Source of the DNA: Geotoga petraea
Lineage (GTDB): Bacteria; Thermotogota; Thermotogae; Petrotogales; Petrotogaceae
Assembly (NCBI RefSeq): GCF_900102615.1
Contig: NZ_FMYV01000008.1
Span: 1 to 64,000, forward strand
Length of the DNA stretch: 64,000 nt
Direction of reading: 5' to 3'
Position numbers and translations under genes: made by a program. The notes under the pieces are model-generated. The model was given only the letters and a program-made list of their open reading frames with translations. It ran no database searches and was not told the DNA's origin. Of this stretch, positions 1 through 64,000 are shown piece after piece (positions within the stretch are counted from its first letter, which is position 1; each line of letters opens with the position of its first letter).

Positions 1-195
1 GTCTATTTCTTTTAATTCATATTCATCTGTATCGTCTCTTGTTATTAATATATAGTATATTATAAATCCAAATATTTCTTTCGCTTTTTGTGAATTTATC
101 TTTTCGTATTTATCCATCATGTTGAATATCTTTCTTCTGTTTTCTATATAGTCTATTAACTTGTTACTCATGTCCCATTTTTGATTCCCATGATA
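1..195 (-). pseudogene. Remnant of an Rpn-family (PD-(D/E)XK) gene, cut by the left window edge
   Basis: Bases 1 to about 133 are nearly identical to 1266-1398 inside the intact Rpn-family gene. Bases from about 134 to 195 match 1571-1631 of the same gene, so about 170 bases are missing between the two blocks. Homology stops at 195, right before the XRE antitoxin gene. The fragment therefore keeps only the middle and later part of an rpn reading frame with an internal deletion, and cannot make a normal protein. The rest lies outside the window. The matching upstream promoter of this copy survives at 727-756, on the far side of the antitoxin gene. Confidence 0.75.
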
Positions 196-211
196 AAATT
201 TAGAATTATTT

Positions 212-499
212 TTATCTTTTATCAATAAATTCAATATCTTTTCCTGTAGCATTTAATATCTTTTGAACAAAATCAATTCTTGGGTTTACTAAACCTCTTT
301 CAAATCTTGATATAACTTGTTGTTTCACTCCTATATTTTCTGCTAATTCTTTTTGTGTAAGATTATTTTCAGCTCTATATTCTATTACACTTTCTATCAA
401 TTTGTATTTTAATTCTAAATCATCATATATCTTTTTGATTTCTGGTTTTTCTTTTAATATTTTTTCTTTTTCTTTTTTAAAATCATATAGTTTTTCCAT
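212..499 (-). CDS. XRE-family antitoxin (HigA-like)
   Basis: A 95-residue protein with an N-terminal charged helix and a C-terminal helix-turn-helix of the XRE type (about residues 37-90). The HTH core reads NLTQKELAENIGVKQQVISRFERG, given here as its key residues T-Q-x-E-L-A and V-I-S-R-F-E. Such proteins are the DNA-binding antitoxins of HigB/HigA (Gp49-type) modules. In those modules the toxin gene comes first, as the truncated reading frame ending 2 bases upstream does here. The GGAGG ribosome site lies in the toxin tail, so translation was coupled. An inverted repeat at 662-681 is a likely operator. The antitoxin is intact although its toxin is not. Confidence 0.8.
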   Translation of the reverse strand: MEKLYDFKKEKEKILKEKPEIKKIYDDLELKYKLIESVIEYRAENNLTQKELAENIGVKQQVISRFERGLVNPRIDFVQKILNATGKDIEFIDKR

Positions 500-501
500 T
501 T

Positions 502-654
502 TTATTCCTCCATTTCGTCTATCAATGTTTTCATTTTTTGAAAAATCGGTCTTAAAATAGTATTCCCCAATTTTTTAGATTTCTTAATTTTATAATCAAA
601 TAAAACTATTATTTCTTTATTTTTTATAAAATAAAAAATCCTTATTTTTCTCCC
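502..654 (-). pseudogene. Truncated HigB/RelE-like toxin, C-terminal half only
   Basis: Reading the minus strand from 654 gives 50 codons ending in TAA at 502-504. The translation contains GRKIRIFYFIKNKEIIVL followed by FDYKIKKSKKLGN and ends KTLIDEMEE. This matches the C-terminal strand pattern of Gp49/HigB toxins (GxxRIFYF, then an aliphatic strand, then F-x-KK). A stop codon (655-657) sits directly in front and no N-terminal half was found in any frame, so the toxin is a fragment. It lies immediately upstream of the XRE antitoxin, as in higBA operons. It was too short to be found by ORF length alone. Confidence 0.6.
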
Positions 655-658
655 TTAT

Positions 659-681
659 ATTATACAACATATTCGTTGTAT
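659..681 (-). promoter_or_regulatory. Operator-like inverted repeat overlapping a -10 box of the TA remnant
   Basis: ATACAAC (662-668) and GTTGTAT (675-681) form a perfect 7-base inverted repeat with a 6-base spacer. On the minus strand a TATAAT box (659-664) overlaps it. The position, just before the toxin fragment and antitoxin, suits autoregulation by the XRE protein. Binding is inferred. Confidence 0.5.
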
Positions 682-726
682 TTTAAAATACTAAATTAAA
701 TATTTTTATATAAATACATTTGTATT

Positions 727-756
727 ATTTTACATAATTATATTTCTCTTTGTCAA
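727..756 (-). promoter_or_regulatory. Promoter of Rpn type (TTGACA, 18 bases, TAAAAT)
   Basis: On the minus strand TTGACA (751-756) is followed after 18 bases by TAAAAT (727-732). The stretch from about 731 to 759 is the same as the promoter block upstream of both rpn genes (2071-2097 and 53817-53843). It is probably the original promoter of the broken rpn copy at 1-195 and now reads into the TA remnant. Confidence 0.6.
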
Positions 757-759
757 GTG

Positions 760-1005
760 AAAAAAAACAGCGTATTAGCATTTTAGTAGTTTAGTTTTTT
801 GGTTTTTCTAATTTGCAAAAATGCTAATCTGCTAATCTGCCAAACTGCTACTTTTCACTCTTCCAACCTCTAACATCCAACCTCCATCTGAAAAAGCTTT
901 TAGCTTTTTCACTCTTCCAACAACTATCAACCAAAAACCAGAATTGTAAAACAATTTTTATAACGCCACTCTGAACCTGCCGAAGAGTCTGATGTTTTTC
1001 ATACT
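760..1005. repeat. Degraded intergenic hairpin repeats, reverse orientation
   Basis: No reading frame is convincing here. The stretch holds hairpins such as AAAAAGC-ttta-GCTTTTT (about 892-910) and AATTGT-aaa-ACAATT (about 942-957), with CCAAC and CAACAACTATCAACC tails. These are reverse-strand, decayed relatives of the hairpin plus GTTGTTGG repeats seen between 29 and 54 kb. Confidence 0.5.
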
Positions 1006-1007
1006 AA

Positions 1008-1033
1008 AAAAGCCTCCTTTTTAAAGGAGGCTG
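1008..1033 (-). terminator. Rho-independent terminator of rpn copy 1
   Basis: GCCTCCTTT (1012-1020) pairs with AAAGGAGGC (1023-1031), and A residues on the plus strand give the T run on the minus strand. Nearly the same terminator follows rpn copy 2 at 52785-52803. Confidence 0.75.
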
Positions 1034-1037
1034 TATA

Positions 1038-2006
1038 TTAATTCTTGTTTTGGTTCATTTCTTCTTCAATTTTCTTGATTTCTTCTATAGATAATTCTGT
1101 TACCTCTGAAATAGTTTTTTTATCTAATTTTTTTGATAATAACTTTTTAACTGTATCTTTAGCTTTTAAATATTCTCCAAGTTTCATCCCTTCCAACTTA
1201 CCCTTTTTAATTCCGTCCTCGTAAAGTTGTCTACCTCTAGTCATAATCAAATCACCTCTTTTTATGTCTATTTCTTTTAATTCATATTCATCTGTATCGT
1301 CTCTTGTTATTAATATATAGTATATTATAAATCCAAATATTTCTTTCGCTTTTTGTGAATCTATCTTTTCATATTTATCCATCATGTTGAATATCTTTTT
1401 TATGTTGTCTATGAATTTGTCTTTTTCTTTTTGTTTTATTGCTTTTAATGTTTCCAATATTATTTTTAATAGTATCGGTCCTTTTATTTCTTGGTTTGTT
1501 TTGTCGTTTAGCTCTATTATTTCGTATTCATAGTTCGGTATGTATTTGTTTATTTTTTCTGGGTAATTTTCTCTGTTTTCTATATAGTCTATTAACTTGT
1601 TACTCATGTCCCATTTTTGATTCCCATGATATATTAGTATCGGTATTATTATGTTTGTTTTTGATGTTTTTGGATTTAATGTTTTTTTCATTATTTTGTT
1701 TATATATTCCAATAGTTGGAATGTTGTTTTTTTATCTGGATAACTTTTGTGCTCATATAGTATGTAGATATACGTATCCGTATTTTTTATTTTCGTCTTA
1801 TACAGTATATCTGAATATGCTTTTTCTAACTTTTTGTCTATATATGTTCCATCTATTATTTCTAACTTTTTTAAGTCCATTTCTCTCGTTATTTCTTCGT
1901 CTATGTATGTTTCTATAAATTCTTTTGATATTTCCTTGTCTCCAAAGGTTTTTTTGAAAAATGTGTCGTGTGGTTGGTTTATTATTTTTCTGATCTCTTC
2001 CCCCAT
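1038..2006 (-). CDS. Rpn family PD-(D/E)XK nuclease / putative transposase, copy 1
   Basis: A 322-residue protein of the Rpn (recombination-promoting nuclease, formerly transposase_31) family. The N-terminal half carries the nuclease core: YSDILYKTK followed by YIYILYEHKS, which supplies the D and ExK residues of the PD-(D/E)XK fold. The C-terminal third is charged and helical and ends in IKKIEEEMNQNKN. Rpn proteins are DNA endonucleases linked to RecA-independent recombination. Copy 2 at 52810-53751 has a different central sequence but the same promoter, C-terminus and terminator. A fragment of a third copy is at 1-195. Start chosen for the AGGGGTG site before ATG at 2006. Confidence 0.85.
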   Translation of the reverse strand: MGEEIRKIINQPHDTFFKKTFGDKEISKEFIETYIDEEITREMDLKKLEIIDGTYIDKKLEKAYSDILYKTKIKNTDTYIYILYEHKSYPDKKTTFQLLEYINKIMKKTLNPKTSKTNIIIPILIYHGNQKWDMSNKLIDYIENRENYPEKINKYIPNYEYEIIELNDKTNQEIKGPILLKIILETLKAIKQKEKDKFIDNIKKIFNMMDKYEKIDSQKAKEIFGFIIYYILITRDDTDEYELKEIDIKRGDLIMTRGRQLYEDGIKKGKLEGMKLGEYLKAKDTVKKLLSKKLDKKTISEVTELSIEEIKKIEEEMNQNKN

Positions 2007-2007
2007 T

Positions 2008-2098
2008 TCTCACCCCTATTATACCAAATTTTTATTAAATATTATATATACATATGTTCGTATAATTATACATAATTATATTTCTCTTTGTCAAGTGG
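2008..2098 (-). promoter_or_regulatory. Conserved rpn promoter and leader
   Basis: On the minus strand TTGACA (2089-2094), an 18-base spacer and TATAAT (2065-2070) form a near-ideal promoter. About 90 bases including the leader are repeated upstream of rpn copy 2 (53752-53844), differing by about one insertion and a few bases. The leader contains a palindromic ACATATGT within ATAC-ATATGTTC-GTAT, a possible operator. The sequence beyond 2098 is not shared. Confidence 0.75.
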
Positions 2099-2120
2099 GA
2101 AATACAGAATTCTTTGATTT

Positions 2121-2312
2121 CTACTCCAAAATACCTGGGAAATACCTATCAAAAGATTCTATCAAATCCCTTTCTTCAAAAAGAGTAATATTAACCTCCT
2201 TATAAATTGGCCTGATACCAGATAACCTAATAGCAGACAAAACATCCACATACTCAATCCCGTTCTTCCTTGCAAATTTCTTTGGTGTTGTTAATTCAAT
2301 TTTTTCCTTCAT
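2121..2312 (-). CDS. Small protein with an excisionase-like helix-turn-helix
   Basis: A 63-residue protein preceded by a strong AGGAGG site. The pattern TPKKFARKNGIEYVDVLSAI, then PI and LFEERDLIESF resembles small MerR/excisionase-like DNA-binding modules. The family assignment is tentative. It stands alone between the rpn gene and a long non-coding stretch and may be a leftover of a mobile element. Confidence 0.55.
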   Translation of the reverse strand: MKEKIELTTPKKFARKNGIEYVDVLSAIRLSGIRPIYKEVNITLFEERDLIESFDRYFPGILE

Positions 2313-2620
2313 TCTTTCCTCCTATCATTTTTGAAAAAGTTTCTCTCTCCTGAAATATCCATAAAAAAAATACAAACGACAATATAATAAATAACAAATT
2401 AGCATAAAAGCTTTTTTGCACTCTTCGTCATCTGCGATGACTTATAAATTTTCTCACGACTCATCAAAAAAATGAAGTTCTTCTATGTGCATATACGTAT
2501 GTATAATGACGATTAAAATCAATTACAATAAAAAATCTTTAATTTTCATAGTTTTTCAAAAACTCTAAAAAATAGAATTAATCTATCACTTGATTAATTT
2601 ATAACCATCATAAAACCTAT

Positions 2621-2650
2621 AAAAAAAGATACCAACCTAAGTTGATATCT
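2621..2650 (-). terminator. Rho-independent terminator downstream of manC
   Basis: GATACCAAC (2628-2636) and GTTGATATC (2641-2649) pair with one mismatch around a 4-base loop. On the minus strand the hairpin is followed by seven T residues (2621-2627). Confidence 0.65.
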
Positions 2651-2672
2651 CCAATTAATATTTAAGGATTTT

Positions 2673-2990
2673 AATTCTCCTCTAAATGTGTTAGAGGAGC
2701 ACCTGTGAAACAGGGGAGGAGTTTAGGCCTTTTGTTTTTTAAAGGTTTTTACCAACATCCAACCTCGATCCTCCAACAGAAATCTTTGATTTCTACTACA
2801 GGGGAGTTTAGCGGTTAAATCCCCTCTAAAATGACTATTAGAGGGGTGTCAGTGAAACTGACGGGGTGTTTTAGATTTTAATTCTCCTCTAAATGTGTTA
2901 GAGGAGCACCTGTGAAACAGGGGAGGAGTTTAGGCTTTTGTCTTTGTTTTTTAAAGGTTTTTACCAACAACAAACAACCAGCAACCGGAA
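2673..2990 (-). repeat. Two-hairpin palindromic repeat cluster, reverse orientation
   Basis: Three modules are present. Two are CTCCTCTAA...TTAGAGGAG plus CCTG-tgaaa-CAGG units (about 2675-2726 and 2883-2935). One is a CCCCTCTAA...TTAGAGGGG plus GTCAG-tgaaa-CTGAC unit (2815-2872). A short AGAAATC-ttt-GATTTCT hairpin (2778-2794) lies between them. All read in the opposite direction to the copies at 29-54 kb. Confidence 0.8.
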
Positions 2991-2993
2991 AAT

Positions 2994-3992
2994 TTATTTA
3001 TAAATTTTCCTATAAACCTCCCTAATATCATTAACCATGTCCTCTTTTGCTACCAAAATTCCGTTCTCTGTTTCTATTATCACAACATCATCCACCCCAA
3101 CAACTCCAACATTCTTGTTTGATTTAACAAAAACATTCTTGCTGTCTACAAGATGAACATTTTCTTTACCGTCTGAACAGCCTTCCATCTCTCTAACAGA
3201 TACCCAGTTCCCAACATCAGACCATTCATAATCTGCCATAATAGTAAACACTCTTTCAGATTTTTCCATCAAAGCATAGTCTATGCTTATCTTTCTTAAG
3301 TCTAAATATACTTTCCTTATCTCTTCTACATCTTTTGGGTTTATATCTTTCAATGTATTATATATATCTTCATTATATCTTTTCATCTCTTCTAAAAATA
3401 TATCTTTCTTCCATAAAAACATCCCGCTATTCCAATAATAGTTTCCTTCTTTCAAATATTCCAAAGCTGTTTCATGATTTGGTTTTTCTCTGAAATTATC
3501 TACTTTCATAACTCCATTTCCAACTTCTTCCCCTGCTTCTATATATCCGTATCCTGTTTCTGGTCTTGTTGGTTTTATCCCCATAGTAACCAAACCATTG
3601 TTTTCTTCTGCTGCCTTTATTCCTTTTTCTACTACTTCCCAAAACTTCTCTTTATTTGGTATATAATGGTCTGCTGGTAAAATAAACACTACCTCGTCTT
3701 CTTCTGCTATCAAAGAACCAACAAAACAAGCTGGAGCTGTGTTCCTTGCAACTGGTTCGAGAATAACGTTACCAATGCCTAATTCTGGTAATTCTTTCAG
3801 TGTTTGTTCCTTGTGTTTTTCTGCAGTAACAACAAAAATATCTTTTGGTTCTAATCTATAATTCAACCTCTCAAATGTTTCTCTTATTAATGATTTTTCT
3901 GAAAATATCTCCAAAAACTGTTTTGGTTTTTCTGGTGTACTCAATGGCCAAAACCTTTCTCCAGATCCCCCGGCTAATATTATCGCTTTCAT
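2994..3992 (-). CDS. manC: Mannose-1-phosphate guanylyltransferase
   Basis: Nucleotidyltransferase that makes GDP-mannose from mannose-1-phosphate and GTP. The G-loop LAGGSGERFWPLS lies near the N-terminus and VDNFREKP gives the pyrophosphorylase motif. At about 332 residues it lacks the C-terminal isomerase domain of bifunctional ManC/AlgA enzymes, so it should catalyse only guanylyl transfer. The upstream ATG at 3998 is only 2 bases from the GGGAGG site, whereas ATG at 3992 has 8, so the protein should start MKAIILAGG. It lies at the 3' end of the polysaccharide locus behind the rmlB terminator and is probably a separate unit. Confidence 0.9.
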   Translation of the reverse strand: MKAIILAGGSGERFWPLSTPEKPKQFLEIFSEKSLIRETFERLNYRLEPKDIFVVTAEKHKEQTLKELPELGIGNVILEPVARNTAPACFVGSLIAEEDEVVFILPADHYIPNKEKFWEVVEKGIKAAEENNGLVTMGIKPTRPETGYGYIEAGEEVGNGVMKVDNFREKPNHETALEYLKEGNYYWNSGMFLWKKDIFLEEMKRYNEDIYNTLKDINPKDVEEIRKVYLDLRKISIDYALMEKSERVFTIMADYEWSDVGNWVSVREMEGCSDGKENVHLVDSKNVFVKSNKNVGVVGVDDVVIIETENGILVAKEDMVNDIREVYRKIYK

Positions 3993-4031
3993 ATTCATGA
4001 CCTCCCTGATTTATAGTTTGTCAACACTCTA

Positions 4032-4068
4032 TTGAAAAAGCATCTGATTTTTATTCAGATGCTTTATA
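4032..4068 (-). terminator. Rho-independent terminator of rmlB
   Basis: AAAGCATCTGA (4037-4047) pairs perfectly with TCAGATGCTTT (4055-4065). The A run at 4035-4039 provides the T run on the minus strand. It closes the ABC-GNAT-rmlA-rmlB transcript. Confidence 0.8.
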
Positions 4069-4080
4069 TTAAATACTATT

Positions 4081-5127
4081 TTAATCAACATAATTTTTAT
4101 CATAAAATTCTTTGTATTCTCCAGAAATAACTGATTCCATCCATTCTTTGTTTTCTAAGTACCAATCTATTGTTTTCTTTATTCCTTCGTTAAACATTAC
4201 TGTTGGTTCCCATCTTAATTCTTCTTTTATCTTTGTTGGGTCTATTCCATATCTTCTATCATGTCCCAATCTATCTTTTACATGTTTTATTAGATTTTCG
4301 TTTATTTCTTTATCTCCTGTTTTTTCATGAAGATAGTTTATTATTGTTTTTACTATTTCTATGTTTTCTTTTTCGTTGTGTCCACCTATGTTGTATACTT
4401 CACCTTTTTTACCATTTTCATATACCATGTCTATTGCTTTGCAATGGTCTTCTACATATAACCAATCTCTAATTTGTTTCCCATCTCCATATACTGGTAA
4501 GTCCTTATGATTTAGAGCATTGTTTATCATAAGTGGTATTAGCTTTTCTGGGAATTGGTATGGTCCATAGTTGTTTGAACATCTTGTTATGTTTATATTC
4601 AAATCGTATGTGTCGTGATATGCTTTTGCTATTAGGTCTGCACTTGTTTTACTTGCTGAGTATGGACTGTGTGGGTTTAATGGCGTTTTTTCTGTGAAGT
4701 ATCCTGTTGGTCCTAATGCTCCATATACTTCGTCTGTGGATACTTGTAAAAATTTATGGTTTTTGTTTTTATCGTAGTATTTTTTGAATACGTGTAGTAG
4801 GTTTTGTGTTCCCAATATGTTTGTTTTTAAGAATATTTGTGGGTCATGTATTGATCTGTCTACATGGCTTTCTGCTGCAAAGTTTATTATTCCATCTATT
4901 TCATTTTCTTTGTATATTTTTTCAAGTAGCTCTGTATCATTTATGTCACCTTTTATGAAGGTGAATCTATTTTTTTCTTCTACATTTAATTTGGATAGGT
5001 TGTCTATATTTCCTGCATATGTTAGACTATCTAATCCTATTATTTTTCTATCTTTATGTTTTCTTAGGTAGTAGTATACAAAGTTGCTCCCTATGAACCC
5101 CGCTACCCCTGTTACTAATAGTGTCAT
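4081..5127 (-). CDS. rmlB: dTDP-glucose 4,6-dehydratase
   Basis: Extended short-chain dehydrogenase of 348 residues, second step of dTDP-deoxysugar synthesis: dTDP-glucose to dTDP-4-keto-6-deoxyglucose. The NAD-binding GVAGFIG motif is at the N-terminus. STDEVYG and the catalytic YSASK (Tyr and Lys) are present, and AESHVDRSI is typical of RmlB. It lies 17 bases after rmlA. RmlC and RmlD are not in the window; instead a 3,4-ketoisomerase and an aminotransferase further upstream suggest the product enters a 3-amino-3,6-dideoxyhexose route. Its codons end in C or A more often than those of the neighbouring ABC genes. Confidence 0.95.
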   Translation of the reverse strand: MTLLVTGVAGFIGSNFVYYYLRKHKDRKIIGLDSLTYAGNIDNLSKLNVEEKNRFTFIKGDINDTELLEKIYKENEIDGIINFAAESHVDRSIHDPQIFLKTNILGTQNLLHVFKKYYDKNKNHKFLQVSTDEVYGALGPTGYFTEKTPLNPHSPYSASKTSADLIAKAYHDTYDLNINITRCSNNYGPYQFPEKLIPLMINNALNHKDLPVYGDGKQIRDWLYVEDHCKAIDMVYENGKKGEVYNIGGHNEKENIEIVKTIINYLHEKTGDKEINENLIKHVKDRLGHDRRYGIDPTKIKEELRWEPTVMFNEGIKKTIDWYLENKEWMESVISGEYKEFYDKNYVD

Positions 5128-5144
5128 ATGATCAACTCCTAAAT

Positions 5145-6017
5145 TCAGATATTGTTTTCAGCAATATCCATTAGATACTGTCCATAATCAGTTTTCATTA
5201 ATGGCTTTGCCAAATTAACCAGTTGTTCTTTATCTATAAATTCCATTCTATACGCTATTTCTTCTATTGAAGAAATATACATACCTTGTCTTTTTTGTAC
5301 TGCTTCAACAAAATTCGCTGCTTCTAACAAAGATTGATGTGTTCCTGTGTCTAACCAAGCAAATCCTCTTCCTAACAATTCCACATTTAATTTACCTTTT
5401 TCTAAATATTTTTTATTGACATCTGTTATTTCCAGCTCTCCTCTTTCAGATGGTTCTAAATTCTTTGCTATTTCCACAACAGAATTATCATAAAAATAAA
5501 GTCCTGGAACTGCATAATTAGATTTTGGTTTCTGTGGTTTTTCTTCTAAACTAACAGCTTTGTTATTTTCATCAAATTCAACAACTCCAAATGATTTTGG
5601 ATCTTTAACATAATATCCAAAAATTGTAGCCCCTTCTTCTAAAGAAGATGCTTTTCTAAGCTTTGGTCCAAATCCTTGCCCAAAGAATAGGTTATCCCCT
5701 AATATCAATGCGACATCATCATTGCCAATAAATTCTTCTCCTACTATGAATGCATCTGCAAGCCCTCTTGGCTTTTCTTGAACTTTATATTCAATATTAA
5801 GCCCTAATTCATTTCCATTACCTAATAATTCTTTAAATAAATTTATAAATTCTGGATTAGTAATTATTAATATTTCTCTTACCCCTGCTAACATTAATGT
5901 TGACAAAGGATAATAAATCATTGGTTTATCATAAACTGGTAATAACTGTTTACTAATAGATTTAGTTATTGGGTAAAGTCTTGTACCACTTCCACCTGCT
6001 AAAATAATACCTTTCAT
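5145..6017 (-). CDS. rmlA: Glucose-1-phosphate thymidylyltransferase
   Basis: Makes dTDP-glucose from glucose-1-phosphate and dTTP. The 290-residue length is standard. The nucleotide-binding [11 protein letters not shown] is at residues 6-16, with GDNLFFG and [18 protein letters not shown] as further signatures. The gene overlaps the end of the upstream GNAT gene by 4 bases, indicating translational coupling. It feeds rmlB directly downstream. Confidence 0.95.
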
Positions 6018-6544
6018 GACTTTACCTCCTTCGTAATATTGAAATCATCTTTAAAAAAAGCATACCATTCCATATCAACATATTTACCAAAATGATAAAT
6101 ATGATTTTTAAAAACCCCTTCTTTTTTAAAACCATATTTTTCATAAAAATTTATAGCTCTTATATTATTACTCAAAACGTTTAAATATATTTTTTCCAAG
6201 TTCAAAGTATTAAAACCATAAAATAATATTTTATCAGTTGCTTTTAATGCTATTTTTTGTCCCCAATATTTTTTTCTTATGACAATCGCATATTCAGCAT
6301 TCTTATCTATATAATTAATATTTTTCAAACTAACAGTACCTATATAATTATCATTTTCATCTGTAATAGCATAATGTACATTATTTTTATCTTCCCAAGA
6401 AGATTTAATAAAAGAAATCATTTTTTCTTTAGAATATGGATATCTGGTAAAAACAAAATTTTTTGAAATTTCGTCATTCTCCACAAATTCTCTCATATAA
6501 TCAATATCAGATATTTTTAAATCTCGTAATCTAATTTTGTTCAT
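6014..6544 (-). CDS. GNAT family N-acetyltransferase (RimJ/RimL type)
   Basis: A 176-residue GNAT protein with the acetyl-CoA loop [10 protein letters not shown] and the C-terminal [12 protein letters not shown] block. Its stop overlaps the rmlA start. That coupling, together with the aminotransferase at 13225-14325, suggests it may acylate the 3-amino group of a dTDP-sugar. Known enzymes for that step are often left-handed beta-helix proteins, so the role is inferred. It follows the ABC permease by only 23 bases or fewer and is probably on the same transcript. A protein acetyltransferase is an alternative. Confidence 0.75.
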
Positions 6545-6556
6545 GTTATGATCCTA

Positions 6557-7333
6557 TTATAAGTTTGCAATTTGCATACCCCATTTTTCAATAGTATTTT
6601 TTTGTATCAAGCCAAAAATAAAATACTCTACTATTATACCTAATAAGGCAATCATAATCAAACCAGCAAAAACACCAGCAGTATCCATAAAAAATCTTTT
6701 TTCATAAATGAACCAGCCTAGCCCACCTGAAGCACCAGAAGCGCCAAAGACCATTTCACCAGAAACTAATGCTCTCCATGCTCTTGCCCAACTTATTTTT
6801 AACCCAGTTATTAACTCTGCAAAAGCAGAAGGAAGCATTACTTGTAGTACTATTTGAGTTTTATTTAATCCTAAATTTTTACCTACTTCTAGTTGAGTCT
6901 TGTCGATATTTTTAAATCCAGAATAAGCATTTAAAAGCATTGGCCATAAAACAGAATGAATTATAACAAAAATAATTGAAAATTCACCAATACCGAACCA
7001 TAATATTGCCAAAGGCAGTAAAGCTATCCCAGGAATAGGGTGTAAAATTGCACTTAAAGATCTTAAAAAAGCCCAAAAATCGTCAAATATAATTCCTAAG
7101 ACTGCTAAAAAAAACGCTATGCTTACGCCTAATCCATAGCCATATAAAATAATTCTTAGTGAAGTTAAAGATCTAGTTACTAGAGATAAATCTAAAATTG
7201 ATTCTATAAAATATTTTATTACAGCACTAAAAGGCGGTAAGGACAATGGAGAAACTATTCCCAATCTTGGAAATAGTTCCCATAAACTTATTATTATTAT
7301 AAATGCTAAAGATATTTTTATATTTCTTTTCAT
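6557..7333 (-). CDS. NitT/TauT-type ABC transporter permease
   Basis: Inner-membrane permease of about 258 residues with six predicted membrane segments. A BPD_transp_1 EAA-like loop lies around VGKNLGLNKTQIVLQVMLPS. It belongs to the SsuC/TauC/ThiX group that import small organic anions or vitamins; the substrate cannot be read from the sequence. ATG at 7333 has AGGAGT 7 bases upstream, while the in-frame ATG at 7360 has no good site and overlaps the preceding gene, so 7333 is preferred. It works with the binding protein and ATPase genes just upstream. Confidence 0.88.
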   Translation of the reverse strand: MKRNIKISLAFIIIISLWELFPRLGIVSPLSLPPFSAVIKYFIESILDLSLVTRSLTSLRIILYGYGLGVSIAFFLAVLGIIFDDFWAFLRSLSAILHPIPGIALLPLAILWFGIGEFSIIFVIIHSVLWPMLLNAYSGFKNIDKTQLEVGKNLGLNKTQIVLQVMLPSAFAELITGLKISWARAWRALVSGEMVFGASGASGGLGWFIYEKRFFMDTAGVFAGLIMIALLGIIVEYFIFGLIQKNTIEKWGMQIANL

Positions 7334-7343
7334 AATTAAACTC

Positions 7344-8297
7344 CTAATTTTGTTTTCCAATTATAGCTAAAACATTTTCCCAATATAGTTCTTCATTTTT
7401 ATCTAAATCATTTCTTAAATATCCAACTTTTTTCATAAATGAAATGAATCTTTCTATACCATAAGGTGTTGAAGTAAAATTTGTTCCTTCCCAAGTTAAG
7501 TATTCTTTTATTGTTTCTTTGCCCAAATCAAAATCTTGTGTTAATAATTCAGCTACTTCATCTGTATTATAGTTTATTTCATACATTGCTTCATTAATAG
7601 CATTAACAAATGCAGAATATAATTCAGGATTATTATTATGGAATTTTTCGGTAGCAACACTTACCAAAAAAGTAAATTTTTCTCCAGCCGCATCAAAAGC
7701 ATCAACTACTTGATGAATATTTTCAGATTTTAACTCTTCAAAAATGTAAGGAGGAGATGTAAAATGAGCTGTTATTCCCCCACTACCTGAAATTAATGCA
7801 TTAGCACCATCTGGATGAGCCATAGCAACTATATTCATATCTAATGCTCTGGCATTACCCAGTTCTTTTTCAGCAGCCATTGCTAATAAGATATGTTGAA
7901 TACTTCCGGGAGATGGAAGAGCAATTCTATGAGTGGGTTTTATATCTTTTAAGCTTTTAATATTATCATTATTAGTTTGAAGTCCTAGTGGCTGTACAAC
8001 TAAAGGTGTGGCCATTTTCCAAGGAGCACCTTTATCGACACCAATCAAATATGGGCCAACTCCCATTGATCCTATATCTAATTTTCCTGCAATTAAAGCT
8101 TCATTTATTGCAGCTCCAGAACCTAATGTCATCCATTCTACTTCTGTTCCAGGTGCATATTTTTCAATCAAATTCATATGTTTAACTACTAACAATGGTG
8201 CATAACCCAAACCAAACTGTTGAGCAATTCTAATTTTTCCAGAAAAAGAAAAAATAGTTACCAAAATTAAAAGTAAAAATACCAAGTTTTTTTTCAT
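7344..8297 (-). CDS. ABC transporter substrate-binding protein (NMT1/SsuA-like)
   Basis: Secreted solute-binding protein of 317 residues. A hydrophobic signal peptide covers about residues 1-20, without a lipobox. The pattern FGLGYAPLLVVKHM near the N-terminus, the GAAINEALIAGKLDIG segment and LALPSPGSIQHI-type loop are typical of type II NitT/TauT binding proteins. It delivers the substrate to the downstream permease, whose ATG lies 10 bases after this stop. The GGAGGG site before ATG supports the start. Confidence 0.88.
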   Translation of the reverse strand: MKKNLVFLLLILVTIFSFSGKIRIAQQFGLGYAPLLVVKHMNLIEKYAPGTEVEWMTLGSGAAINEALIAGKLDIGSMGVGPYLIGVDKGAPWKMATPLVVQPLGLQTNNDNIKSLKDIKPTHRIALPSPGSIQHILLAMAAEKELGNARALDMNIVAMAHPDGANALISGSGGITAHFTSPPYIFEELKSENIHQVVDAFDAAGEKFTFLVSVATEKFHNNNPELYSAFVNAINEAMYEINYNTDEVAELLTQDFDLGKETIKEYLTWEGTNFTSTPYGIERFISFMKKVGYLRNDLDKNEELYWENVLAIIGKQN

Positions 8298-8311
8298 ACA
8301 TTTCCCTCCAT

Positions 8312-8890
8312 TTAAAAGAATTTATTTTTCATTGTAATAAAACCGCCAAAAACAAATTTCTTTATATTATTTGAATGAGATGGTTTGATAAAAGCTGAAG
8401 TGTCAGCACCTCTATGAGAACCTGAAATAACTGCAACCCATTCATCTTTACTTATTAAACCAGCATCTTTAACCATAATGGAACTTTCAATAATTACCTT
8501 TGTGCCTTGACTTACTGTTCTTAGTGCATCAGCAAAAATTATGGATGGATATATTCCATTATAGTATTTTTGAAATGATGCTTCTATACCTTTTAAAATA
8601 TGTGTACCAGTGAAAATTTTATAGCCATTTTTTTCTATCTGTTTTTTTAAGTTTAGGTCAAATTCATTTATAGATTCTTCTTTATATCCACTCATATGAG
8701 TTACAAATATCAATTCTAAGTTTTGAGTTTTTATTGTTTCCATCGCCTTTTTTGCAGTAAATCCAGTAGTTGAATTAATAATAATTTTTTTTATATGATT
8801 TTCAGTACAAAAATCAACTGTTTTTTGAATACAATTTATCGTGTTTTTTTCTTTACCATCATTTAAAAAATAAATTTTATTTTCCAACAT
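8312..8890 (-). CDS. Protein with pyruvate kinase alpha/beta-like domain, in ABC operon
   Basis: A 192-residue protein resembling stand-alone proteins with the pyruvate-kinase C-terminal (alpha/beta) fold: IKKIIINSTTGFTAKKAME, then LELIFVTHMSGYKEE, and a C-terminal SGSHRGADTSAFIKPSHS segment. It has no catalytic pyruvate kinase barrel. The gene overlaps the ATPase gene and ends 14 bases before the binding-protein gene, so it belongs to the import operon. A ligand-binding or regulatory role is inferred. Family call is from memory of the motif pattern. Confidence 0.6.
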   Translation of the reverse strand: MLENKIYFLNDGKEKNTINCIQKTVDFCTENHIKKIIINSTTGFTAKKAMETIKTQNLELIFVTHMSGYKEESINEFDLNLKKQIEKNGYKIFTGTHILKGIEASFQKYYNGIYPSIIFADALRTVSQGTKVIIESSIMVKDAGLISKDEWVAVISGSHRGADTSAFIKPSHSNNIKKFVFGGFITMKNKFF

Positions 8891-9632
8891 TTTTTTCCAA
8901 AAACCTTTTTTGGTCTAAATTTGTATACAAATCGTGCCACAAATCAGTAAAACCTTCAGTATCTGGCCTACGTGGTCTCGTTAAATTATTATTGTATATT
9001 TTTGATATATGCCCAGGTTCTGTACCCATAACAACTATTTTATCCCCTAATATTATTGATTCTTGAATATTATGAGTTACAAAAATTATTGTAGTTTTTA
9101 CCTTTTCCCATATTTTTAGCAATTCTTGCTGCAAAATTGTTCTTGTTTGAGCATCTAAAGCAGCAAAAGGTTCATCCATTAATAAAATAGTAGGTTTTAA
9201 TGCCAAAGCCCTTGCTATAGCAGCTCTTTGTTTCATTCCTCCTGATAATTGATGAGGGTAATAATCTGCATAATCTTTCAAACCTACTAAATTAATATAT
9301 TCTTTTGCTATACTTTTATGTTCTTTTAAATTTTTATTATCATGTTTAAGAGCAAAAAGAATATTTTTCTCTATTGTCAACCAAGGGAAAAGTTGGTTAA
9401 AATCTTGAAAAACCATAATAACATCTCTTCCTGGTTTTTCTTTTATTCTTTCTTCTATTTTTATTGTTCCATCAAAGTCCTCAAACCCTCCAACAGTTCT
9501 AAGAAGTGTGGATTTACCACAACCAGATGGCCCTAAAATAGATATGAATTCACCTTCGTTTATTTTAAAATTTATATTTTTTAAAACTACTAAATTATCA
9601 AATTTCTTTTCTTTTATTTTAATATCTATCAT
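8877..9632 (-). CDS. ABC transporter ATP-binding protein (SsuB/TauB-like)
   Basis: ATPase of about 251 residues for the importer encoded downstream. Walker A is GPSGCGKST, the signature is LSGGMKQRAAIARAL, Walker B is ILLMDEPFAALD and the H-loop is FVTHNIQES. ATG at 9632, 8 bases after GGAGGG, is preferred over the in-frame start at 9674, which would lie inside the upstream regulator gene. It overlaps that gene by 14 bases and the following one by 14 bases. Confidence 0.92.
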   Translation of the reverse strand: MIDIKIKEKKFDNLVVLKNINFKINEGEFISILGPSGCGKSTLLRTVGGFEDFDGTIKIEERIKEKPGRDVIMVFQDFNQLFPWLTIEKNILFALKHDNKNLKEHKSIAKEYINLVGLKDYADYYPHQLSGGMKQRAAIARALALKPTILLMDEPFAALDAQTRTILQQELLKIWEKVKTTIIFVTHNIQESIILGDKIVVMGTEPGHISKIYNNNLTRPRRPDTEGFTDLWHDLYTNLDQKRFLEKNVGK

Positions 9633-10569
9633 AAAGCTTTCCCTCCAATTTATGAACATTGATTTTCTTATCATTTTTTAAATATTCTTCATATTTATTT
9701 TTTATATCAAAAATTATTTTCTCTTCAATTATTTTTTCTAAAAAAATATCTTTATTTCTAATAAAAACTTGTGTAAAAACATTAGCATTTTTAAATATTT
9801 TTATTTTTTTAAGATCATATTTTTTTATAATATAATCACTAATTGGTTCCCACAAAAAAACATTGTAACTTGAGTCTATTTGTAATTTCTTTTCTAAATC
9901 ATTAATATTGTCAATATATAAAATATCATTATATTTTTTGAAAAAATTTTTTTCTATGATATTCGAATTTTTATAAATTGAATCAGTTACAGTGTTTTCG
10001 CCTAATATAATCAATTTTTTAGTTTTTTCTTTCCCAACAACAATATGATTTCCACCTTCTATTTCTTTAATTATCTCTATATTTAAGCCTAAACTTTTTA
10101 GATTCATATATGGGATAATGCCTATTATAGAAAATGAATTTTTTTCAATATTTTGAATAAAATTATAGGTATGTGTTTTTAATATTATTTTATATAAATT
10201 GTTTGTATTTTCAGATAAATATAAAGAAAATGGGCTTGTTACAGAATAGATATTTACTTTTTCCTTTGCTATAATTTCCGAACTCAAATAATTTATTTTA
10301 TTTAATATCTCTTTAAATTCTAATTTCAATTTTTTATAATATTTTTCCCCCTTGTTATTTATATTAAAATTTGTATCTAAATATCCTTCTTTTAATAGAT
10401 TATTTACTAATTTAGAAATAAAAGAACTCGAATATCCTGTTTCTCTAGATAGAGCTCTTACTCCTATATTATCTTTTTTATTTTTAATGTCCAAAATAAA
10501 TAATGTTTTAAATTTTATTCCTTCACCTATATATTCATTTCTTGTTAATAGTTTTTTTATTTCATCCAT
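9619..10569 (-). CDS. Winged-helix regulator with a periplasmic-binding-protein-like domain
   Basis: A 316-residue protein with no signal peptide. Residues about 15-75 form a winged HTH: VRALSRETGYSSSFISKLVNNLLKEGYLD, given here as its key residues ALSRETG and SSFISKLV. The rest resembles the NMT1-type binding fold. The segment NVFLWEPISDYIIKKY matches the pattern of solute-binding proteins of this class. First gene of the ABC operon, behind its own promoter. I infer a one-component regulator that senses the imported compound inside the cell. It may be mistaken for a plain hypothetical protein. Confidence 0.65.
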   Translation of the reverse strand: MDEIKKLLTRNEYIGEGIKFKTLFILDIKNKKDNIGVRALSRETGYSSSFISKLVNNLLKEGYLDTNFNINNKGEKYYKKLKLEFKEILNKINYLSSEIIAKEKVNIYSVTSPFSLYLSENTNNLYKIILKTHTYNFIQNIEKNSFSIIGIIPYMNLKSLGLNIEIIKEIEGGNHIVVGKEKTKKLIILGENTVTDSIYKNSNIIEKNFFKKYNDILYIDNINDLEKKLQIDSSYNVFLWEPISDYIIKKYDLKKIKIFKNANVFTQVFIRNKDIFLEKIIEEKIIFDIKNKYEEYLKNDKKINVHKLEGKLYDRY

Positions 10570-10612
10570 ATAATCGTTCCCTTTATGTACATATTTTGTC
10601 CATCACAACAAC

Positions 10613-10641
10613 ATTATATCACAAGATTTTATAGATAACAA
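10613..10641 (-). promoter_or_regulatory. Promoter of the ABC importer operon
   Basis: On the minus strand TTGTTA (10636-10641), a 17-base spacer and TATAAT (10613-10618) preceded by TGTGA form a strong promoter about 45 bases upstream of the regulator ATG. Confidence 0.7.
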
Positions 10642-10656
10642 ATAATTTTATTTATT

Positions 10657-10706
10657 AAAAAAACACTCTCAAATAGATTCAAATTTATATAAAATCTATT
10701 TGAGAG
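10657..10706 (-). terminator. Rho-independent terminator ending the long polysaccharide transcript
   Basis: CTCTCAAATAGATT (10666-10679) pairs perfectly over 14 bases with AATCTATTTGAGAG (10693-10706). The A run at 10657-10663 gives the T run on the minus strand. It separates the polysaccharide genes from the ABC operon. Confidence 0.85.
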
Positions 10707-10736
10707 GTGATATAAAATTCTTATGATTAACATATT

Positions 10737-11798
10737 TTATTTATTATAGGGATATTTCAAATTTTCAATATCTTCTAAATTAACGACTTTAGGTAAAGTG
10801 TCAACATTTCTTAACCAGCAAAGATTATTTGGAAGTGGATTTATTTTTTTACTAGGTAATTTTATCTTTTCTTTCATATTTAAAGCCAAATAAGTATATA
10901 TCATTGGGAAGTTCAATCCTAATTCTGTAAAAAAATTTATAGGAGTAAAAAATCTTCCTGGATTTATTTCTGTAGGTATGGGATTCCCTTCATAATCATA
11001 TGATATATCGACTGTATAAATTCCATTCGGTTTTTCATCTATTGATTTTATTGCTTTTATTGACAATTCATTTATTTCTTCATTATCAATAGTAATCCCT
11101 TTATCTGTAACTCCTGTTACTCCTGATAAGGACTTATCCCCAAGAAGCCATGACAATCCTTCCCTCGTTTGAGCAATAATTAGATTTCCATCATCCCAAA
11201 TTGATGTAAAGCTTACTCTCTTTGTAGATAAACATTTGGTAGCAGAAAATTTGCCCCAGCCTTCAAAATGATCTATCCAAGCTTTAGCAAAATTATAATC
11301 ATCAGTTGGTAAAGATCCATCTCCACCCCCACCTTCGACATTTCTTATCCATATTTTACTATATTTATTTAGTATTTTTATTAAATCATCCTTCGTATTT
11401 AAAATAATTGTATCAGGAACATAAATTCCTCTGTCTTTCCAAATTTTGTTAGTATAATATTTATTAACTAAATTTCTAATTACGCTTTTAGAGGGTAAAA
11501 AATATTTAACATTTAAATTGTCAAGTATTTCCCTATTTTCTGATAATTTTTCAACTTCAAAATCATGGTAAGCATATATAAAGTCTGGTTTTGTTTTCTT
11601 AATTAAAAACACCAAATTATCTATATAATTTCCACCTCGAGCTGGTGGCATATAATATGTTTCATCAGCTTCTGATAAAAACACATGGTTTTTATTTGAA
11701 GTCATTCCCACAACATAAAATTCTTTTTCTTTTTTTAAAGAGCGTATAAAATTATTACCTCCAGTTCCTCCAGCGCCACCTACTAATACTTTTATCAT
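10737..11798 (-). CDS. ATP-grasp protein (carbamoyl-phosphate-synthase-like)
   Basis: A 353-residue ATP-grasp enzyme with an N-terminal pre-ATP-grasp fold starting VLVGGAGGTGGNNFIRSLK. The central ATP-grasp region has IWIRNVEGGGGDGSLPTDD as the ATP loop and PTEINPGRFF near the C-terminus supplies metal ligands. ATP-grasp proteins in polysaccharide loci ligate carboxylates to amines, for example adding an amino acid to a sugar. The substrate is unknown here. The AAGGTG site supports the start. Last gene of the 12-29 kb transcript, 4 bases after wzx. Confidence 0.75.
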   Translation of the reverse strand: MIKVLVGGAGGTGGNNFIRSLKKEKEFYVVGMTSNKNHVFLSEADETYYMPPARGGNYIDNLVFLIKKTKPDFIYAYHDFEVEKLSENREILDNLNVKYFLPSKSVIRNLVNKYYTNKIWKDRGIYVPDTIILNTKDDLIKILNKYSKIWIRNVEGGGGDGSLPTDDYNFAKAWIDHFEGWGKFSATKCLSTKRVSFTSIWDDGNLIIAQTREGLSWLLGDKSLSGVTGVTDKGITIDNEEINELSIKAIKSIDEKPNGIYTVDISYDYEGNPIPTEINPGRFFTPINFFTELGLNFPMIYTYLALNMKEKIKLPSKKINPLPNNLCWLRNVDTLPKVVNLEDIENLKYPYNK

Positions 11799-11802
11799 CT
11801 TT

Positions 11803-13218
11803 TCACCTTCTTAACTTTTTAATATAATTTTTTATAATTTTAAAATATGATATTGCTGAGATTATAATATATAAAATAGATACAATAATTGTAATTTTAT
11901 AATCATTAAAATAAAAATAATAAAATACAAAAAGAATAGAAAAGGTCAAAATATTTATATAAATTCTTTTTCTAAAGGTTATAAGTTTTTTATTCATAAC
12001 TACTATCACAGTAACTAGTAAAGATATAACATATCCCATTACTGTAGCTAAAGCTGCTCCTTTAATTCCGATAATTGGTATTAAATATAAATTTAACAAT
12101 ATATTAACTACTACTCCTATTGATAAAACTAAAGGGGATAGATATGTTTTTTTTGTTACTTGAAATTGAGTTCCTAATATCTGATAAAGCATTAATAATA
12201 ACGGCGCTAAAACCAAAAAAGGGAAAACTTCTACACCTCTAACAAAATCGCCCTCAAATAGTAATTTAAAAATGATATCTTTGAAAAGAAACATTAGAAT
12301 AAAAAAATAAGTTGAAATGATAAAAAGAACTTCCCAAATGTTTCCTAGCATTTTTTTATAATCATTATCTTTCATGGTAGAAAAAGCAAAATATTGCCAT
12401 CCACCTGCAAAAGCTGTATAAATTAATTGGCTAACCATAGCATACTTTGCTCCTAATGCATAAACTCCTAATTCTGAAGTTCCTAAAATATTAGTTATCA
12501 TTATTCTATCCATAGATCTATAAACCCAATAAATTAAAAAAACAGGAGTTAAAGGCAAACCTATCTTTAGCAATTCTTTTGCTATTTTTTTATTAAATTT
12601 CCCTTTTAAAAAGAATTTTTTATTTTGAAACCAAAAAAATAACACTAAGACAGGAATAGTCATTATTTTTGCATAAATTAAACCATAATAAGAAAATCCT
12701 AAATTAATTAACAAGATAGAAAGTAAATAATAACCTCCTGATTCTAATAAACCAGAAATAACAAAAATTTTCCTTTTATTTTCCATTCTTGTTGGAGCTT
12801 GAATTGGACTTCTATTTGCTGAAAACAATAAAGCAACAGAAGCAAACATTATTATATTACTATGTTCAGATACTCCAAAAAATAAGTTTGAAAAAAATGA
12901 ACTGAATACAATCAATACTATACTAATGATAATAGAATTAAACAATATTATCCTTTGAGTAGTCGTAGTTACATCATACTTATACTGTTGGTCATCTTTT
13001 TCAAAATATTCCCTAAACATAGCATCATACAAGCCCATTACTGCCAAAGGGGTTCCAAAACCAATAATTAAATTAAACATATCAAAAAAACCAAATGCTT
13101 CAGTATTTGGAAGCAGCCTTGTAATTACAGGCAATAATAACAAAGGTATTATTTTATTCAATACATTTATAAAACCATATGCCAAGAAATTTTCTACAAA
13201 TAATTTCGCTCTGCTCAA
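11803..13218 (-). CDS. wzx: Polysaccharide flippase (Wzx family)
   Basis: A 471-residue membrane protein with about 12-14 hydrophobic segments of the MATE/PST (MOP) superfamily. It should move the lipid-linked repeat unit across the inner membrane for polymerisation by the Wzy-like protein at 19175-20572. The N-terminal amphipathic start LFVENFLAYGFINVLNKIIP and a conserved Arg-rich loop are typical. The only reasonable start is TTG at 13218, 6 bases after the aminotransferase stop, with a weak GAGAG site. Confidence 0.85.
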   Translation of the reverse strand: MSRAKLFVENFLAYGFINVLNKIIPLLLLPVITRLLPNTEAFGFFDMFNLIIGFGTPLAVMGLYDAMFREYFEKDDQQYKYDVTTTTQRIILFNSIIISIVLIVFSSFFSNLFFGVSEHSNIIMFASVALLFSANRSPIQAPTRMENKRKIFVISGLLESGGYYLLSILLINLGFSYYGLIYAKIMTIPVLVLFFWFQNKKFFLKGKFNKKIAKELLKIGLPLTPVFLIYWVYRSMDRIMITNILGTSELGVYALGAKYAMVSQLIYTAFAGGWQYFAFSTMKDNDYKKMLGNIWEVLFIISTYFFILMFLFKDIIFKLLFEGDFVRGVEVFPFLVLAPLLLMLYQILGTQFQVTKKTYLSPLVLSIGVVVNILLNLYLIPIIGIKGAALATVMGYVISLLVTVIVVMNKKLITFRKRIYINILTFSILFVFYYFYFNDYKITIIVSILYIIISAISYFKIIKNYIKKLRR

Positions 13219-13224
13219 AATATA

Positions 13225-14325
13225 TCAGCTCTCATATTCATTAATAATTTTTATAACATAATCAATTTCTTCATCTTTCATTCCATCATAGATAGGTAAG
13301 CTTAATAAAGTATCTGCTAACTTTTCAGTAATAGGGAAATCACCTTTTTTATACCCTAAATATTCATAGGCTTCAGAAAGATGAGGGGGGATTGGATAGT
13401 GTATTTGAGTTCCTATTCCATTATTTCTTAGATATGCTTGTAATTTATCTCTTTCTGCTGTTCTTATTTCAAACAAATGCCAAACATGTTCTGAACCTTT
13501 TCTGGCTTTTGGTAACTCAACTCTTGGATTTGTTATTTCAGATAAATATCTATTTGCAATTTTTTCTCTTTGTTTTCTCAATTCATTGTAATGTTTTAAT
13601 TTCACGTTTAACAAAGAAGCCTGTATTTCATCTATCCTTGAATTAATTCCTTCAATTTTATTGTGGTATTTTTTTTGACTTCCATAATTTCTTAACATTT
13701 TTATTTTTTCTGCTACTTCAACATTATCTGTGACTATAGCTCCAGCATCTCCAAAAGCACCCAAATTTTTGGTAGGATAAAAACTAAAACATCCTATATC
13801 TCCGTAGGTTCCTGTAGTTTTTCCTTCGAATTTAGCTCCATGGCTTTGGGCACAATCTTCTATCAAATATAGATTATGTTTATCTGCTATTTCTTTTATT
13901 CTTTTCATATTTGCTGCTTGTCCATATAAGTGGACAACCATTATAGCTTTTGTTCTATCTGTTATTTTTTCTTCTATTTTATTGGCATCTATATTATAGT
14001 ATTCATCTGGCTCAACAAAAATTGGTGTAGCATCGTTTTCTGTAATACCTAATACTGTTGCTATATAAGTATTAGCTGGAACAATAACTTCATCACCTCT
14101 TCCAATATTTAAAGATCTAACAGCTAAAATCAATGCATCTAAACCAGAATTAACTCCAACACAATGTTTAGCTCCCACAAAATTTGAAAAATTATTTTCA
14201 AATTCTTCTACTTTTTTGCCTAATATATACCATCCAGATTCTAAGGCTTCTATTGCAGCTTTATCATACTCTTTTTTGTATTTTTCATAGCCTCTTTTTA
14301 ATTCAGTAAAGTTTATTTTCATCAT
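13225..14325 (-). CDS. dTDP-3-oxo-6-deoxyhexose aminotransferase (DegT/DnrJ/EryC1 family)
   Basis: PLP-dependent sugar aminotransferase of 366 residues. The Lys that binds PLP lies in SFYPTKNLGAFGDAG and the upstream LIEDCAQSHGA segment contacts the cofactor. With the overlapping 3,4-ketoisomerase gene it matches the FdtA-FdtB or QdtA-QdtB pair that makes dTDP-3-amino-3,6-dideoxy-galactose or -glucose. Which epimer is made cannot be told by eye. Overlaps the ketoisomerase gene by 23 bases. ATG codons at 14325 and 14322 are equally possible. Confidence 0.88.
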   Translation of the reverse strand: MMKINFTELKRGYEKYKKEYDKAAIEALESGWYILGKKVEEFENNFSNFVGAKHCVGVNSGLDALILAVRSLNIGRGDEVIVPANTYIATVLGITENDATPIFVEPDEYYNIDANKIEEKITDRTKAIMVVHLYGQAANMKRIKEIADKHNLYLIEDCAQSHGAKFEGKTTGTYGDIGCFSFYPTKNLGAFGDAGAIVTDNVEVAEKIKMLRNYGSQKKYHNKIEGINSRIDEIQASLLNVKLKHYNELRKQREKIANRYLSEITNPRVELPKARKGSEHVWHLFEIRTAERDKLQAYLRNNGIGTQIHYPIPPHLSEAYEYLGYKKGDFPITEKLADTLLSLPIYDGMKDEEIDYVIKIINEYES

Positions 14326-14731
14326 TCCAATAACCTTCTTTCACATATCTAAGAAAATCTTCATAATCTCTTATATAGTCTTCTTCATTATAATATTCAG
14401 ATGCTGCCACACACAATACTGAATTTTCTTTTTTCCAATACATATCATGCCAAATTCCTTTTCCAACTAACAATGCTTTTTCTGGTGAATCTAATAAATA
14501 AGATTTTTTCTCTTTTCCGTTATCTAATATAACTTCTATCTCACCATAAGGACACCAAAGAACTTGATTAAGTTCTTTGTGTGCATGCATTCCTCTTTTT
14601 GTATTCACTGGAACATTGTAAATATAATATATTCTTTTTATTTCAAACGGAATATCTTTGTTTGATTCAAAAAAAGATAAGAAGCCTTTGCTTCTATTAC
14701 CAAAAGTTTTGATTTTTATAATTTTATTCAT
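14303..14731 (-). CDS. dTDP-4-oxo-6-deoxyglucose 3,4-ketoisomerase (FdtA/QdtA-like cupin)
   Basis: A 142-residue WxcM/FdtA-type cupin. GMHAHKELNQVLWCPYGE carries the conserved histidines, and the IWHDMYWKKENSVLCVAAS block is typical of the family. It converts the RmlB product to the 3-oxo sugar used by the next enzyme. Overlap with the aminotransferase gene downstream and the glycosyltransferase gene upstream (4 bases) shows coupled translation. Confidence 0.88.
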   Translation of the reverse strand: MNKIIKIKTFGNRSKGFLSFFESNKDIPFEIKRIYYIYNVPVNTKRGMHAHKELNQVLWCPYGEIEVILDNGKEKKSYLLDSPEKALLVGKGIWHDMYWKKENSVLCVAASEYYNEEDYIRDYEDFLRYVKEGYWNDENKLY

Positions 14732-16002
14732 AATCTACCTTCTAAAAATTTTTTAAAGAACCAGCCTTTAATTATAAGTTTTTCTGGTAAGTATTTTAAA
14801 TTTTCTACTATAAATTTTTTTAATATATTTTTTTTTATATATAGGGTTTTTTCATAATTGTAATTCACAATTTCATGTTGGTAATTAGTTGCATATTTTA
14901 TAAATCTTTTATTAACTAAATCTTCCGAAAATTCATTTTCTGATTTATTATTTTGTATCTCTTTGATTTTTTTATATTTTTGCAACAACAATTTTAATAC
15001 TTGAGTAAAGTCTGTATAATCAGTCTTCATATCAACACTAGTGAATACACTATCATTGAAAAAAGGAATTCTAAACCATTTTCCCTTAGAATCACATATG
15101 ATTGTAGGAGTACTAACCAGCATACTGTTAATTGACGTTGTGCCAGCACTACCAACATATATATCGCTAAGTTTATAAATATAATTTGGGTCAGGATAGA
15201 CTTCACCTACAAACACAATATTTTTATCAATTTTTTTAGCTTTATTTTTATAATTATTAAATAAAGTACCATTTCCAACAACCAAAAATACAACATTACC
15301 TATAATTTCTTTTATTTCTCTGTATTTTTCAATTAATAAAGAAATGTAGTCTGATCTATTAGGTTCTAATCTACATACAGTACTAATAATAGTATAATTA
15401 TTATCCTTTAAATTTTTAATTTTTTTTGTAACATCATTATTAGGGATTTCATTATTTTTTATGAAATCATTTGAAAAAGATACTGGAAAATATATTTTAT
15501 CATCCCAAATTTTTTCTACCAGAATATTATTTATTGATAATAATTCGTTTGATTCAAAGGGGTTTAAGGGTAATAATCTTTTTTCATTATATTGCTTTCT
15601 TATCAAATTTAAATTATTTATTTCACCAAATTTAATTTTTTGAGTTAATAACAATATAAAATTTTTAACCTTTATTTTTGATGATATCTCATCACCCCAA
15701 AATCCTGCAGGATAATTGTGACTTTCAATAAAATCAGGATTAAATCTATTTATTTTATTAATTATTTGCTCATCTATTTTTCTTTTATTTTTTTTAAAAA
15801 AAGAAGGATTTACCTCGATTTTTGGATAATAGATAATATCAATTTTATTAAATATATCAGGGAAGTCCTTTTCTATTTCACCTTTTTTAGGAACCAACAA
15901 TAAAATATTATAATTATTATCAATATACCATCTAATCTTTCTAGCTAAATATGTTTCTGAACCTCCCCTTTTATAATGCCTTGTTATTATTAATACATTC
16001 AT
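14728..16002 (-). CDS. Glycosyltransferase, GT4-like
   Basis: A 424-residue GT-B fold protein. KRGGSETYLARKI near the N-terminus is a nucleotide-sugar-transferase glycine loop, and ISTVCRLEPNRSDY begins the C-terminal Rossmann half. The usual EX7E motif is weak: YVGSAGTTSINSMLVSTPTI occupies its place. The donor is unknown. It starts on the last base of neuB and overlaps the ketoisomerase gene, so it is part of the same operon. The sequence is unusually rich in Asn, Lys and Ile. Confidence 0.7.
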   Translation of the reverse strand: MNVLIITRHYKRGGSETYLARKIRWYIDNNYNILLLVPKKGEIEKDFPDIFNKIDIIYYPKIEVNPSFFKKNKRKIDEQIINKINRFNPDFIESHNYPAGFWGDEISSKIKVKNFILLLTQKIKFGEINNLNLIRKQYNEKRLLPLNPFESNELLSINNILVEKIWDDKIYFPVSFSNDFIKNNEIPNNDVTKKIKNLKDNNYTIISTVCRLEPNRSDYISLLIEKYREIKEIIGNVVFLVVGNGTLFNNYKNKAKKIDKNIVFVGEVYPDPNYIYKLSDIYVGSAGTTSINSMLVSTPTIICDSKGKWFRIPFFNDSVFTSVDMKTDYTDFTQVLKLLLQKYKKIKEIQNNKSENEFSEDLVNKRFIKYATNYQHEIVNYNYEKTLYIKKNILKKFIVENLKYLPEKLIIKGWFFKKFLEGRL

Positions 16003-16898
16003 TATTTTTTTCTATCCCATCTTAATTTATTAGCTTGAACTTTTTCAATATCTAATAATTCATCAGGTTTAAATTTAAGGGATTTATAAGTAGCAATCAA
16101 GTCTCTTTTTAATCTTCTTAATCCGTCTGGCTCTAAAGAAGCTGCATGATCGGTTCCCTTCCATGTCCTATCTAAAGTAAAATGTCTCTCATTCCATTCG
16201 GCACCTAATGTGTAAGCAGCTATATCAATTGCAATTCCTAAATGATGACCAGAAAAACCTATAGCCTTAACTCTTTTCCCATATAATTCTTTAAATTTTC
16301 CTACCTCTAACATCCTTGTATCTTTAAAAGGGACAGGATAACCCGACGTGCAATGATACAAAACTAAATCATTATTTTTATTGTTTTTTTCATAAAATTT
16401 TACAATTTCTTCTACTTCTTCTCTAGTTGTCATCCCTGTAGAAACATGTACTTCACCTTGGTAATTGTCACACAAATATTGATGCATTTCCCAATTGGTT
16501 GACATCGCTGAAGGTATTTTTATTAATTCTGGATTCATGCTTACAACTTCTTTTGCCGATGTCATATCCCATATAGAAGTTGAATAAATTATTCCTATTT
16601 CTTCTTCAGCATATTTTTTAAGTTCTTTATGTTGCTCAATTGTAAGTTCTAAATATTCTCTATGTTCTCCATATGTTTTTCCATATGAATTAACAGGATT
16701 TGGATGTGGAGCATTATATTCTTCTTCAGTTAACAATTCTTTTGGATTCCTTTTTTGAAATTTTACAACATCAGCATCACAAAATATTTTAGCTATTTTT
16801 ATCATTTCTTTTGCTATATCGATTTCACCTTTGTGATTACACCCAATCTCAGCTATTACTTTTGGTTTTTTATAATTTTCTTCTAAATTAAAATTCAT
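16002..16898 (-). CDS. neuB: N-acetylneuraminate/nonulosonate synthase family protein without SAF domain
   Basis: Condenses PEP with a mannose-type sugar to a nine-carbon acid. VIAEIGCNHKGEIDIAKEMI, DVVKFQKRNP, YHCTSGYPVP and ERHFTLDRTWKGTDHAASLEP are the NeuB core motifs. At about 298 residues it ends after the TIM barrel and lacks the antifreeze-like SAF domain found in many NeuB proteins. ATG at 16898 has GGGAGG 9 bases upstream and is preferred over 16928. The upstream gene is a fused cytidylyltransferase-phosphatase, so the product may be a 9-phosphate (KDN-9-P or Neu5Ac-9-P); this is inferred. Confidence 0.85.
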   Translation of the reverse strand: MNFNLEENYKKPKVIAEIGCNHKGEIDIAKEMIKIAKIFCDADVVKFQKRNPKELLTEEEYNAPHPNPVNSYGKTYGEHREYLELTIEQHKELKKYAEEEIGIIYSTSIWDMTSAKEVVSMNPELIKIPSAMSTNWEMHQYLCDNYQGEVHVSTGMTTREEVEEIVKFYEKNNKNNDLVLYHCTSGYPVPFKDTRMLEVGKFKELYGKRVKAIGFSGHHLGIAIDIAAYTLGAEWNERHFTLDRTWKGTDHAASLEPDGLRRLKRDLIATYKSLKFKPDELLDIEKVQANKLRWDRKK

Positions 16899-16902
16899 AT
16901 TA

Positions 16903-18066
16903 TTAATCCTCCCTTTTATTATATTCAATTATAAAGCTTACCGCTTCTCTTATGGCTTCTCTTCCTCCATCATTATTTAAAATAATATCAACTTTATCTT
17001 TTATTTCTTTCACAGCATTTTTAGGGCAAAAAGACCACCCAACTGATATTAAATTAGAAAGATCATTAATATCATCTCCAATATATGCTATTTCTTCTCT
17101 TTTATAATTTCTATCTATTAAAATGTCTTCTATTTTTGTGTATTTATCTTTTACTCCTGGATAGTAATTATCTATCTTTAGTTTGTTCATTCTACTTTTT
17201 ACTATATCCGAGTTTTCTGATGTAATTACAAAAACTTCTATATCATTTTCTCTAAGTATTTCTAATCCCATACCATCTCTTAAACTGAATTCCTTTAATA
17301 ATTCTCCATTATTATCAAAATAAACAGTTCCTTTCGTAAAAACACCGTCTACATCCAAAAATAAAGCCTTTATTTTTGAATTCTTTTTTTTATTTTTCCT
17401 AAGTCTGTTTTCTAAAAGATTTTCAACAATATACCAGTCGTTTGGTTCATCTATTTCTATCAAAGTATCTTCTGGCATTTTTACAATTCCTATATTTCCA
17501 CCTATTCTAATTCCTGATTTTTCGAATTGTTGTTTAGTTGTACCGTATATTGCCCCATTTTCAACTAAATAACCTTCAAAATCTTGTCTTCTTGGCCTAT
17601 TGTTGTAATCATAATTAATTGAATTTCCGCATTTATCCCAAATAAATCTCTTATTTTCTACAACTGTTAAAGCAGAATCATATGAATCTTTTTCAATTTT
17701 TTCAATTACTTTATTTATAGCTTCTTTTGTAGACAAAGGTGAAGTAGCTTGCAATAAAAATAATAAATCATAATCATGATCTATTGAATTCACAAATTCT
17801 TTCATAGCAAACTCTGTAGATGCTGTATCAGTTGAACTCTCTTCACTTCTTTGTAATACTTTTATTTTATCCGTATATTTATACTCTTTCTCAACATAAT
17901 CTATTATTTCTTTGTCATCTGTAAACACATAGACCTGATTTAAATTACTATGATAAGCTTCACCTAAAACCCAAGTAAAAAGAGGTCTTCCTAACATTTT
18001 TTTTCTATTTTTATTTTTAATACTTTTTGAGCCTGCCCTTAAAGGAATCATTGCTATTTTTTTCAA
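16903..18066 (-). CDS. neuA: Fused acylneuraminate cytidylyltransferase and HAD phosphatase
   Basis: A 387-residue two-domain protein. Residues 1 to about 225 are a CMP-nonulosonate synthetase: IPLRAGSKSIKNKN is the CTP loop. Residues about 232-387 are a HAD-IIIA phosphatase of the KdsC type: LFLDVDGVFTKG with the DxD pair, and IGDDINDL. The fusion suggests dephosphorylation of a 9-phosphate followed by CMP activation, as with CMAS-like proteins and the Bacteroides KDN route. A TTG start at 18066 is backed by AAGGAG 8 bases upstream. No hydrolysing UDP-GlcNAc 2-epimerase (NeuC) is seen nearby. Confidence 0.88.
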   Translation of the reverse strand: MKKIAMIPLRAGSKSIKNKNRKKMLGRPLFTWVLGEAYHSNLNQVYVFTDDKEIIDYVEKEYKYTDKIKVLQRSEESSTDTASTEFAMKEFVNSIDHDYDLLFLLQATSPLSTKEAINKVIEKIEKDSYDSALTVVENKRFIWDKCGNSINYDYNNRPRRQDFEGYLVENGAIYGTTKQQFEKSGIRIGGNIGIVKMPEDTLIEIDEPNDWYIVENLLENRLRKNKKKNSKIKALFLDVDGVFTKGTVYFDNNGELLKEFSLRDGMGLEILRENDIEVFVITSENSDIVKSRMNKLKIDNYYPGVKDKYTKIEDILIDRNYKREEIAYIGDDINDLSNLISVGWSFCPKNAVKEIKDKVDIILNNDGGREAIREAVSFIIEYNKRED

Positions 18067-19178
18067 TTTACTTTACTCCTTAAATATATTATTTTATACT
18101 TTATTTTAAAATCATCGTATAATTCTAGATTTTTTTTAAAGGCATTATTGAATTCTTCTTTTAAATCATTGGTTTTAAAAATGTAAAAATTCATTTTAAT
18201 ATTACCTTTAAGAAGTTGATAAAGATTTATCAAAGCTGTGGATCCAAAAGAGAAAACATTTAAAGTTTTAATATTATTTTTTATCATCTTACTGCTGAAA
18301 ATTTCTATTGGAATATTTTGAGGTATATATAAATCATTATTCGACAAATTCATTACATAACGTTTTTTTTCTGCTGGATGTTGTTTTATATATAATGTGC
18401 TTTCATTATTAATGTTATTATAAAAATAATTTCTTAAAGATTTCAACTGTGATATTTTAAATATATTCGGATCTCCTAGAAAAATATTAATAGTTTCACT
18501 ATCGCTATCTAAAGTTATATCTTTCATTTTGTCAAAAATAATATTTAGGTGCTCTATAAAAGATTCATCGTTTAGGAGTTTATCTAAACTCAATGGTATT
18601 TTTTTTATTTTTTTATTAATTGATTTCAAATTATTTTTTGCAATTTCTGGATTTTGTAAAAATATCTCATCAACAAACTTTGACTTACCTAATGCATCGC
18701 CAGGAATGTTTAACAAGTTTGAAAATTTCTTAATATATTTTAGAAGATAATTAGATTTGAAATTTATATTTTTATAGTTGTCAACACCTTCTTCATATAA
18801 AAAAACATTCTTATCCATTTTTTTAAAATATCTCATAAAAGCATACTCAACCAAAACAGTATCATGTGCAATAAATAATTGATCATATTTTTTAAAACTT
18901 TCCAACTCATTATAAATTTTATTCCATTTGTTATAGTAAATAACTTTTTTAATATAACTTAATTTTTTTTGCTTATTAATAATATTTGTATCATTAATAA
19001 AATAAATGTCTTTCCAACTTTCTGCTTTTTTAATTTTTTCATAAAAATTTTTAGCTCCACTAAAATGATTTAGTATCACCAAGCTATTATTTTTCAATTC
19101 AAACGATTTTATAATTAAATTAATAATTAAATACTGATAAGGTTTAGTACATATAAAAAGTGAATTATTTTTTTTCAT
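18063..19178 (-). CDS. Sialyltransferase-like glycosyltransferase
   Basis: A 371-residue protein with the three short motifs shared by bacterial sialyl- and polysialyltransferases (GT38/GT52/GT80). The acidic D/E-D/E-G motif is YEEGVDNY (Glu129-Glu130-Gly131), the HP motif is IKQHPAEKK (His267-Pro268), and the S/T pair is FGSTAL (Ser313-Thr314). It should transfer the CMP-activated nonulosonic acid made by the next two genes. Overall similarity is low, so acceptor and linkage are unknown. It overlaps both neighbours by 4 bases. Confidence 0.72.
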   Translation of the reverse strand: MKKNNSLFICTKPYQYLIINLIIKSFELKNNSLVILNHFSGAKNFYEKIKKAESWKDIYFINDTNIINKQKKLSYIKKVIYYNKWNKIYNELESFKKYDQLFIAHDTVLVEYAFMRYFKKMDKNVFLYEEGVDNYKNINFKSNYLLKYIKKFSNLLNIPGDALGKSKFVDEIFLQNPEIAKNNLKSINKKIKKIPLSLDKLLNDESFIEHLNIIFDKMKDITLDSDSETINIFLGDPNIFKISQLKSLRNYFYNNINNESTLYIKQHPAEKKRYVMNLSNNDLYIPQNIPIEIFSSKMIKNNIKTLNVFSFGSTALINLYQLLKGNIKMNFYIFKTNDLKEEFNNAFKKNLELYDDFKIKYKIIYLRSKVN

Positions 19179-20572
19179 CTTTTGCCTCTTTTATAAAATA
19201 TTTTATTTAAAAAAACCGGCACAAAGAATATAGCCAATAATATTCCTACTAAATATGCAAGGCTACTCATCAAATCACCTCGAAGCATAAATATCATATG
19301 AAAACTAACATATAAAGAAAAAATTAACCTTAAGTCGTTATATTTAAAAAACTCATCTGTAATCTTTGAAATTATTGAAAGTATAAAAGAAAACATAAAA
19401 ATTCCAATAATTCCAAAATTTATGTATCCTTCGCCTGGAAAGGGCATTGACAAATTGGAAAACCACATATTATATTTTGTCATTAACATGTTTTCCGCAA
19501 CTAAGGCTCCAGAACCTATAGGTTTATTGCTCCAAATAGACCTTGGAACCCAAAACAAAACCGAACCTAAAAGTTGTCTTCCGTAAGTAATATCATTAAT
19601 TTCTGAATATTTTATTGAAGCCATAAAATTAGACCATGCGTCGTAATCTAAAGAGGTTAAAGCATATTTCACATCCAAAGTTTGCACTCTTGTTATAAAA
19701 GTATTTAGTAAATCTCCCGCTACTAAATCTCTATTATGTGTAAAAGCTTGAGAAAATGGAAATATAATAGTCAAAATTAATACCAAAAACAAAAATATTT
19801 TCAAATTATTAAATCTATTTTTATAAAAAAGAAAAAATAATGTTAAATATATTGGTCCAAGTGCATTTCTTTTCACAAAAAAAGGATTTTTAAAAATAAT
19901 CAATATAATTAAAGACAATATAAATAAGAATAAATACTTTTTAGAATTTCTAAAATTTAAACTAGAGTGATACGCAATGTATAAAGGAAAAGAAAAAATA
20001 AATGTATTCAATATTAGCCCAGATGATCTTTCTAAATTTAAGCCTATTCCCACATTTGAAAATATATTTGATATAAGATAATCAGAAAAAACAAGTAGTA
20101 TCAAAATACTAGCTATAAAAATAATATTAAAAGTTTTATCATTCAATTTATAATAATTAGGATTTATTTTTTTGATTTTAATTCTAAAGTGCAGTAAATT
20201 CTTAAAAGAAAAATAACTAACCCCAAAAATTAATAAATATAGATTAGTTAAAACAATTAGTCTTTCATCAAAAGGCATGGTGTTTGGATATCTCCCGGTT
20301 TCTGTTTGTAAAAGAGGAGCTAACCAAAAAAAAGTATAAAAAAATACCAAAAAAACACTGTCCATCAATGAAATTTTTCTTGAAAAAATATGTATTGCTG
20401 AAAAAACAATTATAAACAAAAGATTTATAAAAAAAGACAAATTAACAGTAGTATATATAGTCAAATTATAACCATAAATAAAAAGACTTACTATTGTTAT
20501 TAATAGCATTACAGAAGTTTTTAAAATATATGCTATTTTTAAGTTATTATTTTTTGTAATAACGCTTGTCAT
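19175..20572 (-). CDS. wzy: O-antigen/capsule repeat-unit polymerase (Wzy-like)
   Basis: A 465-residue integral membrane protein with about 11 hydrophobic segments and a large loop around GRQLLGSVLFWVPRSIW, the usual layout for Wzy-type polymerases. It should join repeat units after flipping by Wzx. The central loop has scattered Arg and Trp residues (VPRSIWSNKP). Wzy proteins share little sequence, so the call rests on topology and position between transferase genes. Start at ATG with GAGG upstream. Confidence 0.78.
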   Translation of the reverse strand: MTSVITKNNNLKIAYILKTSVMLLITIVSLFIYGYNLTIYTTVNLSFFINLLFIIVFSAIHIFSRKISLMDSVFLVFFYTFFWLAPLLQTETGRYPNTMPFDERLIVLTNLYLLIFGVSYFSFKNLLHFRIKIKKINPNYYKLNDKTFNIIFIASILILLVFSDYLISNIFSNVGIGLNLERSSGLILNTFIFSFPLYIAYHSSLNFRNSKKYLFLFILSLIILIIFKNPFFVKRNALGPIYLTLFFLFYKNRFNNLKIFLFLVLILTIIFPFSQAFTHNRDLVAGDLLNTFITRVQTLDVKYALTSLDYDAWSNFMASIKYSEINDITYGRQLLGSVLFWVPRSIWSNKPIGSGALVAENMLMTKYNMWFSNLSMPFPGEGYINFGIIGIFMFSFILSIISKITDEFFKYNDLRLIFSLYVSFHMIFMLRGDLMSSLAYLVGILLAIFFVPVFLNKIFYKRGKR

Positions 20573-20586
20573 AATTATGCCTCATT

Positions 20587-21717
20587 TTATATAGATTTAT
20601 ATTTTTCCTTAAATAAGTTTATATATCTTTTAATTATATTTTCTAAATCATATTCTTTATAATTATGTATACTATCTTTCATCTCATTAAATTTGTTAAT
20701 TTTTTCAAACCATTCACCTTCATTAAATGGATCCTCTACATAAATAGCTTTCCCTTTTGTTACCTCATAAATTGAAGCCTTTTTAGTAGTTATAACTGGA
20801 GTTCCTAAATTCATAGCTTCTATAGGTGGCATCCCAAACCCTTCAAATATGCTAGGGAATAAGAATATTTTTGCATTTTTATACAAAGAATTTCTTTCTT
20901 CATTACTTATAAACCCTGTTAATATTATTTCATTTTGAATATTTAAATCATTAATTATTTTTTTTATTTCTGCTTCAGATTTACCTCCTACTCCACTTAT
21001 TACTAATTTTTTTGGTATATTTAGATTTGATTCTTTTATTTTTTTCATTGTATATAGTAATGTCTTTAAATTTTTATGAGGTAAAAGCGAAGATACAGTA
21101 TAATAATAATTATTTTTTTCAATATTATATTTATTTTTAATTTTCTGAAAATTTTCTATATTGTCTATACCAGTTATTGGATTATATATTACAGTTATTT
21201 TTTTTGAATCAATATCAAATTTTTCTTCAATATCTTTTTTTACAAAATTAGAAATAGCAACTATTTTATCGGCAGTTTGTGCGCATCTTTTCCAAGCAAA
21301 TCTTAACCAAAGATTTTTTATTTTTGAAAAATATTCTGGATAATGTAAAGCTTGAAGGTCATGTATTGTTATAATATAAGGTATTTTTTTATTTTTTATC
21401 AATGGCTTGCTATAAACAGGTACAAACATTAAATCAATTTTTTCTTTTTTTGCATATTTATCTAAAAGTATATTTTCTTTTATTATTCTAGAGAAAACTC
21501 TTTCACTTTTAATAGGTAAAATTACTTTTTTAAAAATCTCTTTTTTAAAATATTTTTCAAATGATTTATAATTATCTTCAGTCAAGAATAAAATAAAATT
21601 AAACATTTTCTCATCTGCATAATTATTAAGTCCATCTAAAATATTTCTTATATATGATTCAGCTCCACCATTTTTTCCGACTTTTACCCATAATAAATCA
21701 ATACCGATTTTTTTCAT
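20587..21717 (-). CDS. Glycosyltransferase family 4 protein
   Basis: A GT-B transferase of about 376 residues. GGAESYIRNIL near the N-terminus binds the donor phosphate side. The EX7E motif is clear in FEGFGMPPIEAMNLGTP. ATG at 21717, 6 bases after GGGGAGA, shares a base with the stop of the epimerase gene (TGATG), so the longer start at 21732 is rejected. Donor and acceptor are not known. Confidence 0.85.
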   Translation of the reverse strand: MKKIGIDLLWVKVGKNGGAESYIRNILDGLNNYADEKMFNFILFLTEDNYKSFEKYFKKEIFKKVILPIKSERVFSRIIKENILLDKYAKKEKIDLMFVPVYSKPLIKNKKIPYIITIHDLQALHYPEYFSKIKNLWLRFAWKRCAQTADKIVAISNFVKKDIEEKFDIDSKKITVIYNPITGIDNIENFQKIKNKYNIEKNNYYYTVSSLLPHKNLKTLLYTMKKIKESNLNIPKKLVISGVGGKSEAEIKKIINDLNIQNEIILTGFISNEERNSLYKNAKIFLFPSIFEGFGMPPIEAMNLGTPVITTKKASIYEVTKGKAIYVEDPFNEGEWFEKINKFNEMKDSIHNYKEYDLENIIKRYINLFKEKYKSI

Positions 21718-22844
21718 CAATTCTCTCCCCAAACTACTCTATTTATATAATCTGTATAAGAAATTATTATTCTCAATACTTTGTCAGAAACATTTGACAT
21801 ACTGTAATCTTTTACCAATCTCAATGTATCTTTTTCTTGAGTTTCTAATATTTCTAACCCCTGGAGAATTCTTTCTTTTTTTAGGCCGACCATCATTACA
21901 GAGGCTTCTTCCATTGCTTCTGGTCTTTCGTGTGCCTGTCTTATGTTTAAAGCTTTTAGCTTTAGTATAGACGATTCTTCACTTATAGTTCCACTATCGC
22001 TTAGTACTGCTTTTGCATTTTTTTGAAGTTTAATATAGTCATTGAACCCAAGTGGTTTCATCAAAGATATCAATTTGTTTAATTTTATATCTTTTGAATC
22101 TATCATTTTTCTCGTTCTTGGATGAGTGCTAACTATTATTGGCATTTCATATTTTTCTGCTATTGCATCTAAACTATCTATTAAATCGTTGAAATTATTT
22201 TCTGAATTTATGTTTTCTTCTCTGTGTGCAGATACAACAAAATATTTATCTTTAGTAAGATTTAGTTTTTCTAATATTTTTGAACTTTCTATATCTTGTT
22301 CTTTGTTTTTTAATACTTCATACATTGGGCTGCCTGTTTTTATAACTCTATCTGCAGGAATATTTTCTTTTATTAAATATTCTCTTGCTATTGAGCTGTA
22401 TGTTAGGTTTATATCTGCTATATGATCAACTATTTTTCTGTTTGTTTCTTCTGGTACTCTTTGGTCAAAACATCTGTTTCCAGCTTCCATATGGAATATT
22501 GGTATATGTTTTCTTTTTGCTGCTATAGCACAAAGACAACTGTTTGTATCACCAAGTACCAAAAATGAATCTGGTTTTACTTCGTCTAATATTGGGTCTA
22601 TGCTTGAAAGTATATTTCCTATGGTTTCAACTGGTGAACCTTTTGCGGCATTTAAAAAATAGTCTGGTTTTTTTAAATTTAAATCTTTAAAGAATACTTC
22701 GTTTAATTCGTAATCATAATTTTGTCCAGTGTGAACTAAATAATGGTCTATCACTTCTGATTGTTCCAACTTATTTATAACTTGAGATAGTCTTATTATT
22801 TCAGGTCTTGTTCCCACTACTGTCATGACTTTTAGTTTTTTCAT
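21717..22844 (-). CDS. UDP-N-acetylglucosamine 2-epimerase-like protein (CapG/FnlC role likely)
   Basis: Non-hydrolysing UDP-GlcNAc 2-epimerase fold, 375 residues. Signatures are VVGTRPEIIRL at the N-terminus, SAHREENINSENNF and the C-terminal GTISEESSILKLKALNIRQAHERPEA, shown here by its key GTISEE and HERPEA parts. Sitting directly behind capE and capF it most likely performs the last step to UDP-N-acetyl-L-fucosamine (CapG/FnlC). A plain WecB activity cannot be excluded. GGAGG 9 bases before ATG. Confidence 0.88.
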   Translation of the reverse strand: MKKLKVMTVVGTRPEIIRLSQVINKLEQSEVIDHYLVHTGQNYDYELNEVFFKDLNLKKPDYFLNAAKGSPVETIGNILSSIDPILDEVKPDSFLVLGDTNSCLCAIAAKRKHIPIFHMEAGNRCFDQRVPEETNRKIVDHIADINLTYSSIAREYLIKENIPADRVIKTGSPMYEVLKNKEQDIESSKILEKLNLTKDKYFVVSAHREENINSENNFNDLIDSLDAIAEKYEMPIIVSTHPRTRKMIDSKDIKLNKLISLMKPLGFNDYIKLQKNAKAVLSDSGTISEESSILKLKALNIRQAHERPEAMEEASVMMVGLKKERILQGLEILETQEKDTLRLVKDYSMSNVSDKVLRIIISYTDYINRVVWGEN

Positions 22845-22849
22845 CTATT

Positions 22850-23959
22850 TTAAACCTCCAAATAGTATGTATCTGGATTTTCTGGATCAAATAATTCATT
22901 TGCCCACATTATAGTTACCATATCTTTGTCTCCAAGATTTTCAATATTGTGAGTATATCCAGGTGGGATATCTATTACTTCTAATTTATCTTCGCTAACA
23001 AAATATTCTATTACTTTTTCTTCGTCTATTTTTCTAAATCTTATTACACCTTTTCCACTAACCACTAAAAATTTTTCATTTTTAGTGTGGTGCCAATGGT
23101 TGCCTTTTGTTATTCCTGGTTTAGATATGTTAACAGATACTTGTCCTCTTTCTTCTGTTTTCAATATTTCTGTGAAAGAGCCTCTGTTATCTACATTCAT
23201 TTTTAATTCATATGAAAAATCGTTTTCTGGTAAAAAACTTAAGTATGTACTGTACAGTTTTTTTACCAAAGGATTTTCCATGTTAGGGATTTTTAAATTG
23301 TTTCTTGAATTTTTAAAACTTTTTATTGTATCAGCTAATTCACCGAGTTTTATTTTATGTGTAGTTGGAACAAAACAATAATCTCCATTTTTTGATGGTT
23401 TATTTTTTAATGCTTTTTTGAATTCTTTTAATACGTCATCTATATAACAAAGAGTTAATTCAACTTGTGGATCATTTACTTTTATCTCTAAATCTCTTGC
23501 TATGTTATAGCAAAATGTTGCTACGACAGTGTTATAATTTGGCTTGCTCCATTTCCCAAAAAGGTTTGGGAGTCTGTATATAAATACCTCTGTATTGTTT
23601 CCTTTAGCATATTGGAACAACAAATCTTCTCCAGCTTTTTTGCTTTTTCCGTATGGATTGTCTAATTCAGCTTGGATTGAAGAAGTTAACAATATTGGGC
23701 TTTTGTTTTGATTTTCTTTTAGTTTTTCTAAAAGTTCAAGAGTAAAACCATAGTTACCTTTCATGAAGTCTTTTGGATCTTCAGGTCTGTTTACACCAGC
23801 CAAATGAAAAACAAAATCGCACTTTTTTGTGAAATCATTCAATTTTTCTTTTGGAGTGTCTTTGTCGTATTCATAAATCTCTTCATAGCCAGAGTTCTTG
23901 AGTTCTGCTATTAAGTTTTTCCCAACAAAACCTTTTGAGCCTGTTACCAATATTTTCAT
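22850..23959 (-). CDS. capF: UDP-2-acetamido-2,6-dideoxyhexose C4-reductase with cupin (CapF/FnlB)
   Basis: Bifunctional protein of about 369 residues. The N-terminal 240 residues are an NADPH-dependent SDR reductase (VTGSKGFVGKNL, and YGKSK as the Tyr-Lys pair). The C-terminal 120 residues are a metal cupin (GNHWHHTKNEKFLVVSG, PPGYTHNIEN) that epimerises the sugar. It acts after CapE in UDP-L-FucNAc synthesis. ATG at 23959 follows AAGGTGG by 8 bases, while the GTG at 23971 lies in that site. Overlaps capE by 4 bases. Confidence 0.9.
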   Translation of the reverse strand: MKILVTGSKGFVGKNLIAELKNSGYEEIYEYDKDTPKEKLNDFTKKCDFVFHLAGVNRPEDPKDFMKGNYGFTLELLEKLKENQNKSPILLTSSIQAELDNPYGKSKKAGEDLLFQYAKGNNTEVFIYRLPNLFGKWSKPNYNTVVATFCYNIARDLEIKVNDPQVELTLCYIDDVLKEFKKALKNKPSKNGDYCFVPTTHKIKLGELADTIKSFKNSRNNLKIPNMENPLVKKLYSTYLSFLPENDFSYELKMNVDNRGSFTEILKTEERGQVSVNISKPGITKGNHWHHTKNEKFLVVSGKGVIRFRKIDEEKVIEYFVSEDKLEVIDIPPGYTHNIENLGDKDMVTIMWANELFDPENPDTYYLEV

Positions 23960-24978
23960 TGTTCTTTCCACCTTTGTATTTCATTTCTTACATAGTCTAA
24001 TTCTAACAATTTTTCTTTTACTTGTTCAACATTAAGCCTTTGAGTATTGAAAGAATTATATTCTTTATCTAAAGATAATCTTTCTTCGCCATCTTCAAAA
24101 TACATTCCATAGTTTAAATCTCTTTCGTCGGCAGGAATTCTGTAATATTCCCCCAAATCTTGAGATACCGCAAATTCTTCTTTTGTCAAAAGTGTTTCGT
24201 GCATTTTTTCTCCGTGTCTTGTTCCAATTATTTTTATTTCACTATCTGAATTGAACAACTCTTTTAATGCTTGAGCTAAGTCCCTTATTGTAGAAGCAGG
24301 GGCTTTTTGAACCATTCTATCTCCTGTTTTTGCATTTTCAAATGCAAAAAGAACAAGTTCTACTGCTTCTTCTAAACTCATTAAAAATCTTGTCATATCT
24401 GGATTTGTTATGGTTAATGGTTTTTTATTTTTTATCTGTTCAATAAATAGTGGTATTACAGAGCCTCTTGAAGCCATTACATTTCCATATCTTGTTCCAC
24501 ATATTAAAGTTTTTTCTGGGTCTACTGTTCTTGATTTTGCAACTAACACTTTTTCCATTAACGCCTTACTCATTCCCATTGCGTTAATAGGATATGCGGC
24601 TTTATCAGTAGATAAACAAACAACTTTTTTTACACCTTTTTCAATTGATGCTGTTAATACATTATCTGTTCCAATTATATTTGTTTGTACTGCTTGCATT
24701 GGGAAAAACTCACAAGATGGTACTTGTTTTAATGCTGCAGCATGAAAAACATAATCTACTCCTGTTAATGCATCTTTTATGCTTTGTAAGTTTCTAACAT
24801 CACCTATATAGAATTTCAATTTGCTGTTGTTATATTTCTTTCTCATATCATCTTGTTTTTTTTCATCTCTTGAAAATATTCTTATTTCTTTTATATCTGT
24901 TTTTAAAAATCTATCTAACACAGCATTTCCAAAAGATCCTGTTCCACCTGTTATCATTAGTGTTTTGTCTTTAAACAT
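23956..24978 (-). CDS. capE: UDP-N-acetylglucosamine 4,6-dehydratase/5-epimerase (CapE/FnlA)
   Basis: Membrane-free extended SDR of 340 residues that opens UDP-L-FucNAc synthesis. The NADP loop is ITGGTGSFGNAV. The usual catalytic Tyr-x3-Lys is replaced by Met-x3-Lys in INAMGMSKALMEK, as is characteristic of CapE and FlaA1. GGAGG lies 6 bases before ATG. It forms a tight three-gene block with capF and the epimerase. Confidence 0.92.
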   Translation of the reverse strand: MFKDKTLMITGGTGSFGNAVLDRFLKTDIKEIRIFSRDEKKQDDMRKKYNNSKLKFYIGDVRNLQSIKDALTGVDYVFHAAALKQVPSCEFFPMQAVQTNIIGTDNVLTASIEKGVKKVVCLSTDKAAYPINAMGMSKALMEKVLVAKSRTVDPEKTLICGTRYGNVMASRGSVIPLFIEQIKNKKPLTITNPDMTRFLMSLEEAVELVLFAFENAKTGDRMVQKAPASTIRDLAQALKELFNSDSEIKIIGTRHGEKMHETLLTKEEFAVSQDLGEYYRIPADERDLNYGMYFEDGEERLSLDKEYNSFNTQRLNVEQVKEKLLELDYVRNEIQRWKEQ

Positions 24979-25019
24979 GTCAGACCTCCAGTTTATTTAA
25001 AATAATGTTTATATTTTTA

Positions 25020-26246
25020 CTATAAAAGGGATTTAATTAAATTATAATATTTATTAGCACTTATTTCTAAAGTATATTTATTTTCATATGTCCTCCTTGA
25101 ATTCTTAGATAATAAAGTATAATAATTTTTATCATTTTTTAATTTTAGTATTTTATTTATGGCTTCATCATCACTTAAATTACTAATATTAAAACCAAAA
25201 TCATACTCTTTTAAACATATATCTATTTCTGAATCAATAGGAATATCTGCAATTATTGGTTTCCCTCCACTTAAATAATAATACGTTTTACTTGGCACAG
25301 ACATTTCTTTTGATTCATTTCTTAAAGAAAGAAAATAACAATCAGCATAATACATTAAATTCTGATATTCATTATAATCATAAACGTAATCATAAAAATC
25401 AATATTCTTTAAATTTTTTTTTCTTTTTAACTCTATTAATTTTTCTTTTTTCCTTCCATTTCCAACTACAATGAAGTTAATTTTTTCATCTAATTTTTCT
25501 ATTTTCTTCATTATTAGTATGAATCTTTCTAATTGTGGTATTTGTGCTTCTCCTATGTTTCCAGCATACAAAATATTAAAACCTTCTCCATAGTATTTGC
25601 TTCCTATATTTTTATTAATTTCAAGGTTATAAAGTAAGTCCTTTGACCAATTAGGAATATAGCTTATTTTATTAGAATTAACATTGTATTCTTTTGAAAT
25701 ATATTTTTTTTGGTCCCTACCTATTACAATTATTTTGGAGGATTTTTTTAATAAATATTGCGTTTGCTTTTTTAATAATTTAATTATAAAACTATTTTCT
25801 TTAGCTTGTTTTCTTCTAATCATTGTGTCAGGATGTAAATCATGAACTAAAAAAAGAAATTTAGATTTCTTATTTTCAGAAATTTTTAAAGCTTTATATG
25901 CAGTAAAAAAAGGTGGAATAAGAGAAAAAGCAATTTTATAATCTATTTGTTTTAATATTTTTTTTATTTTTAATGAGAACAAATAAAATAATAATATTTT
26001 TTGAATACCTTTGTTTTTATCTAATTTTGGCACTTTAATTCTTAATATATCTAAATTGTTATTAATTTTTTCAAAATTATTTAATTTTTTTTCAGGGGTC
26101 AAATACAATCTGTTTGGACTAATGACTAATATTTTTAAATTTTTACCTGATAAAAAAAATATTAAGTCCGACAATAGTTTAGAAGTTGCTTCTGTACCTG
26201 GATAAAAATTTAAAGTTAAAAGAACTAAATCATATCTTTTTTTCAA
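25020..26246 (-). CDS. Glycosyltransferase, WbuB-like (GT4)
   Basis: A 408-residue GT-B protein. The N-terminal NFYPGTEATSKLLSDL pattern is close to WbuB-type transferases, proteins found beside UDP-L-FucNAc genes and thought to add L-FucNAc. SYIPNWSKDL and the later NILYAGNIGEAQ mark the start of the donor-binding half, and SVPSKTYYYLSGGKPIIA is its nucleotide site. A TTG start at 26246 is supported by AGGGGTG. L-FucNAc transfer is inferred from the neighbouring capE-capF block. Confidence 0.78.
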   Translation of the reverse strand: MKKRYDLVLLTLNFYPGTEATSKLLSDLIFFLSGKNLKILVISPNRLYLTPEKKLNNFEKINNNLDILRIKVPKLDKNKGIQKILLFYLFSLKIKKILKQIDYKIAFSLIPPFFTAYKALKISENKKSKFLFLVHDLHPDTMIRRKQAKENSFIIKLLKKQTQYLLKKSSKIIVIGRDQKKYISKEYNVNSNKISYIPNWSKDLLYNLEINKNIGSKYYGEGFNILYAGNIGEAQIPQLERFILIMKKIEKLDEKINFIVVGNGRKKEKLIELKRKKNLKNIDFYDYVYDYNEYQNLMYYADCYFLSLRNESKEMSVPSKTYYYLSGGKPIIADIPIDSEIDICLKEYDFGFNISNLSDDEAINKILKLKNDKNYYTLLSKNSRRTYENKYTLEISANKYYNLIKSLL

Positions 26247-26278
26247 AGTTACACCCCTTTTTAATATACAGTAATTAG

Positions 26279-27112
26279 TTAATCTAAATTATCTTTCATA
26301 AATCTAAATACATTTATTTTATTGATAAGTATAAATTTTTCTAATTTTTTTCTAGATTTTTTTATACCCACATAATGCCTAAACTTATAGCTAAATTTTA
26401 TATCCTTTACTTTTGGTTGATTAACATCAAATTCCCAAGGGTGCATATAAAAAACATAATCTTTGTTATTTCTCATATATTTTTTTGCAAGGTTATTAAA
26501 GACAATTGATGGAAATAATCTAAAATAACCTCCACCAGAAATAGGAATTTTCTTTTTAAAAACTTCAACTAAAGGCAAAGGAAATTCCATTATTCCTGAC
26601 TTATGTAAAAATGGTTGATTGTTTTCGTTTTTTAGTTCTATTTTTCCATACCTGTCATGTATTGAAAAGCCATTATAACTTGAATCATATATATAACCTA
26701 AATTATATAAAATATCTAATAATTCATCTGAAATGGAAAAACTAGGAGCCCTATAACCAACTACTTTTTCACCAATTAAATCTTCTAATATAAACTTTGA
26801 TTTTTTTAAATCTTCCTTTAATTCTTTTTTGGATAGATTATAATTCAATAAGTGCCCATAACCATGAGAAGCTATTTCATGACCTTTTTTATGTATTTTC
26901 TTTACTAAATCGGGTCTTCTTTCTGCTATCCAACCCAAAATAAAAAAAGTAGCTTTGACATTATGTTTATCTAACAAATTCAATATTATATCTGTACTAT
27001 TTTCTACATTTAGTTTTTGTTTCTTCCAAGTTTCTGGAGGATATATAGCCCTTAAATTCTCAACTTGAAACCAATCTTCTATATCAAAAGTTAAATATAT
27101 ATTATTTTTCAT
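26279..27112 (-). CDS. Polysaccharide deacetylase (DUF3473-type)
   Basis: NodB-fold carbohydrate esterase of 277 residues, close to the exosortase-locus type with a DUF3473 tail. Metal and catalytic motifs are present: LTFDIEDWF (Asp pair), HEIASHGYGH (HxxxH-like metal site), YRAPSFS and YMHPWEFD. It would remove N-acetyl groups from a sugar in the repeat unit or a lipid-linked intermediate. No signal peptide is seen, so it should act in the cytoplasm. Overlaps the formyltransferase-like gene by 4 bases. Confidence 0.85.
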   Translation of the reverse strand: MKNNIYLTFDIEDWFQVENLRAIYPPETWKKQKLNVENSTDIILNLLDKHNVKATFFILGWIAERRPDLVKKIHKKGHEIASHGYGHLLNYNLSKKELKEDLKKSKFILEDLIGEKVVGYRAPSFSISDELLDILYNLGYIYDSSYNGFSIHDRYGKIELKNENNQPFLHKSGIMEFPLPLVEVFKKKIPISGGGYFRLFPSIVFNNLAKKYMRNNKDYVFYMHPWEFDVNQPKVKDIKFSYKFRHYVGIKKSRKKLEKFILINKINVFRFMKDNLD

Positions 27113-27861
27113 ATTAACTTATACCCATTTCTTTTAAACTTTTTGGTATCTTTTCTTTTTGGGAAGGTAAAATAAGTGCCTTCTTTTTTCATTTCTTCTG
27201 AATTATTATAATATGATTCAAAATTATTTAAAAAATCCATCATCAAATTTGCGCCTTTTCTTTTAGTGTATCTTATAGCTTCATCTAACTTTTTTATATC
27301 TGATATATCAACAAATTCTTGTTTATAAATCCTTCCACTATCTATTTCTTCATTTACAGAATGTATAGTAATTCCTATTTCTTTGTTACCATCTCTCATT
27401 TGCCAAAAAACAGGCATCATACCCTTATAATATGGTAAAGGGCCACTGTGTATATTGACTATTCCAAATTTCGGAGAATTTATTAATGATTTTTTAAATA
27501 TCCTCGAGGCAGCAACTGATATTATTAAATCATGGGTTGAAGCCTTTTCTAGAAAATCTTTTGAATGTATTTTATTTGTACTAACATAATTTATATTCAT
27601 TTTTTTACAATAATAATTTAAATCTTTTTTTTCAACTTTAGATTTTAGAAATTTTATCCCTACCTTGAAAGTACCTATAAAACCGTACATATTGTAAACT
27701 CTATTAAATAAATCTATTTTATTATTTTTACCAAGTGGCATTAAAGAAACCATACTAGTTATTTCTATATTTGGAGATAATTGATTAATATTTTTTGAAA
27801 ACTCATCCCAAAATTCTCCTACATATATAGGATCCTCTTGAGTTATAAACATCACTTTCAA
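27109..27861 (-). CDS. Formyltransferase-like protein (Fmt fold)
   Basis: A 250-residue protein with the formyl-transferase core: VNIHSGPLPYYKGMMPVFW contains the Asn and His of the active site, and EEIDSGRIYKQE supplies the Asp. It is shorter than tRNA formyltransferases and lacks their C-terminal domain. In sugar loci such proteins formylate an amino sugar; the free amine could come from the deacetylase next door or from the dTDP aminotransferase. TTG start at 27861 with GAGGAG 8 bases upstream, directly abutting the preceding stop. Confidence 0.78.
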   Translation of the reverse strand: MKVMFITQEDPIYVGEFWDEFSKNINQLSPNIEITSMVSLMPLGKNNKIDLFNRVYNMYGFIGTFKVGIKFLKSKVEKKDLNYYCKKMNINYVSTNKIHSKDFLEKASTHDLIISVAASRIFKKSLINSPKFGIVNIHSGPLPYYKGMMPVFWQMRDGNKEIGITIHSVNEEIDSGRIYKQEFVDISDIKKLDEAIRYTKRKGANLMMDFLNNFESYYNNSEEMKKEGTYFTFPKRKDTKKFKRNGYKLI

Positions 27862-29196
27862 CTACATTGCTCCTCTCTTCCATACAACTGCTTCCACAGT
27901 TTTTAGTATTATTTGTATGTCTAAAACAGAGTTTCTGTTTTTTACGTAATATAGATCATAGCTTAGTTTTTCTTTCGATTGTTCTAATGTTGCTGCGTAT
28001 TGGTACATTATTTGTGCCCAGCCTGTTAGGCCTGGTTTTAGTTTGTGCCTTGCGTAGTAAAAAGGGATTAGTTCGTTGTATTCTTCTACGAATTTTAGTT
28101 GTTCTGGCCTTGGGCCAACAAAGGACATAGCCCCACGTAATATGTCAAAAAACTGTAGTGTTTCGTCTAGTCTTATTGGCCTCATTATTTTCCCTATTTT
28201 TAGTATTCTGTGTTGTTCGTCTGAAGCAAATTTTGCTTTTGTTTTGTCTTCGTTTTTCATGCTTCTGAATTTGTGCATTAAAAATGGATTTTCGTTTATT
28301 CCCATTCTTTCTTGTTTAAATACTATTGGAAGTTTGTCTTCTAATAGTATTATTAGACTTATTATTAACAGAAATGGTGAAAGAATTATTAATGAAACCG
28401 TAGATATTAATATGTCTAATATTCTTTTTCCAGGGCTTTCTTCTATTTGTTCAAAGGCTACTTCGTAGTATTCTTTGAATTTTTCTGCAACTTTTATTGG
28501 GATTCTTTTTAGTTCTTTTTCTACCATGTTTGGAAGATATTCTACTTGTACCCCTCTACTTTTGTATTCTTTTAGTTTTGGCTTTACCAGTTCTTCTAAA
28601 TATGGGTCTGCTACCAAAATTCTATCTATTTTTGGCTCTACGTTTTTTTTGTATTTTTGTGTTTTATTGTTTCTTGCTTTGTCTCTTATGTCTTCGTTTA
28701 ATATTCTTTCTTCTACTATTTTATCGAGTCTTGTTGGCGATGGGTTTATGAACTCAACAAATCTTTTTTTGTTTAGTGTCTTTTTGCTTATTTCTTCTAA
28801 TATATCTCCCATTTCTTCTTCTCTACCTATTACAAGGTAATTTATTGGAGATTTTCTTTTTATATATATTTTGTATTCTATTATGTGTATTAATGGAAAG
28901 ACTATTACAGCGAATGTGAAATTATATATAAATATGAATCTGTTTATGTGCTGAGGTATGAAAACATAGAACAATAGTATTATAACAAATCCTATTATTG
29001 TACCTACTATTGTTCTTATTATTTGTTCGTTATAATTTTTCATATGTTCTTTGTCGTAGTTTCGGAAAGCATAGATACCTAATTCGATTAAGAGAGAGAA
29101 TATTAAAGATATGATTATGTTTTCTGTTATTATGTAGTTTAGCGTAAAAAGCATAATGTAATCGATTATTTTTACGAGCCGTTTCAAAATGAACAC
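27862..29196 (-). CDS. Polyprenyl-phosphate sugar phosphotransferase (initiating enzyme)
   Basis: A 444-residue membrane protein. Four N-terminal membrane helices (residues about 5-120) are followed by a CoA-binding-like domain and a fifth hydrophobic segment (about 265-290). The C-terminal catalytic domain has FKQERMGINENPFLMHKFRSM (core FKQERMG and KFRSM), RLDETLQFFDILRG and SFVGPRP. It loads the first sugar phosphate onto undecaprenyl phosphate. GTG at 29196 is very close to its AGGA site; TTG at 29187 (then KRLVKIIDY) may be the true start. First gene of the long minus-strand operon. Confidence 0.9.
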   Translation of the reverse strand: MFILKRLVKIIDYIMLFTLNYIITENIIISLIFSLLIELGIYAFRNYDKEHMKNYNEQIIRTIVGTIIGFVIILLFYVFIPQHINRFIFIYNFTFAVIVFPLIHIIEYKIYIKRKSPINYLVIGREEEMGDILEEISKKTLNKKRFVEFINPSPTRLDKIVEERILNEDIRDKARNNKTQKYKKNVEPKIDRILVADPYLEELVKPKLKEYKSRGVQVEYLPNMVEKELKRIPIKVAEKFKEYYEVAFEQIEESPGKRILDILISTVSLIILSPFLLIISLIILLEDKLPIVFKQERMGINENPFLMHKFRSMKNEDKTKAKFASDEQHRILKIGKIMRPIRLDETLQFFDILRGAMSFVGPRPEQLKFVEEYNELIPFYYARHKLKPGLTGWAQIMYQYAATLEQSKEKLSYDLYYVKNRNSVLDIQIILKTVEAVVWKRGAM

Positions 29197-29991
29197 TTCC
29201 TTGTCAAAATCACTTTGTGATTTTGGTTGTTGGTTGAGAGTGAGAATTTGTTTTACAAATTCTCAGTTGTTTGTTGTTGGTGAAACAAAGTGCCTAAACT
29301 CCCCTGTGCTTCGCACTTCCCCTCTAACACATTTAGAGGGGATTAGCTTCTAAAAACCCCGGGATAGAAATCAGAGATTTCTGTTGTTGGTTGTTGGAAA
29401 AAACTAAAAATCTATTAGCTGTTTTGCAAAAATAAATTTGTTTTTTTGGAATTTTATGTTTGTATTCTACATTTATTATTTTATCATAAAATATGAGTAT
29501 TTTTGTTTCTATGTGGGTAAGCATGTGTTATTGTATCATAATTTTTCGTTTTAATCACGGGATTTTAAAAAATGTTATGTTTTTGTTATTTTTTTATCAA
29601 GTGATTAATGAATTCGAGGAGCGAATTCGGTTGGAAGTTGGTTGGAATAAAACCTCTAAAACACCCCGTCAGTTTCACTGACACCCCTCTAATGGTCATT
29701 TTAGAGGGGATTAGTGCCTAAACTCCTCCCCTGTTTCACAGGGACTCCTCTTACACATTAAGAGGGGATTAGCTTCTAAAAACCCCGGGATAGAAATCAG
29801 AGATTTCTGTTGTTAGTTGTTTGTTGTTTGTTGTTTGAAAAAAAGTGCCTAAACTCCCTTGTGATAGAAATCAGAGATTTCTGTTGTTAGTTGTTTGTTG
29901 TTTGTTGTTTGAAAAAAAGTTTAATATCAAATATGTACTTAACCAAAAACTAACAACAAGAAACCAACAACAAAATAAATTACTTTGTAAT
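29197..29991 (+). repeat. Repeat island between the sugar transferase and wzz copy 1
   Basis: No gene is supported here. The stretch holds variable hairpins with GTTGTTGG tails (29206-29236, 29242-29280, 29366-29397). Three two-hairpin modules are at 29291-29345, 29653-29711 and 29716-29770. A 58-base unit is repeated exactly at 29789-29846 and 29863-29920. One copy of ATCAAGTGAT lies at 29596-29605. Bases 29400-29590 are plain AT-rich sequence and may hold the promoter of the polysaccharide operon. Confidence 0.85.
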
Positions 29992-31836
29992 TTATTTTAT
30001 GAATATGTATGTTGGGTTGGGGATGGATTTTTGGATTTGTTCTATTGTTTCTATGGTTGTGCTTTTTTGTTTTATTAGTATTATGTTGTTGTTTATTGTT
30101 GGGTTGTATAGTATGTATTCTGGGGAATCTATGTTTGTGAATTTTGTTATTGTGTGAGTTTTTTGTTTTGTTTCTTCGAATTGTTTTATTTTTTCTTCGT
30201 AGTTTTGTGGTTTTGTTGGGTCTGTGTATGTGTATTCTGGGGTTATTTTTTTTATTTGGTTGTATATTTGTTCTGCAAAGTTTGTTGGGATTTTTTGTGA
30301 TGTTTGGATTACTGCTATTTTTGTGTTTTGGGTTTGGTATAGTTTGTTTATTATTTTTTCTATTTCTTTTTCTGAGTTTAGTGTTATTTCTGGATTTTTG
30401 AATAGTGTTTCGAATTCTTTTTTGTCTTTTATTGTGTTGTCGGATGATTCTTTGACAAATACTCCCAATATTCCAAGGAATATTCCAAGTACTCCGCCTA
30501 TTGCGAGGATGAGTGTTTTGTTTGGGGCTATTGGGTTTTCTGGTTGGTATACTACTTGAACCATTGAGAATTTTGGTGTATATAGTTTTTGGCTCATTCT
30601 TTCTTGTTCAAGGGTGTTGTAGAACATGTTGTATTTGCTTTCTATTACTTTTTGGTCTTTCATCATTTGTAGGTATTGGTATACCACAGGTGATTTTTTG
30701 TTTATTTCAGTGTCTATTACAGAGAGCATTTGTTGGTAGACCTGTTTTGTGACGTCGAATAGTTCCAGCTGTGTTTGGGTTTGTATGTATTGGCTGAATT
30801 TTTCTCTGTCTGTTACAGAGAGATATGTCATATTGTTTTCGAGTAGTTTGTTTTGTTGTTGTTTTAGTTCGTTTTCTGTTACTGTTATTACGGATTCGAG
30901 TTCTCTTATCCTGGGTGAGTTTGGTTGGTTTAGTTTTAGTGTTTCGAGCTCTATTTGATAATTTATTAGTTTGTTTTTTAGATTGGATAGGTTGCTTTGT
31001 GATGCTGTGAGCATTAGTTCTTTCATTTCTTCGCTTGTTTCTGCAAGGTTTTTTTCTATACTTTGTAGCGTTATTTCGAGTTGTTGTTTTTCTTGATCCA
31101 TTTTTAAAAGTTTTAGGTATGTTTCTTCGTAGTAGTTTATGAGGTCTGTTTGGATTGCGTCGTCGCTTATTTTGTTTTCGATTTTGTAGTCGAATACTTG
31201 TTTGTTTATTTTGTTGAATTGTTGTTCCAGGTCTGTGAAGATAGATTCTATTTGGTTTATTGTTTTGTTGGATCTTCCGAGTGTGTATTCTTTTTCGTAG
31301 TCAAGGTAGTATTGGTATGTTAGTGATACTATCGAAGCAGCCTGTGTTGGGTTGCTGCTTTCATAGCTTATTTTTACGAAGTTTGTTCCTTCTACGTTTT
31401 GTATTGATATTTTTTCTCTTATTGATTTTATGAATCCTCTTTTTGTGTATTCTATTCCTCTTATTTCTGATAACCAGCTTTTGTTTTGGTTTGCTTTTTC
31501 TACCATGTTTAGTTGGTCTACTACCTGGCCAAGTACTCTGTCGGATTTCATTCTTTCTATTTCTGTTGTTAGAGAGTTTGTACTTCCACCGCCAGAAGGG
31601 ATGGATATCCCCGCCATTGAAGCAAGACCAGCGTATTGACTGAGCGATGATGTCGAAGAAGTTTGGCCTTCGAACTCGACAAGTTGTTCTGCTTTGTATG
31701 TTGGGGTTGTAAAGTAGAACAGGTATATGAGAGTTATTGCTACTGTTGCAACGAATATTAACGTGAATGTCCATTTTCTTCTTTTGAATATTCTTATTAT
31801 GTCTGAAAAAGTTAATTCCATCTCTTGGTTTTCCAT
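29992..31836 (-). CDS. Wzz/GumC-like chain-length protein with degenerate kinase-like tail, copy 1
   Basis: A 614-residue inner-membrane protein. The N-terminal cytosolic ELTFSDIIRIFKRRKW precedes TM1 (about 20-42). A long periplasmic helical region with coiled coils (about 170-390) follows, including KLNQPNSPRIRELE. TM2 is about 440-460 (ILAIGGVLGIFLGILG) after the PENPIAPNK loop. The last 130 residues resemble the start of a tyrosine autokinase domain (KIAVIQTSQK...), but Walker A GK(S/T) is absent, so no kinase activity is expected. It sets polysaccharide chain length with Wzy. The paralogue is at 34202-36040. GGAGG site before ATG. Confidence 0.88.
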   Translation of the reverse strand: MENQEMELTFSDIIRIFKRRKWTFTLIFVATVAITLIYLFYFTTPTYKAEQLVEFEGQTSSTSSLSQYAGLASMAGISIPSGGGSTNSLTTEIERMKSDRVLGQVVDQLNMVEKANQNKSWLSEIRGIEYTKRGFIKSIREKISIQNVEGTNFVKISYESSNPTQAASIVSLTYQYYLDYEKEYTLGRSNKTINQIESIFTDLEQQFNKINKQVFDYKIENKISDDAIQTDLINYYEETYLKLLKMDQEKQQLEITLQSIEKNLAETSEEMKELMLTASQSNLSNLKNKLINYQIELETLKLNQPNSPRIRELESVITVTENELKQQQNKLLENNMTYLSVTDREKFSQYIQTQTQLELFDVTKQVYQQMLSVIDTEINKKSPVVYQYLQMMKDQKVIESKYNMFYNTLEQERMSQKLYTPKFSMVQVVYQPENPIAPNKTLILAIGGVLGIFLGILGVFVKESSDNTIKDKKEFETLFKNPEITLNSEKEIEKIINKLYQTQNTKIAVIQTSQKIPTNFAEQIYNQIKKITPEYTYTDPTKPQNYEEKIKQFEETKQKTHTITKFTNIDSPEYILYNPTINNNIILIKQKSTTIETIEQIQKSIPNPTYIFIK

Positions 31837-32110
31837 GTTTTTCCTCCGTTATGTAGGGTTATTTGTATTTAGATATGTTTATTGGTTGTTAAATACCATT
31901 CTTATTTTAACATATATTTTTATGTATGCAATTTAAATTTTTGTTTTTAAGTATATTGTTATATGTTATTAATATATCAAGTGATTAACGAATTCGGGGT
32001 AGAAATTGTAAAACAATTTCTGTTGTTTGTTGTTAGTTGTTGGTTTTTTGTTGTTGGTTGTTAGTGATAGAATGCAAGGCACTCTGGTTGCTGGTTGTTA
32101 GAAGGTAGTC
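31837..32110 (+). repeat. Intergenic stretch with hairpins and the ATCAAGTGAT motif
   Basis: Upstream region of wzz copy 1. It carries ATCAAGTGAT at 31976-31985 followed by TTAACGAATTCG, and the hairpin AGAAATTGT-aaa-ACAATTTCT (about 32006-32026) with a GTTGTTTGTTG tail. The rest is AT-rich and should contain the wzz promoter. Confidence 0.6.
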
Positions 32111-32137
32111 AAAAAAGCTGCTTTTCAGCAGCTTTTA
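32111..32137 (-). terminator. Terminator of the AAA ATPase / RloB-remnant operon
   Basis: AAAGCTGC (32114-32121) pairs with GCAGCTTT (32128-32135) around TTTTCA, with an A run at 32111-32116 giving T residues on the minus strand. The same hairpin follows wzz copy 2 at 34181-34202. Confidence 0.8.
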
Positions 32138-32338
32138 TTTTGTTGATATTTTTAATAATTCTGAGATAAATGTCTGAATATTTAAATATGGATTTGGGTA
32201 ATACTCATATCCGTGTATTTCTTTTTTATCTTCTTGTAATTTTTGCTCTTTTATTTTATTAGCTCTTTTTATATATTTTTCTTCTTGTAATCCTTCACAT
32301 ACACAAAGATATTGTCTTCTAATCATTCTTTTTTTCAC
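32135..32338 (-). pseudogene. Internally deleted RloB-like (TOPRIM) gene
   Basis: The 67-codon frame begins MIRRQYLCVCEGLQEEKYI after a few residues, like the first Toprim strand of RloB/AbiLii proteins (LIVCEGxxTExxYF). It then jumps to PNPYLNIQTFISELLK, like their C-terminus (NPSTNVxxLVEEL). About 130-150 residues that should lie between are missing, so the catalytic core is gone. It overlaps the AAA ATPase gene by 20 bases, the order seen in RloA-RloB and AbiL pairs. A stand-alone small protein is less likely. Confidence 0.55.
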
Positions 32339-33620
32339 TCTCTTGAAGGTTTATGAATTTTGTAAAATCCACATATGGGAGGGCGCCATAATTACCTTTG
32401 AAATAGTTTATTAAGTAATTATGGTCATTTCTAACTTCTTCACTACCAAAATCAGAGAGTCTATATATTATACTTTCATAGGTATCTGTGTCTTTTTCTA
32501 CAAAGTTTATTTGATCTCTTCTAAATATTTTGTTGTTTAAATATATTGGATTGTGCGTTGTGAATACTAGTTGAGCACCTATTTTATTGATGTTTTGGTT
32601 GTTGAATAATGATATTATCCCTTTTATTAGTTCTGGATGAATTGCAGAATCAAATTCATCTATAACTAAAGTTCCACCTTTTTGAAATAATTGTTCAAAC
32701 ATTAGAGCAAAATCGATTAATTTAAGTGTACCTCTTGATTCCATCAATTCCGCGGGAATTACTGTATTATTATATATCGAAACTAATTGAAATTCTGATT
32801 CATCTTGATTTTCTTCTAACTTTTTTCTTTTATGAAATGCTACTTTTTGAGGGCCAAAATCTGAGCTTTTGAAGAATCCGTCTAATATTTTATTCCAAAT
32901 AAAGACATTGTCTTTTTTTATTTCATTTTGTTGGAATTTTAAACTAGCCTTTTTTATGGTAAAGTCACTTACAACTATGAGTTTGTTTTTGAAAAAATCT
33001 ATTATTGTGTCTGTTATTTTGTTGCTTATTATGTTTTTAAATCCACCAGTTAAAAAAAGTGTTTCTTTATCTAAGTTAGAATTTAGTTGTTGTTGTATTT
33101 TTGTCAAAAAATCTTTTTTCATTTTAATTTTTCTTAAAGCTCTTTGATTAGTGTTTATTATAACTTTATTTTTTTCTCTTTTAAATATATTTATCTCATT
33201 TTTTTTGCTATCAATAATATCTAATTTTTCAGAAAATATTTCTTTTTCTTTTGATAAAAATTTTGTTTTTATCGAAAAGCTGTATTTATAATTTTTATTC
33301 TGGTTTATAAAATTTATTTCAAATTTTATTGGGTTTTCTTCTTCTTGATAAGCAAAAGGAAACAGCTCTATAGTTTTTGATTCATATGAACCTGTATTTA
33401 GGTTGCCGTTTAATATTATATCTCTCATTATTGATAAAGACATTATTAAGTTTGATTTTCCACTAGCGTTTGCTCCATATATCACAGAACATGGTAAAAT
33501 CCTTAACCCTTTTTTTCTTATTAAATTTTCATTATGAGTTTTTTCTGCTCCAGCTTTTAAAGAATATGTCGTTTCATTTTTAAAAGATCTAAAGTTTGTT
33601 ACTTTGTAGTCTATTATCAT
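32319..33620 (-). CDS. AAA-family ATPase, RloA/AbiLi-like
   Basis: An SMC/OLD-like ABC-type ATPase of about 433 residues. FRSFKNETTYSLKAG leads to Walker A YGANASGKSNL. SRGTLKLIDFALMFE is the signature region, TLVIDEFDSAIHP is Walker B, and LVFTTHNPIYL carries the H-loop. The C-terminal DHNYLINYFKGNYGALPYVDF is typical of RloA-type proteins. Such ATPases pair with RloB-like Toprim effectors in phage defence (AbiL; related to PARIS). Here the partner is a deletion remnant. ATG at 33620 follows GGGAGG; the GTG at 33629 lies inside that site. It lies between the two wzz paralogues. Confidence 0.8.
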   Translation of the reverse strand: MIIDYKVTNFRSFKNETTYSLKAGAEKTHNENLIRKKGLRILPCSVIYGANASGKSNLIMSLSIMRDIILNGNLNTGSYESKTIELFPFAYQEEENPIKFEINFINQNKNYKYSFSIKTKFLSKEKEIFSEKLDIIDSKKNEINIFKREKNKVIINTNQRALRKIKMKKDFLTKIQQQLNSNLDKETLFLTGGFKNIISNKITDTIIDFFKNKLIVVSDFTIKKASLKFQQNEIKKDNVFIWNKILDGFFKSSDFGPQKVAFHKRKKLEENQDESEFQLVSIYNNTVIPAELMESRGTLKLIDFALMFEQLFQKGGTLVIDEFDSAIHPELIKGIISLFNNQNINKIGAQLVFTTHNPIYLNNKIFRRDQINFVEKDTDTYESIIYRLSDFGSEEVRNDHNYLINYFKGNYGALPYVDFTKFINLQESEKKND

Positions 33621-33659
33621 TCTCTTCACCTCCCTTTTTGTTATATTATATATTATTTT

Positions 33660-34175
33660 TATATTTTTTCAAAACCATGGAGGTTTTTGCTCATATGCGG
33701 CGAAAGAATGTGAATGCTAGAATTGCTTTGCAATTCCAGTTGTTGGTTGAGAGTGAGAATTTGTAAAACAAATTCTCGGTTATTTGTTGTTGGTTGATAG
33801 TTGTTAGTTGTTTGAAATAAAACCTCTAAAACACCCCGTCAGTTTCACTGACACCCCTCTAATGGTCATTTTAGAGGGGATTAGTGCTTAAACACCTCGC
33901 GATAGAAATCAGAGATTTCTGTTGTTGGTTGTTTGTTGTTTGTTGTTTGTTGGAAAATCAAAGGCAAAATCTCTAAAACACCCCGTCAGTTTCACTGACA
34001 CCCCTCTAATGGTCATTTTAGAGGGGATTAGTGCTTAAACACCTCGTGATAGAAATCAGAGATTTCTGTTGTTAGTTGTTGGTTGGAAAATCAAAGGCAA
34101 AAGGCCTAAACTCCCTTGTGATAGAAATCAGAGATTCCTGTTGTTGGTTTTTTGTTGCTGGTTGTTAGAAGGGAT
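33660..34175 (+). repeat. Repeat island between wzz copy 2 and the AAA ATPase
   Basis: No gene. Hairpins GAATTGC-ttt-GCAATTC (33720-33736) and GAGAATTTGT-aaa-ACAAATTCTC (about 33755-33777) have GTTGTTGG or GGTTATTTG tails. Two almost identical two-hairpin modules (33831-33880 and 33978-34026) are each followed by GATAGAAATC hairpins, so a unit of roughly 147 bases is duplicated. Confidence 0.85.
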
Positions 34176-34176
34176 T

Positions 34177-34204
34177 TAAAAAAGCTGCTTTTCAGCAGCT
34201 TTTA
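34177..34204 (-). terminator. Terminator of wzz copy 2
   Basis: AAAGCTGC (34181-34188), loop TTTTCA, GCAGCTTT (34195-34202), with an A run at 34178-34183 giving the minus-strand T run. Confidence 0.8.
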
Positions 34205-36040
34205 TTTTATGTATACGTATATTGGGTTTTTGATTGTTTTGTTTATTTTTTCTATTGTTTCTATTTCTGTGTCTTTTTCTTTTATTAGTACTATGTTTTT
34301 CTGGATCAGGTTTTTGTATAAAAGGTATTCTGAGCTTTCTATTGAATTAAATCTTACGATGAATTTTTCTTTTTGTTTGTCTTCTTCAAACTGTTTTATT
34401 TTTTCTGCGTATGGTTTGTTTTCTGTTGTGTCTGTGAACTCTATTTCTGGATCTATTGTTTTTATTATGGAATGAACTTTTTTTGAATGGTTGTTTAGGT
34501 TGTTTTGGGTTTCTATTATTCCGATTTTTTTGTTTTGTGTTTCGTATATTATGTTCACTATTTTTTCGAGGTCTTTTTCTGATTTTATGGTTGTTTCTGG
34601 TATTTTGAACAATGTTTCAAATTCGTGTATGTCTTTTATTTTGTTGTCGGATGATTCTTTTACAAACACTCCCAATATTCCAAGGAATATCCCAAGTACT
34701 CCGCCTATTGCGAGGATGAGTTTTTTGTTTGGGGCTATTGGGTTTTCTGGGACGTAGCTTGCAGTTATTATGTTGAAATTGCTTTCGTACAATGATTTTT
34801 TTAAGTTTTCTTGTTCAAGTGTGTTTAGTATTGTGTTGTATTTGACTTCCAATATTTTTTGTTCTTTTTGTAAAAGGAAGTATTTGTACATTATAGGAGA
34901 TCTACTCGCTATTTCTTGGTCTACCAGTTCAAGCATTCTGTTTGTTACCTGTTCTGTGATGTCAAAGAGTTCTAACTGTGTTTTTGTTTGGATGTATTCG
35001 TTGAATTTTTCTCTGTCTATGGTGGCTAAAAAGTTCATATCACTCGATAATATGTTTTGCATTTCTTCTTGAAGTTGTTGTTGTTGGACTTGAATAGTCG
35101 AGCTCAACTCTCTTATTTGTGGTGAGTTTGGTTGGTTTAGTTTCAATGTTTCAAGTTTTATCTGATTTTGTATTATTTGATTTTTTATTGTTGTTATATT
35201 TGAATTTGATGAGTTTAACAGTATGAATTCTTTCATTTGAGGATCCATTTCAAAGAGATTTTTTTCTATTGTCTCTTTTTTTATTTCTAAATTAGCTTTT
35301 TGTGATTCAAGCTGAATTTTTTGCATGTATGTATCTGCGTAATATTGGATCATTGGGTCTGTTTGTTCTGTGCTGGTTGTTATTTTGTTTTTTGTCTGAA
35401 AATCCAGTAGTTCTTTGTTTACTTGGTCGTATTGTCTTGAAACATCGTCAAATACATTTTGAAGTTGTGTTAGATATTTTTCAGTATCTTTAAAATAATT
35501 TTCTTTAACAAATTGTGTGTAATAATCGTATGTTAGTGACACTATTGAAGCGGCTTGTGTTGGGTCGCTACTTTCGTAAGATATACTGAGCATGCTTGTA
35601 TTTTCAACTGTTTCAATAGTTATTTTATCTTTTATTGATTTTATAAACCCTCTTTTGGTGTATTCTATTCCTCTTATTTTAGCAAGCCAGTTTTTGTTTT
35701 CTTCTGCTTTTTGTACCAAGTTTAATTCGTCTACCACTTTTCCTAAAACAGCATCTGATTTCATTTTTTGTATCTCGTTGTCTAACCCTGTGTCTCCTGT
35801 TGAACTGCTAAGGCCCGCAAGCGCTGCAAGACCAGAAGCATCTCCAAAAGATATTGAAGAACCAGATGATTTTTTGTATTCGACTATTTGTTCTGCTTTG
35901 TAAGTTGGCGTTGCAAAAAAGAACAAATAAACTAAAGTTATTAAAACAGTTGTTATGAATATTCCAACAAACAACCATTTTCTTCTTTTAAAAATCCTTA
36001 TTATGTCTGAAAAAGTTAATTCCATTTCTTGGTTTTCCAT
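34202..36040 (-). CDS. Wzz/GumC-like chain-length protein with degenerate kinase-like tail, copy 2
   Basis: Paralogue of the protein at 29992-31836 with the same plan. The N-terminus MENQEMELTFSDIIRIFKRRKW is almost identical over 22 residues. TM1, a long helical periplasmic region and TM2 (ILAIGGVLGIFLGILGVF) follow. A C-terminal domain has KIGIIETQNNLNNHSKK where a kinase Walker A would be and lacks GK(S/T). DNA around TM2 is far more alike between copies than the rest. ATG at 36040 has GGAGG at 6 bases; the GTG at 36046 overlaps it. It shares a long divergent promoter region with the first lipoprotein gene. Confidence 0.87.
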   Translation of the reverse strand: MENQEMELTFSDIIRIFKRRKWLFVGIFITTVLITLVYLFFFATPTYKAEQIVEYKKSSGSSISFGDASGLAALAGLSSSTGDTGLDNEIQKMKSDAVLGKVVDELNLVQKAEENKNWLAKIRGIEYTKRGFIKSIKDKITIETVENTSMLSISYESSDPTQAASIVSLTYDYYTQFVKENYFKDTEKYLTQLQNVFDDVSRQYDQVNKELLDFQTKNKITTSTEQTDPMIQYYADTYMQKIQLESQKANLEIKKETIEKNLFEMDPQMKEFILLNSSNSNITTIKNQIIQNQIKLETLKLNQPNSPQIRELSSTIQVQQQQLQEEMQNILSSDMNFLATIDREKFNEYIQTKTQLELFDITEQVTNRMLELVDQEIASRSPIMYKYFLLQKEQKILEVKYNTILNTLEQENLKKSLYESNFNIITASYVPENPIAPNKKLILAIGGVLGIFLGILGVFVKESSDNKIKDIHEFETLFKIPETTIKSEKDLEKIVNIIYETQNKKIGIIETQNNLNNHSKKVHSIIKTIDPEIEFTDTTENKPYAEKIKQFEEDKQKEKFIVRFNSIESSEYLLYKNLIQKNIVLIKEKDTEIETIEKINKTIKNPIYVYIK

Positions 36041-36364
36041 TTTCACCCTCCGATAATAAAAAAAATAAAATTAAAAATAATATTAGTGTGTACGTTCTTT
36101 GAGTCAATTATAGCATATATAAAGTAATCCAAGTTAATGCCACTTTATGTTTTATTAAATTCTTATATCACCTGATCAATTAATTTTTCATTTGCATTTT
36201 TGATTGTATATAATTAATTAATCAAACGTTCGATTAATTAATTTATTACTATAATATATTTATTTTTTAAATTAATTGGTTAATCTTTATTTTATTTTAT
36301 ATCATAAATTAAAATTATGGTATAATTTTTTTAATGGAATCTAATTTTTGGGGAGGTTTTTTTT
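36041..36364. promoter_or_regulatory. Divergent regulatory region with a 32-base palindrome
   Basis: Non-coding DNA between wzz copy 2 and the first lipoprotein. It holds the left copy of a 41-base direct repeat (36166-36206). A 32-base near-perfect palindrome (36212-36243) is centred on AACGTT with arms AATTAATTAATC / GATTAATTAATT and one mismatched pair. A TATAAT box lies at 36321-36326 for the rightward gene, and GGGGAGG at 36351-36357 is its ribosome site. The palindrome has the size of a dimeric repressor operator. Confidence 0.65.
36166..36206 (+). repeat. 41-base direct repeat, left copy
   Basis: Differs at two positions from 43302-43342. The two copies bracket the pair of lipoprotein genes. 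The copy begins TATCACCTGATCAATTAATT and ends TTTTTGATTG. Confidence 0.85.
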
Positions 36365-39300
36365 ATGAAAAAATTATTATTTGTTTTTTCATTGATTTTA
36401 GTATCGTTATTGCTTGTTTCATGTTTTCCTGGACAAGAGCAAGATGAAACGATCAATTTAACTATTCAACCAGATTCGAGCTCTTTTATTTCAGAATATG
36501 ACGGTCACACGGTTAATTGGAATAAGATTGAATATTCCCTTTTTTATAATGGAAACTTTTTAAAAGAAGGGGACCTAACTGTTAACGAAATCTCTGGACC
36601 TTTTGTTTTTAGCAATTTGGTTTCAGGGAATTATGAAGTTAATATTAGAGTTATTAACGATGGATTTGTAATAGCTAAAATACAAAAATCATTTAATTTA
36701 ACAAAAGATAATAATACATTTAACGCTAGTTATGAAATGATGGATAGTAATTTAGAAATTGAAGTTACAGACAATAGATCAGATAAATCTTTGGATGTTA
36801 CTCATAATATTATAATTAGTAATGAAAGTGGTATTATTGCAGAAGATTCTATCACTAATGAGGCAACATCAAATTTAGTTTTTAACCCTGGTTTATATAC
36901 TTTAACAATTAATCAAATAACCACTGAAAATGATACAACTATATCTGCAACAACAGTTGTAGAAAAATCCAATTTTTATTCTCCTGGTTATAAATATGTT
37001 TCCACTTTGGAAATTACAGATGATTCAGTGGATTTATCTGACCCTGAGACCCCAGTTGACCCAGAAGACCCTGATGATTATGATGTTGATTTATCTTTTG
37101 ACATTTCTGATGCAGTTGCAATTGCTTCTAATAGCGAAGAAGAGTCAACAAATAGCCTCAACAGAAGCAGATATAGTATCCCAGATAACTATGGAAAAGT
37201 TTTAACTCTAAAAGATTTAAAAACAAAAAGCAGTAGTTCAAATAAACTTGTAAAAATTTTGACAGATGGCTCTATTGAATCAATAATGAATCTCCCAGAA
37301 GGGTATAACCCTCCTGAAATAGCTTATGTTTCAACAGAAGAAGACGGGAGTGTTTATATAATCTTTAGAAACTTTTTAAGTTTTAACAATGGAGATAGAA
37401 GATTTACTGCACAATTTATAAGAGTTTTCCCAGATAACGAGTTTCAAGTTTTATGGCCTTTAGATCCTTTCATTAATGATCCTTGGAATGAAGGAAATAT
37501 TGAGGTTAGAAATGATTATTACCAAGAAGGTGAATCAGTTTTAAAGGCAGATAATGGTTATATATATTTCAAAACTAATAATTGGAAAAATGATGGAGAA
37601 AAGAATAATATTTACGAATATAGGCCCAATCAAAATAACACTCCAGAATTAGTTACTCCTGATTACAAGTTAAGAATAAGAAGATTCAAAGCGGATGTTG
37701 ATGGAAACATTTATATTGAATTTTCAATGGGAGGAAACTCACAATTCAAAGTCTATAAAGACGGAACATACTATGAAAGCAATATTTATTATTCAAATAC
37801 TGATTATGCTAATAACATTCAAACTTTTATTCCACAAAGGGAAAAATCTGGAATAGTTGCAAACGGAAGCGATATAAGAGGTAAAAACGGAATAGTTAGA
37901 ATAGACATTGAAACAGACAATTATGAAAAAGATTTTGACTTCATTTCTGTTTTTAACAATAATCATAATACTGATTATAGAAAGTACGAAAATAACGACA
38001 ACGATTATATTATAGAAGAAAAATCTAATGATTATTTAAGAAATTTAAATTCTCAATTCTCTTTTTATGAAGTTGATGATTCTTTTTATACAAATGATGC
38101 TTTGGATTTAGATAAAATAAATGCTTTTATCTCCAAATATTCAACAGATACTAATTTAGAAATTACAGCTAACGATATTGAAGATATAGAAAATTGGGAA
38201 AAAGTATTTTATGAATTTAGTGATTCAAAGGATGAAACAACTTTACGAAATAAAGAAATTATTTTAAAATATTTTTTTAATGATGATGAAGAAGTATATA
38301 ACAACATAAAATCATTATTAGATAAAACAACAATTTACGAAAATAAAGTGTTTTTTGATGAAAGTGATTCTTATAGAACCCCAGATTTTAGAAAATATGA
38401 ATGGAAAGATACTCTAAAAAATGAAGATGGTTCTTTAAATAAAGATTTTGTCGATTTTATTTTTAGAGATAGGCAATTTAAAGATGATGAAATAGAATAC
38501 CTTAAAAATTGGTCTCAATATCATACTTGGGATACTTACAATCAAGAAGATCCTTTATATGATTTTTATAAGAAAATATATGACAAAGATTACAGAAATA
38601 TAGTAGATGCTGCAAGAGATTGGAATGTTAGCTATGATTGGTTTTTTGATGAAAAATATATTCAAACTTTAAATTTATATCAATATGATTTTATTACAGA
38701 GTTGTTGGCAAGTGATGGGAACATCGATTTCTCAAAACTCGAAAAACTAGTTAGTTATTCTATGCCTAAATTCTCATTATCTCAAGAGAATAAAGATTTG
38801 TTAAATAGCTGGGATGGCTATTATTCTCAAGATATATTTACTTCAAATTATCTTGATTCTATGCATTTAGAAAAATTTTATGAATTTTATTCTGAAGATT
38901 TATTTACTATATTGAATGATATTAATTCTGCTAATGATCATAGTGTATTAACTCATAATGATACTTTATATGTTCCTGAATTTTATTATTTTGAATGGTC
39001 TGATTTTATGTATGATGACATGGGAAACTTAGATAGAGAGTTATTGAGTTATTTTTTAATGAATTTTGATGCTAATGCAGGTGTATCTAGAGATTCTACT
39101 CAACTATCTTATCAATTTACTACTCCTGAAGGAACTCATATAATTGTTGATTTAATAAAAAACAATGATTTAACCGATGAAGCCTACAATGCTTTTTTAA
39201 ATTGGAATAATTATTTACCAAGATATTATAGTTACAATGATTCTTATATTTACCCAGCTATAGATGATATATCTATTTATAAATACGCTCATTATTTATA

Positions 39301-41401
39301 TGAGTATGGTTCAAAAGAAGAAAAATTAGTAAACTTAACAGAAAATGTTTTAATTCCTATAACTGAAAAGAGTACTTCTACCACATATGAAATAAGGGAC
39401 GTATATTTAGATGATGCTGGAAATATAAAAACAAATACTATATTAAAGTTGTTGGAAAACCCTTATGAGGATTATACAGAGACTCAAATTAATCTTCTAA
39501 ATAATTGGGATGGTATTTTTCATAATGACTGGGAAAGTTTTGAAGAAACAAGCACAGAATATAAAACCCATTATATAGTCAATGAAATTTTAGAAAATAT
39601 AAATGAAATAAGTTTAGATTTTTTAACTAATGCTGAAGATAAAAATTTAAAATCTATGAACTATTATAGATTAAAATGGGACAGTAGTTTATTAAATGCT
39701 TCAGAAGAATTAGATGAAACTAAATTCAATAATTTTATAAGCTATTTTGATGGAATAATTGATTCTTCAAAATACTCTTTTGAAGAAGTTCAGAACTGGA
39801 ACATGTATTACAGAACAGATAATTCTTATGATGGAGAATACGAAGACCCTTATGGATTATTAAACTCTAATATGATAGAAAAATACAAACTATTCATTTC
39901 TCCTCTTAACAACAATATTCTTAAGAAAACTGAAAAAAATTATAAAACCTTTTATGTAAGAAAATTTGAATTTAAGGATAAATTCTATGATGATTTAGGA
40001 AATTTATCTGAAGAAAAATTAAATTATCTTTTAGACTTATATGATTTATACGGATTCACATATGATAGAACCGCCTTATTGGAAGAGTTTAAGAATTGGA
40101 ACGAATATTTTTATTATATTTATGATCGCTCTACTTATGAAAAAGAATTTTTGAACGATGAAATAAGCCATTTTTTCAAAAATATTAGATATGATAACAA
40201 TAATATAAAGGCAAATCTTATGGCAGAAATACCAAATGATTTGATTGATAGAATTTATTATAAAGTATTTACTCTTAAAGACAAATTTTTGAACGAAGAT
40301 ACCTCAGTTAATCAAGAGTTAGTTAATGAATATTTATCATATTTACCTTTAGAAATTTCTGAAGAAATGTTTAATGAAATATTCGGAAATACTGAATATA
40401 TTCTTCCAAACTATTACGATGAATATACTGATTCTGATAACGACTATATAAAAGAAAAATATGATACTTTTTCTAAATACTATTCAGATTATTCTTCAGA
40501 ATTGTTGTATAACTTGAGTAAAAATATTACAAATTTAAACTCTAAATCGTTTGGATTATTTTCAAAGTATTCATCACTAAATACTTGGAGTATGAATATT
40601 TATGAATTTGACTGGAACCCAGATTACTTAAATGCAGATGACACAATAAACAAAGAAAAGTTTACCAAACATTTCAACGATTACTTTATAGATGGTTTTA
40701 ATTATATTGAAGAAGAAAAGATATTCGAAAATCTAAATAACTGGGATGGAATGATATATCGTATAGATAATAATAACCAAAATAATCCATTTTACAAAAA
40801 TAATGTCGAACCAAAATTTATTTATGATTTTGCTGTAGAATATACTAATTTTATAAACAATTATTTTGATGGAATTTTGATTAGCGATTGGTTACGAGAT
40901 AATGTTGGAAATTCTTATATTAGTTTTTATAATATTAAGGAGCTTTTTTATGATAGCAATGATAATTTATACGCTATGTACAGTAACACTTGGGGAGATA
41001 GTTTAGATGGACTATCAATTTTCAAATTAATGAATTCAAATTCTGATAAAGATTTGGATTATTTAACAATAGAACATACAGAATATGCTCCATCTAACGT
41101 CGAAATAAAAGGAGATTATATTTACTACATCCATTCAGAAAAAAAAGATCAAAGTACTTCCTATAAAAAAATTGCCAGATTACATTTAACCACTAAAGAA
41201 ACAGATAATTTGTTGGATATTTCTGGAATGCCAAAATTAGATATTTATGATTATGACGTGACTTCAGATAACTCAACTATGTTTTTGAGTGCCATTGATT
41301 GGAGCAAGATTGAAGATGTAGTTATAAAAGTTGACTTAGTCAATGGAACATTCACAAAAATACCATCTAATATGAAATTAGATTCAATAAAAGTATTTTA
41401 A
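36365..41401 (+). CDS. Giant lipoprotein with internal repeats
   Basis: A 1678-residue lipoprotein. A signal peptide ends in the lipobox LLVSC (lipidated Cys at about residue 20). Residues about 30-225 look like beta-sandwich modules, followed by an acidic Pro-rich linker (PVDPEDPDDYDVD). The region from about 240 to 540 and the last 170 residues resemble beta-propeller blades and align with the next gene. Between them, about 600-1500, are seven or more degenerate repeats of about 80-140 residues. Each has a (Y/F)-x-W/L-K-D opening, a DG/E-x-x-N-x-E-x-(L/F) middle and a closing N-W-(N/D)-x-Y/W. No enzyme motif is recognised. Surface-exposed role is inferred. Confidence 0.85.
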   Translation: MKKLLFVFSLILVSLLLVSCFPGQEQDETINLTIQPDSSSFISEYDGHTVNWNKIEYSLFYNGNFLKEGDLTVNEISGPFVFSNLVSGNYEVNIRVINDGFVIAKIQKSFNLTKDNNTFNASYEMMDSNLEIEVTDNRSDKSLDVTHNIIISNESGIIAEDSITNEATSNLVFNPGLYTLTINQITTENDTTISATTVVEKSNFYSPGYKYVSTLEITDDSVDLSDPETPVDPEDPDDYDVDLSFDISDAVAIASNSEEESTNSLNRSRYSIPDNYGKVLTLKDLKTKSSSSNKLVKILTDGSIESIMNLPEGYNPPEIAYVSTEEDGSVYIIFRNFLSFNNGDRRFTAQFIRVFPDNEFQVLWPLDPFINDPWNEGNIEVRNDYYQEGESVLKADNGYIYFKTNNWKNDGEKNNIYEYRPNQNNTPELVTPDYKLRIRRFKADVDGNIYIEFSMGGNSQFKVYKDGTYYESNIYYSNTDYANNIQTFIPQREKSGIVANGSDIRGKNGIVRIDIETDNYEKDFDFISVFNNNHNTDYRKYENNDNDYIIEEKSNDYLRNLNSQFSFYEVDDSFYTNDALDLDKINAFISKYSTDTNLEITANDIEDIENWEKVFYEFSDSKDETTLRNKEIILKYFFNDDEEVYNNIKSLLDKTTIYENKVFFDESDSYRTPDFRKYEWKDTLKNEDGSLNKDFVDFIFRDRQFKDDEIEYLKNWSQYHTWDTYNQEDPLYDFYKKIYDKDYRNIVDAARDWNVSYDWFFDEKYIQTLNLYQYDFITELLASDGNIDFSKLEKLVSYSMPKFSLSQENKDLLNSWDGYYSQDIFTSNYLDSMHLEKFYEFYSEDLFTILNDINSANDHSVLTHNDTLYVPEFYYFEWSDFMYDDMGNLDRELLSYFLMNFDANAGVSRDSTQLSYQFTTPEGTHIIVDLIKNNDLTDEAYNAFLNWNNYLPRYYSYNDSYIYPAIDDISIYKYAHYLYEYGSKEEKLVNLTENVLIPITEKSTSTTYEIRDVYLDDAGNIKTNTILKLLENPYEDYTETQINLLNNWDGIFHNDWESFEETSTEYKTHYIVNEILENINEISLDFLTNAEDKNLKSMNYYRLKWDSSLLNASEELDETKFNNFISYFDGIIDSSKYSFEEVQNWNMYYRTDNSYDGEYEDPYGLLNSNMIEKYKLFISPLNNNILKKTEKNYKTFYVRKFEFKDKFYDDLGNLSEEKLNYLLDLYDLYGFTYDRTALLEEFKNWNEYFYYIYDRSTYEKEFLNDEISHFFKNIRYDNNNIKANLMAEIPNDLIDRIYYKVFTLKDKFLNEDTSVNQELVNEYLSYLPLEISEEMFNEIFGNTEYILPNYYDEYTDSDNDYIKEKYDTFSKYYSDYSSELLYNLSKNITNLNSKSFGLFSKYSSLNTWSMNIYEFDWNPDYLNADDTINKEKFTKHFNDYFIDGFNYIEEEKIFENLNNWDGMIYRIDNNNQNNPFYKNNVEPKFIYDFAVEYTNFINNYFDGILISDWLRDNVGNSYISFYNIKELFYDSNDNLYAMYSNTWGDSLDGLSIFKLMNSNSDKDLDYLTIEHTEYAPSNVEIKGDYIYYIHSEKKDQSTSYKKIARLHLTTKETDNLLDISGMPKLDIYDYDVTSDNSTMFLSAIDWSKIEDVVIKVDLVNGTFTKIPSNMKLDSIKVF

Positions 41402-41403
41402 AT

Positions 41404-41438
41404 CAAACAGACAGCTATTTTTTAGCTGTCTGTTTTTA
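41404..41438 (+). terminator. Terminator between the two lipoprotein genes
   Basis: AACAGACAGCTA (about 41405-41417) pairs with TAGCTGTCTGTT (about 41423-41434), followed by T residues. Confidence 0.85.
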
Positions 41439-41462
41439 TATTAATTTTTGGGAGGTTTTTTT

Positions 41463-43295
41463 ATGAAAAAAATAATGTTTTTTATGGCTTTAATTTTATC
41501 GGTGATTTTCTTAGTATCTTGTGTTCCAAATGATTTAGAAAATAATATTCCAGATAACGAAGTTGTTCACAACACTCTTTTTGATATATCTGGAGCAGTT
41601 GCTATAACAACAAAAGGAGAAGTTGAAGAACAAACTCAACAAACTTATGAAACAAGGAATGGAATTTATTTTACAAAAAACACCTCTTCTAATGTTATTT
41701 ACAAAATAACTGATGAAGGAAGCTTGACCAGTATTCTCAACGTAGATGAAGAAATAGATTTGCCAAATATAGCGTTTATTTCTGTTGGAGATGACGACAG
41801 TTTGTACATAGCTTTTGAAAGTATGTTTGCATACAACAACGGAGATAGAACTATTAACATGCAATTTGTCAGAGTCTTTCAGGATAATAGTTATAGTGTA
41901 ATTTGGCCAATAGATTTTAGCAATTTTGAATATGACCAAGGATTATTAGACATGTGGAGTTGGGAATGGGGAAATAGAGAGCCAATAATAAAGAAAAATG
42001 GAAATATTTATTTCAAGGTTGCCTACAACGGGAAACACAACATTTATAAATATAATATAGAAGAAAATAATCAATCAGAACTTTTGACTCCAAATTTTGC
42101 CGTTAGTATAGATAAATTTGATACTGACACAAAAGATAGGGTCTATATTAAAGGAACGTCTCAAAAGGAATCAGGTGAAAGTGCTAGCTTTTTAAGAGTT
42201 ACCAATGAATCAGGTAGTTTTTATCCAAATGCTATCTATTATAATTCCACTAATTCAAAATACCTTTACGATTTTGTAGTTGATCCTGTTAATGATTTGC
42301 TTTATATGATTGGTAATAACCTTAACTCTTCTTTAGATGATAATAGTGATGGAATTATGAAAGTAGATATAAATGATGGAGATTTTATTTATAGCAATAT
42401 TTCTCCCGACTTCGATGCTAATAATATATCTATTGCTGATGGTGGAGATAATACTGATTTTACTCTGTTTACTTATGGCGATATCACTCTCATTCCTGAT
42501 TCTACTGAAGATACAAAAAGTCTTTATTTAGAAGGTTATGCGTGGAAAGATATTGTCACAGGTGATGACGGAGTGCCTATAAAAGAAAAAGTTCTTGAGA
42601 GAATAAGAGGCCTGTACTCTTCAGAGCCTGAGTTTATTTCTGAAGAAAAATGGGAAGAACTTAGAGATTTAGATCTTTCAACCATTACACAAGATCTGGT
42701 TTCTGAAGAAGGTAGTAGAGAGTTTCTTAACAAATATATTTCTGGCACTTTATTTAAAGATTGGGATAGAGAACATTGGGCTGAACTAGGTTATGGTTAT
42801 TTTGATTATAACAAGGTTGAGGACCTTTATGTTAATGAAGAAGGCGATGTTTTTAGCCTTGGTATTTATTCTCAAAGAATAGAAGGTACTCTATATAATC
42901 ATCCTCGTTTAGTAAAAATAATTGATAATGGAAGTAAATTAGACCTTAAAACATTAGATACTAACAGAATGCTTAACTATCCAACTCAATTTAAATACAA
43001 AGATGAGAAAGTTTTTTTCTCTTATAGCGAAAAGACTCAAATGGATATTATGGAATCAAACTTACAGTCTATAGCAAGTTTGGATCTATTCACTGGTGAA
43101 GAAAATGTTTATGATATATTTAATAAAGGTGTTGAAATTTACGATTATGATGTAACTGATGATGGCAAGTATATCTATATCACTGGTTATATGTGGGATG
43201 AGAGTAAAAAAGGTGTTATTAAGTACAATACTTCTACAAATACCTATCACAGTTTACCTTTTGTAGAATCACTTAATTCTATTAAAGTTTTCTAA
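41463..43295 (+). CDS. Lipoprotein paralogous to the giant lipoprotein, with one repeat
   Basis: A lipoprotein of about 610 residues. The signal peptide ends in FLVSC (lipobox). The mature part starts FDISGAVAITTKG and closely follows the giant lipoprotein from its residue 240: AFISVGDDDSLYIAFE, NNGDR, QFVRVF and WPID all recur. The C-termini also match (YDYDVT to SIKVF). In place of the large repeat region it has a single related unit, LEGYAWKDIVTGDDGVPIKE. ATG at 41463 follows GGGAGG; the in-frame TTG at 41448 lies within that site. Function unknown; propeller-like fold inferred. Confidence 0.85.
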   Translation: MKKIMFFMALILSVIFLVSCVPNDLENNIPDNEVVHNTLFDISGAVAITTKGEVEEQTQQTYETRNGIYFTKNTSSNVIYKITDEGSLTSILNVDEEIDLPNIAFISVGDDDSLYIAFESMFAYNNGDRTINMQFVRVFQDNSYSVIWPIDFSNFEYDQGLLDMWSWEWGNREPIIKKNGNIYFKVAYNGKHNIYKYNIEENNQSELLTPNFAVSIDKFDTDTKDRVYIKGTSQKESGESASFLRVTNESGSFYPNAIYYNSTNSKYLYDFVVDPVNDLLYMIGNNLNSSLDDNSDGIMKVDINDGDFIYSNISPDFDANNISIADGGDNTDFTLFTYGDITLIPDSTEDTKSLYLEGYAWKDIVTGDDGVPIKEKVLERIRGLYSSEPEFISEEKWEELRDLDLSTITQDLVSEEGSREFLNKYISGTLFKDWDREHWAELGYGYFDYNKVEDLYVNEEGDVFSLGIYSQRIEGTLYNHPRLVKIIDNGSKLDLKTLDTNRMLNYPTQFKYKDEKVFFSYSEKTQMDIMESNLQSIASLDLFTGEENVYDIFNKGVEIYDYDVTDDGKYIYITGYMWDESKKGVIKYNTSTNTYHSLPFVESLNSIKVF

Positions 43296-43301
43296 TTAAC
43301 C

Positions 43302-43342
43302 TATCACTTGATCAATTAATTTTTCATTTGGATTTTTGATTG
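43302..43342 (+). repeat. 41-base direct repeat, right copy
   Basis: Matches 36166-36206 with two differences. It begins 7 bases after the stop of the second lipoprotein. A second ATCAAGTGAT in inverted orientation lies at 43366-43375. Confidence 0.85.
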
Positions 43343-43423
43343 GAGTTTACAATGTTAATTAACCTATCAAGTGATTATATATTAAATTTTTGTAATAATT
43401 GTTTATTAATTAATTTTTCATGT

Positions 43424-43548
43424 TATAATATGTGTGTAGTTAACCCCTACATAAGAAGGTTTTTTAATCTTCTTGTATCACTCGAAACTTAGCAAACCCT
43501 TATAAACTTTTTGACGGATTTTTTGCCCGAAAAATCCGTCACTTTTTT
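43424..43548 (+). ncRNA. Candidate small RNA of about 110 bases with its own promoter and terminator
   Basis: An extended -10 box TGTTATAAT (TATAAT at 43424-43429) is followed by about 110 bases with no start codon plus ribosome site. The transcript would contain a hairpin AAGAAG/CTTCTT (43453-43474) and end at a strong terminator (43513-43548). No known RNA family is recognised. It could instead be the end of a read-through transcript from the lipoprotein genes. Confidence 0.4.
43513..43548 (+). terminator. Strong Rho-independent terminator
   Basis: GACGGATTTTT (43513-43523) pairs perfectly with AAAAATCCGTC (43530-43540) around TGCCCG, followed by AC and six T residues. Confidence 0.88.
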
Positions 43549-43563
43549 ATTTTTATGCATTTT

Positions 43564-46996
<3,433 letters not shown>

Positions 46997-47374
46997 GTAA
47001 TAAGCACCCGCCTTGGTTAGATTATATCAAATTTTTTGAAAAATTTATAAGATAGTATTATAGCATAAAAAATTGCTATTGCAATTTTTTGTTGCTGGGG
47101 GTTAGTGAGAATTTGTTTTACAAATTCTCAGTTGTTGGTGTGGGAATTATTTCATAATTCCTGTTGTTGGTTGTTAGTGAAACAAAGTGCCTAAACTCCC
47201 CTGTGCTTCGCACTTCCCCTCTAACACATTTAGAGGGGATTAGTGCTTAAACACCCCTGTGATAGAAATCATAAATGATTTTTGTTGGAGAATCGAGGTT
47301 GGAGGGGAAAGATGCATAGTGTTTTTTCATATGCTATAATATTTATAATAATTAAATTTAGGGGGGTTTTTAAT
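46997..47374 (+). repeat. Intergenic stretch with repeat island and divergent promoters
   Basis: Contains the leftward GGDEF promoter (47021-47029). A hairpin AAAAAATTGC-tatt-GCAATTTTTT lies at about 47067-47090. GAGAATTTGT-ttt-ACAAATTCTC and GGAATTAT-ttc-ATAATTCC both have GTTGTTGG tails, and one two-hairpin module is at 47186-47245. For the rightward receptor gene there is a TATAAT near 47334-47339 and a GGGGGG ribosome site at 47361-47366. Confidence 0.75.
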
Positions 47375-49288
47375 ATGAAAATCAGAACAAAGATTATTTA
47401 TTTGATTTTGTTTGTTTCTGTTTTACCGCTTTTGGTTATTTCTGTATTCAGTTTTGTTAGTTTTTACAACACTTCTGAAAATTCTATCGAAACTTCAATT
47501 TTAAATCAGCAGAGTAACCAAATCCAGGCTGTTAATTCTTATATAGAACCAGTAAAAGAATTGACTAATTATATTTCCATTAATTTAGCAAATAACGGGC
47601 TTACGTGGACTTTTCAGAATTTTGGAAATATTGTAGATTCTTATTCAGCGGTGGATAATGTTTATCTTGCTTTGAACGATGGAACTTTTATTACAAAACC
47701 AGACAGAGATTTAGAGAATTACAATGCTTTAGAAACCGTTTGGTATAAGAATGCTTTTGGAAAAGAAGATGTAGTACTTACCTTACCATATAAAAAAGGT
47801 TTTGGTGAAAATAAGTTAACGATAACTTTTGCTTCAGCTTTCACAAGCTCTGGGATGAATGGAGTTTTAGGGATAGACATGAATTATAATTCTTTGGTTA
47901 GCTTGATTTCTAACACAGTTTACGACGGTCAATTCAACTATATTATTGACTCGGATGGAAACCTTATTGCCTCTTCTGGAGATTTACCTTTTGATTATAA
48001 TAGCATTCCAAAAGAATCAAAAGGCAAAAACATTGTCACTGTAGAAGATAGAAATTTTTATTTTAAAGATTTTGAGAATAGAGACTGGACATTGTATTCA
48101 ACAATTCCAACATCTCTTATTTCTAGCACGTCTTTTGCTAATTCTATCAACATAGCTATTTTAGCTCTTGTTGTTTTTGTTGTAGCAATTATATTATCAT
48201 ATTTTTTCATAAGATCAGTTATACGACCTATAAAAGAATTATCTGTAAAAGTAAACTCTTTTGGTAACGGGGATTTGACTGTAGACTTTAAGACAAATAA
48301 GAATGACGAAATTTCTATAATAGCGAAAGAATTGGATAGCATGGCCAAAAAATTAAGGGTATCTCTAATAGAGTTTAGAAATATTGGGGTGAAAATAGAA
48401 ACTTCTTCCAAGAGTCTTTCTGAAATATCCAATAAAAATACATTAGAAAACAAAAACATTTTAGATCAAACAGAAAGGATAGAACAAGACACTGAAAGTT
48501 CTGCATCTGCAGTAGAACAAGTTACTGGTGGAGTTCAAGAAGTTGCTTCTTCTGCCACTTCTATATCAAAAGAAGCTCAAAACTTAAACGAATATGCCGA
48601 AGACACTTATAAAAACACCTCTGATGGTCTTGAAGCAATTGGTAAGATAAAAAATGTTATAGAAGAAGCTGTTAAACAATCAAATAAAACCCAAAAAAGT
48701 GTCGAAGTTTTAAATGCAAATACAGAGGATATAGAATCCATTATTGAAACAATAGACAATATTACAGAACAAACTTCTTTGCTTGCGCTTAACGCTGCAA
48801 TAGAAGCGGCAAGGGCTGGAGAAGCTGGGAGAGGATTTGCAGTTGTTGCAGATGAAATAAGAAAACTTGCAGATGATTCAAAATCATCTACTGAAAAAAT
48901 AGCCAAAGTATTAGACAAAATTAAAAATAACACACAAACTGTTAATGATGGTACAAATAAAACAGTTGGTGTTATCCATGAAATAGACGACGAAATGCAA
49001 AATATATCTGATAGATTTAACAAAATCTATTCTAAGATAGAAGACATGAACAATGGTATTGAAAATCTAACAGCAAGTTCAGAAGAACAGAGTGCAAGTT
49101 CCGAAGAGATGAGTTCTGCTATGGACAAGGTGGCTAAGTCTATTCAAGAAATCACCGAGAAGATTTCTCTTACTATAGAATCCGTGAATAAACAGCAGAG
49201 CGAAAGTGAAAAGGTTGAGTTGAACAGTGAAGAGCTTCATGATCTTTCCGCTCAGTTAAATAGAAATATAAATAAATTTAAACTTTAA
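47375..49288 (+). CDS. Methyl-accepting chemotaxis protein with periplasmic Cache sensor
   Basis: A 637-residue chemoreceptor. TM1 is about residues 7-28, and a dCache periplasmic domain covers about 35-260 ([15 protein letters not shown], then WYKNAF). TM2 is about 265-292, followed by HAMP ([20 protein letters not shown]) and a signalling domain. The signalling tip reads [20 protein letters not shown], shown here up to the conserved 20 residues. The long frame upstream from 47282 has no ribosome site, whereas ATG at 47375 follows GGGGGG by 8 bases. Ligand unknown. Monocistronic; repeats lie on both sides. Confidence 0.92.
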
Positions 49289-49690
49289 AAAATTGTCATA
49301 AAGGAATCGCTTTGCGATTCCTGTTGATGGGGGTTAGTGAGAATTTGTTTTACAAATTCTCAGTTGTTGGTGTGGGAATTATTTCATAATTCCTGTTGGT
49401 TGTTAGTGAAACAAAGTGCCTAAACTCCCCTGTGCTTCGCATTTCCCCTCTAACACATTTAGAGGGGATTAGTGCCTAAACTCCCATGTGATAGAAATCA
49501 AAGATTTCTGTTGGAAGTTGGCGTGGGAATTATTTCACAATTTCTGTTGTTAGTTGCTGATTGTTGGTTGATAGTAAAACCTCTAAAACACCCCGTCAGT
49601 TTCACTGACACCCCTCTAATGGTCATTTTAGAGGGGATTTATAACCCATGCTCAGAGTGTGAAAAAAAATCGAGATGATAAACCTTAAAC
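49289..49690 (+). repeat. Repeat island after the chemoreceptor gene
   Basis: No gene. Hairpins GGAATCGC-ttt-GCGATTCC (49303-49321), GAGAATTTGT-ttt-ACAAATTCTC and GGAATTAT-ttc-ATAATTCC are followed by a GTGC-ttc-GCA two-hairpin module (49412-49470) and a GTCAG-type module (49580-49637). The order of hairpins repeats that at 47100-47245. Confidence 0.85.
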
Positions 49691-49696
49691 ATAAAA

Positions 49697-49722
49697 TAAA
49701 AGCTGCTGAAAGCAGCTTATAA
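49697..49722 (-). terminator. Terminator of the fic gene
   Basis: AAGCTGCT (49700-49707) and AGCAGCTT (49711-49718) form a hairpin, and the minus strand continues with TTATTTTAT. Confidence 0.7.
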
Positions 49723-49743
49723 TTTTGATACTCCAATATTTAT

Positions 49744-51048
49744 CTATTTTTTATCTTCTTTTTTTTGTATAACTATGATTTTATAATTGTATTTGTCTTT
49801 TATTTTATTAAAAAATTTTGGAGATATTTTTATTGCAAGCAGCAAAGAATTTTTATGGTTATCTTGTTTTCTTGGGGTAATATACCTGATTTTTAATTCT
49901 TTGTTGTAATTGGTTTCTTTATTTTTCAGTAATTCTTCTGTGTCTATTAAATCTTTTAGATCTTTTAAAAGTTTTTGATTTTCTACAGCTATCTCTAAAT
50001 CTATTTCTTCGTTTAAACATACTCCTATACTGTAATTAAAAGCTTCATCTATGTTTTCTGTGTAATAAAATATCTCGTTTTTTGTTTTTTCTTTTATGGC
50101 ACTTTTTGAGGTATTCAAAATATTAAAATATTTTTTTGGAATATACCATTTACCTTCCTGCTTTTTTGCTATCAAATTTCCTCTTCTTATATCTTTTGAT
50201 ATTGTGTCTTGTTTTTTATTCAGTATTTTTGCTACTTCTTCAGTTGTATAGAAATCATTTTCTTCCATACATATATAGTTATCAAACGATTCTATTAAGG
50301 CCCTTTTTATTAGCTGTTCTAAGTCTTCGAAGTTTCCTTTGTTTATTATTTTATCTATTTCTTGTGGTGATTTATTTGGGGTTGTTTTGAATACCTGATT
50401 TATTCCAACATCGCCTTTTTCCAGGGCTTTGTAATATTCTTTTCTGTCATTTTCTTTTAATCCTTTTATTACTATGTTTGGATATCCTTTCATCAACAAT
50501 ATATAGTTCATAACTATTCTGCCTGTTCTACCATTTCCATCGTTGAAAGGATGAATGCCTTCAAAATAATTATGTATTCTTGCCATCGCTTGATATATAT
50601 TATACTTTTTTAATGAATAATTTACGTAGTTTATCCAGTTTTCAACCCAGAAATCTATGTCATTTTCTGGTGGATTTATATTTGGTGCATAGTGAATATC
50701 TATATTATTATTTCTGAATACACCTTTTATTTTTTCGTTTGATGATCCACTTAATAGTTGTTTTTGTATTTGTCTTATTGTGGCCTTGCTTAGTGCAAAT
50801 TCGTTGTCTTTGTAGTATTCTATTGCGTAACTGTACATATGTTTAGCTGTGGAAAAGTAGTTTACTATTTCGTCATCTTCGTCATAATTTCCCTTTATTA
50901 TAGATTTTAAATCTTTTTCTGAAGAAACTATTCCTTCTATTTGTAGAGAATGTCTGGTATCGTTTTTTATCATGTAAAGCCATTCTTTGTTAGTGATATC
51001 TATTTTTTCAAGCTTAAATATCTTTTTTCTTGGTAATATCAAATCCAT
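49744..51048 (-). CDS. Fic family protein, class II with HTH domain
   Basis: A 434-residue AMPylation-type enzyme. The N-terminal inhibitory helix carries SLQIEG, matching [S/T]xxxE[G/N]. The Fic core has IHPFNDGNGRTGR, the complete HPFx[D/E]GNGRxxR active site. A helix-turn-helix of the excisionase type (YTTEEVAKILNKKQDTISKD) lies at about 265-315. The C-terminal 110 residues are not recognised. Members modify target proteins with AMP, relieved of inhibition when the Glu is displaced. The HTH may autoregulate. Inverted TTGTCCG copies lie upstream. Flanked by repeat islands. Confidence 0.9.
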   Translation of the reverse strand: MDLILPRKKIFKLEKIDITNKEWLYMIKNDTRHSLQIEGIVSSEKDLKSIIKGNYDEDDEIVNYFSTAKHMYSYAIEYYKDNEFALSKATIRQIQKQLLSGSSNEKIKGVFRNNNIDIHYAPNINPPENDIDFWVENWINYVNYSLKKYNIYQAMARIHNYFEGIHPFNDGNGRTGRIVMNYILLMKGYPNIVIKGLKENDRKEYYKALEKGDVGINQVFKTTPNKSPQEIDKIINKGNFEDLEQLIKRALIESFDNYICMEENDFYTTEEVAKILNKKQDTISKDIRRGNLIAKKQEGKWYIPKKYFNILNTSKSAIKEKTKNEIFYYTENIDEAFNYSIGVCLNEEIDLEIAVENQKLLKDLKDLIDTEELLKNKETNYNKELKIRYITPRKQDNHKNSLLLAIKISPKFFNKIKDKYNYKIIVIQKKEDKK

Positions 51049-51061
51049 CTTTTCACCCCTA

Positions 51062-51170
51062 TTGTCCGGATAATAGTTTACTTAATGTTTAAATATTACT
51101 TTTATTTCATATTTATTGTTGGTTTTATAGATTGTATGATTAAATCTTGTTTTAATAATTCGGACAAAAA
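51062..51170 (-). promoter_or_regulatory. Inverted TTGTCCG pair upstream of fic
   Basis: TTGTCCGGATAAT begins at 51062. On the other strand TTGTCCGAATTATT begins at 51170. The two 13-14 base sites match at about 10 positions, face each other about 95 bases apart and frame the likely promoter region of fic. Autoregulation by the Fic HTH domain is inferred. Confidence 0.35.
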
Positions 51171-51925
51171 TTATTTTTTATTTTTTAGAGTAATCCCTTT
51201 ATTAAATATACTTTTAAATACTTATTGTATTATTTTATTATATCACATTTCTTTTTAAATTTAACTTTCTATATCCCTTTAAAATAAAGGTTTTTGTTTT
51301 ATGTTTATATTTTAGAAATCTTATGGAAATCATAAATGATTTTGGATGGAGGATGAGTAGAAATTGTAAAACAATTTCTGTTGTTGGTTGTTGGTTGTTG
51401 GGGGGGAATTATTTCATAATTCCTGTTGTTTGTTGTTGGTTGTTGGTTGTTAGTGAAACAAAGTGCCTAAACTCCCCTGTGCTTCGCATTTCCCCTCTAA
51501 CACATTTAGAGGGGAGTTAAAACCTAAAACACCACTGTGATGGAAATCAAAGATTTCTGTTGGAAGTTGGCGTGGGAATTATTTCATAATTCCTGTTGTT
51601 AGTTGTTGGTTGTTGGTTGGAAGAGAAAAAGCAAAATCTCTAAAACACCCCGTCAGTTTCACTGACACCCCTCTAATGGTCATTTTAGAGGGGATTAGTG
51701 CTTAAACTCCCCGTGATAGAAATCATGAAATGATTTCTGTTGTTTGTTGATAGTTGTTAGTTGTTTGTAAAACCAAAGGCAAAATCTCTAAAACACCCCG
51801 TCGGTTTCACTGACACCCCTCTAATGGTCATTTTAGAGGGGATTAGTGCTTAAACTCCCCGTGATAGAAATCATGAAATGATTTCTGTTGTTTGTTGATA
51901 GTTGTTGGTTTTTGGTAAAAAATAC

Positions 51926-51951
51926 AAAAGCCTCCTTTTTCAAAGGAGGCA
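51926..51951 (-). terminator. Terminator of the HEPN/MNT pair
   Basis: GCCTCCTTT (51930-51938) and AAAGGAGGC (51942-51950) form a hairpin; the minus strand continues TTTTGTATTTTTT. Confidence 0.8.
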
Positions 51952-51965
51952 ATAGCTTAATATTA

Positions 51966-52340
51966 TTATATTTTTTTATTAATTAAATCAATAATTTTCT
52001 TTACATCTCTCAAAGCTATTTCAGCATCTTCTCTTATTATATCCATGAAATTAGGATACCTTATATTGACTCCGTAATTAGTTAATCTAATACATTCTTT
52101 TGTTATTTTTTCAAAATCTTTATCTCTCTCTATACACTTTTTGTTTAAAAAAACTAAGTCATGTGTTTTTGCTATTGGCTCACCATTAAATATCAAATAA
52201 GCTTTCAAATATTTCTCTGCAGCTTGTTCACAATGATAACAGATTATCTCTAATGGAGGGGTGTCGATTTCAATCATTGTTTTTGCTGTTAATAAATCTT
52301 TTTCAGCAATTTTTATCCATTCAAGATGCTCTTTTTTCAT
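51966..52340 (-). CDS. HEPN domain protein
   Basis: A 124-residue all-helical HEPN protein. CYHCEQAAEKYLKAYLIFNG followed by KTHDLVFL is the hallmark of the COG2250 group, and NIRYPNF closes the domain. HEPN proteins paired with minimal nucleotidyltransferases form toxin-antitoxin-like modules in which HEPN is the toxin. ATG at 52340 has GGAG 8 bases upstream; the ATG at 52355 has no site. The start lies within the MNT gene, an overlap of about 20 bases. Confidence 0.85.
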   Translation of the reverse strand: MKKEHLEWIKIAEKDLLTAKTMIEIDTPPLEIICYHCEQAAEKYLKAYLIFNGEPIAKTHDLVFLNKKCIERDKDFEKITKECIRLTNYGVNIRYPNFMDIIREDAEIALRDVKKIIDLINKKI

Positions 52341-52653
52341 AGATAACAACTCCATTGTTAGAAATCTTATTTTCTAAACTTGTTTTTGAGTTAGCTCTTT
52401 CAATAAATTCTTCTGGTTTATATACAATTATATCTAAAGGGTAATCAATAGAATATCCTATTTTTTCCCTTATATCGTTCATTATTTCTATTTTTCTTTT
52501 ATTTCCATCAGAGATTATACACAGGTCTATATCGCTATTTATGTTTGGATTACCATAAGCATATGAACCAAATAGGTATATTTTTTTAATGTTTTCTGTA
52601 TCTTTTATTTTATTGGTAATTTTTTCTATTTCATTTTTAATATTTTTGTTCAT
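52321..52653 (-). CDS. Minimal nucleotidyltransferase (MNT), partner of HEPN
   Basis: A 110-residue nucleotidyltransferase with LFGSYAYGNPNINSDIDLCI, a full GSx10DxD motif. DYPLDIIVYKPEEF supplies the third acidic residue. Known MNT antitoxins neutralise HEPN toxins by adding AMP. GAGGTG lies 6 bases before ATG. It leads the two-gene operon. Confidence 0.87.
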   Translation of the reverse strand: MNKNIKNEIEKITNKIKDTENIKKIYLFGSYAYGNPNINSDIDLCIISDGNKRKIEIMNDIREKIGYSIDYPLDIIVYKPEEFIERANSKTSLENKISNNGVVIYEKRAS

Positions 52654-52782
52654 ATGATCACCTCAAATTAATAATTATTATATTTTAATTATATCAAATT
52701 TTTTTCGAATATTGACTAATGAAATCTCTCTATGCGACTTTTCGTATCTTAGTCGAGATATTTAAGTTTCTACCTATTAAAA

Positions 52783-52805
52783 AAGCCCCCTTTTAAAGGA
52801 GGCTG
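52783..52805 (-). terminator. Terminator of rpn copy 2
   Basis: GCCCCCTTT and AAAGGAGGC (52785-52803) pair with one mismatch. Nearly identical to the terminator of rpn copy 1. Confidence 0.75.
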
Positions 52806-52809
52806 TAGA

Positions 52810-53751
52810 TTAATTCTTGTTTTGATTCATTTCTTCTTCAATTTTTTTGATTTGTTCAATTGAAATTCCCATGGCTTTTGAAATTACTTTTTTATCAACA
52901 TTTTCTCTTAAAAAATTCCTAGTGGCTTCTATCTTTTCTTTTTGAATTCCCTGTTGTATTCCCTGTTGTATTCCCTGCCTTATAGCTTCTTCTTTTTCTT
53001 TAATATATTTCTTTGCAAAACTTTCATACATTTCTTGCACCTCCTCATAGTGCTTTATCTCTTCTTCTATATCCGTGTCTGTTTTTTCTGATAATATTTT
53101 TATAAATCCATAAAAATGACTTCTAAATTTTTCTTTCTCTGTTTCTTCAAATTGTTCAAATATCTCTCTTGATTTTTCTAATACTTCTAATATATCTTTG
53201 TTTTCTATCTTTTTGTCTAAATATAGTAATGTTCCCATTGCATTTTTTAATCCTAATAGTTTTTCTTCTTCTATTTCGTTTAATTCTATTTTATGGTATT
53301 TGAAGTTTGGGATTAGCTCTTTAAAATTTTCTGATTCTTTTATTTTTTGTTTTAGTTCTATTGGTGGTGTCCACCTCTTTTCTCCATCATAGAACAGTAT
53401 CGGTATTATTGGAGGTAACTTGAAGTTTTTCTTTTTTGATTCCTTTTTATTGTTTTCTATATAATGATCCCATATTTTTACCATATAGTTCAAAAATCTA
53501 TATACCATTAATTGATCAATACTACTCTGATGCTCTAGCAATATGTATAAATATATTTCTTTTCCATCTTTTTTTATTTTGTATAGTACATCGCTTCTTT
53601 TTTCTGTATAATCTTTTGATATAAAATCTGTTTTTTCTTGAATTAAATCTTTTTCTTTCAGTCCTTCTATTGGGAAAAATGCTTTCATAAATTCTAAAAA
53701 TATGTGCTTATCATTTAATAGCTCTTTGAATTTTTTATCTTTTTCCCCCAT
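52810..53751 (-). CDS. Rpn family PD-(D/E)XK nuclease / putative transposase, copy 2
   Basis: A 313-residue Rpn protein. RSDVLYKIKKDGKEIYLYIL leads into LEHQSS, the D and ExQ residues of this family, and LMVYRFLNYMVKIWDHY follows as usual. A triple GIQQGIQQGIQ repeat (about residues 260-270) comes from a short in-frame tandem repeat, common in Rpn proteins. The last 20 residues (SIEQIKKIEEEMNQNKN) match copy 1, as do the promoter and terminator, but the cores differ strongly. GGAGG before ATG. Confidence 0.87.
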   Translation of the reverse strand: MGEKDKKFKELLNDKHIFLEFMKAFFPIEGLKEKDLIQEKTDFISKDYTEKRSDVLYKIKKDGKEIYLYILLEHQSSIDQLMVYRFLNYMVKIWDHYIENNKKESKKKNFKLPPIIPILFYDGEKRWTPPIELKQKIKESENFKELIPNFKYHKIELNEIEEEKLLGLKNAMGTLLYLDKKIENKDILEVLEKSREIFEQFEETEKEKFRSHFYGFIKILSEKTDTDIEEEIKHYEEVQEMYESFAKKYIKEKEEAIRQGIQQGIQQGIQKEKIEATRNFLRENVDKKVISKAMGISIEQIKKIEEEMNQNKN

Positions 53752-53844
53752 TTCTCACCTCCATTATACCAAATTTTTATTAAAATATTATATATACATA
53801 TGTTCGTATAATTATACATAATTATATTTCTCTTTGTCAAGTGG
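53752..53844 (-). promoter_or_regulatory. Conserved rpn promoter and leader, copy 2
   Basis: TTGACA (53835-53840) and TATAAT (53811-53816) on the minus strand with an 18-base spacer. The block matches 2008-2098 almost base for base and ends at the same point. Confidence 0.78.
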
Positions 53845-54215
53845 CTTTTTAGCTGGTCGGAGGTGAAACAAAGTGCCTAAACTCCCCTGTGATAGAAATC
53901 ATGAAATGATTTCTGTTGTTGGAATAGGAATTGCTTTGCAATTCCAGTTGTTGGTTGTTGAGATTTTTCTTTCAGAAAAATCGTTGTTGGTATGGGAATT
54001 ATTTCATAATTCCTGTTGTTGTTTGTTGATAGTTGTTAATTGTTTGTAAAACCAAAGGCAAAATCTCTAAAACACCCCTGTGATAGAAATCATAAATGAT
54101 TTTGGATGGAGAATCGAGGTTGGACGTTGGAAGAGAAAAGGCAAAATCTCTAAAACACCCTGCCAGTTTCACTGACACCCCTCTAATGGTCATTTTAGAG
54201 GGGATTTCTTTTCTA
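53845..54215 (+). repeat. Repeat island with four different hairpins in a row
   Basis: Within 53894-54013 four hairpins with unrelated stems follow one another: AGAAATCAT-gaa, GGAATTGC-ttt, GATTTTTCT-ttc and GGAATTAT-ttc, each closed by its exact complement. Each is followed by GTTGTTG. A GCCAG-type two-hairpin module (54154-54203) ends just before the promoter of the GH31 gene. No gene. Confidence 0.88.
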
Positions 54216-54227
54216 AATCCATTTGAA

Positions 54228-54257
54228 CTGACATAGTGATTGTATAAATGGTATAAT
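54228..54257 (+). promoter_or_regulatory. Promoter of the GH31 gene
   Basis: CTGACA (54228-54233), an 18-base spacer and TATAAT (54252-54257), about 34 bases before the ATG. Confidence 0.7.
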
Positions 54258-54290
54258 TGATATGGACAATCTATTATGGGAGGGAGAGCG

Positions 54291-56495
54291 ATGTTTAAAA
54301 AACAAATGGTTTTGGACGATGTGATTTTGTTTAGAACAGGTAAACCGTTTAACACTACTGCTGTTATTAAAGAGATAACAGATGATTTTGATAACTCTGA
54401 AGATTTTCCGTATTTTGAAGTGAAAGAGTATGAAAATTATTATGAATTTGTTTATGAAATGGATAAAGATGATTATGTTTACGGGCTTGGAGAGCAATTA
54501 GGGGCTTTGAATAAAAGGGGTAAAGAATACAAACTTTATTCGACAGATGACCCAATCCATACTCCGGAAAAAGGATCTTTATATGGTTCTCATCCTTTCG
54601 CTTTTATAGACGGAAGCAAGAAGTTTGCTTTTATGATCGATTTTCCAGGAGAAATTGTTTTTGATATTGGATATACGCACAAAGATTTAATGACTGTTAA
54701 AGTTCCTTCTAAAGATTTTGATTTTTATCTTTTTGATATTGAGGATAAATACGAAGTCATAAAAAAATATTTGGAACTCACTGGTTCTCCTTTTGTTCCT
54801 CCAAAATGGAGCTGGGGTTTCCAACAGTGTAGATGGAGTTATCCAGATGCAGATACTATCAACAATATAGCAGAATCCTTCAGAAAAGACGGCATCCCTT
54901 GTGACGCCATATATATGGACATAGATTATATGAAAGACTACAAAGTTTTCACAGTTGACGAAGAGAAATTTCCTAACTTTGAAGATTTTGCTAAAAACTT
55001 GAAAAAAGATGGGTTTAAATTGGTTCCTATTATTGACCCCGGGGTTAAAATAGAGGATAATTACAGTGTTTACGAAGAAGGAAAAGAAAACAATTATTTC
55101 TGTAAGGACAAAGACGGCGAAGACTTTGTCGCAGCAGTTTGGCCAGGATTAACTCATTTTCCTGATTTTTTAAACAAAGAAGCTCGAAAGTGGTGGGGAG
55201 AGAAGTACAAATTTTTTACAGATAAAGGGATTTACTCTTTCTGGAACGATATGAACGAACCATCTATTTTTTATTCTTTAAAAGGTTTCAACAAATTGGT
55301 TGAAATTGGAGAAAATCTCAGGGGAAATGAAGATATGGGTATCAAATCTTTCCTCGCCAAAGAACAGATGTTCGACATGGCCAACAACAGAGAAGATTAT
55401 AAGAGTTTTTACCATAGAGCGGATGATGGAAGTACAGTTAACCACGATTTGGTTCACAATTTGTATGGATATTTCATGGCAAAGGCTACTGTAGAAGAAG
55501 GTTTCGATAACATAATACCAAATCAAAGATATCTGCTTTTATCCAGAAGTTCTTATTTAGGGCACCATAGAATTGCGACTATTTGGATGGGAGACAACAT
55601 GTCATGGTGGGATCATATGCTTGTTCAAATGAGAATGTTGCAATCGTTGAATATGGCTGGATTTTTCTACACCGGTGCAGATGTAGGGGGTTTTGGGTCA
55701 AACGCTTCTCCAGAGCTTGTTATTAGATGGATGCAACTTGGTGCTTTTACACCACTTTACAGAAATCATTCAGCACTTGGAACAAGAGAGCAAGAACCTT
55801 TTGCCTTTGACGAAGAAACAAAAGATATTATGAGGGATATTATAAGACTTAGGTATTCTCTTATCCCATATTCTTATTCTGAATATATGAAATCAGTTAG
55901 CGAACTCAGACCATTTATCAAACCGCTTCATATGGATTATGAAGGAAAAAGGGTTAAAGAAATTGAAGATCAATATATGTACGGTGATTCTATAATGGTT
56001 GCACCAGTTCACACGCAGAATGCCAAAGGAAGGTTTGTTCATCTGCCAGGTGATGATAAATGGTTATGCTGGGTTGCGTCTAAATACGATGAAAGAAAGA
56101 TGTCTATTTATTTCCCTGGTGATTTCTACGTTGATGCTGACTTGAATGAAATCCCACTTTTTATAAAAGAAAACAAGTTGATCACCATTTCTGAACCTAT
56201 GAATTACGTTGGTGAAAAAGAAATAGAAGAAATAACAGTTATTGGGCTAGTTACTGACAAAGCAGAATTTACCTATTACGAAGATGATGGAGAAACAAAA
56301 GATTATCAAAAAGGTAAGTTTGCAGAGGCTTTGATTACAGTAGAAAAAGAAGGAAATGAGTATAAATTTTCTGTTGAAAAAGATGAACACGAGAATCCTG
56401 AAACCGGAGAAACTTATGAATTGGCTATAAAGAGGATCAAATTTGAGATATACGACGAACACGGAAACATAATAGAAAACACCATAGAAATATAA
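54291..56495 (+). CDS. Glycoside hydrolase family 31 alpha-glucosidase
   Basis: A 734-residue GH31 enzyme without signal peptide, so cytosolic. The catalytic nucleophile Asp lies in FWNDMNEPSIF. YGLGEQLGALNKRG, WSWGFQQCRWSY, AIYMDIDYM and RNHSALGTREQEPF are further family blocks, and IWMGDNMSWWDHM carries the acid/base region. It cleaves terminal alpha-glucose (or alpha-xylose) from oligosaccharides. ATG at 54291 follows GGGAGG; the ATG at 54276 precedes that site. Monocistronic, ending at a strong terminator. Confidence 0.93.
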   Translation: MFKKQMVLDDVILFRTGKPFNTTAVIKEITDDFDNSEDFPYFEVKEYENYYEFVYEMDKDDYVYGLGEQLGALNKRGKEYKLYSTDDPIHTPEKGSLYGSHPFAFIDGSKKFAFMIDFPGEIVFDIGYTHKDLMTVKVPSKDFDFYLFDIEDKYEVIKKYLELTGSPFVPPKWSWGFQQCRWSYPDADTINNIAESFRKDGIPCDAIYMDIDYMKDYKVFTVDEEKFPNFEDFAKNLKKDGFKLVPIIDPGVKIEDNYSVYEEGKENNYFCKDKDGEDFVAAVWPGLTHFPDFLNKEARKWWGEKYKFFTDKGIYSFWNDMNEPSIFYSLKGFNKLVEIGENLRGNEDMGIKSFLAKEQMFDMANNREDYKSFYHRADDGSTVNHDLVHNLYGYFMAKATVEEGFDNIIPNQRYLLLSRSSYLGHHRIATIWMGDNMSWWDHMLVQMRMLQSLNMAGFFYTGADVGGFGSNASPELVIRWMQLGAFTPLYRNHSALGTREQEPFAFDEETKDIMRDIIRLRYSLIPYSYSEYMKSVSELRPFIKPLHMDYEGKRVKEIEDQYMYGDSIMVAPVHTQNAKGRFVHLPGDDKWLCWVASKYDERKMSIYFPGDFYVDADLNEIPLFIKENKLITISEPMNYVGEKEIEEITVIGLVTDKAEFTYYEDDGETKDYQKGKFAEALITVEKEGNEYKFSVEKDEHENPETGETYELAIKRIKFEIYDEHGNIIENTIEI

Positions 56496-56499
56496 TCAA

Positions 56500-56532
56500 A
56501 AAACCGAGCTTTTGACAGCTCGGTTTTTTTTT
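56500..56532 (+). terminator. Terminator of the GH31 gene, with the clpC -35 box in its loop
   Basis: AACCGAGCT (56502-56510) and AGCTCGGTT (56517-56525) pair perfectly, followed by seven T residues. The loop TTTGAC plus the first stem base supplies TTGACA (56512-56517). Confidence 0.9.
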
Positions 56533-56540
56533 GTTATAAT
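56512..56540 (+). promoter_or_regulatory. Consensus promoter of the clpC operon
   Basis: TTGACA (56512-56517), exactly 17 bases, TATAAT (56535-56540). A perfect match to both consensus boxes, nested in the preceding terminator. Confidence 0.85.
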
Positions 56541-56608
56541 ATATTTGTAGTTAGCAATCTTATGTTACGAATGATAAAACATTATTTTCGGAGGTGTAAC
56601 TTAAATAA

Positions 56609-56746
56609 ATGGACAAAAAGAAGAATATTGTTTTAAAAGCTGAAAATATAAGCGAAGAAATATATGAAGATATTTTCGAACAGTATTTTGATTCAGAAGA
56701 AGAAGATATAATCGGAGGTGAAGAAAATGAGATTGAATCCAAATGA
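56609..56746 (+). CDS. Small acidic protein upstream of clpC
   Basis: A 45-codon frame starting MDKKKNIVLKAENISEEIY and ending in an acidic stretch DSEEEDIIGG. Its stop lies 18 bases inside clpC, and the clpC ribosome site is within it, so the two could be translationally coupled. A GGAGGTG site is present but about 14 bases from the ATG, longer than ideal. No family is recognised. A leader role or a non-coding leader is possible. Confidence 0.45.
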   Translation: MDKKKNIVLKAENISEEIYEDIFEQYFDSEEEDIIGGEENEIESK

Positions 56747-59231
56747 TTTTACAGAAAAAGCGCTAAAAGCCTTACAAGATGCTCAAACTTTTCTTGCAAG
56801 TACCCAAAGCAATTTGATGAAACCTGAGCATTTGCTTTATTCTGTTGTGGAACAAGACGACAAATATGTAAACGAGATTTTTGATGTGGAAGATTTAGAT
56901 AGTTTGTTGAATGATTTAGACAATGCAATATCAGAAGATATAGGAATGAGATATTCAGGACCAGTAGGCGGGCTTTATTTGTCTAACAACTTGGCGAGAG
57001 CGCTGGAAATAGCCAAAAAAGAATTGAGAAAATTAAATCAACACAAAATTTCTTTGATGGGAATTGTGCTGGGAATTTTTCTCGAGAAGAATTCAATGGC
57101 TTCTAAAATACTTAACAAATATACAAATGAAAAAATTATAAGAAAGCAGTTGAAAAAACAAATTGACGAAAACGACGAAGAGGATTCTTCAAGACAAAGA
57201 GATCCTTTAAAAAAATATACTATCGATTTGACAGAAGAAGCTTCTAAAGGGAAGTTAACTCCTGTTATAGGAAGGGAAAAAGAAATTCAGAGAATTATTG
57301 AAATTCTTTCCAGAAAAACTAAGAACAACCCTGTTTTAGTCGGAGATGCTGGTGTTGGTAAGACAGCTATTATAGAAGGATTAGCTCAAAAAGTTGTTGA
57401 GGAAGACGCGCCTTATTATCTTAAAGACAAGAAAATTTTTCAGCTGGATATGACTGGACTTATAGCGGGAACAAAGTTTAGAGGAGAATTCGAAGAAAGA
57501 CTGAAAAGTGTTTTAGACAGAGCAAAAAAATTGAAAGATGAAGCAATCATTTTTATAGATGAATTACAAATGCTTATGGGGGCTGGTGCAACAGAAGGTA
57601 GCACTATGGATGCTGCAAATATTTTGAAGCCTTCTCTTGCAAGAGGTGAAATAAAAGTTATTGGTGCTACTACTATGGAGGAATATAGAAAATATATAGA
57701 AAAAGACAAGGCTTTTGCAAGAAGATTTCAACCAATAGACATTGGTGAGCCTTCTGTAGAAAATGCAATTCAAATATTGGAAGGACTTAAAGATTCTTAC
57801 GAAAAACACCACGGTGTCGAGATAACTGATGGAGCTGTTAAAGCAGCTGTTAACCTTTCTCACAGATATATAACAGATAGGTTTTTGCCAGATAAGGCTA
57901 TCGATCTTATAGACGAAGCCTCTGCAAAGGTAAAACTCAAAATAAACACAAAACCTGGTGAAATTAGAGAAATTGAGAAAAAACTTCTTAGCTTAGAAGA
58001 TGAAATAAATAAATTGACTATAGACAAACAATATGAAGAAGCAGCAAGAAAAAAAGCTGAATATTTCGATGTTCAAAAAGAGCTTGAAGCTGCTAAAAAA
58101 ATGGCTGAACAGAACAAAGAAAAAGACAATATTAGTGAAAAAGTAGATGAAGAAACTATTGCATACGTTGTTCAACAGTGGACAGGCATCCCTGTTACAA
58201 AGATGTTGAGCGATGAAAGAGAAAAACTCATAAATCTTGAAGACGAACTACACAAAAGAATGGTCGATCAAAATGAAGCAGTTAATATTATTTCAGAAAC
58301 TATAAGAAAATCAAGAGCAGGCTTAAAAGACCCAAGAAGACCTCTTGGAAGTTTCTTGTTCTTAGGTCCAACTGGTGTTGGTAAAACTGAGCTGGCCAAG
58401 TCCATTGCTGATTATCTTTTTGGTGATGAATCAGCACTTATAAGAATAGATATGAGTGAATACATGGAAAAATATTCTGTTTCCAGACTTATTGGTGCAG
58501 CTCCAGGATATGTAGGCTATGAAGAAGGCGGACAATTAACAGAAAAAGTAAGAAGAAAACCTTATTCAGTTATTTTGTTGGATGAAATAGAAAAAGCACA
58601 CCCAGATATTTTCAATATTTTACTACAAATCATGGATGATGGAAGATTAACAGATTCCCAAGGTAGAACTGTTAACTTCTCCAATACTATAATAATAATG
58701 ACATCTAATCTTGGTTCTGAGCTTATAAGTAAATCCAAAAAAACAGTTGGATTTATAGAAGAAAATGCTGAGAATTATAAAGACATTAAAGAACAGGTTA
58801 TGTCTTCTGTGAAGAAGGCCTTCAGACCAGAATTTATAAACAGATTAGATGATACTATCGTTTTCAAACCATTGTCTATGGAAGATATGAAGGCAATTGT
58901 AGATATAATGGTGGGAAGATTGGAAGAAAGACTAATAGAGAAGAAGCTAACTATAAAAGTTTCTGATGCTGCGAAAAAAGAACTTGCTGAAAAAGGTTTT
59001 GACCCTGTTTTTGGAGCTAGACCTTTGAGAAGAGTTATTGAAAGGGATATTGAAACCCCTCTTGCTAACAAAATAATCATGGCAGAAATACAAGAAAACG
59101 ACGAAGTCTTAGTAGAGTTAGAAAACAACCAGTTAGTCGTTAAAAAAGGTAAAAGTAAAAACAAGAAAAAAGGGACCGAAGATGGAAGTAAAGCAAAGGT
59201 AAAAGAAACTGAAGACCAGAAATCTGAATAA
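56727..59231 (+). CDS. clpC: ATP-dependent Clp protease ATPase subunit ClpC
   Basis: Hexameric unfoldase of 834 residues. The N domain (about 1-145) is followed by AAA-1 with Walker [10 protein letters not shown], then a short UVR-like middle segment (about 410-450) rather than a long ClpB coiled coil. AAA-2 has Walker [21 protein letters not shown] contains the VGF tripeptide expected of the ClpP-docking loop. The tail after residue 800 is Lys/Glu-rich. ATG at 56727 follows GGAGG by 8 bases; the GTG at 56718 is in that site. No clpP is in the window. Confidence 0.95.
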
Positions 59232-59251
59232 AAACAATGGATAACATAATA

Positions 59252-59282
59252 AATGCCCCCGCTTAGCGGGGGCTTGTTTTTA
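59252..59282 (+). terminator. Terminator between clpC and rubredoxin, probably bidirectional
   Basis: GCCCCCGC-tta-GCGGGGGC at about 59254-59273, followed by TTGTTTTTA on the plus strand and ATTTATTAT on the minus strand. Confidence 0.85.
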
Positions 59283-59444
59283 TTATTCAAAAACTTCAAA
59301 ATCTTCTTTGCTTGCACCACAAATTGGACATACCCAATCTTCTGGAAGATCATCAAATGATGTTCCTGGTTCTACACCGTTATCTGGGTCTCCTTGTTCT
59401 GGATCGTAAATATATCCACATATAATACATCTGTACTTTTTCAT
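59283..59444 (-). CDS. Rubredoxin
   Basis: A 53-residue iron protein with two CxxCG pairs, [12 protein letters not shown] and [11 protein letters not shown], giving the Fe(Cys)4 site. It passes electrons to superoxide reductase and rubrerythrin, whose genes precede it in the operon. ATG at 59444 follows GGGAG by 8-9 bases; the longer frame from 59513 overlaps the upstream gene and is rejected. Confidence 0.95.
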
Positions 59445-59479
59445 TGGAATCACTCCCTTGTATTTTAAATGAGTGTATG

Positions 59480-59833
59480 TTATTCTACCTCTATTTTTTT
59501 GCTTGCTTCCCAAAGTCCGTGAATGTTACAATGAGACATTACTAACAATGTTCCTGATTTTGGTAATTTGATTTTTGTTTTTACTTTAGGTTCTCCAACA
59601 ACAGGTCCAAACTCGTATCTTCCTACGTGAACTGTGTTAGGGTCTCCATCGTAATGTACATATAAGTCCATCCATTCTATATGATGTTCTACTGTGTTAG
59701 GATGGGCAATTTCTTTTCCAACTTCTACTTCAACCATAAATGGTTCGTCTTTTTTTACTTTTTCAGGGCTATCGATAGTTGGTACATGTTTTTCGTTTTT
59801 AAAATCGTCTTTTTTAATGATGTCACCAAACAT
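59480..59833 (-). CDS. Superoxide reductase (neelaredoxin / class II desulfoferrodoxin)
   Basis: A 117-residue protein with the catalytic iron ligands in place: [16 protein letters not shown] and SHCNIHG, giving four His and one Cys. It lacks the N-terminal desulforedoxin domain of class I enzymes. It reduces superoxide to hydrogen peroxide using rubredoxin electrons. Middle gene of the rubrerythrin operon, 22 bases after rubrerythrin. Confidence 0.93.
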
Positions 59834-59855
59834 ACTTAAATCCCCCTTTTAATAA

Positions 59856-60374
59856 TTATTTGTTTGAAAATGATGTAAACATCTCTTTTTTTGCACCACA
59901 AACTGGACATTTTTCTGGAGCTGCGTCCCAAGTTGTGTAGCCACAAACTTCACATATAAAATAAGTTTTCCCTTCGATATCTTTTCCTTCTGTTGCTTTT
60001 TGTTTTGCTTCTGCGTACATACCTTCATGTATTTTTTCTGCTTCAAGAGCAAAGTGAGTGCTTCTTACTGCTTCTGGTTCTTCTTGGAAATCAGCAGAGT
60101 TGTTGTAAACTGGGTACATTTCTTTAATTTCGAAGTCTTCTCCTTCTCTTGAGCTTTCAAGATTTTCTTCTGTTGAGCCAACATAACCTAAAGCTTTGAA
60201 ATGGTTTTTAGCGTGAACGTATTCTGCGTGTGCTATTGCCCTCCACATATTAGCTAAGTTGTCCAAACCCTTTTTTTCTGCTTCATCAGCAAAAATCAAA
60301 TATTTCATATGTGCTTTAGACTCACCACAATAAGCTTCTTCCAAAAACTGTCTAGTCATGTCTCTTTTAACCAT
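59856..60374 (-). CDS. Rubrerythrin
   Basis: A 172-residue peroxide reductase. The N-terminal ferritin-like four-helix bundle binds two irons (EEAYCGESKAHMKY, AHAEYVHAKNH, FALEAEKIHEGMY). The C-terminal rubredoxin-like domain has CEVCGYTTWDAAPEKCPVCG. It detoxifies hydrogen peroxide in anaerobes, complementing the superoxide reductase downstream. ATG at 60374 is 7 bases after AGGGGTG; the GTG at 60383 is in that site. Confidence 0.95.
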   Translation of the reverse strand: MVKRDMTRQFLEEAYCGESKAHMKYLIFADEAEKKGLDNLANMWRAIAHAEYVHAKNHFKALGYVGSTEENLESSREGEDFEIKEMYPVYNNSADFQEEPEAVRSTHFALEAEKIHEGMYAEAKQKATEGKDIEGKTYFICEVCGYTTWDAAPEKCPVCGAKKEMFTSFSNK

Positions 60375-60406
60375 AAAATTCACCCCTTTTTAGATTAATT
60401 TATACA

Positions 60407-60445
60407 AGTTAATTATAACATTTATTTTTGTAAATTATGTTACAA
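60407..60445 (-). promoter_or_regulatory. Rubrerythrin promoter with inverted repeat
   Basis: A TATAAT box on the minus strand lies near 60412-60417. Just upstream, TTGTAA (60428-60433) and TTACAA (60440-60445) form a 6-base inverted repeat with a 6-base spacer. This is the size and place of a redox or peroxide-responsive operator. The regulator is not identified. Confidence 0.45.
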
Positions 60446-60473
60446 TTTTTGCATTTCAAGGAGTAAATTTTGA

Positions 60474-62291
60474 TTAAAATTCGATTGAATCGAAATTTCC
60501 TTTGAAACTCTTTATGAATTCTTTTGTTTTGTCCAAGTCTTCCAAGATACCCTTGATATTGTTTATGAATTCTTTAACAGATGCAGAGATTTCTTCCGCG
60601 GTAGCAGAACCTTCTTCGGATATAGCTAACAAGTTTTGTACGCTACTTGTAAGTTGTGTTAATTTATCGCCTTCGCTTTGAAGCTCTTTTAATATACTTT
60701 CTATATCTTTTGAAATTACTTTTATGTCTTCTGAAGAAGTTAGATTGGATTTTGAACTTTCTTTTAGTCTAACAGCTTCTTCTTTCATTTGATCGTATTC
60801 TCTATCCACATTATCTGTGAGTTTTTTAATTCCTTTTGAAATATTTCCCAATATTGAAGCTATTTGATTTGCTGCATTTTTAGAAGACTCTGCCAATTTT
60901 CTTATTTCATCTGCAACTACGGCAAAACCTTTTCCAGCCTCTCCGGCTCTTGCAGCTTCAATAGCGGCATTTAGAGCTAAAAGATCTGTTTGTTCTGCTA
61001 TGTTGCTGACTGTTTCAACAACATTCATGATTTCGTTTGCACCTTTGTCCAAGCTTTTTGATTCATCGACTAATTCGTTGAACCTTCCACTCATAAGTTC
61101 TATTCCATCTGAAGCTTTTTCAACCATTTTGGATGATTCTGTTATGTTATCTACGGCCTTGTCTAAAGAAGTGACCATTTCGCTTTCTCTATTTATTATG
61201 GACTGTATTGAATTTACGTTTGATTCTACAACATCTGAAATTTGTTGGGCGTCTTCACTTATTTGAACAGAACTTGTGGCAACTTGCTCAACTAATTCAC
61301 CCATTGAGTCTGAAAGTTCTCTCATCTCGTTTGCCCTTTCTCCAACTTTTGAAGTGAAAGTGTCAATCTCTTCAACGTCTCCAACAAAATCTATGAAAAG
61401 ACCGCTTAAAGTAGTTCTTAATTCTTCAAGCTTTTTAGTCTGTTCTTCTAATGATTTTTCACCTTTAACGAGCATTGGAGAGTTGTAATTTTTATTTTTC
61501 ATGTTTTCTATGGATTTTTCACTTGACTTTAAAGCGTTAGTGTACATATTTCCCATGAAGAAAAAAATAGCTCCAGCACCAACTCCAGTTAAAATACTGG
61601 ATAACCACGATGAATCTATAAACATGTTTAAAACCAAGGAAAGTATAAAAGCACTCAAGAAAACTAAAAAAGTTGTTGAACTAACAAACTTTCTCAAGAC
61701 ACCAAATCCCATTACGCTGAAAAATTTGACTTTTTTGATTTCTGCGTATGGTTTTGAAGCTTTCACCCTTACTTTCATAAAACTACCTTCACTGTCTGAA
61801 CCTTGGTCTAATATTTCGTATTCCATGTTATCGTTGAAATAATCTGCTGCTCCTTCTAAAAGACCCAAAAAGTAATATCTCATATCTCTAAATGATGAAT
61901 AAGTAACAATTGCAACTTTTTCACTCTCTATATCAAAATCAATTCTTGGTGGTCTTGCACCAGGAATTCTTTTTGTTAAAGATTTATGCACGTCGTTCAT
62001 AGCCGCTAAAAAAGATAGAAGGCCTTCTCTTTTGAAAAAATTTGGGTAATATGAATAAAATGTGTTGATGTTTTTCTTACCCATTTCTTTTAGAATTTCT
62101 TCTTTAGTCTTGCCTGTTCCATTTGAAATTGTGTCCACCATGCTGTAAACTTTTTTGTCTTCTACTTCTTCGGTTGGTGTGAAGTATTTATCCGTTGGTA
62201 TGTTTACATTATTCATTGCTTTGTCAACTAAGTTATCCCCAAATAACTTTCTCCAAGTGTCGATCCATGTTCCTACGACCATTCCCTTCAT
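60474..62291 (-). CDS. H-NOX (haem gas sensor) chemotaxis receptor
   Basis: A 605-residue receptor. Residues 1 to about 185 are an H-NOX domain starting [13 protein letters not shown]. The proximal haem ligand is His102 (NDVHKSLTK) and the propionate motif YxSxR is Tyr131-Ser133-Arg135. The distal oxygen-binding residues Trp9, Asn74 and Tyr140 are all present at the same numbers as in the Thermoanaerobacter H-NOX structure. Two membrane helices (about 210-255) follow, then a signalling domain with [20 protein letters not shown]. Both ends face the cytoplasm. Ends 99 bases before rubrerythrin. GGAGG before ATG and an extended -10 at 62343-62348. Confidence 0.95.
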
Positions 62292-62372
62292 ATAAAAAAC
62301 CTCCGTTTATAAGTGTTATGATATAGCCTTTTTCCTGACTAAATTATATCATAATGTCTTTTATAATTCATT

Positions 62373-62684
62373 TTAACTTTTTACTTCGATAATTTTATCC
62401 AGTTTGGTCATCTTAATTAACTTTAAAACGTTTTCTGTTGGCCTATACAATTGCATCTTTTTGTTGTTGTCTTTTAGATATTTGTAAAATTTCACAAGAA
62501 GTCCTATTCCCGAACTATCTAAATAGTTGAGTTTTTTAAGGTCGAAAACTACCTTTTCATTTTTTGTGTTTTTTATCTTTTTTTGAATCTCAATTGTTAC
62601 TTGATTTATGTTGTATACGTCTAAATCTCCTTCAAAATAAATCCAGAAGGAATTATCGCTCATTTCTTCAAATTGTAAGTTCAT
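62373..62684 (-). CDS. STAS-domain anti-sigma-factor antagonist
   Basis: A 103-residue SpoIIAA/RsbV-like protein. The phosphorylatable Ser lies in NYLDSSGIGLLVKFYK, the standard STAS signature. Such proteins release sigma factors or regulate two-component outputs when dephosphorylated. GGAGGAG is upstream of ATG. The divergent neighbour is a GAF protein that could belong to the same partner-switching pathway. Confidence 0.9.
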   Translation of the reverse strand: MNLQFEEMSDNSFWIYFEGDLDVYNINQVTIEIQKKIKNTKNEKVVFDLKKLNYLDSSGIGLLVKFYKYLKDNNKKMQLYRPTENVLKLIKMTKLDKIIEVKS

Positions 62685-62902
62685 TTTTTAGCTCCTCCTT
62701 AAAAAATAATATTTGATTATATATTATATTTTACCATTTTTTAATAAATTTATAATTTTCTATTATAAATTTTTTTAAATGTTGTGTTATATTTTAATAT
62801 AAATTTTTACTATTTAATTTATCAAGATAATTCAGGCATCTTTTTTATTTAATGAGAGTTATAGTATAATATTATTAACAGAAAAATTTTGGAGATGATT
62901 TT
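62685..62902. promoter_or_regulatory. Divergent AT-rich promoter region
   Basis: Short intergenic region between the STAS gene and the GAF gene. AGTATAAT (TATAAT at 62865-62870) and a TTTGGAGATG ribosome site serve the rightward gene. No repeat-family element is seen. Confidence 0.5.
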
Positions 62903-64000
62903 ATGTTTGAAAATTTAATGGGTATCATAGCAAATGAAGATCCTACTAATTTGTTGAGAATAATTTCAAAAGAAATCTCTGAACAACTATATAAAAAGAT
63001 CAACAAACATAATTTAATCTTTATATACGAGCCTGCCAGAGAAGTTCTCAGGCTTATGGGTTCTTCTGTAGATTGTGATAAGCTTAGAGGTTTCAAAATC
63101 TACATGGCAGAAACTGAAGATTTACACGATTCTATTTTTCAAAAAAAGAAAACTGTTTACCCTCTCAAAGAAGATGAAAAAATTGGATGTTTGAAAGAAG
63201 AGTCTCAAATATATATATATCCAATTTACGCAAACGACACTTTTCTTGGTGCGGTTGGCCTTTTTGAAGATGACTATAATTTAGAGGAGATAAACTCCAA
63301 TTTTTCTACATATGCCGTGCTTATGAATCTTGTTATGGAAGCTCTTTCTATTGAAGAGTTGAGAGAAAAAGTTACTTTGTTAGAAAATTTAACGGAAGTT
63401 ATAGAAGATATATTGGACAGAGAAAAACTTATCAAAAAGATAGTAAGCGAAATACACAACTTTTTGCATGCACAAGTCAGTGCTTTTTGGGAGTATGATG
63501 AAGAATCCGAAAAACTCGTATTAAAATATGTCGAAGGAATTCATGATGAAAACATTTTAAAACACGAATTGAACTTATATGGTTCTTATGAAGGCGAAAC
63601 TTTGTTTGGATCATCGGAAAAAATTGTTATAGGTAGAAGGTTTTATAATAATAAAGAAAAGGCTTTTGAAATAGACTATAGATCATCTATGTATTCAAAG
63701 ATTGTTTCCGATGGAAAATCACTCGGTGTTATAGCAATATACAACAGAGAAAAAAACTATGGATACAGACCTTACAAACACTTTGACAATTTAGACTTGA
63801 CTTTTTTAACAGATGCTTGTAAGAGAGCTGGAGTTGCAATAAACAGAATTTATTTATACGAAAAACTTCAAACTGAGGTTCAAAAACTCAAAAAATTTAA
63901 AAAAAGCAACGAACAGTTGATAAATCTTCAAAAAACACAGCTTGAAAAGACAAACGCTCTACACAAAATATCTCAAGCAATAAAGTCCACTTATGATATA
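62903..64000 (+). CDS. GAF-domain protein, truncated by the right window edge
   Basis: An open frame of at least 366 codons starting MFENLMGIIANEDPTNLL after TTTGGAGATGATTTT, running to the window end without a stop. The first 150 residues look like a degenerate GAF domain. A second GAF (about 155-320) is recognisable from HAQVSAFWEYDEESEKLVLK, SDGKSLGVIAIYNRE and FLTDACKRAGVAINR. A coiled coil then starts (YEKLQTEVQKLKKF). The output domain is off the window; a phosphatase (RsbU-like), kinase or cyclase is possible given the STAS gene beside it. Confidence 0.8.
   Translation, partial: MFENLMGIIANEDPTNLLRIISKEISEQLYKKINKHNLIFIYEPAREVLRLMGSSVDCDKLRGFKIYMAETEDLHDSIFQKKKTVYPLKEDEKIGCLKEESQIYIYPIYANDTFLGAVGLFEDDYNLEEINSNFSTYAVLMNLVMEALSIEELREKVTLLENLTEVIEDILDREKLIKKIVSEIHNFLHAQVSAFWEYDEESEKLVLKYVEGIHDENILKHELNLYGSYEGETLFGSSEKIVIGRRFYNNKEKAFEIDYRSSMYSKIVSDGKSLGVIAIYNREKNYGYRPYKHFDNLDLTFLTDACKRAGVAINRIYLYEKLQTEVQKLKKFKKSNEQLINLQKTQLEKTNALHKISQAIKSTYDI

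Follow-up and report, generated by a model that had tools for sequence, protein, structure and literature searches.

What kind of sequence changes its stem repeatedly while both the pairing and the tail beside it are kept? The question is raised by four hairpins standing in a row at 53894-54013 of the window, the 64,000-nucleotide stretch of Geotoga petraea DNA analysed here (contig NZ_FMYV01000008.1, positions 1 to 64,000). The positions and tails given for them in a preliminary description are borne out, as all four are perfect, with stems of 9, 8, 9 and 8 bp and 3-nt loops, and are followed by GTTGTTGG, AGTTGTTGG, GTTGTTGG and TGTTGTTG, respectively. The run is probably a tandem cluster of end-modules belonging to a family of non-autonomous, REP/REPIN-like palindromic elements.

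The four-hairpin run

All features of the run lie on the + strand. Hairpin 1 (53894-53914), AGAAATCAT-gaa-ATGATTTCT, is of the AGAAAT class, with a T before it and GTTGTTGG after it. Hairpin 2 (53927-53945), GGAATTGC-ttt-GCAATTCC with tail AGTTGTTGG, has a related copy at 33718-33738, and hairpin 3 (53962-53982), GATTTTTCT-ttc-AGAAAAATC, has about ten copies in the genome and elsewhere lies within GTTGATAGTTGTTA..GTTGTTGG; an array otherwise like that of hairpin 3, but without the hairpin itself, comes after the hairpin at 51718-51738. Hairpin 4 (53995-54013), GGAATTAT-ttc-ATAATTCC, occurs in five identical copies in the window and is followed at 54014-54050 by a degenerate heptamer array (GTTGTTD). 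Further downstream, at 54085-54104, stands a fifth, decayed hairpin, AGAAATCATAAATGATTTTGG, of the AGAAATC class, whose tail, as read from the sequence, has degenerated to GGATGGAG. The stems do not differ completely, as had been proposed, since hairpins 2 and 4 have GGAATT/AATTCC in common and an RRAAT pattern is found in hairpins 1, 2 and 4. When the 120-nt run is folded as single-stranded DNA, exactly the four hairpins form and nothing else (z = -8.2). Over the whole window, 30 perfect hairpins with a stem of at least 8 bp and a loop of 3 were counted, against a mean of 3.25 and a maximum of 5 in mononucleotide shuffles.

The tail and the heptamer arrays

The tail is no signal standing by itself. 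It opens a degenerate array of 7-bp period, GTTGTTD, which is in places dozens of units long, and in complete copies it marks the inward-facing end of a two-ended element. The stretches of the genome sampled for this work, about 395 kb in all, were picked around repeat matches, so their densities do not stand for the genome as a whole. In sampled intergenic DNA, 55 of 115 first-unit GTTGTT sites directly adjoin a hairpin with a stem of 7 bp or longer, compared with 469 of 16,800 random intergenic positions (2.8%); for control hexamers not overlapping the GTTGTT motif, 0-6% abut hairpins. The association of tail and hairpin is not due to chance. A scan of 341 kb of the same genome found GTTG directly after 69 of 612 hairpins. 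In 26 of 36 clusters the strand with the tag is the one richer in G (p = 0.011), a bias in keeping with replication-linked behaviour, though it may be a matter of composition.

Several other arrays are found on the + strand of the window. At 29205-29400 the hairpins CAAAATCAC, TGAGAATTTGT and AGAAATC each carry a GTTGTT tail, and a AGAAATTGT-aaa hairpin stands at 32001-32070. The array at 33718-34160 holds TAGAATTGC, GAGAATTTGT and AGAAATC (three) together with C-rich modules, and that at 51359-51900 holds AGAAATTGT-aaa, GGAATTAT (two) and AGAAATCAT-gaa (two), likewise with C-rich modules. Two arrays are composite: the first, at 47067-47240, begins with AAAAAATTGC-tatt and continues with TGAGAATTTGT, GGAATTAT and a C-rich module; the second, at 49302-49560, begins with AGGAATCGC-ttt.

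Tailed hairpins were collected across the genome and its relatives, as the preliminary description had suggested. A covariance model of hairpin plus tag was matched about 85 times in the 2.17 Mb genome (E<0.1; best 1.5e-8), and in 40 relatives, none of the same genus, it gave 0-6 weak matches per relative at E<=1, none above chance. BLAST of the locus against 40 relatives (none of the same genus), plasmids and phages gave no match, and exact-pattern scans of genome and viral collections returned single chance-like matches only; just one of those in genomes had a hairpin, a long stem unrelated to the present ones. Relatives from another family of the order carry similar GTTGTTGG heptamers without hairpins. 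Judged by these sequence searches, the repeat family is confined to its own genome among the genomes searched.

Complete elements with two ends

Where simple copies can be read from end to end, the complete element is 83-271 bp long and has a tagged hairpin at either end, with the tags pointing inward. Complete copies were found in sampled stretches of the genome (L165 1044-1186, L161 1442-1577 and L159 983-1065) and in the window at 29866-29998 (+), where AGAAATC-aga-GATTTCT is followed by a GTTGTTAGTTG.. array, a core, ..CCAACAAC and the hairpin AAAATAAATTAC on the - strand; the tail of this right hairpin faces inward, and the element has a T before it and an A after it. Neighbouring tagged hairpins at most 500 bp apart are convergent in 9 cases, divergent in none and tandem in 40, the convergent and divergent counts being a small sample. 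The border is likewise regular, with T preceding 39 of 48 array-terminal hairpins (p = 9e-11) and A following the right hairpin in 8 of 9 convergent copies. No convergent copy has the same stem at both ends: usually an AGAAAT/AGGAAT-type stem stands at one end, and AAAATAAATT, AAAATGC or AAAAATTGT at the other. The four-hairpin run is a tandem series of such tagged element ends without a partner end.

A specific cloverleaf formed by pairing between the two tails was considered and rejected. Complementarity between the two tails of one element (mean -15.8 kcal/mol) does not exceed that with tails from other elements (-20.2 kcal/mol), and element interiors mostly fold little better than shuffles; therefore, the tail-swap control and the interior folds do not support such a structure.

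Stem families and paired changes

The stems, previously called unrelated, can be sorted into about six families, and a number of them are invariant blocks present in many copies. Most families share an outer RRAAT/ATTYY, with a tip that varies while pairing is kept. Tips of the AGAAAT family are C, CA, CAT, TGT, TGTT, TAT and AGC, those of the AAAAAT family TGT, CAC and GC, and those of the AAAATAAATT family GC, AC and T; further families are GAGAATTTGT/CGAAAATTTG and AGGAATCGC/GGAATTAT/GGAATTGC, with GATTTTTCT separate from the rest. Among the blocks copied repeatedly with their flanks are GGAATTAT-ttc, with five copies in the window, and GATTTTTCT-ttc, with about ten genome-wide, and some copies of the latter adjoin 5S rRNA and were multiplied along with the rRNA operons. 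There is also mosaic copying, in which one flank carries different hairpins: the composite arrays 47067-47240 and 49302-49468 are near-identical past the first hairpin, which is AAAAAATTGC-tatt in the former and AGGAATCGC-ttt in the latter.

Hairpins picked as hairpins always pair, and a covariation count on such a set is circular; copies were therefore picked by the sequence that follows the hairpin, and for these, too, the earlier observation holds that sequence changes while pairing is kept. Of the sites picked by flank, 70 in number, a clear hairpin (shuffle p<=0.01) is present at 36, comprising 28 that are perfect, six that deviate only by G.U and two that are mismatched. In twelve gap-free flank-picked copies, which are related and hence do not represent twelve independent events, 99.1% of cells are paired and 4 of 9 pairs have changed on both sides. 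The covariation score of these copies is 0.350 against 0.179 in shuffles, and 14 of their cells are changed on both sides against 4.8 in shuffles. When the partner is slid by one base, pairing falls to 40-48%, and no slid version comes close. A single flanking frame carries AGAAAT and ATTTCT around TGT-ttc-ACA, TGT-ttt-ACA, TAT-tac-ATA, TAT-tgc-ATA and CAT-aaa-ATG. Uncompensated changes are also present in some copies.

Host-gene junctions and adjoining sequences

Three junctions with host genes bear on where the stem arms come from. At the 3' end of a manC-like gene (2994-3998), a hairpin on the - strand (2987-3010) has a coding 5' arm, GGAAAATTTA, and a 3' arm that abuts a GGTTGCTGG array. 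This 5' arm resembles the gene end of a relative (GGAAAATTTTAAATAAA, GGAAAATTT); as it is coding sequence like that of the relative, the 3' arm may have been copied there, or an arm already present may have been captured. The hairpin at the Wzz-like gene (29992) has a stem of a repeated element class rather than a host-derived arm. At the end of hisF, relatives read GINVRL* and this genome reads GIEIRNS*: the hairpin begins at the conserved Arg codon and replaces the native stop, and only its first codon is clearly host. Host-derived 5' arms were accordingly rejected as a general rule, being plausible at manC only. On another contig, fragments of a manC copy lie between repeat arrays (L038 2385-2492 and 3908-4000), and the joint of gene fragment and array there is a TGG microhomology.

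A second, C-rich palindromic family is mixed with the first. Next to the run, at 54143-54206 (+), it reads CTAAAACACCC-hairpin-ACCCCTCTAA..TTAGAGGGG; as CTAAAACACCCC-hairpin-ACCCCTCTAA..TTAGAGGGG it is found in the window at 54143-54206, 51630-51700, 33819-33882 and 2600-3110, among others, and its first hairpin varies within a constant frame (GTCAG/CTGAC, TGTG/CAC, CCTGT/ACAGG and CTGC/GCAG). Another repeat, GTCATTCTGAGCGACG..GAAGAATCT, adjoins several GTTG hairpins (L036, L042, L156 and L161) and may be a CGTC-type REP. The dispersed repeat AATTTCGAAATATAAAAACTCAAAGTAGGTC forms the constant left flank of several elements (L034, L159, L160, L161, L162, L163 and L042), with copies lacking a hairpin in L046 and L162.

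The run itself is adjoined by an Rpn/YhgA-like gene (Pfam PF04754, Transposase_31) at 52810-53751 (-). Near-copies of PF04754 genes are found in the window at 1038-2006 and 52810-53751, at L037 4251-4925 and at L043 3082-3747, two of them truncated, and all four adjoin arrays, including the truncated near-copy in L037. A search with PF12784 was uninformative, as that profile matched nowhere; the genes are PF04754. HipA, HEPN, Fic and AbiEii-like genes are also near arrays. In the window, GC skew is about -0.2 before ~28 kb and about +0.1 after it, the change coinciding with the border of the polysaccharide cluster and the repeat-rich region. Contig C11 (L038 and L039) has a very strong third-position GC skew (about 0.3-0.4, where most of the other stretches sampled have 0.1-0.2), and every strong hairpin match on it is on the G-rich strand.

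Possible origins of the hairpins

How could hairpin ends multiply while their stems change? For the non-autonomous elements favoured here, the likely course is that a putative trans-acting enzyme recognises the hairpin in single-stranded form, by shape and tag, in which case the stem sequence would be free to change as long as pairing holds. Template switching between the arms would restore perfect pairing and flip loops, of which four stems give instances, and recurrent insertion, slippage and recombination at GTTG arrays would stack ends in tandem, as at 53894-54013. Against this reading, no match to the Y1/RAYT transposase (PF01797) was found in the 99.75% complete genome with a profile that matched 5 of 14 control genomes. 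The multi-copy genes in the ~395-kb sample include no transposase except the Rpn-type PF04754 proteins. The family, tag, two ends, borders and paired variation are observed, while mobility, single-strand recognition and template switching are inferred. The full proposal, in which single-strand-mobilised mini-elements have interchangeable hairpin ends read by shape and GTTG tag by a non-RAYT/IS200 enzyme while template switching makes new stems, is put forward tentatively and is rather improbable as a whole. If the favoured reading of REP/REPIN-like elements is right, one genome would hold a repertoire of hairpin ends with different stems and a common tag, orientation and border. In such a natural set one could ask if the mobilising enzyme recognises the shape of a hairpin rather than its sequence, and template-switch mutation could be told apart from selection that maintains pairing. 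REPINs are thought to be driven by the RAYT transposase; this would be a similar system lacking it, making the mobilising enzyme worth finding.

Alternatively, the origin may be purely mutational, with arrays growing by slippage and fold-back template switching at their ends making or repairing palindromes, and with neither a mobile element nor selection for structure; this is a possibility of some standing, though not the one we favour. Template switching leaves as its footprints paired multi-base changes and loop inversion (PMC8794818), and both are seen here. Reverse-complemented loops on identical stems were found for four stems (AAAAATTGT with ttc/gaa, GAGAATTTGT and AAAATCAC with ttt/aaa, and AGAAATTGT with aaa/ttt), in agreement with the palindrome-making copying mechanism that the preliminary description had offered as its second idea. 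Yet the AAA/TTT flips are the weaker evidence because a TAA intermediate exists, through which they could have arisen stepwise. The manC hairpin, with a host coding 5' arm that matches the relative's gene end GGAAAATTT and its complement beside the array, and the TGG joint in L038 also fit a mutational origin. However, identical hairpins recur at many loci with differing flanks, slippage would not be expected to turn both ends inward or to give T/A borders, and the other-family relatives have the GTTGTTGG heptamers but not the hairpins.

Transcribed hairpins selected as RNA structures, e.g., as 3'-end stabilisers or regulators, are an unlikely explanation. The hairpins are good RNA folds, and the base of the stem has a T.G wobble that would form on the GTTG strand only. 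Yet Rfam 15 gave 0 matches above the gathering score in the window, the arrays sit on either strand between divergent, convergent and co-directional genes alike, the tagged-strand RNA fold of the longest run pairs hairpin 1 with hairpin 4 instead, and the family is confined to one genome among those searched.

Less likely still is a classical double-strand DNA MITE of the IS630/Tc1-like family with TA target sites. In 8 of 9 convergent copies a T stands ahead of the left hairpin and an A behind the right one; with A and T as the usual first and last stem bases, this gives TA at both borders, which may be a target-site duplication, and the hisF junction is at a TA. However, the two ends differ in sequence, and hence a transposase would find no terminal inverted repeat common to both to bind, and no matching transposase is among the multi-copy genes of the sampled 395 kb. 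Finally, ordinary terminators or chance inverted repeats, although the genome is ~71% A+T and real terminators are nearby, can practically be dismissed given 30 hairpins where about 3 are expected, the absence of a U-run and the constancy of the tag.

Comparison with known systems

Heptanucleotide short tandem repeats (STRR-like) of bacteria have a 7-bp period and are degenerate and intergenic. The GTTG arrays resemble them in all three respects, but start at a perfect hairpin. An integron attC site (RYYYAAC ... GTTRRRY) was rejected, as neither GTTGTTD nor GTTGGAA fits GTTRRRY and the order here is GTT..AAC.

Two further likenesses concern design or mechanism. The double-hairpin elements of fungal mitochondria are cited as short palindromes considered mobile because they are optional between relatives (cited in PMC7218506); they are organellar and of other sequence, and the likeness is one of short palindromic design and not meant as homology. 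Mutations by template switching in RNA genes (PMC8794818) are similar in their paired multi-base changes and loop inversions, but represent a mutation mechanism and not an element family.

The closest counterparts are the tagged REPs and the REPINs, and the statement that no described repeat has such a design was too strong. The GTAG- and CGTC-tagged REP super-families are 20-40 bp palindromes with stems of mostly 6-9 bp and, in many families, 2-4-nt loops; their hairpins vary in the stem, while an unpaired tag at one end stays constant (Di Nocera 2013, PMC3733652). Shared with the hairpins described here are the short hairpin, the unpaired constant tag at one end, complementary stem changes in subfamilies, and the intergenic and clustered location. 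The tag here, however, is GTTG (CAAC on the other strand) and belongs to a heptamer array, a single genome has many stem families with this one tag, and the RAYT gene is absent. In REPINs, the unit consists of two inverted tagged hairpins and a spacer (Bertels and Rainey 2011, PMC3116915), and the present elements are like them in the inverted tagged hairpin pair, tandem clusters, decayed singlets, compensatory changes and a size of about 100 bp. REPIN ends are near-identical inverted copies that form one long hairpin, whereas the stems here are unequal, the tails show no specific pairing and the genome has no RAYT transposase. Variable stems with a constant tag are thus already known from tagged REPs (PMC3733652), and two inverted tagged hairpins from REPINs (PMC3116915); the present family is set apart by its tag, the unequal ends, the heptamer arrays and the lack of RAYT. 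On balance, the GTTG-tagged hairpins appear to belong to non-autonomous palindromic elements of a new, REP/REPIN-like family.

Follow-up and report, generated by a model that had tools for sequence, protein, structure and literature searches.

The window, by which we mean the whole 64,000-nucleotide stretch of DNA that was analysed, is contig 8 of genome G000 (2.17 Mb, 99.75% completeness), a member of the Petrotogaceae-like family f1. On its minus strand, positions 60474–62291 encode an H-NOX-MCP chemoreceptor of 605 amino acids with an ATG start, as judged from the open reading frame, Pfam, a PDB match and an AlphaFold model. A sequence-only reading of this DNA had given the same frame to the nucleotide; the strand is added here. 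It had also reported rubrerythrin, superoxide reductase and rubredoxin genes after the receptor, and all three were found there, on the minus strand. The rubrerythrin (59856–60374, 172 aa) consists of a ferritin-like domain (PF02915, E=7e-22) and a C-terminal rubredoxin-like domain (PF21349, E=3e-12); its NCBIfam match is below the rubrerythrin equivalog cut-off. The superoxide reductase (59480–59833, 117 aa) is of the neelaredoxin type (PF01880, E=3e-31; TIGR00332 over the cut-off). The rubredoxin (59283–59444, 53 aa) matched PF00301 (E=2e-26) and NF045768, the latter over its cut-off. Between the rubredoxin gene and the convergent clpC lies a terminator-like hairpin (59255–59273), which was found on both strands. 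These three genes are referred to below as rbr, sor and rd.

Pfam placed HNOB at residues 2–159 of the receptor (E=8e-43) and MCPsignal at residues 404–535 (E=1e-31). When the receptor was searched against PDB with phmmer, its residues 1–187 aligned with residues 1–187 of Tt H-NOX (1xbn/1u4h/1u55) without a gap (E ~2e-39), at 39% identity to this prototype. The H-NOX domain, which is predicted to be cytoplasmic, was assigned to 61731–62291 of the minus strand from the ungapped alignment to 1u4h/1xbn and a residue table. W9, N74, H102, P115, Y131, S133, R135 and Y140 are identical in the window receptor and Tt H-NOX. The gap-free numbering and the residues named by the sequence-only reading were thus both reproduced. 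An AlphaFold2 model of the domain had a pLDDT of 91, and its top PDB match in Foldseek was the O2 complex 1u55 (TM 0.93). Both the sequence (Pfam) and the predicted fold (Foldseek) place the domain in the HNOB family. The proximal His102, Pro115 and the Y-x-S-x-R clamp for the haem propionates are all present, and so are the features of the O2 subclass, namely the distal Tyr140 with Trp9 and Asn74 and a fused MCP signalling domain with a membrane anchor.

The membrane anchor was assigned to residues ~200–250, where the hydrophobicity profile has one strong segment at ~201–228 and, by eye, a second and weaker one at ~228–250. The MCP signalling hairpin covers residues ~307–597 with its tip near residue 439; residues 307–597 align with positions 19–309 of the Thermotoga receptor structure 2ch7. 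On this sequence evidence the H-NOX domain is most likely cytoplasmic and membrane-anchored, which matches the description of its class in PMC8738867. H-NOX proteins of the O2 type are fused to MCPs and membrane-bound (PMC8738867, PMC12329717).

To see how strictly the pocket is kept, we compared 121 long H-NOX-MCPs, comprising the Thermotogota receptors and loci from genome_contigs. The 80 genome_contigs loci were selected by two patterns drawn from a five-row alignment, and neither pattern contains N74 or Y140. K2, W9, G71, N74, F78, F94, H102, P114, P115, Y131, S133, R135, Y140 and G143 were invariant in 121/121 receptors, whose identity to the window domain is only ~35–67%. Judged from these alignments, the residue match to the prototype is far beyond chance, since the pocket does not vary in spite of 39% identity. 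The sequence-only reading had named the conservation of Tyr140 as a check on its proposal, and this residue was kept in every receptor. In the Thermoanaerobacter structures, W9 and N74 position Y140.

A distal Tyr is needed for O2 binding, and proteins that have it are probably O2 chemoreceptors (PMC12329717, PMC8738867). The closest known system is the H-NOX-MCP of Caldanaerobacter (Thermoanaerobacter) tengcongensis (1u55, 1u4h, 1xbn). Its H-NOX domain has the same pocket residues and aligns with that of the window without gaps, and in both proteins of ~600 aa it is fused to a membrane-anchored MCP. The window domain differs in sequence (39% identical), in its Thermotogota host and in its rbr-sor-rd neighbours; no rbr, sor or rd homologue was found within the examined flanks of the Caldanaerobacter locus L153. 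NO-type H-NOX proteins of Caulobacter and of the facultative anaerobes Vibrio and Shewanella have the fold and the haem ligand in common with the window receptor. However, they have no Tyr at the distal position, do not retain O2 and work with separate kinases or c-di-GMP enzymes (PMC12329717), whereas the window receptor carries both the Tyr and an MCP of its own. From sequence and model together, it is well supported that the gene belongs to the known O2-type H-NOX-MCP kind, and we infer that its product binds haem and O2.

The gene order H-NOX-MCP, rbr, sor, rd was found in nine genomes of five genera, all in family f1 (the window's, G035, G045, G046, G047, G048, G049, G051 and G054). In these genomes clpC is convergent behind rd, except that the G054 contig has no clpC match. 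In G053 a contig break falls inside the receptor, and the contig on the rbr side also starts with a receptor end. None of the 7 genomes of the sister genus g4, which also belongs to family f1, has this order, and it was not found in other Thermotogota families. The nearest case there is genus g25, in which two genomes carry rbr-sor-rd ~4 kb from the receptor on the opposite strand. Among 77 loci of other phyla or families, with flanks of up to 8 kb, none had an rbr, sor or rd homologue. A receptor directly upstream of rbr-sor-rd is thus confined to a part of family f1. The three-gene order itself also occurs in a genome of family f10, and we take it to be that of TM0657–TM0659 of Thermotoga maritima. 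The presence of a superoxide reductase somewhere in the genome is uninformative, because 97 of 103 Thermotogota genomes have one. The g4 receptors (L035, L038, L044, L045, L046, L062 and L076) have a different neighbour with the same oxygen-defence theme: in 7/7 genomes a peroxiredoxin gene precedes the receptor on the same strand, at a distance of 3.4–3.7 kb (three genes).

The sequence-only reading had described the neighbourhood as an oxygen-defence operon and had suggested gene order in relatives as a check. If receptor and rbr-sor-rd form a true operon, O2 avoidance and removal of reactive oxygen species would be joined by co-transcription and co-regulation. Several observations agree with this. 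The receptor and rbr lie on the same strand with a gap of 99 bp, in which no terminator-like site was found, and the peroxiredoxin neighbour in g4 also speaks for a link. When the window was compared with 1.6 Mb of G048 plus its receptor locus, the block was retained while the genes on both its flanks were rearranged. However, clpC was retained too, so the conserved order may in part be passive synteny, which alone could suffice, and the 77 other loci have no such neighbour.

The gap also contains a conserved extended -10 element, TGTTATAAT (60412–60420, minus strand), between the receptor stop and rbr and 46 nt before the rbr ATG. At this base composition, TGTTATAAT or TGCTATAAT is expected 0.02 times per 120 nt. 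The element is kept in the window and in g1, g2, g5 and g6, with one base changed in G048, and is weaker in g8. It was also found before rbr in the receptor-less g7 and in G050. From this conservation it is the probable promoter of rbr-sor-rd. In G036, G037 and G050, rbr-sor-rd and clpC stand in unchanged order with no receptor in front. The flanking DNA of G050 (L080) is 88–91% identical to that of G048, and the receptor is replaced by 145 bp. The deletion runs from ~65 bp before the receptor start to about its last 20 codons, and the last codons persist before rbr with one stop. As read from this alignment, G050 lost its receptor in place and retained rbr-sor-rd.

Adjacency of receptor and rbr-sor-rd therefore held up in five genera of family f1 and did not extend to g4, to the other Thermotogota families or to the loci outside, and the word operon fared worse, given the probable rbr promoter, the receptor-free rbr operons and the deletion in G050. 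We consider a true operon rather unlikely. These sequences are fairly read as an association at the level of the family, in which receptor and rbr-sor-rd each have a main promoter of their own and read-through may occur; an obligate operon is not supported.

On the other side of the receptor, 81 bp upstream, a gene for a STAS-domain protein resembling anti-sigma-factor antagonists lies on the minus strand (62373–62684; PF01740, E=9e-17; TIGR00377). In the neighbour comparison this gene adjoined the receptor only in the window's genome. Beside it, a divergent gene for a GAF-PAS histidine kinase and the gene of a response regulator extend from 62903 past the end of the window (L077:8374-12037). 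We rejected an operon of receptor and STAS gene because the adjacency is unique to this genome and the divergent kinase and regulator lie on the other side of the STAS gene. The STAS, kinase and regulator genes are probably a separate regulatory unit.

Clostridia are the main known source of O2-type H-NOX chemoreceptors. In Thermotogota, H-NOX was found in 46/103 species genomes and was fused to an MCP in 45 of these 46. The receptors of the 45 genomes are ~600 aa long, apart from a shortened or contig-end frame in two drafts. In the tree, a fully supported branch separates the Thermotogota receptors from those of Bacillota and Calditrichota. G045 carries a second H-NOX-MCP (L047, contig C4), which lies away from rbr, is strongly diverged on a long branch, is 41% identical to the window domain and has its pocket residues intact.

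CheW was found in 45/45 genomes with an H-NOX-MCP, and the receptor in 0/17 genomes that have no CheW (Fisher p=2e-5, with genomes counted without correction for kinship). Flagellin was present in 44/45 receptor-bearing genomes, and the exception (G054) is a draft in 520 contigs. The window's genome has three CheW matches and two flagellin matches. O2-type H-NOX-MCPs are thus common in Thermotogota and limited to genomes with chemotaxis genes. The receptor proposed by the sequence-only reading is thereby supported as an O2-type chemoreceptor by its sequence, its predicted fold, its strictly conserved pocket and its co-occurrence with CheW in all carriers of the phylum. It is likely that this receptor steers the swimming cell away from O2.

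For living conditions, the function of the prototype is called "not yet demonstrated", and Ct H-NOX binds NO and CO as well as O2 (PMC9814294). The same pocket could in principle serve a chemoreceptor for which NO is the physiological signal. We regard this as improbable, because Tyr140, W9 and N74, which are tied to O2 rather than to NO binding, do not vary among the 121 receptors. Moreover, the phylum's one H-NOX without an MCP part, a stand-alone protein of 173 aa (L059, G004:C269), has lost W9 and Y140 (L9, F140) and is the sole H-NOX without the O2 residues in the phylum. The neighbouring genes in two lineages of family f1 are also for defence against O2 and peroxide.

The O2-type receptor that we favour needs haem, and the genes for making haem are scarce in this phylum. 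Ferrochelatase was found in 0/103 Thermotogota genomes, with 8/14 controls positive. HemB (ALAD) and HemC (porphobilinogen deaminase) are required for every tetrapyrrole. Both were found in the same 4/103 genomes only (G015, G078, G079 and G080), with 11/14 controls positive. Three of these four genomes carry the receptor, and 42/45 receptor-bearing genomes have neither gene. In the window's genome, HemB, HemC and HemH (ferrochelatase) were all absent. The window's organism and 42 of the 45 receptor-bearing Thermotogota appear, from their gene content, unable to make tetrapyrroles. The pocket for haem and O2 is strictly kept even in these lineages. Among receptor-bearing genomes of other phyla, HemC was found in 40/46 of those tested (contigs of at least 3 kb), and the genome of Caldanaerobacter subterraneus is one of the six without it on such contigs. 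Ferrochelatase was over the cut-off in just one of the other-phyla genomes, so most of these hosts would need the siroheme route. Cytochrome bd subunit I, which as another haem protein would hint at a supply of haem, was not found in the window's genome and was over the cut-off in only four genomes, in family f7.

Because the pocket residues are invariant and the genes for haem synthesis are absent, external haem would be needed, and the haem of the receptor is probably taken up from outside. FecCD-type transporters were found in 102/103 genomes, but this family also moves B12 and siderophores and its presence says little about haem uptake. Given the missing synthesis, the receptor may often be without its haem. 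That a cell unable to make haem uses the receptor chiefly in a haem-free state, as an apo or redox sensor, is very improbable: the absence of HemB, HemC and HemH here and the heme-free redox sensing by H-NOX in Vibrio cholerae (PMC8738867, PMC12329717) would fit, but the known Cys-zinc mechanism cannot operate in a domain with no cysteine, and His102, P115 and the Y-S-R clamp are invariant also in lineages without haem synthesis. Haem-free Cys-zinc redox sensing was rejected on this ground; every Thermotogota member has at most one cysteine in its H-NOX domain.

Taken as a whole, an O2-type haem chemoreceptor, a separately promoted rbr-sor-rd and imported haem make up the best explanation of the locus, and we hold it with good confidence. 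O2 would enter the cell and bind the ferrous haem of the cytoplasmic H-NOX domain, where Tyr140, positioned by Trp9 and Asn74, would hold it. The haem and the domain would then shift shape, and by way of CheW the MCP hairpin would alter the activity of CheA, making O2 a repellent for the swimming cell. The products of rbr, sor and rd would remove superoxide and peroxide. These three genes would be transcribed mainly from their own promoter, and read-through from the receptor may add some expression. The haem would be imported, tetrapyrrole synthesis being absent.

The gap in haem synthesis was absent from the sequence-only reading and is the part that deserves attention. Tentatively, and at somewhat less than even chances, we propose that Thermotogota without tetrapyrrole synthesis keep, under strict selection, an O2 receptor whose sole cofactor, haem, comes from other organisms. 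If so, O2 avoidance would hinge on the haem of the community, and with no haem available the receptor would not report O2. An alternative source, which is pure speculation, would be the porphyrins of oil-field habitats. Since a haem-dependent receptor is found in organisms without haem synthesis, its physiological role can be tested through the haem supply. G048, with the receptor, and G050, without it, are a natural deletion pair. In a literature search that covered few subscription journals, we found no paper on haem scavenging in H-NOX hosts and none on H-NOX together with rubrerythrin; a search for H-NOX and haem biosynthesis in anaerobes gave only passing mentions of H-NOX in reviews.

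Other features were seen elsewhere in the window. Two Wzz/GNVR chain-length-determinant genes of 614 aa each (29992–31836 and 34202–36046) are both closest to one G048 gene, in a region that resembles a cell-surface polysaccharide locus. Two plus-strand reading frames of 1678 and 615 aa (36365–41401 and 41448–43295) had no Pfam match at E 1e-6 and no homologue in the part of G048 that was searched. Overlapping HEPN and nucleotidyltransferase genes at 51966–52653 are arranged like a HEPN-MNT toxin-antitoxin pair. The window also encodes a second MCP (47282–49288), which has a PDC sensor domain and HAMP.
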